From: Micrococcales bacterium
GTDB lineage: Bacteria; Actinomycetota; Actinomycetes; S36-B12; UBA10799
Assembly (NCBI GenBank): GCA_023252115.1
Contig: JAHEXM010000016.1
Coordinates: 962-13,309, forward strand
Direction of reading: 5' to 3'
DNA length: 12,348 nucleotides
Below are positions 1 through 12,348 of this stretch, piece after piece (positions within the stretch are counted from its first letter, which is position 1; each line of letters opens with the position of its first letter). The position numbers and the translations under genes were made by a program. A model generated the notes under the pieces. It did no database searches, had not been told where the DNA came from, and worked only from the letters and a program-made list of their open reading frames with translations.

Positions 1-178
1 CCATGCCGCCTTTGATTGCGCTGACCGGGATAACAGATTTCAAGGCCGTTACAAACGGCTTCTTTCCCGCAAGCCGGTCTTGGAATGTAGTACGAGGCAC
101 ACCGACTACGCGGGCGGCGGCGCGGACGCTTCCATGCTTCTTGACAAGGGATTGACAGTCTTGCTGGCTGAGGGACAT
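1..178 (-). CDS. Helix-turn-helix DNA-binding protein, N-terminal part only
   Basis: The gene starts at ATG 178-176 and runs off the left edge, so only 59 residues are visible. Residues 3-38 contain a recognisable HTH: a first helix (QQDCQSLVKKHG), then SVRAAARVVGVPRTTFQDRL, where the AA-R-GVPR-T pattern is the usual turn plus recognition helix of phage HTH modules. After it comes a basic linker (GKK) and a stretch with no motif. The start is set by a strong Shine-Dalgarno site at 184-191 (AAAGGAAG on the minus strand, about 5 bases from the ATG). The first 73 bases overlap the end of the 93-aa gene. Such N-terminal HTH modules precede several different catalytic domains in phages, or stand alone as regulators. 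Because the C-terminus is missing, the function cannot be assigned. Confidence 0.75.
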   Translation of the reverse strand, partial: MSLSQQDCQSLVKKHGSVRAAARVVGVPRTTFQDRLAGKKPFVTALKSVIPVSAIKGGM

Positions 179-387
179 GTAGACTTCCTTTCGGGTTGGT
201 TGGATTTGAGGCGCGAGAATTTCAATTCAAGACGGGCATGTTCAATCGCTTTTAGGCCGTGATCGGTTTCGCCGGGCGCGAACTCCTCACACTGCACTAA
301 CAATTTCAAGGCGAGTTCCAGCAACTCGCATTTGGTCAGCCACGTTGCCCGGTGCACGGTCAAGGCGAGTGGACGGGCGGGAGTCAT
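106..387 (-). CDS. Small hypothetical phage protein, 93 aa (weak Acb2/Tad1-like resemblance)
   Basis: The ATG at 387-385 follows directly on the TAA of the 82-aa gene (388-390), with no bases between, so translation probably continues by reinitiation; no good Shine-Dalgarno site is visible. The core at residues 20-60 is predicted helical: LLELALKLLVQCEEF, a short loop APGETDH, then GLKAIEHARLELKFSRLK. This helix, 'P-G-E' loop, helix with 'IE-AR' pattern reminds me of small phage proteins annotated as Acb2/Tad1-type helical hairpins, some of which bind cyclic nucleotides and block CBASS or Thoeris immunity. The likeness is from memory and covers only a few positions. The C-terminal 25 residues are low-complexity and overlap the HTH gene, so they may be functionally unimportant. 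The gene is probably real; the function is unknown. Confidence 0.6.
   Translation of the reverse strand: MTPARPLALTVHRATWLTKCELLELALKLLVQCEEFAPGETDHGLKAIEHARLELKFSRLKSNQPERKSTCPSASKTVNPLSRSMEASAPPPA
184..191 (-). promoter_or_regulatory. Shine-Dalgarno site of the HTH gene
   Basis: AAAGGAAG on the minus strand ends about 5 bases before ATG 178. It decides the HTH gene start and lies inside the coding region of the upstream 93-aa gene, so the two genes overlap out of frame. Confidence 0.7.
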
Positions 388-636
388 TTACCCACGCGAG
401 AAAAGGGTGTGGATGAGTGCCGACACAACTTCCCGACTGCCGACGCCGAGCAGGAAAATCAGAAAGCCGCCCAAGCGCCAGATAATCTTGACGCGCCGCC
501 GGTCGCCCATGCTGCCATCCAGCCCGTAGTAATGTCGTTTCATCGTCAAAATCCCCGGTTCGTTGGTTTCAGAATTGTCATGGAGCGCATGATATACCGC
601 GTCAATTTTCTGTTCCGTGGTGAGGGTCATTGTCAT
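388..636 (-). CDS. Small membrane protein with C-terminal TM helix, 82 aa (XhlA/holin-like?)
   Basis: I chose ATG 636-634 (MTMTLTTEQKIDAVYHAL...) because the open frame further upstream overlaps the 35-aa gene and reads as low-quality sequence; ATG 630 is an equally possible start. Only a weak GGA precedes it. The first 45 residues are soluble and partly helical, followed by a basic patch (GDRRRVK) and a hydrophobic segment at about residues 49-72 (IIWRLGGFLIFLLGVG...), ending in a short basic tail. A soluble N-terminal helix, a basic patch and one C-terminal membrane helix is the general layout of XhlA-type phage membrane proteins. The position in the lysis-like cluster fits, but I see no diagnostic motif. 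It is followed without a gap by the 93-aa gene. Confidence 0.6.
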   Translation of the reverse strand: MTMTLTTEQKIDAVYHALHDNSETNEPGILTMKRHYYGLDGSMGDRRRVKIIWRLGGFLIFLLGVGSREVVSALIHTLFSRG

Positions 637-689
637 AAGGATTCCATGTGCTACGGGTTGAGGGTTAGCTGCGGCGTTGGGCGCATCTG

Positions 690-797
690 TTATTTGCACC
701 GCAGAATCTTGTAGCGAATGAAATCCACGAGGTTCCACAGCCACGAGGTCTTGCGGGCGATTTTATCCACGGGGGCATTTGGGTCTTTGATTGGCAT
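690..797 (-). CDS. 35-aa microprotein, amphipathic and basic
   Basis: The ORF reads ATG 797-795 to TAA 692-690. Its ATG shares one base with the stop of the outer-membrane barrel gene (TGATG), the classical stop-start coupling arrangement, and no independent Shine-Dalgarno site is seen. The peptide starts MPIKDPNAPVDK and ends in an aromatic/basic stretch, SWLWNLVDFIRYKILRCK, that could form an amphipathic helix lying on a membrane. The tight packing between two other coupled genes supports it being expressed. I recognise no family. It could act at the membrane together with the lysis-type neighbours, but that is inference. Confidence 0.5.
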   Translation of the reverse strand: MPIKDPNAPVDKIARKTSWLWNLVDFIRYKILRCK

Positions 798-1309
798 CAG
801 AATGGCACCGTCAGGCCGATGGTGAGCGCGGGAGTGAAGTTGGCCAGCCGGCATTCGATTGCCGCAAACGCTTTGATCTTGGTCATGCGCGGCAAGATGG
901 TGCTGACGACTGGCAAGCTGTCTCGTGCCGCCAAGACCGGGGCGGGCGTGTCAAACAGCGTGGCGGTCATGCCTACCCCCGTGTAGTGCTCATCCCACGC
1001 CGGGACGTAGCTGTAGGCCAAGCCAGCGGCCAGTTCCCACCGGGCCGATGCCTGCCATGTGTGCATCTTGCCAAACAGGGACAAGCTGGCAGCGTGGTCG
1101 AGGTTCTTTTCAAGGCGGACGGTGTACGTTCCGCCGATGTCCACCTTATCGCTAATGGCGGACATGATGCCCTTGAACAGGTTGGCGGACACTTCGGGAC
1201 TGCTGACGGGCGCAGCGGCATTGGTGGCTACTTCCGCCGCACAGAGCGTCAAAGACGCGGTGGCCAGCCACATGGCGGCAATGGCGAGGCTTCGAGCGAG
1301 GCTTCTCAT
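797..1309 (-). CDS. Exported outer-membrane beta-barrel-like protein, 170 aa (Lom-like role possible)
   Basis: Start ATG 1309-1307 overlaps the holin-like stop as ATGA and has a good AAGGAG site about 11 bases upstream. The N-terminus is a clear Sec signal peptide (residues 1-25, basic start, hydrophobic core, Ala-rich end, likely cut after CAA). The mature part of about 145 residues consists of alternating polar/hydrophobic strands separated by turns, for example TYTVRLEK (61-68), TWQASARWELAAGLAYSYV (84-102), GVGMTATLF (111-119) and KIKAFAAIECRL (144-155). The last residues are ALTIGLTVPF, ending in Phe, the terminal aromatic expected of a BAM beta-signal. Lambda encodes the outer-membrane protein Lom next to its tail-fibre genes; this gene is in an equivalent place. 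Surface modification or superinfection exclusion is inferred. A different secreted beta protein is the alternative. Confidence 0.65.
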   Translation of the reverse strand: MRSLARSLAIAAMWLATASLTLCAAEVATNAAAPVSSPEVSANLFKGIMSAISDKVDIGGTYTVRLEKNLDHAASLSLFGKMHTWQASARWELAAGLAYSYVPAWDEHYTGVGMTATLFDTPAPVLAARDSLPVVSTILPRMTKIKAFAAIECRLANFTPALTIGLTVPF

Positions 1310-1527
1310 GGTTGTTTGGACTCCTTTTCGGGTTGAGCCGGTGGAGCCGGCGGTTTCTCTACCGGCATATCGAAGTACCGGCGCAACAATGATTGAGCAA
1401 AAAGCGCAAAGCCGACGACCAAGCCTTCGGACACTTGCTGCCAAGTGACCAGCGAGTAGAACGCCAGCCCGGAGTACGTCAAGACCACAATCAGGCAGAT
1501 CAAACCTTCCACTCGTAATTTTCTCAT
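1306..1527 (-). CDS. Holin-like two-helix membrane protein, 73 aa
   Basis: Start ATG 1527-1525 overlaps the stop of the spanin-like gene as ATGA, with a purine-rich AAGG about 4 bases upstream. After a basic N-terminus (MRKLR) there are two hydrophobic segments, residues about 8-27 (GLICLIVVLTYSGLAFYSLV) and 34-48 (EGLVVGFALFAQSLL), then RRYFDMP and a proline/charge-rich cytoplasmic-type tail (EKPPAPPAQPEKES). Size, two membrane segments, the charged C-terminal tail and the position beside a spanin candidate fit a class II holin or a holin-associated protein. No sequence family is recognised and no endolysin is visible in the window, so the assignment rests on architecture and position. Confidence 0.6.
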   Translation of the reverse strand: MRKLRVEGLICLIVVLTYSGLAFYSLVTWQQVSEGLVVGFALFAQSLLRRYFDMPVEKPPAPPAQPEKESKQP

Positions 1528-1958
1528 ACGGCCTTCCCCCGGCGGCTGGTGAAGGCGTGCCCGACCAGATAGACGGCCACGCTCCCCACAATGGAGCCGA
1601 TGGCCAGAATCCACAGCGGGCGGTTGGCTTCGGCGTTATCGGAAGAAATGTCGATGCGCTTGACCATGACCACCGCAATCCGGTGCATATCCAGCTTGAG
1701 CGATCCGCACAGGTCTTTGATGGCAATGGCAACGACTTGGGCATTGGTCGATTCCCGCGCCGCCGATTCCAGCGCCGGGAGCGTGTTGGAGTAGAGCCGG
1801 GTTTCGGCAACGCGAAGCTCTTGCAGGGTCGGGTTGACCTCGCTCGCCAGCGTGACCTGTGCCTGCTGCGCTACCGCCCCGACTTGCTTCACGGAACGGC
1901 TCGCAGTCGCGCACGAAAGAGCGCAAAGTAATCCCGCAAGTAGGTAGTGCTTGGTCAT
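1524..1958 (-). CDS. Candidate unimolecular spanin (u-spanin) lipoprotein, 144 aa
   Basis: Start ATG 1958-1956 overlaps the fibre stop as ATGA, with a GAGGA site about 9 bases upstream inside the fibre gene. Residues 1-16 look like a lipoprotein signal (MTKHYLLAGLLCALSC) with a non-ideal lipobox A-L-S-C16. A helical, mostly charged periplasmic-type region follows (about 20-112). A single membrane helix (about 114-136, PLWILAIGSIVGSVAVYLVGHAF) precedes a basic tail, TSRRGKAV. An N-terminal outer-membrane lipid anchor plus a C-terminal inner-membrane helix in one chain is the defining layout of u-spanins such as T1 gp11 (131 aa), which join the two membranes at the end of lysis. The holin-like gene directly follows. 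A bitopic lipoprotein with another role is possible because the lipobox is imperfect. Confidence 0.6.
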   Translation of the reverse strand: MTKHYLLAGLLCALSCATASRSVKQVGAVAQQAQVTLASEVNPTLQELRVAETRLYSNTLPALESAARESTNAQVVAIAIKDLCGSLKLDMHRIAVVMVKRIDISSDNAEANRPLWILAIGSIVGSVAVYLVGHAFTSRRGKAV

Positions 1959-4195
1959 GGCGCAGCATCCTCAAATTGAAACGCCTTGACCCAGCACGTC
2001 GAGGCTCCGATGGTGCCGATGTTCCGGCCGACAATGCCGACCGCTTGCGGAACGAAATTGATCGTGCGAGTCACTATGGGAGCAATGAAATCCGGCGGCG
2101 TCCGCGAAGCCCCGGGCTCGTAATAACATGTAAACGTATTGATGCCGTCCCAGCGGATACGCAACCAAAAATCAGTCGGCGCGGTGGCTTGGCTCGTCAA
2201 CACCTTCGTATCCACGCTGGCCGCGTTCCCGGTAAAGGTTGTGTTCGTTGAGGTGGTGATCGTCGGCGTCGCGTTGCCGGTGAACCCAATGTCGTACCGG
2301 AGTTGGAACATGGCACTATTGCTGGCCGAACTCGCCGAGGCAATCAGTCCGATACTGACCCCGGCCGCCGCGCCGGGAGTGTTGACGGTAAACATTCGAT
2401 GAATGGGTATCGAGGCTGTCCAAACGTGACCGGTCGAACTGGCCGGTATGTCATTGGGAGCGAGCAACGCCCGTGCGACATTATTATTTTCCGCGACGTT
2501 ACCAATCACCAAAAAAGTATTGCTGGTGCCCCACGTCCACGTCCCGAAGTTGGCGGGCCGCCACGTGCGCGGGATTTTGGTTGTGAAATAGTCGGTCAAC
2601 CCGGCGGTGTCGTTGGTCGGATGCGTCGCTCGTAACACAGGCAGACTTACCGGCAACGCGCCCCACACGTCATTGGAAACCATCACCGCGCCGGTCAGGG
2701 TGTCGATGAGGTTCGAGGAGACGAAGGAAAAGCCGCCGCTGCCCGCCAGTTGCGCCACGGCGGCGGGAGTCAAAGCGTTTGTGGTGAGCGAGCCGGGGTT
2801 CACGTCCGCCGAGAGCGTGCCGTTGATGTTTGTCAAATTGATGGTGGTCGTATTCGCCACGCCGTTCGAGATGGGGCCGGGGCTGCCGCCGCCAACGCCA
2901 CCAAAGCCCAATGCGGCCACGGCGTTACTGAGCAAAGCTGAATTTTCAGGAACGGAAAACAAATTCGTGCTGCCACCACGGAGCGCACCCGTTGAGGCGT
3001 TGACAATCACGGTCTGCGCGGTATCCGTGCAGGAGAAGAACTGCGCCCAGCCGCACGGCCATTTCAATCTGCCGGGGCCGATATTCGCCAGATTCACCGA
3101 GTACGGCAGCGGCGTCGAGTTGGTGGCGTTGGCAGCGTCGATTGCGGCCTGCCCTTGGATTGCAGCTTCAGGAACGGTGGTGCCATTGTAGAACGTCCAC
3201 CCTTCTGGGCCGTCGTTAGTTGGATCATAGGCAAGATTCCAAGGTGAACCATCCACGATACAAACATAAACTATTTCATAATTTGGTGTCCCCCACGCAT
3301 CGACATGAGGGCCTTCAAACAGGATTGACCACGTTGAGCCATTGGTTTCGGCATCCGTCCTTGGCATCGTCGAAGAGATTGCCCCGCTGGTCTGGGCTGA
3401 TAGGCGGTGTTGATTTGTCCCGCTGTCAGTCAGGCCGAGGTCGCCATAAGGGGAGAGCAAGTAAACGCCGTAGGTATAAGCGGAATCCGTAATTACATTT
3501 GTTGTGTGATAAGACGCTACGCCGGGAAATGCACCACCTGTAGGGCTGTTAGTATTTTTTACCGACCCGCCAATGGTCACACTGTTGTCGATGACAGCCA
3601 GCCCATTACTGAAAACATTTCGCGCCAAGAAGGTATTATTGCTAACCGAATAAACATCGCCGCCGGAGCCGCTGCCCCCGGTAACTGTCAGCGTTCCAAG
3701 GTTGCCAATCGTCGTGCCCGGCGTGAAGCTGAACCCGGTCCCCGCCAAGCTCGCGCCGACGTTGACCTTGCCGGTTGTGAGCACCGAAATCGCGCCCGCC
3801 AAAACATTATTGGTCGCCGTCCATGTCGCTATGTCGAGCAGGTTGTTGGTCAAGCCGGTGATGCTCGTCAGATAGCCATACGCCTCAATGACGGCCTGCA
3901 CGTTCGACACCGCTATATCGTAGGTCACCTGCTGACCGTTGATGGTGAGCGTTGCCAAGCCGGTCGCCGCGAAGGTGTTGGTCGCAGCACCGGAGCCGCC
4001 AGAGGCCGGGAGGGCTTTAAGCTGCCAACGCGGTATGCCAACTGTACCGGCATTTGTCCAGTCTCCACCAGAAGGTACGCCCAAGATAGATGCCGTGATC
4101 CCAACATGCTCATTGGAAACGATGAGATAGTTTGGTGACTGCGCCGGCGCAGAGAACGCCAACAGAATAAAAAGAAGTGTGATCCTATTCCCCAC
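1955..4195 (-). CDS. Large fibre-like or adhesin-like protein with signal peptide, 746 aa
   Basis: I start at GTG 4195-4193 because an AAGGA site (4200-4204) sits 4 bases upstream and the protein then opens with a compact signal peptide, MGNRITLLFILLAFSAPAQS, likely cut near APA. A TTG at 4213 in the same frame is less likely. The chain is Gly/Thr/Ser/Asn-rich and looks like a repetitive beta structure, for example NTFLARNVFSNGLAVIDNSVTIGGSV near residues 190-220, a pattern typical of phage fibre shafts ('NTF...NSVTIGG'). The last 150 residues (QLRYDIGFTG..., DFWLRIRWDGINTFTCYYEPG, ending WVKAFQFEDAAP) resemble a LamG/concanavalin-like beta-sandwich and may bind glycans. It follows the inverted small-gene cassette and is coupled to the spanin-like gene by ATGA. 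Receptor binding is inferred. The signal peptide is unusual for a virion protein. Confidence 0.7.
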   Translation of the reverse strand: MGNRITLLFILLAFSAPAQSPNYLIVSNEHVGITASILGVPSGGDWTNAGTVGIPRWQLKALPASGGSGAATNTFAATGLATLTINGQQVTYDIAVSNVQAVIEAYGYLTSITGLTNNLLDIATWTATNNVLAGAISVLTTGKVNVGASLAGTGFSFTPGTTIGNLGTLTVTGGSGSGGDVYSVSNNTFLARNVFSNGLAVIDNSVTIGGSVKNTNSPTGGAFPGVASYHTTNVITDSAYTYGVYLLSPYGDLGLTDSGTNQHRLSAQTSGAISSTMPRTDAETNGSTWSILFEGPHVDAWGTPNYEIVYVCIVDGSPWNLAYDPTNDGPEGWTFYNGTTVPEAAIQGQAAIDAANATNSTPLPYSVNLANIGPGRLKWPCGWAQFFSCTDTAQTVIVNASTGALRGGSTNLFSVPENSALLSNAVAALGFGGVGGGSPGPISNGVANTTTINLTNINGTLSADVNPGSLTTNALTPAAVAQLAGSGGFSFVSSNLIDTLTGAVMVSNDVWGALPVSLPVLRATHPTNDTAGLTDYFTTKIPRTWRPANFGTWTWGTSNTFLVIGNVAENNNVARALLAPNDIPASSTGHVWTASIPIHRMFTVNTPGAAAGVSIGLIASASSASNSAMFQLRYDIGFTGNATPTITTSTNTTFTGNAASVDTKVLTSQATAPTDFWLRIRWDGINTFTCYYEPGASRTPPDFIAPIVTRTINFVPQAVGIVGRNIGTIGASTCWVKAFQFEDAAP

Positions 4196-4274
4196 GTTTT
4201 CCTTGTGCGGCAATAAACCAGATTCCCAGTTGTTTTACAAGGTTAATTTTACTTGCCACTTTGTCCTTGGTCAT
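4185..4274 (-). CDS. Possible 29-aa leader peptide ahead of the 746-aa gene
   Basis: Minus-strand ATG 4274-4272 opens a 29-codon frame, MTKDKVASKINLVKQLGIWF..., that ends at TAG 4187-4185, 11 bases inside the start of the 746-aa gene in another frame. A GGA lies about 8 bases upstream. It fills the otherwise gene-free, AT-rich gap (roughly 40% GC at 4201-4300) on this strand. Overlap with the next start could couple translation. Against it, such a short frame can arise by chance and the same bases carry the divergent promoter. Low confidence. Confidence 0.25.
   Translation of the reverse strand: MTKDKVASKINLVKQLGIWFIAAQGKRGE
4200..4204 (-). promoter_or_regulatory. Shine-Dalgarno site choosing GTG 4195
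   Basis: AAGGA on the minus strand, 4 bases before GTG 4195, favours this start over TTG 4213 for the 746-aa gene. The same AAGGAAAAC-RTG module, in opposite orientation, forms the start site of the first small plus-strand ORF at 4294-4304. Confidence 0.65.
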
Positions 4275-4282
4275 GCTATATT
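4253..4282 (+). promoter_or_regulatory. Sigma70-like promoter of the inverted small-gene cassette
   Basis: TTGCCA (4253-4258, 5 of 6 consensus positions) and TATATT (4277-4282, 5 of 6) are 18 bp apart, in an AT-rich gap flanked by much more GC-rich genes. Transcription would begin near 4289, giving a very short leader before ATG 4302. It points against the late operon, as expected for an independently expressed moron-type gene. Confidence 0.6.
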
Positions 4283-4286
4283 CCAG

Positions 4287-4376
4287 TTGTCGAAGGAAAA
4301 CATGAAGCGCACTGACGAATCACAAACGATAACCGCCCGCCGATGGGTAAACGGAAGTGCGTGTTTCCTTCGACAA
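4287..4376 (+). promoter_or_regulatory. Inverted repeat that can hide the first ribosome binding site
   Basis: Bases 4287-4299 and 4364-4376 are perfectly complementary over 13 bp (TTGTCGAAGGAAA against TTTCCTTCGACAA). In RNA from the cassette promoter the stem would hide the Shine-Dalgarno site of the 43-aa ORF. After a one-base bulge the pairing can continue through the AUG (4301-4304 with 4360-4363, one G-U pair). An alternative inner stem pairs 4308-4313 with 4356-4361 (CGCACT/AGTGCG). Confidence 0.6.
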
Positions 4377-4433
4377 GAACTCCACTCGGTGCCTGTCGGC
4401 GGGCATTCCAATGAAGGAAACGTTCGACTATGA
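4302..4433 (+). CDS. Small plus-strand ORF, 43 aa, first gene or leader of the inverted cassette
   Basis: ATG 4302-4304 has an ideal GAAGGA site 4-5 bases upstream and lies about 20 bases after the -10 element at 4277-4282. The product (MKRTDESQTITARRW..., ending GHSNEGNVRL) is hydrophilic with one Cys and no family I recognise. Its stop overlaps the start of the 46-aa ORF as ATGA (4430-4433), so translation of the two is probably coupled. Both its Shine-Dalgarno site and its start codon lie in one arm of a 13-bp inverted repeat whose partner arm is inside this ORF (4364-4376). It may be a real small protein, or a leader whose translation governs the second ORF, as mok does for hok. The frame is open well upstream of the ATG, but the site and promoter argue for this start. 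Confidence 0.55.
   Translation: MKRTDESQTITARRWVNGSACFLRQELHSVPVGGHSNEGNVRL
4363..4421 (+). promoter_or_regulatory. Alternative pairing that can hide the second ribosome binding site
   Basis: Bases 4363-4371 (GTTTCCTTC) are also perfectly complementary to 4413-4421 (GAAGGAAAC), the Shine-Dalgarno region of the 46-aa ORF. Because 4364-4371 are needed in both stems, pairing with the first and with the second site is mutually exclusive. Ribosomes crossing the first ORF would melt this stem and free the second site. Confidence 0.5.
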
Positions 4434-4570
4434 AATACACCCTCGTGATCGTTGTTCTGATTGCAGTCGGCCTCGGCTTGGAGTGCTTGAAGTTGAGGGC
4501 TGACATTCGAGACCATGAAGAGGCCGGATACCGGTTTGATCGGGTTGTTAGTGCGCTGGAAAGACGCTGA
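4430..4570 (+). CDS. 46-aa single-pass membrane peptide, second gene of the inverted cassette
   Basis: ATG 4430-4432 overlaps the preceding stop (ATGA) and has its own GAAGGAAA site at 4413-4420. The peptide begins MKYT, has one hydrophobic helix (LVIVVLIAVGLGLECL, about residues 5-20), then a highly charged C-terminal half (RADIRDHEEAGYRFDRVV..., ending ERR). Its TGA (4568-4570) is 1 base from the stop of the 1193-aa gene on the other strand (4572-4574), so it fills the gap exactly. Size, layout (one N-terminal helix, Cys at its end, charged tail) and leader-ORF coupling are like type I toxins of the Hok class, but I cannot show homology. Alternatives are an inner-membrane superinfection-exclusion peptide or a lysis modulator. 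Confidence 0.6.
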   Translation: MKYTLVIVVLIAVGLGLECLKLRADIRDHEEAGYRFDRVVSALERR

Positions 4571-4571
4571 T

Positions 4572-7500
4572 TCATGGTCGGTGTGGGAAGCTAAAATCCG
4601 AAATGATGATGACCGTTGGACTGAGCTTCCAGCCCTTCAGCGTTTCGTTCGTGGTGACGGCAATCAGGCCGTTGGTGTTGAGGAAGTCCGTGACGACGTG
4701 AATGTTCGTCTGGCCGGTCGAGTTCCAAGTGTTCGACGTGCCCCACAGCCCGACGTTGTGCGCTTCGTCGTAGAGCACCGGGGCTTCCGCTGCCCATTGC
4801 GGAGCGGCAGTCCACAGCAGATTCGTGACAGCCACGTTGAAGTTCGTCACACCGTTGTCTTGCCAACTGCCAAGATCGGAGTCCGCTTGCTCGAACTCGT
4901 CGGCCACGGTGTACACCGGCCACGTTGTCACCGTTGAAATGTAAGTGCTTTTCCCGTTGCCCCACGATGGCGCGGCATAGGCTGGGCAGGCGTTGGTGTT
5001 GGCAACCCATGTCTGCACAACCTGCGTCGCTGTGATGCTGATACTGACTTCAACCGGTTCGGAGTTGGTGAGCAGCCATCGTCCGGTCTCGCTGGGTGCC
5101 GGCGGCTTCACCCCTTGCGGGTACACTTGTATACCGGCGGCGTACAGCTTGGAAATGTCGGTGAAGATTCCCGCCGACGATTGTTGCTGCACGAGCAGGT
5201 CTTGCGACAGCGCGCTGGCCGCCGCCGGGTTGGTGCCGTAGTAGGTGCCGACAGCATCGGCTACGTCACTGGCGGTGTTTGTCCACGTCAATTTCGTGCA
5301 GTACAAAACATCGTTGGTGATACAACTGGCGTCAATGTTGATTGGTGAAAGTCCTCTCCAAAAGCGCAAAGTCAGCATCGGGTCATCCACGAATCCCGGA
5401 GAACCATCGAAAACCGGCCATTCCGTTCCGTCGGGGTGATACCAGATAAAATCATGCGGCGTTCCAAACTCACACCCCAACGAATTTGCGATTGCGGTTT
5501 TCGCCGCCGCCACGTCCGCGCAGGTGTTGATTGTATTCGTTGCCCAGTCGTTACAATAGCCATCTACCAGAAGCATCCAGCAGGTTCCATTGGAGCACAC
5601 AACCGGTATCGGCTCGTATCCAGTGCAGGGGTTGCCACCGTCACACGGATTGCCGGTATCGAACCAAATCGGAGCCTGACAATGCAAACACGTCACCACA
5701 TAACTTCCCGTCGCAATCCCGGTGACAAATCCGGTGCCATCGGTCGTGTACACATCCGTCCTGAAATACCCGCAACTCAGGTTGTTCGCCTTCGATGCCA
5801 GCGCGATACCGGACGGCGGGTTGCTGGTGTAGGCGTTCGTGAAACTATTCAACGAGTTCGCTGCCGCCAGAGAGTTTGACGCCACGCACGCGCCGGGCAG
5901 GAAGTACCCGAACAAGCTCACGTCCACCAAGTCGGCCACGTCGTCACTACCATACCGGTTCGCCATCGTGTTTGTGCTGGACTGCCAGAAGTTCGTGACG
6001 ACCTGATACGGCTTCGTCAGCGAGTTCCAGCCTTTCTTCACTCCGTCCCATCCGTAGTCAGCTTCGTGCTTGCCAGTGGCGATGTCATAGTTGGTGAACA
6101 CCGACGAACTGTTGGTGAGGTTGGCGGGATTCGTCAGTGTCACCGATAGCAGCGTCGTGTTTGCATTGGCGAGTGGCGGGTCAACCACGATGGCTGCGTT
6201 GGTCTGTCCAGAGAAGTCGTGCCGCAACACTTCCATTTTCATCGTCGCAGTGTTGGTGAAGTAACAGGTCGTCTCGACGTTGGTCAGCGTGTTTGTGATC
6301 CCGCCGGTAATGACGTTCGTGGTGAAGACGTTGGTGGAACAGTTGGCCGCAAAGACGAAGTTGCTCCGGTAGGCGTTCGTCGCCACGGTCTGCCAGTTGG
6401 TCAACGTCAGGACTTGCTTCGTCCATTCCATCGAATTGCTGTAAAGCTCGCTGTGATGATGGAGCGTGTTTGTCCAGTAAAACTCCATTGAGAACCGCAG
6501 CACGGGATCGCCGGCAATCGCCAACTGATTCGTGGCGATATGATTCAGGTTGGTCACGATGTTCGGAGTGCTTGGAGCGTACAGCGTCCCGTTGACAAGG
6601 AATCCGTTCGTCGCATACGCGCCCCACCACAGCCACTTGTCCTTGAACTCCCAAGTGTTCGTGACGACGTGCCCCAGCCCTTGTCCCCACGACGCGGGGT
6701 TGGTGCTGGGCGGCGTCGCGTAGACTTTGTATGGCGAAGATCGAAACCAACTGCTGAGTACGACTCGGTTACGGACGACGAATGTTACATTGGTTGTCTC
6801 ATTTGTGACACCGATAAACCAGCCCTGTACGGCAGCGGAGTTGGTCAAATCCCGGTACTCGCAGTCATACGGCAGGTTCAACAGGTACAACGCCGTTTCT
6901 TCCACGGTTGGTACTTCGGGCGTCAACGGGTACGTCCAAGCATCGGTCTTCGGATTATTAGTAAGCACAATCGGCGGTGGCCATTTCGGAGGCTGGCGAG
7001 CGGTGAAGTTCGTGTACCAGCCCACGAGGTTCTTGCCCAAGTCCACGCGCTCGCAACTTCCATTTGCGTTGTATCCGATACAGTTCGTCACGTTCAACCT
7101 CCCGGCGAAGTCCCGGAACAGATGGTTGCTCTGAATCGTTGAGCACCACGTCCTGAACGTCCCGTTGCTGTCGGCCAGTTCTTTGACCGCGTAATTTCCG
7201 AACGCCGCCAGCAACCGGGCCTTGGCCGCAATCAACAGCGTTTGATTCAGGACATTGGCGTTGACATCGGCAAACGGGACGGTTGCATTCAGCACCGCCG
7301 CCCGTTCGCCCGCCGCGATCACGTCGTCATATACCCACGTCTGTTCAAGTCGCAGGCATTGCGTGGCTTCATTGGCATTGGTCGGGCTGAGATAGACCGA
7401 GCTTATCAGTTGCGGGAAGCTCGTCAGATAACAGTTGACCGACACGGAGTTCGACGGCCACGCCGAACACAACGCGGCCAGCGGAGGATTGCTCCAACTG

Positions 7501-8153
7501 GCAATCGTGCTACAGAGCATGAGCCGCGTCACAGTGCTGGTGGTAAACGTTGCCACGCTGCACGGCGGGGTATTCGAGTAGAACGTGTTGTTCGTTCCCA
7601 AGCACCAGTTCGTCCCGGTGTCACCGATGCAGAAGTTGCTGCTGATGGTCACGTCAAGGTGGGACGCCACATCGGAGAAGGCGTAGTTTGACGCGGTAAC
7701 AGACGCACAGTAAATGCGGTTGGAGAAGACGTGCGTGGAAATGTAATTCGTGCCGTGATCGGTGTTCGTGACTGAGCGCGTCGTGACACAGAGGTTGGAC
7801 AGCGTAATTCGCAAACTGGTGTTCGACGGCAGTGCCGGCAAATCCACTTTCACCCAAGTATCCGAGCGCGTGACGTAGGCATTCCAGACGCCGGACGTTG
7901 GACAAAACAGATTCGTGCTGGCGATGTTCCCGGAGTTCGTCAGGGACGGCGCGGCATTGGTGTACCGCGATGTGTTCGTGACCAAGCTCGCCGGCAGTCC
8001 GCCGTACTGCGCGGGCGGGTTGGTGTACGGCCACGCGCCGTTGTACCAGTTGTCGAACGCGACCAACGGCACGGACAACAGCGGCGCACCGATGACCAGC
8101 AGCGCCAGCCCTCTAAGGCACGTTAAGAATCGGCGGTAGCCCGGCGACCTCAT
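4572..8153 (-). CDS. Giant Thr-Asn-rich fibre-like or adhesin-like exported protein, 1193 aa
   Basis: The frame is open up to 8258, but I start at ATG 8153-8151: a Shine-Dalgarno site (AAGAGGT, 8157-8163) is correctly spaced and the protein then opens with a signal-peptide-like segment (MRSPGYRRFLTCLRGLALLVIGAPLLSVPLVA, cut probable before FDNWYNGAW). The chain is packed with Thr-Asn dipeptides (VTN, LTN, STN, FTN) and many N-x-S/T triplets, typical of a beta-structured surface protein. About residues 820-895 form a Cys cluster: CLHC, two NPC motifs, and further single Cys, nine in all. The C-terminus (ADEFEQADSDLGSWQD... to DFSFPHRP) has no known domain that I recognise. It follows the tail-tip genes, so a tail fibre or receptor-binding protein is the best positional guess; a secreted conversion protein is an alternative. 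It overlaps the 114-aa gene by 41 bases. Confidence 0.65.
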   Translation of the reverse strand: MRSPGYRRFLTCLRGLALLVIGAPLLSVPLVAFDNWYNGAWPYTNPPAQYGGLPASLVTNTSRYTNAAPSLTNSGNIASTNLFCPTSGVWNAYVTRSDTWVKVDLPALPSNTSLRITLSNLCVTTRSVTNTDHGTNYISTHVFSNRIYCASVTASNYAFSDVASHLDVTISSNFCIGDTGTNWCLGTNNTFYSNTPPCSVATFTTSTVTRLMLCSTIASWSNPPLAALCSAWPSNSVSVNCYLTSFPQLISSVYLSPTNANEATQCLRLEQTWVYDDVIAAGERAAVLNATVPFADVNANVLNQTLLIAAKARLLAAFGNYAVKELADSNGTFRTWCSTIQSNHLFRDFAGRLNVTNCIGYNANGSCERVDLGKNLVGWYTNFTARQPPKWPPPIVLTNNPKTDAWTYPLTPEVPTVEETALYLLNLPYDCEYRDLTNSAAVQGWFIGVTNETTNVTFVVRNRVVLSSWFRSSPYKVYATPPSTNPASWGQGLGHVVTNTWEFKDKWLWWGAYATNGFLVNGTLYAPSTPNIVTNLNHIATNQLAIAGDPVLRFSMEFYWTNTLHHHSELYSNSMEWTKQVLTLTNWQTVATNAYRSNFVFAANCSTNVFTTNVITGGITNTLTNVETTCYFTNTATMKMEVLRHDFSGQTNAAIVVDPPLANANTTLLSVTLTNPANLTNSSSVFTNYDIATGKHEADYGWDGVKKGWNSLTKPYQVVTNFWQSSTNTMANRYGSDDVADLVDVSLFGYFLPGACVASNSLAAANSLNSFTNAYTSNPPSGIALASKANNLSCGYFRTDVYTTDGTGFVTGIATGSYVVTCLHCQAPIWFDTGNPCDGGNPCTGYEPIPVVCSNGTCWMLLVDGYCNDWATNTINTCADVAAAKTAIANSLGCEFGTPHDFIWYHPDGTEWPVFDGSPGFVDDPMLTLRFWRGLSPINIDASCITNDVLYCTKLTWTNTASDVADAVGTYYGTNPAAASALSQDLLVQQQSSAGIFTDISKLYAAGIQVYPQGVKPPAPSETGRWLLTNSEPVEVSISITATQVVQTWVANTNACPAYAAPSWGNGKSTYISTVTTWPVYTVADEFEQADSDLGSWQDNGVTNFNVAVTNLLWTAAPQWAAEAPVLYDEAHNVGLWGTSNTWNSTGQTNIHVVTDFLNTNGLIAVTTNETLKGWKLSPTVIIISDFSFPHRP

Positions 8154-8457
8154 AATACCTCTTGTTGGCCGGGAACGGTCGGGGAGCCGTCCCGTCCGGT
8201 TGACCGTCATCGAAGACCGCTGTTTCTTCCACGTCATCCACCACGAGCCATTTACCAAAGTCGCCAGTTTTCACTTCCCGTTTCCCGCTCTTGAAATCCA
8301 CGATGCCGCGCCACCCACCCCTCTTAATCAGGAACGGCAACAATGACGGCGATGGCCAAGTTTGTTGAACTTGTTGCAGCGTGTTTAAGCCGCGTGTTTC
8401 AGACTCACGCAGAACACGATTTATTCTTTGACGTTCATGGGGATTGAGGATTGCCAT
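8113..8457 (-). CDS. Hypothetical tail-region protein, 114 aa
   Basis: ATG 8457-8455 (MAILNPHERQRINRVLRE) lies 4 bases after the stop of the 349-aa gene and is the natural reinitiation start. An upstream ATG at 8520 in the same frame would overlap that gene by 59 bases and gives a less coherent N-terminus. No strong Shine-Dalgarno site is seen. The protein starts with a charged helix, has a Trp/Gly-rich middle (FLIKRGGWRGIVDF) and an acidic stretch (VVDDVEETAVFDDG), and ends YYEVAGLPPILNVP. No signal peptide or membrane segment. Being between the tail-tip candidate and the fibre gene suggests a small tail or connector protein, but I do not recognise a family. Confidence 0.6.
   Translation of the reverse strand: MAILNPHERQRINRVLRESETRGLNTLQQVQQTWPSPSLLPFLIKRGGWRGIVDFKSGKREVKTGDFGKWLVVDDVEETAVFDDGQPDGTAPRPFPANKRYYEVAGLPPILNVP
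8157..8163 (-). promoter_or_regulatory. Shine-Dalgarno site choosing ATG 8153
   Basis: AAGAGGT on the minus strand lies 3 bases before ATG 8153. It supports the signal-peptide start of the 1193-aa protein over the longer frame that begins at 8258 inside the preceding gene. Confidence 0.65.
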
Positions 8458-8461
8458 TGGT

Positions 8462-9511
8462 TCAAGTGATCCAATCGCTCCAGTCTTTCGTCGGATACCG
8501 GGTAAACTGCTTCTTGGCATTCAACAGATCATCGAAAGAAGCGTTGGCCGGCAATCGAGTGCCATCTGAGTAGAGAAACACCGGAGCAGTAACCGGGAAC
8601 TGAATCGGTAAGCCATCGCTGCCCTTCATAATATGGTCGGTCTCAGTCGCATCGTAGGCCGTATCCGTCGCCAGAATTTTATCGGCGGGATTATCGGTTG
8701 TCGGATCCGGGTTGCGTGGGGTAATCCAATGCTTGAAACCTTCATCGGCGATCTCAACCATTTTCAAGTTGTAACTTCCGGGTGGATATAAACCCTGCCT
8801 CTCGATAATCATGGTGATATCAAAGTAACTCGTGCCGGGGAAAGTGTCCGTGAACCGCGCATCATCAGCATTGATTTCATGGAGTAAGGCTGTTCCCGCC
8901 GTAACCGTGATGTCTCCGTTGACGGTTGCCAGAGTAAAATCGCTTTCATTGATTGAGTTCTGACAGAGTTGAGCGGCATCCGGGTCAAAGTCAATCGCCC
9001 GACGTGCCCGGCGAATAGTCATCAAAGGATTTTTAACTTCCATCATCAGCGGGTTAGCCGGACGGTCACCGGCGGAATTGACGACCGGTCGATATTGGCC
9101 TCCGTTGATGGCCGGATCGGTATTCCAATCCGAAATCATCGGAACTTGATAAACCTTCGATGACCGTTTCACCATGTCTTTCCTTGACCACGGCTGGATG
9201 TTTGACCCCGCGATTTGGTCAGAACCAAACTCTGCCCACACGACGTAGTTAATCCCGCTCGCATCTCCCGCTTCCGGGTCGGCTCCATTGTCCAAGACGT
9301 AGCCATTCGGGGTGACACTGTCTTGTGTGCCGCGTTGCGGTATATGGTCGCCAACGGAGGTATTCGTACAAGCTGTGACCCACCCACTGATCGGGTCGGC
9401 CTCGCTCAATGTCACCGAATAATACCGCCTATATCTGCGGTCGAAGTTATTCTTGCCAAGATTCCCGCTGGTGATCCCCAGCGCACGACTGGCTGTGACG
9501 GTAGCACTCAC
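8462..9511 (-). CDS. Tail-associated protein after the tape measure (tail-tip candidate), 349 aa
   Basis: GTG 9511-9509 overlaps the tape-measure stop as GTGA and has an AAGGGA site about 8 bases upstream. The protein is soluble, beta-rich and lacks a signal peptide or membrane helix. Recognisable stretches include RRYRRYYSVTLSEADP near the N-terminus, PVVNSAGDRPANPLMMEV and RRAIDFDPDAAQLCQNSIN in the middle, and DGLPIQFPVTAPVFLYSDGTRLP near the C-terminus. Phrases of the type 'PVVNSAGEP' and 'FDP...' recall an uncharacterised phage protein I have seen described only as hypothetical, so this is a family resemblance from memory. The gene after the tape measure usually encodes a distal tail or hub protein in siphoviruses; that role is inferred from position alone. 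Confidence 0.65.
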   Translation of the reverse strand: MSATVTASRALGITSGNLGKNNFDRRYRRYYSVTLSEADPISGWVTACTNTSVGDHIPQRGTQDSVTPNGYVLDNGADPEAGDASGINYVVWAEFGSDQIAGSNIQPWSRKDMVKRSSKVYQVPMISDWNTDPAINGGQYRPVVNSAGDRPANPLMMEVKNPLMTIRRARRAIDFDPDAAQLCQNSINESDFTLATVNGDITVTAGTALLHEINADDARFTDTFPGTSYFDITMIIERQGLYPPGSYNLKMVEIADEGFKHWITPRNPDPTTDNPADKILATDTAYDATETDHIMKGSDGLPIQFPVTAPVFLYSDGTRLPANASFDDLLNAKKQFTRYPTKDWSDWIT

Positions 9512-11232
9512 TCTGAAATCCCTTGCGCGAGGATTTGGCGAATGTCTCGCAGAGTTTGGAGGTGTTCGGTTTGTTGCTGCGCCATCTGTCGCAATACGTC
9601 AAGCGAGGCGTCTCTTTGCGAGGCCGCCGCCGCATCCTGATATTGCTTGGCAGTACCAGCTTCCGGCATATCAGCCAAGTGCCGGTCGCCTTGTTCGGCG
9701 AGTGCCGCCCAACTAGATCGGGCGCGTTGCTGTTCGCTGAACATCAGTGTTGCCCGTAACTCTAACCTCTCCGTTAGCCTCCGCGTTTCACTCGTGCCCC
9801 GCGCCGTAAATTCGCCCTCGGTTTCATCAGATCGTTTCCCGCCATTCTTCGATTCCCAACGATCAAATAATTCATCGGCAAAGTTGATGTTGCCGCCGAT
9901 GCGTTCAACCTTAAGCCGTTCCTTGCGATCAATACCCGGCTGTTTAGCTTCTTCTTCAGCTTCTATGTCCAATGCGCCGGTTGAGCCCGGTAGAAGTTGC
10001 TTCTCGAACATCCGACTTAAAGACCGGAAGCGTGGATTAAGATTCTTGTCGCCTTGCAGCTTGCGGTACAAGTCCTGAATTTCGAGAGCACCGGAAGTCA
10101 GCCAACTCTTGCCGAAATCGTCACTACCCGCCGGCATGACAGCGGCTTGCGCTTCCGCGATGTCCTTTGGTGTGGCATTCTTCATCCATCTCGGATTCGC
10201 CAAGTCTGCCGCTGCTAATTTTGGGCGCAATTCTTCAGCGGCCTTCAGCGCGGCAGCATCCGTGCCCTTGAGCATGGTCTGGTATTCTTTGATCTTGACG
10301 TTGAGCGCCTCTTTGATTTTCTCGGCAGTCATTCCCAGCGTATGTTTGTCCACGAACATTCCCGCCCGCATCAGCCAGTCGGTATCGTTTCCGGTAAATT
10401 CTGTATAGGTCTTCGCCAACTCGGACGCTGACATTGTTTCGATGGACTTGCCCAACTCCTCCAATCGAGTCGCCTCCGCAGTGGCGAATTTCGACGCCAG
10501 TTTCCGGTGCGATTCAATATCTTCTTGACCTCTCGATACCCCTACGCTGTAGGGCGTGTAAGAGCGGCCTTCATCTTCGGCGCGTCGGGATATGGTTCGG
10601 GATTGACGCTCGTAAGTCGATCCGAGGTACTCAACAATATCGGCAGTTTTCCTCAGACCGGTATTCGTGACCTCAATCCAGCCCATGCCCACGGCAAAGT
10701 TCTTGAAGAACCCCGCCGCCGAATGACCCGCCGCGTCCAACTCTCGCGCACCCATGCCGCCTATGCCTTCCATTTCCTTCAGCAGTAAATGCGTTGCGCC
10801 ACCGGCCAAACCGAGCGCCCCGACCATCGGCCCAAACTTCATCGCCAGTCCGCCCACGGTCGTCCCCATCCGGTCGGCAAAATGTTCAAGATATTGGTAG
10901 GTGTTTACTACTTGACCAACTTCCCCACCGCGAATGCCGACTGCCGAACCAAGCATTCGCTCCATCCGCTGTTCATTGCGGAAAGACATTGCGCCAACCG
11001 GTTGCGACGGATTGACGAGGTTAGGTTCGTTGAAGCCGATGCCCAGCACCCGCGCCGCCTGTTCACGCGAACGGATCGTGTTCATTACTGACCGCATCGC
11101 TGCCGTGTCATTCTGAGTGCCAAGATCGGCCAACCTCTGCTTTAGCTGGTCGGTGTCCCGGTTCCACGCGGAAGCGACTTGACTGAAATCGGCGCGAGCT
11201 TGGACGACTAACGGTATGCGTATTTCGTTCAC
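9508..11232 (-). CDS. Tail tape measure protein, 574 aa
   Basis: GTG 11232-11230 overlaps the stop of the 44-aa ORF (GTGA), with AAAAGG about 12 bases upstream. It starts MNEIRIPLVVQARADFSQVASAWNRDTDQL, a charged, coiled-coil-like opening usual for tape measure proteins. A hydrophobic Gly/Ala-rich segment follows (about residues 124-151, TTVGGLAMKFGPMVGALGLAGG), typical of the membrane-penetrating part. A long charged alpha-helical body ends in a coiled coil (QMAQQQTEHLQTLRDIRQ). The position directly after the tail assembly chaperone ORFs is diagnostic. Tape measure length sets tail length; at roughly 1.5 angstrom per residue this would give a fairly short tail of about 85 nm. It has no lysozyme or peptidase motif that I can see. 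Confidence 0.85.
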   Translation of the reverse strand: MNEIRIPLVVQARADFSQVASAWNRDTDQLKQRLADLGTQNDTAAMRSVMNTIRSREQAARVLGIGFNEPNLVNPSQPVGAMSFRNEQRMERMLGSAVGIRGGEVGQVVNTYQYLEHFADRMGTTVGGLAMKFGPMVGALGLAGGATHLLLKEMEGIGGMGARELDAAGHSAAGFFKNFAVGMGWIEVTNTGLRKTADIVEYLGSTYERQSRTISRRAEDEGRSYTPYSVGVSRGQEDIESHRKLASKFATAEATRLEELGKSIETMSASELAKTYTEFTGNDTDWLMRAGMFVDKHTLGMTAEKIKEALNVKIKEYQTMLKGTDAAALKAAEELRPKLAAADLANPRWMKNATPKDIAEAQAAVMPAGSDDFGKSWLTSGALEIQDLYRKLQGDKNLNPRFRSLSRMFEKQLLPGSTGALDIEAEEEAKQPGIDRKERLKVERIGGNINFADELFDRWESKNGGKRSDETEGEFTARGTSETRRLTERLELRATLMFSEQQRARSSWAALAEQGDRHLADMPEAGTAKQYQDAAAASQRDASLDVLRQMAQQQTEHLQTLRDIRQILAQGISE

Positions 11233-11363
11233 GGTTTAGCCATGCCTTTTATGGCGACAAGCAATTCACAAAGACGATCCGCCGCCCTGTCTCGGTTTCG
11301 TTGTTCTTCCATTTGCTGCATTTGTTCCCACACAATCCAGCCGTGAAGGTCTTCCGAACTCAT
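11229..11363 (-). CDS. Second tail assembly chaperone-type ORF, 44 aa
   Basis: ATG 11363-11361 to TGA 11231-11229, 17 bases after the stop of the 161-aa chaperone and overlapping the tape measure GTG as GTGA. The product (MSSEDLHGWIVWEQMQQMEEQ..., ending KGMAKP) has the layout of the downstream T-type chaperone domain: a short helix 'SSEDLHGW', an aromatic pair and a second basic helix 'RNRDRAADRLCELL'. In many siphoviruses this domain is made as a -1 frameshift extension of the upstream chaperone. Here it lies in the -1 frame, and that frame is open upstream (through HDVNKLLDQ) into the first gene, yet I find no canonical slippery heptamer. A plain start at 11363 has only a poor Shine-Dalgarno site. 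Confidence 0.7.
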   Translation of the reverse strand: MSSEDLHGWIVWEQMQQMEEQRNRDRAADRLCELLVAIKGMAKP

Positions 11364-11380
11364 TTGATCTAACAGCTTGT

Positions 11381-11866
11381 TTACGTCGTGGATTCCTCTG
11401 CCGAGACAGAGTTTTCGGATGATGGACTCGCAGGAGTTTCCGGTATATTCGTATTTTCTTGGCTGGCGCTCAACTTGGCCGCGCCCAATCCACGCTCCGT
11501 AAAAAAACGGTTACGCTCAGCGTCTTCCTCCTGATTCGTTGTGAACAGGAAGTTGACACGCCGCGCTGCCCGGTCGAACTCCACCAGAAACGCTACGCCA
11601 AACTTTTCGACCAGTGCCTTGACTTCCTCATCCGATGCCGAGATTGGCGTCCCGTCCTGTTCGCAGGCACAACGCTTCCACAACTCAATGAGCTTGTCTT
11701 CGTACTTCCGCCCCTTGCCATCGTTGTGTTCGTACACCCACCACTCGCGGATATTCCGCGCATTCTTCCATCGCTTGACGTTTACATTCTCGCCATTCAG
11801 CGACGTTAAAACAAACGGGACCGGCTCAAACGCCGGGGCTGAAGCCAGCCGTTCCTTTACGCTCAT
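11381..11866 (-). CDS. Phage tail assembly chaperone, 161 aa
   Basis: ATG 11866-11864 follows an AAAGGA site (11875-11880) 8 bases upstream. The sequence has the plan of the phage tail assembly chaperone family: MSVKERLASAPAFEPVPFVL with a beta start, an 'NARNIREWWVYE' middle, the 'CACEQDGTPI' stretch (66-75, equivalent to the usual C-DEDG-P-F), then DEEVKALVEKFGVAFLVEFDRAARRVNFL. The C-terminal 45 residues are low-complexity Ser/Glu/Pro, as common before the frameshift or second-ORF region. The chaperone binds the tape measure protein during tail assembly in the cytoplasm and is not part of the virion. The neighbouring order, chaperone, 44-aa ORF, tape measure, matches the usual arrangement. 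Confidence 0.75.
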   Translation of the reverse strand: MSVKERLASAPAFEPVPFVLTSLNGENVNVKRWKNARNIREWWVYEHNDGKGRKYEDKLIELWKRCACEQDGTPISASDEEVKALVEKFGVAFLVEFDRAARRVNFLFTTNQEEDAERNRFFTERGLGAAKLSASQENTNIPETPASPSSENSVSAEESTT

Positions 11867-11880
11867 CGCGCACGTCCTTT

Positions 11881-11899
11881 CTGCCCGCGCATCGCGCAG
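11881..11899 (-). promoter_or_regulatory. Small GC-rich hairpin between structural gene and chaperone
   Basis: On the minus strand, CTGCGCGATGCGCGGGCAG can fold into a stem (CTGC/GCAG plus GCG/CGC, two-G bulge, three-base loop). It lies just upstream of the Shine-Dalgarno site of the chaperone gene. No U-run follows, so it is not a normal terminator; it could be a processing or stability element, or chance. Confidence 0.3.
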
Positions 11900-11917
11900 G
11901 CGTTAATCGACCTATTA

Positions 11918-12325
11918 TTAGTTCGGAGTCAAGACTGCCGGGCTTCCATCTGCATTGTTGCCAAGCTGGATACTAATGACCTTCACGTTTCCATCGACAG
12001 AGTTCGCTTGCAGATTCGGGCCGGTCACGCCCACAACCTTGCCGAGTGCGGTCGAGGTTGACCCCGCCGGATTGGTCAGAGTGGCCGTGGTTAGAGCGGT
12101 GCCCGCCGTTGCCACAACGCAAGCCATCGCTCCCGGAATCTGTATCCGAACTAACTGAATCTTGTCCGTGTTGCCGAACAAGGCAGTGGCGTACTTCAGC
12201 CCCTGCTTGATGCCATACCAGATGCCCTGATCTCCCAAGTCAATGTTGCCGGGGTCATCCACGGCGCTGCCGCCATTGACGCCCGCGTGTGTGAATGTAA
12301 ATCCTGCACCTGATTGCCATGCCAT
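11918..12325 (-). CDS. Small beta-rich phage structural protein, 135 aa (major tail protein or decoration protein candidate)
   Basis: ATG 12325-12323 has a strong AAAGGAG site (12336-12342) 10 bases upstream; a second in-frame ATG-like start is not needed. The protein (MAWQSGAGFTFTHAGV...GNIDLGDQGIWYGIKQGL) is small, Gly/Thr/Ala-rich and predicted beta-stranded in the second half (TLTNPAGSTSTALGKVVGVTGPN, VKVISIQLGNNADGSP), with no signal peptide or membrane helix. The gene before the tail chaperone is normally the major tail (tube) protein, so that is the positional expectation. At 135 residues it is short for that role, and a head decoration or other minor structural protein is equally possible. 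Confidence 0.55.
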   Translation of the reverse strand: MAWQSGAGFTFTHAGVNGGSAVDDPGNIDLGDQGIWYGIKQGLKYATALFGNTDKIQLVRIQIPGAMACVVATAGTALTTATLTNPAGSTSTALGKVVGVTGPNLQANSVDGNVKVISIQLGNNADGSPAVLTPN

Positions 12326-12348
12326 ATTGCTAACTCTCCTTTGATGCT

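Follow-up and report, generated by a model that had tools for sequence, protein, structure and literature searches.

We describe, on the plus strand of a phage contig, a divergent unit between two minus-strand genes that combines two coupled small open reading frames (ORFs) with a leader carrying more complementary sequence than shuffled DNA provides. Our preferred reading, which we put forward tentatively and with somewhat less than even confidence, is that this is a real phage unit composed of a leader ORF and a membrane peptide, in which the start of the message would be hidden by a hairpin and then opened by refolding.

The window, meaning the whole stretch of DNA analysed, covers 12,348 of the 13,309 bases of its contig, which belongs to a 69%-complete genome. 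One limit of the contig falls inside the gene of a metallo-phosphoesterase (219 aa), and the other lies 23 bases ahead of the start of a 135-aa gene. The phosphoesterase at the contig end matched phrog_20266 in PHROGs (E 1.7e-8), whereas none of the other scanned proteins had a PHROGs match at E 1e-3 or better, and no scanned protein of the contig attained its family cut-off in Pfam or NCBIfam. The assignment to a phage is based mainly on this phosphoesterase match and, by inference, on the gene layout. A structure model of the 135-aa protein, used as a test of phage identity, was uninformative (pLDDT 35), and no integration end was seen when one was looked for on the 13.3-kb contig. Ten N residues occupy contig positions 952-961, just ahead of the window start; they resemble a scaffold gap, and the sequences on their two sides may not adjoin.

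The genes flanking the unit had been called fibre genes in the first-pass annotation, which the searches did not bear out, as neither had a match above the cut-offs in Pfam or NCBIfam or any match in PHROGs. Both of these supposed fibre genes (1955-4195 and 4572-8258, minus strand) appeared by eye to encode a signal-peptide-like hydrophobic start, which is odd for tail fibres. The first of them probably starts at GTG 4195 behind AAGGAAAAC and not at TTG 4213. Further along the minus strand, the 144-aa protein encoded at 1524-1958 has, by eye, a lipoprotein-like N-terminus and a C-terminal membrane helix, a layout that we take to resemble that of a unimolecular spanin; PHROGs gave no match to it, and Pfam none above cut-off. 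The 73-aa protein encoded at 1306-1527 (minus) contains hydrophobic segments and is holin-like, with only a weak match to a holin family (phrog_33625, E 0.26). Adjoining these lysis-like genes, the gene at 797-1309 (minus) encodes a 170-aa protein with a signal-peptide-like start, has its own AAGGA and had no PHROG match.

The unit itself consists of ORF1 (4302-4433, plus strand, 43 aa), a probable leader ORF, and ORF2 (4430-4570, plus strand, 46 aa), which share an ATGA overlap. Each is preceded by an AAGGA ribosome-binding site, located at 4293-4297, 4 nt ahead of the ATG, for ORF1 and at 4414-4418, 11 nt ahead of the ATG, for ORF2. The ORF2 stop ends at 4570 and the opposing TGA occupies 4574-4572, leaving a gap of 1 bp. 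Both frames, their coupling, the two ribosome sites and the single base pair to the opposing stop had been noted in the first-pass annotation with correct coordinates throughout. We then compared these features with chance, counting ATG-initiated frames that reach 40 aa or more and carry AAGGA, AGGAG or GGAGG 4-12 nt ahead of the start. Only ORF1 and ORF2 qualified among the 28 plus-strand frames of the window. Four frames among the 31 on the opposite strand qualified: three are starts of genes that look credible (135, 161 and 170 aa), and the fourth is an ATG within the 349-aa gene. When 4196-4571 was shuffled 5000 times at the dinucleotide level, 57 shuffles yielded one or more ORFs with a ribosome site, none yielded two and none a coupled ATGA pair. 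The ORF pair with its ribosome sites thus exceeds chance. The coding bias of the two frames is weak: the codon score of ORF1 fell below 99.3% of sampled true-frame stretches, like that of a wrong frame, and the score of ORF2 was intermediate, below 96% of them. The anatomy and the chance controls therefore support the earlier proposal that a one-helix membrane peptide is encoded by a divergent unit of its own on the plus strand; codon usage does so less.

ORF2 encodes a predicted one-helix membrane peptide with a charged tail. Its best 17-residue hydropathy, starting from residue 4, was 2.59, compared with at most 2.43 in 67 other plus-strand ORFs, and its structure model shows one helix with a pLDDT of about 91 over residues 1-20, a weak test given that a single sequence was modelled. 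Both observations agree with the membrane peptide described at first pass. The profile searches proposed at that stage, where no known family had been recognised, likewise returned no ORF2 match above cut-off in Pfam, NCBIfam, PHROGs or PADLOC. Weak entries only were obtained, to phrog_8652 (function unknown, E 0.056) and to an NCBIfam lipoprotein family far under its cut-off (E 0.093), and a Pfam scan to E 10 gave no match.

A promoter-like site, TTGCCA-18-TATATT with a TG-extended -10, lies at 4253-4282 on the plus strand; it was recognised by consensus match only (10/12) and would place the transcript start at about 4288-4289. Requiring at least 4/6 in the -10 and then either 8/12 overall or TG, it is the sole plus-strand promoter-like site in 4200-4900. 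The sigma70-like promoter of the first-pass annotation is thus present, although such sites number near chance (2 found in 2 kb, with 1.1 +/- 0.9 expected). A weaker divergent promoter-like site, ATGACC-17-TAAAAT (9/12, near chance level), occupies 4246-4274 on the minus strand and faces the 752-aa gene; since it overlaps the plus-strand site, polymerase could use only one of the two at once. The promoter end had also been described as AT-rich, and this holds for the promoter end itself (GC 0.364 at 4214-4290, against 0.563 for the whole window), while the ORFs hardly differ from the window (0.53). A GC content as low as that of 4205-4294 was found in 64 of the 12258 90-bp stretches of the window. 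Terminator-like sites in 3500-5500 were as numerous as expected (2 found, 2.0 expected), with a 5-pair one inside ORF2 and an 8-pair one at 5156-5179, ~590 bases beyond ORF2.

The leader contains two strong complementary regions that cross each other. The sequence TTGTCGAAGGAAA at 4287-4299 has a perfect inverted copy at 4364-4376, giving a 13-bp helix, S1, whose left arm holds the ORF1 ribosome site and begins 1-2 nt from where the transcript is predicted to start, so that RNA from 4289 would keep 11 of the 13 pairs. Inside S1, a predicted bulge (4300-4306, in which 4301 may pair with 4363) contains the ORF1 start codon, and an inner helix, S1b (4307-4313 with 4356-4362), is predicted to extend the hairpin by seven pairs past this bulge. 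The second region, S2, is predicted to pair 4335-4349 with 4390-4404 over 15 bp including G-U pairs, crosses S1, and ends 9 nt ahead of the ORF2 ribosome site. S1 is present on both strands, and S2 has 15 pairs as plus-strand RNA against 10 on the minus strand. Two further pairings were predicted: S3, in which 4363-4371 would instead pair with the ORF2 ribosome site, contributes negligibly to the predicted ensemble, and S4, TTCGAC at 4423-4428, can pair with the transcript 5' end (4289-4294) at intermediate lengths.

These leader elements are in excess over chance. A 13-bp perfect repeat arose in none of 3000 shuffles of 4214-4571, and among 4000 shuffles of 4283-4432 a helix of S2 strength appeared in 1, one of S1 strength in 7, and both together in 0. 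The fold energy of 4289-4408 had a z-score of -3.96 on the plus strand and -1.29 on the minus strand, against a window background with mean -0.17 and sd 1.09 (408 stretches); the corresponding values for 4280-4440 were -2.51 and -0.75. The z-score alone is no proof, because the limits 4289-4408 were picked after the repeats had been seen, the two plus-strand grid stretches across the leader reached only -2.8 and -2.9, and the 120-nt stretch 6069-6188 on the plus strand, antisense to the 1228-aa gene, has an equally stable predicted fold (z -4.0). No leader, riboswitch or ribozyme family was found in Rfam, where the four matches were all under their gathering scores (best E 2.8). A CUGANGA-like stretch had suggested a hammerhead ribozyme, but Rfam gave no match. 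A DNA inversion, or terminal repeats of an insertion, was also set aside: exact copies of the 13-base arm in this incomplete assembly are confined to its two sites here, and the promoter lies outside.

To follow the leader as it would emerge, folding was predicted at increasing transcript ends for four assumed starts, 4287-4290. At ends 4380 and 4400, S1 had a probability of 1.0 for all four starts and the ORF1 ribosome site was 11% open, so that folding of the message is predicted to hide this site through S1 and S1b. At end 4575, S2 had a probability of 1.0 for all four starts, the 5' end of the transcript was paired with other partners, and the ORF1 ribosome site was 71-80% open. Between these lengths, once the RNA extends to about 4428, S4 becomes available to the 5' end and S2 gains. 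With starts 4289 and 4290, S2 led throughout past about 4428, and from 4290 it led by 4405 already, whereas with starts 4287 and 4288 S1 still had probabilities of 0.79 and 0.48 at end 4500; the change point is unreliable in detail because it varies with the assumed start. When either S1 or S2 was forced, the folds of 4289-4432 differed by 2.5 kcal/mol. Mutual exclusion of S1 and S2 is itself presumed, since the folding programs treat neither pseudoknots nor kinetics.

From this anatomy we infer transcription, a folding switch, translational coupling and a membrane effect, in the following order. The message would start at about 4289 and encode the 43-aa leader ORF and, overlapping it in ATGA, the 46-aa peptide of the inner membrane. 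In the nascent RNA, the first ~90 bases would fold as S1 and S1b, burying the ORF1 ribosome site and trapping the start codon in the bulge. As the RNA grows longer, at the earliest past about 4428 for start 4289 and fully only near the end, S4 and S2 would win and the hairpin would open. ORF1 could then be translated, and ribosomes finishing it may restart on ORF2, so that the membrane peptide would be translated late or only under some condition. Its site of action is probably the cell membrane, where a low level of it would inhibit growth or serve in exclusion. A broader and quite improbable extension is that the unit represents a class of self-timed phage genes for membrane toxins or exclusion factors, which would use no antitoxin RNA, being held by the leader hairpin, released by refolding of the complete RNA and silenced during lytic growth by convergent read-through from the late operon.

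Several other explanations were weighed against this reading. The unit might simply be a moron-like gene that encodes a small membrane peptide, acting for example in superinfection exclusion or envelope change, with incidental repeats and with ORF2 using its own ribosome site. The reversed orientation, the AT-rich promoter end, and the AAGGA and helix of ORF2 all fit such a gene, as does the ORF2 ribosome site, which was about half open at all tested lengths containing it, so that ORF2 might not need the switch. We consider it unlikely but worth keeping in mind, because incidental repeats agree poorly with the joint occurrence of S1 and S2 in none of the 4000 shuffles and with the position of S1 on the ORF1 ribosome site, next to the predicted start. 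We regard as quite unlikely that there is no plus-strand gene at all and that the gap is either a spacer in the late message of the minus strand, where a hairpin would slow or process that message, or encodes a minus-strand protein of 99 aa (4276-4575) that is coupled to the 1228-aa gene. S1 can form on either strand, and the start of the 99-aa frame does overlap the stop of the 1228-aa gene in ATGA; however, it has no ribosome site and no Pfam match, its codon score is noise-like and lower than that of any sampled true-frame stretch, and the minus-strand fold is the less unusual one over both intervals scored above.

Two further alternatives assign the regulation to RNA in other ways. In a leader of riboswitch or thermosensor type, ORF1 would be untranslated and the RNA 4289-4408 would sense a signal for ORF2. 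The wrong-frame-like codon use of ORF1, the two competing folds and the closeness of S2 to the ORF2 ribosome site are in line with this, but ORF1 is preceded by a good ribosome site and is coupled through ATGA, Rfam yielded no family, and among the 165 further genomes of the order that were scanned, covariance models of the leader matched none convincingly. We consider such a leader quite improbable. Very improbable is a complete type I toxin-antitoxin locus, in which the leader would be bound by an RNA of antisense or divergent origin that stops ORF1 and ORF2 from being translated. Type I toxins are small and usually have a membrane helix; a two-ORF message, a leader ORF, a nascent hairpin and a one-helix peptide are as described for such loci, and read-through from the 1228-aa gene would be antisense to the unit. 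Against it, no minus-strand promoter-like site was found between 4252 and 4900 under the promoter rules given above, pairing between RNA from the divergent site and the leader was ordinary (82 of 500 shuffles were as good or better), and no sequence match of the unit to a toxin family was found in Pfam, NCBIfam, PHROGs or PADLOC, nor any match in Rfam. The label "type I toxin-like" had been offered at first pass; it gains from the folded leader, which that annotation had missed, and loses in that no antisense promoter was seen and the complementarity of the divergent RNA was unremarkable. The reading that we prefer remains the leader ORF and membrane peptide with a refolding message.

Relatives were searched for with ORF2 and six neighbour proteins (574, 1228, 349, 752 and 161 aa, and the 219-aa phosphoesterase), leaving ORF1 and the smaller minus-strand genes out of the contig and genome collections. 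Viral contigs held no relative of these six proteins, of ORF2 (with five upstream in-frame residues) or of the inverted-repeat pattern, genome contigs held none of the 574-aa and 349-aa proteins, and phage and plasmid records held no convincing relative of the unit or its neighbour proteins; an ORF2 match in two records of one phage (E 9) was taken as chance. In whole genomes, only the source genome itself was recovered with the 574-aa protein (1 of 396), the phosphoesterase (1 of 394) and the 349-aa protein (1 of 166). The 1228-aa protein recovered 2 of 166, its own plus a 66-residue segment interrupted by two stops (E 7e-4), which was taken as chance. ORF2 gave matches in 14 of 40 whole genomes at E up to 10 (best foreign E 0.089) and in 7 of 396 at E up to 0.05 (best foreign E 0.013), its own included in both; the sole foreign match inspected, in a short frame of 89 aa, sits amid bacterial-looking genes and was rejected. 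A covariance model of the leader matched 4 of 166 genomes including its own at E up to 0.01. The three foreign matches (84-96 nt) were rejected, having no inner helix and at most the outer helix with mismatches, and their E-values of 0.003-0.006 per genome are near chance over 166 genomes. A rebuilt model matched 2 of 166, again including its own. These results indicate rarity and not absence, because not every protein was compared with every collection and the pattern-based scans reach close relatives only.

Phage morons carry a promoter and terminator of their own, differ in base composition, are expressed in the lysogen and occur in one phage while a relative lacks them between the same genes. 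Moron, the first-pass label, is in this strict sense a candidate assignment, and the searches with the proteins and collections described above gave no relative either with or without the segment. Like the morons of lambdoid phages, the unit is a small gene in opposite orientation with its own promoter-like site and an AT-rich promoter end; unlike them, its terminator-like sites are not above chance.

Three type I toxin messages offer the closest parallels in their leaders. In hok/mok of plasmid R1, the toxin message needs a leader ORF, and a small membrane toxin is made by way of this upstream ORF while message folding governs access (PMC4147584); the toxicity of ORF2 is only hypothetical here. 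The two differ in that mok overlaps hok, whereas ORF1 touches ORF2 only in ATGA, and in that ORF2 had no Pfam match in the scan to E 10 and the promoter search gave no antisense site over the unit. In aapA3/IsoA3 of Helicobacter pylori, nascent hairpins mask the Shine-Dalgarno sequence co-transcriptionally (PMC6733600), as is predicted here. The hidden site in that system is that of the toxin, whereas here it would be that of the leader ORF, and no antitoxin was seen here. The enterobacterial timP/TimR system also encodes a small membrane peptide, and its leader is proposed to adopt mutually exclusive message folds, one of them with crossing helices (PMC11228461). There the hidden site is TimP's own and a seven-pair pseudoknot is backed by covariation (PMC11228461), whereas the present folds come from a single sequence. 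On paper the unit would thus resemble type I toxin messages, and we do not file it as one, given that no antisense promoter was seen, that the divergent RNA pairs in an ordinary way and that the toxin is only a candidate. If the leader does not work as predicted, the unit adds another small unassigned phage membrane peptide. If it does, the unit would be a compact case of an accessory gene whose expression is timed by RNA, in a phage to which the searches gave no close relative; to keep a membrane peptide silent, this phage would share the co-transcriptional trick that type I toxins of chromosomes and plasmids use, and would seemingly do so with no antitoxin RNA.
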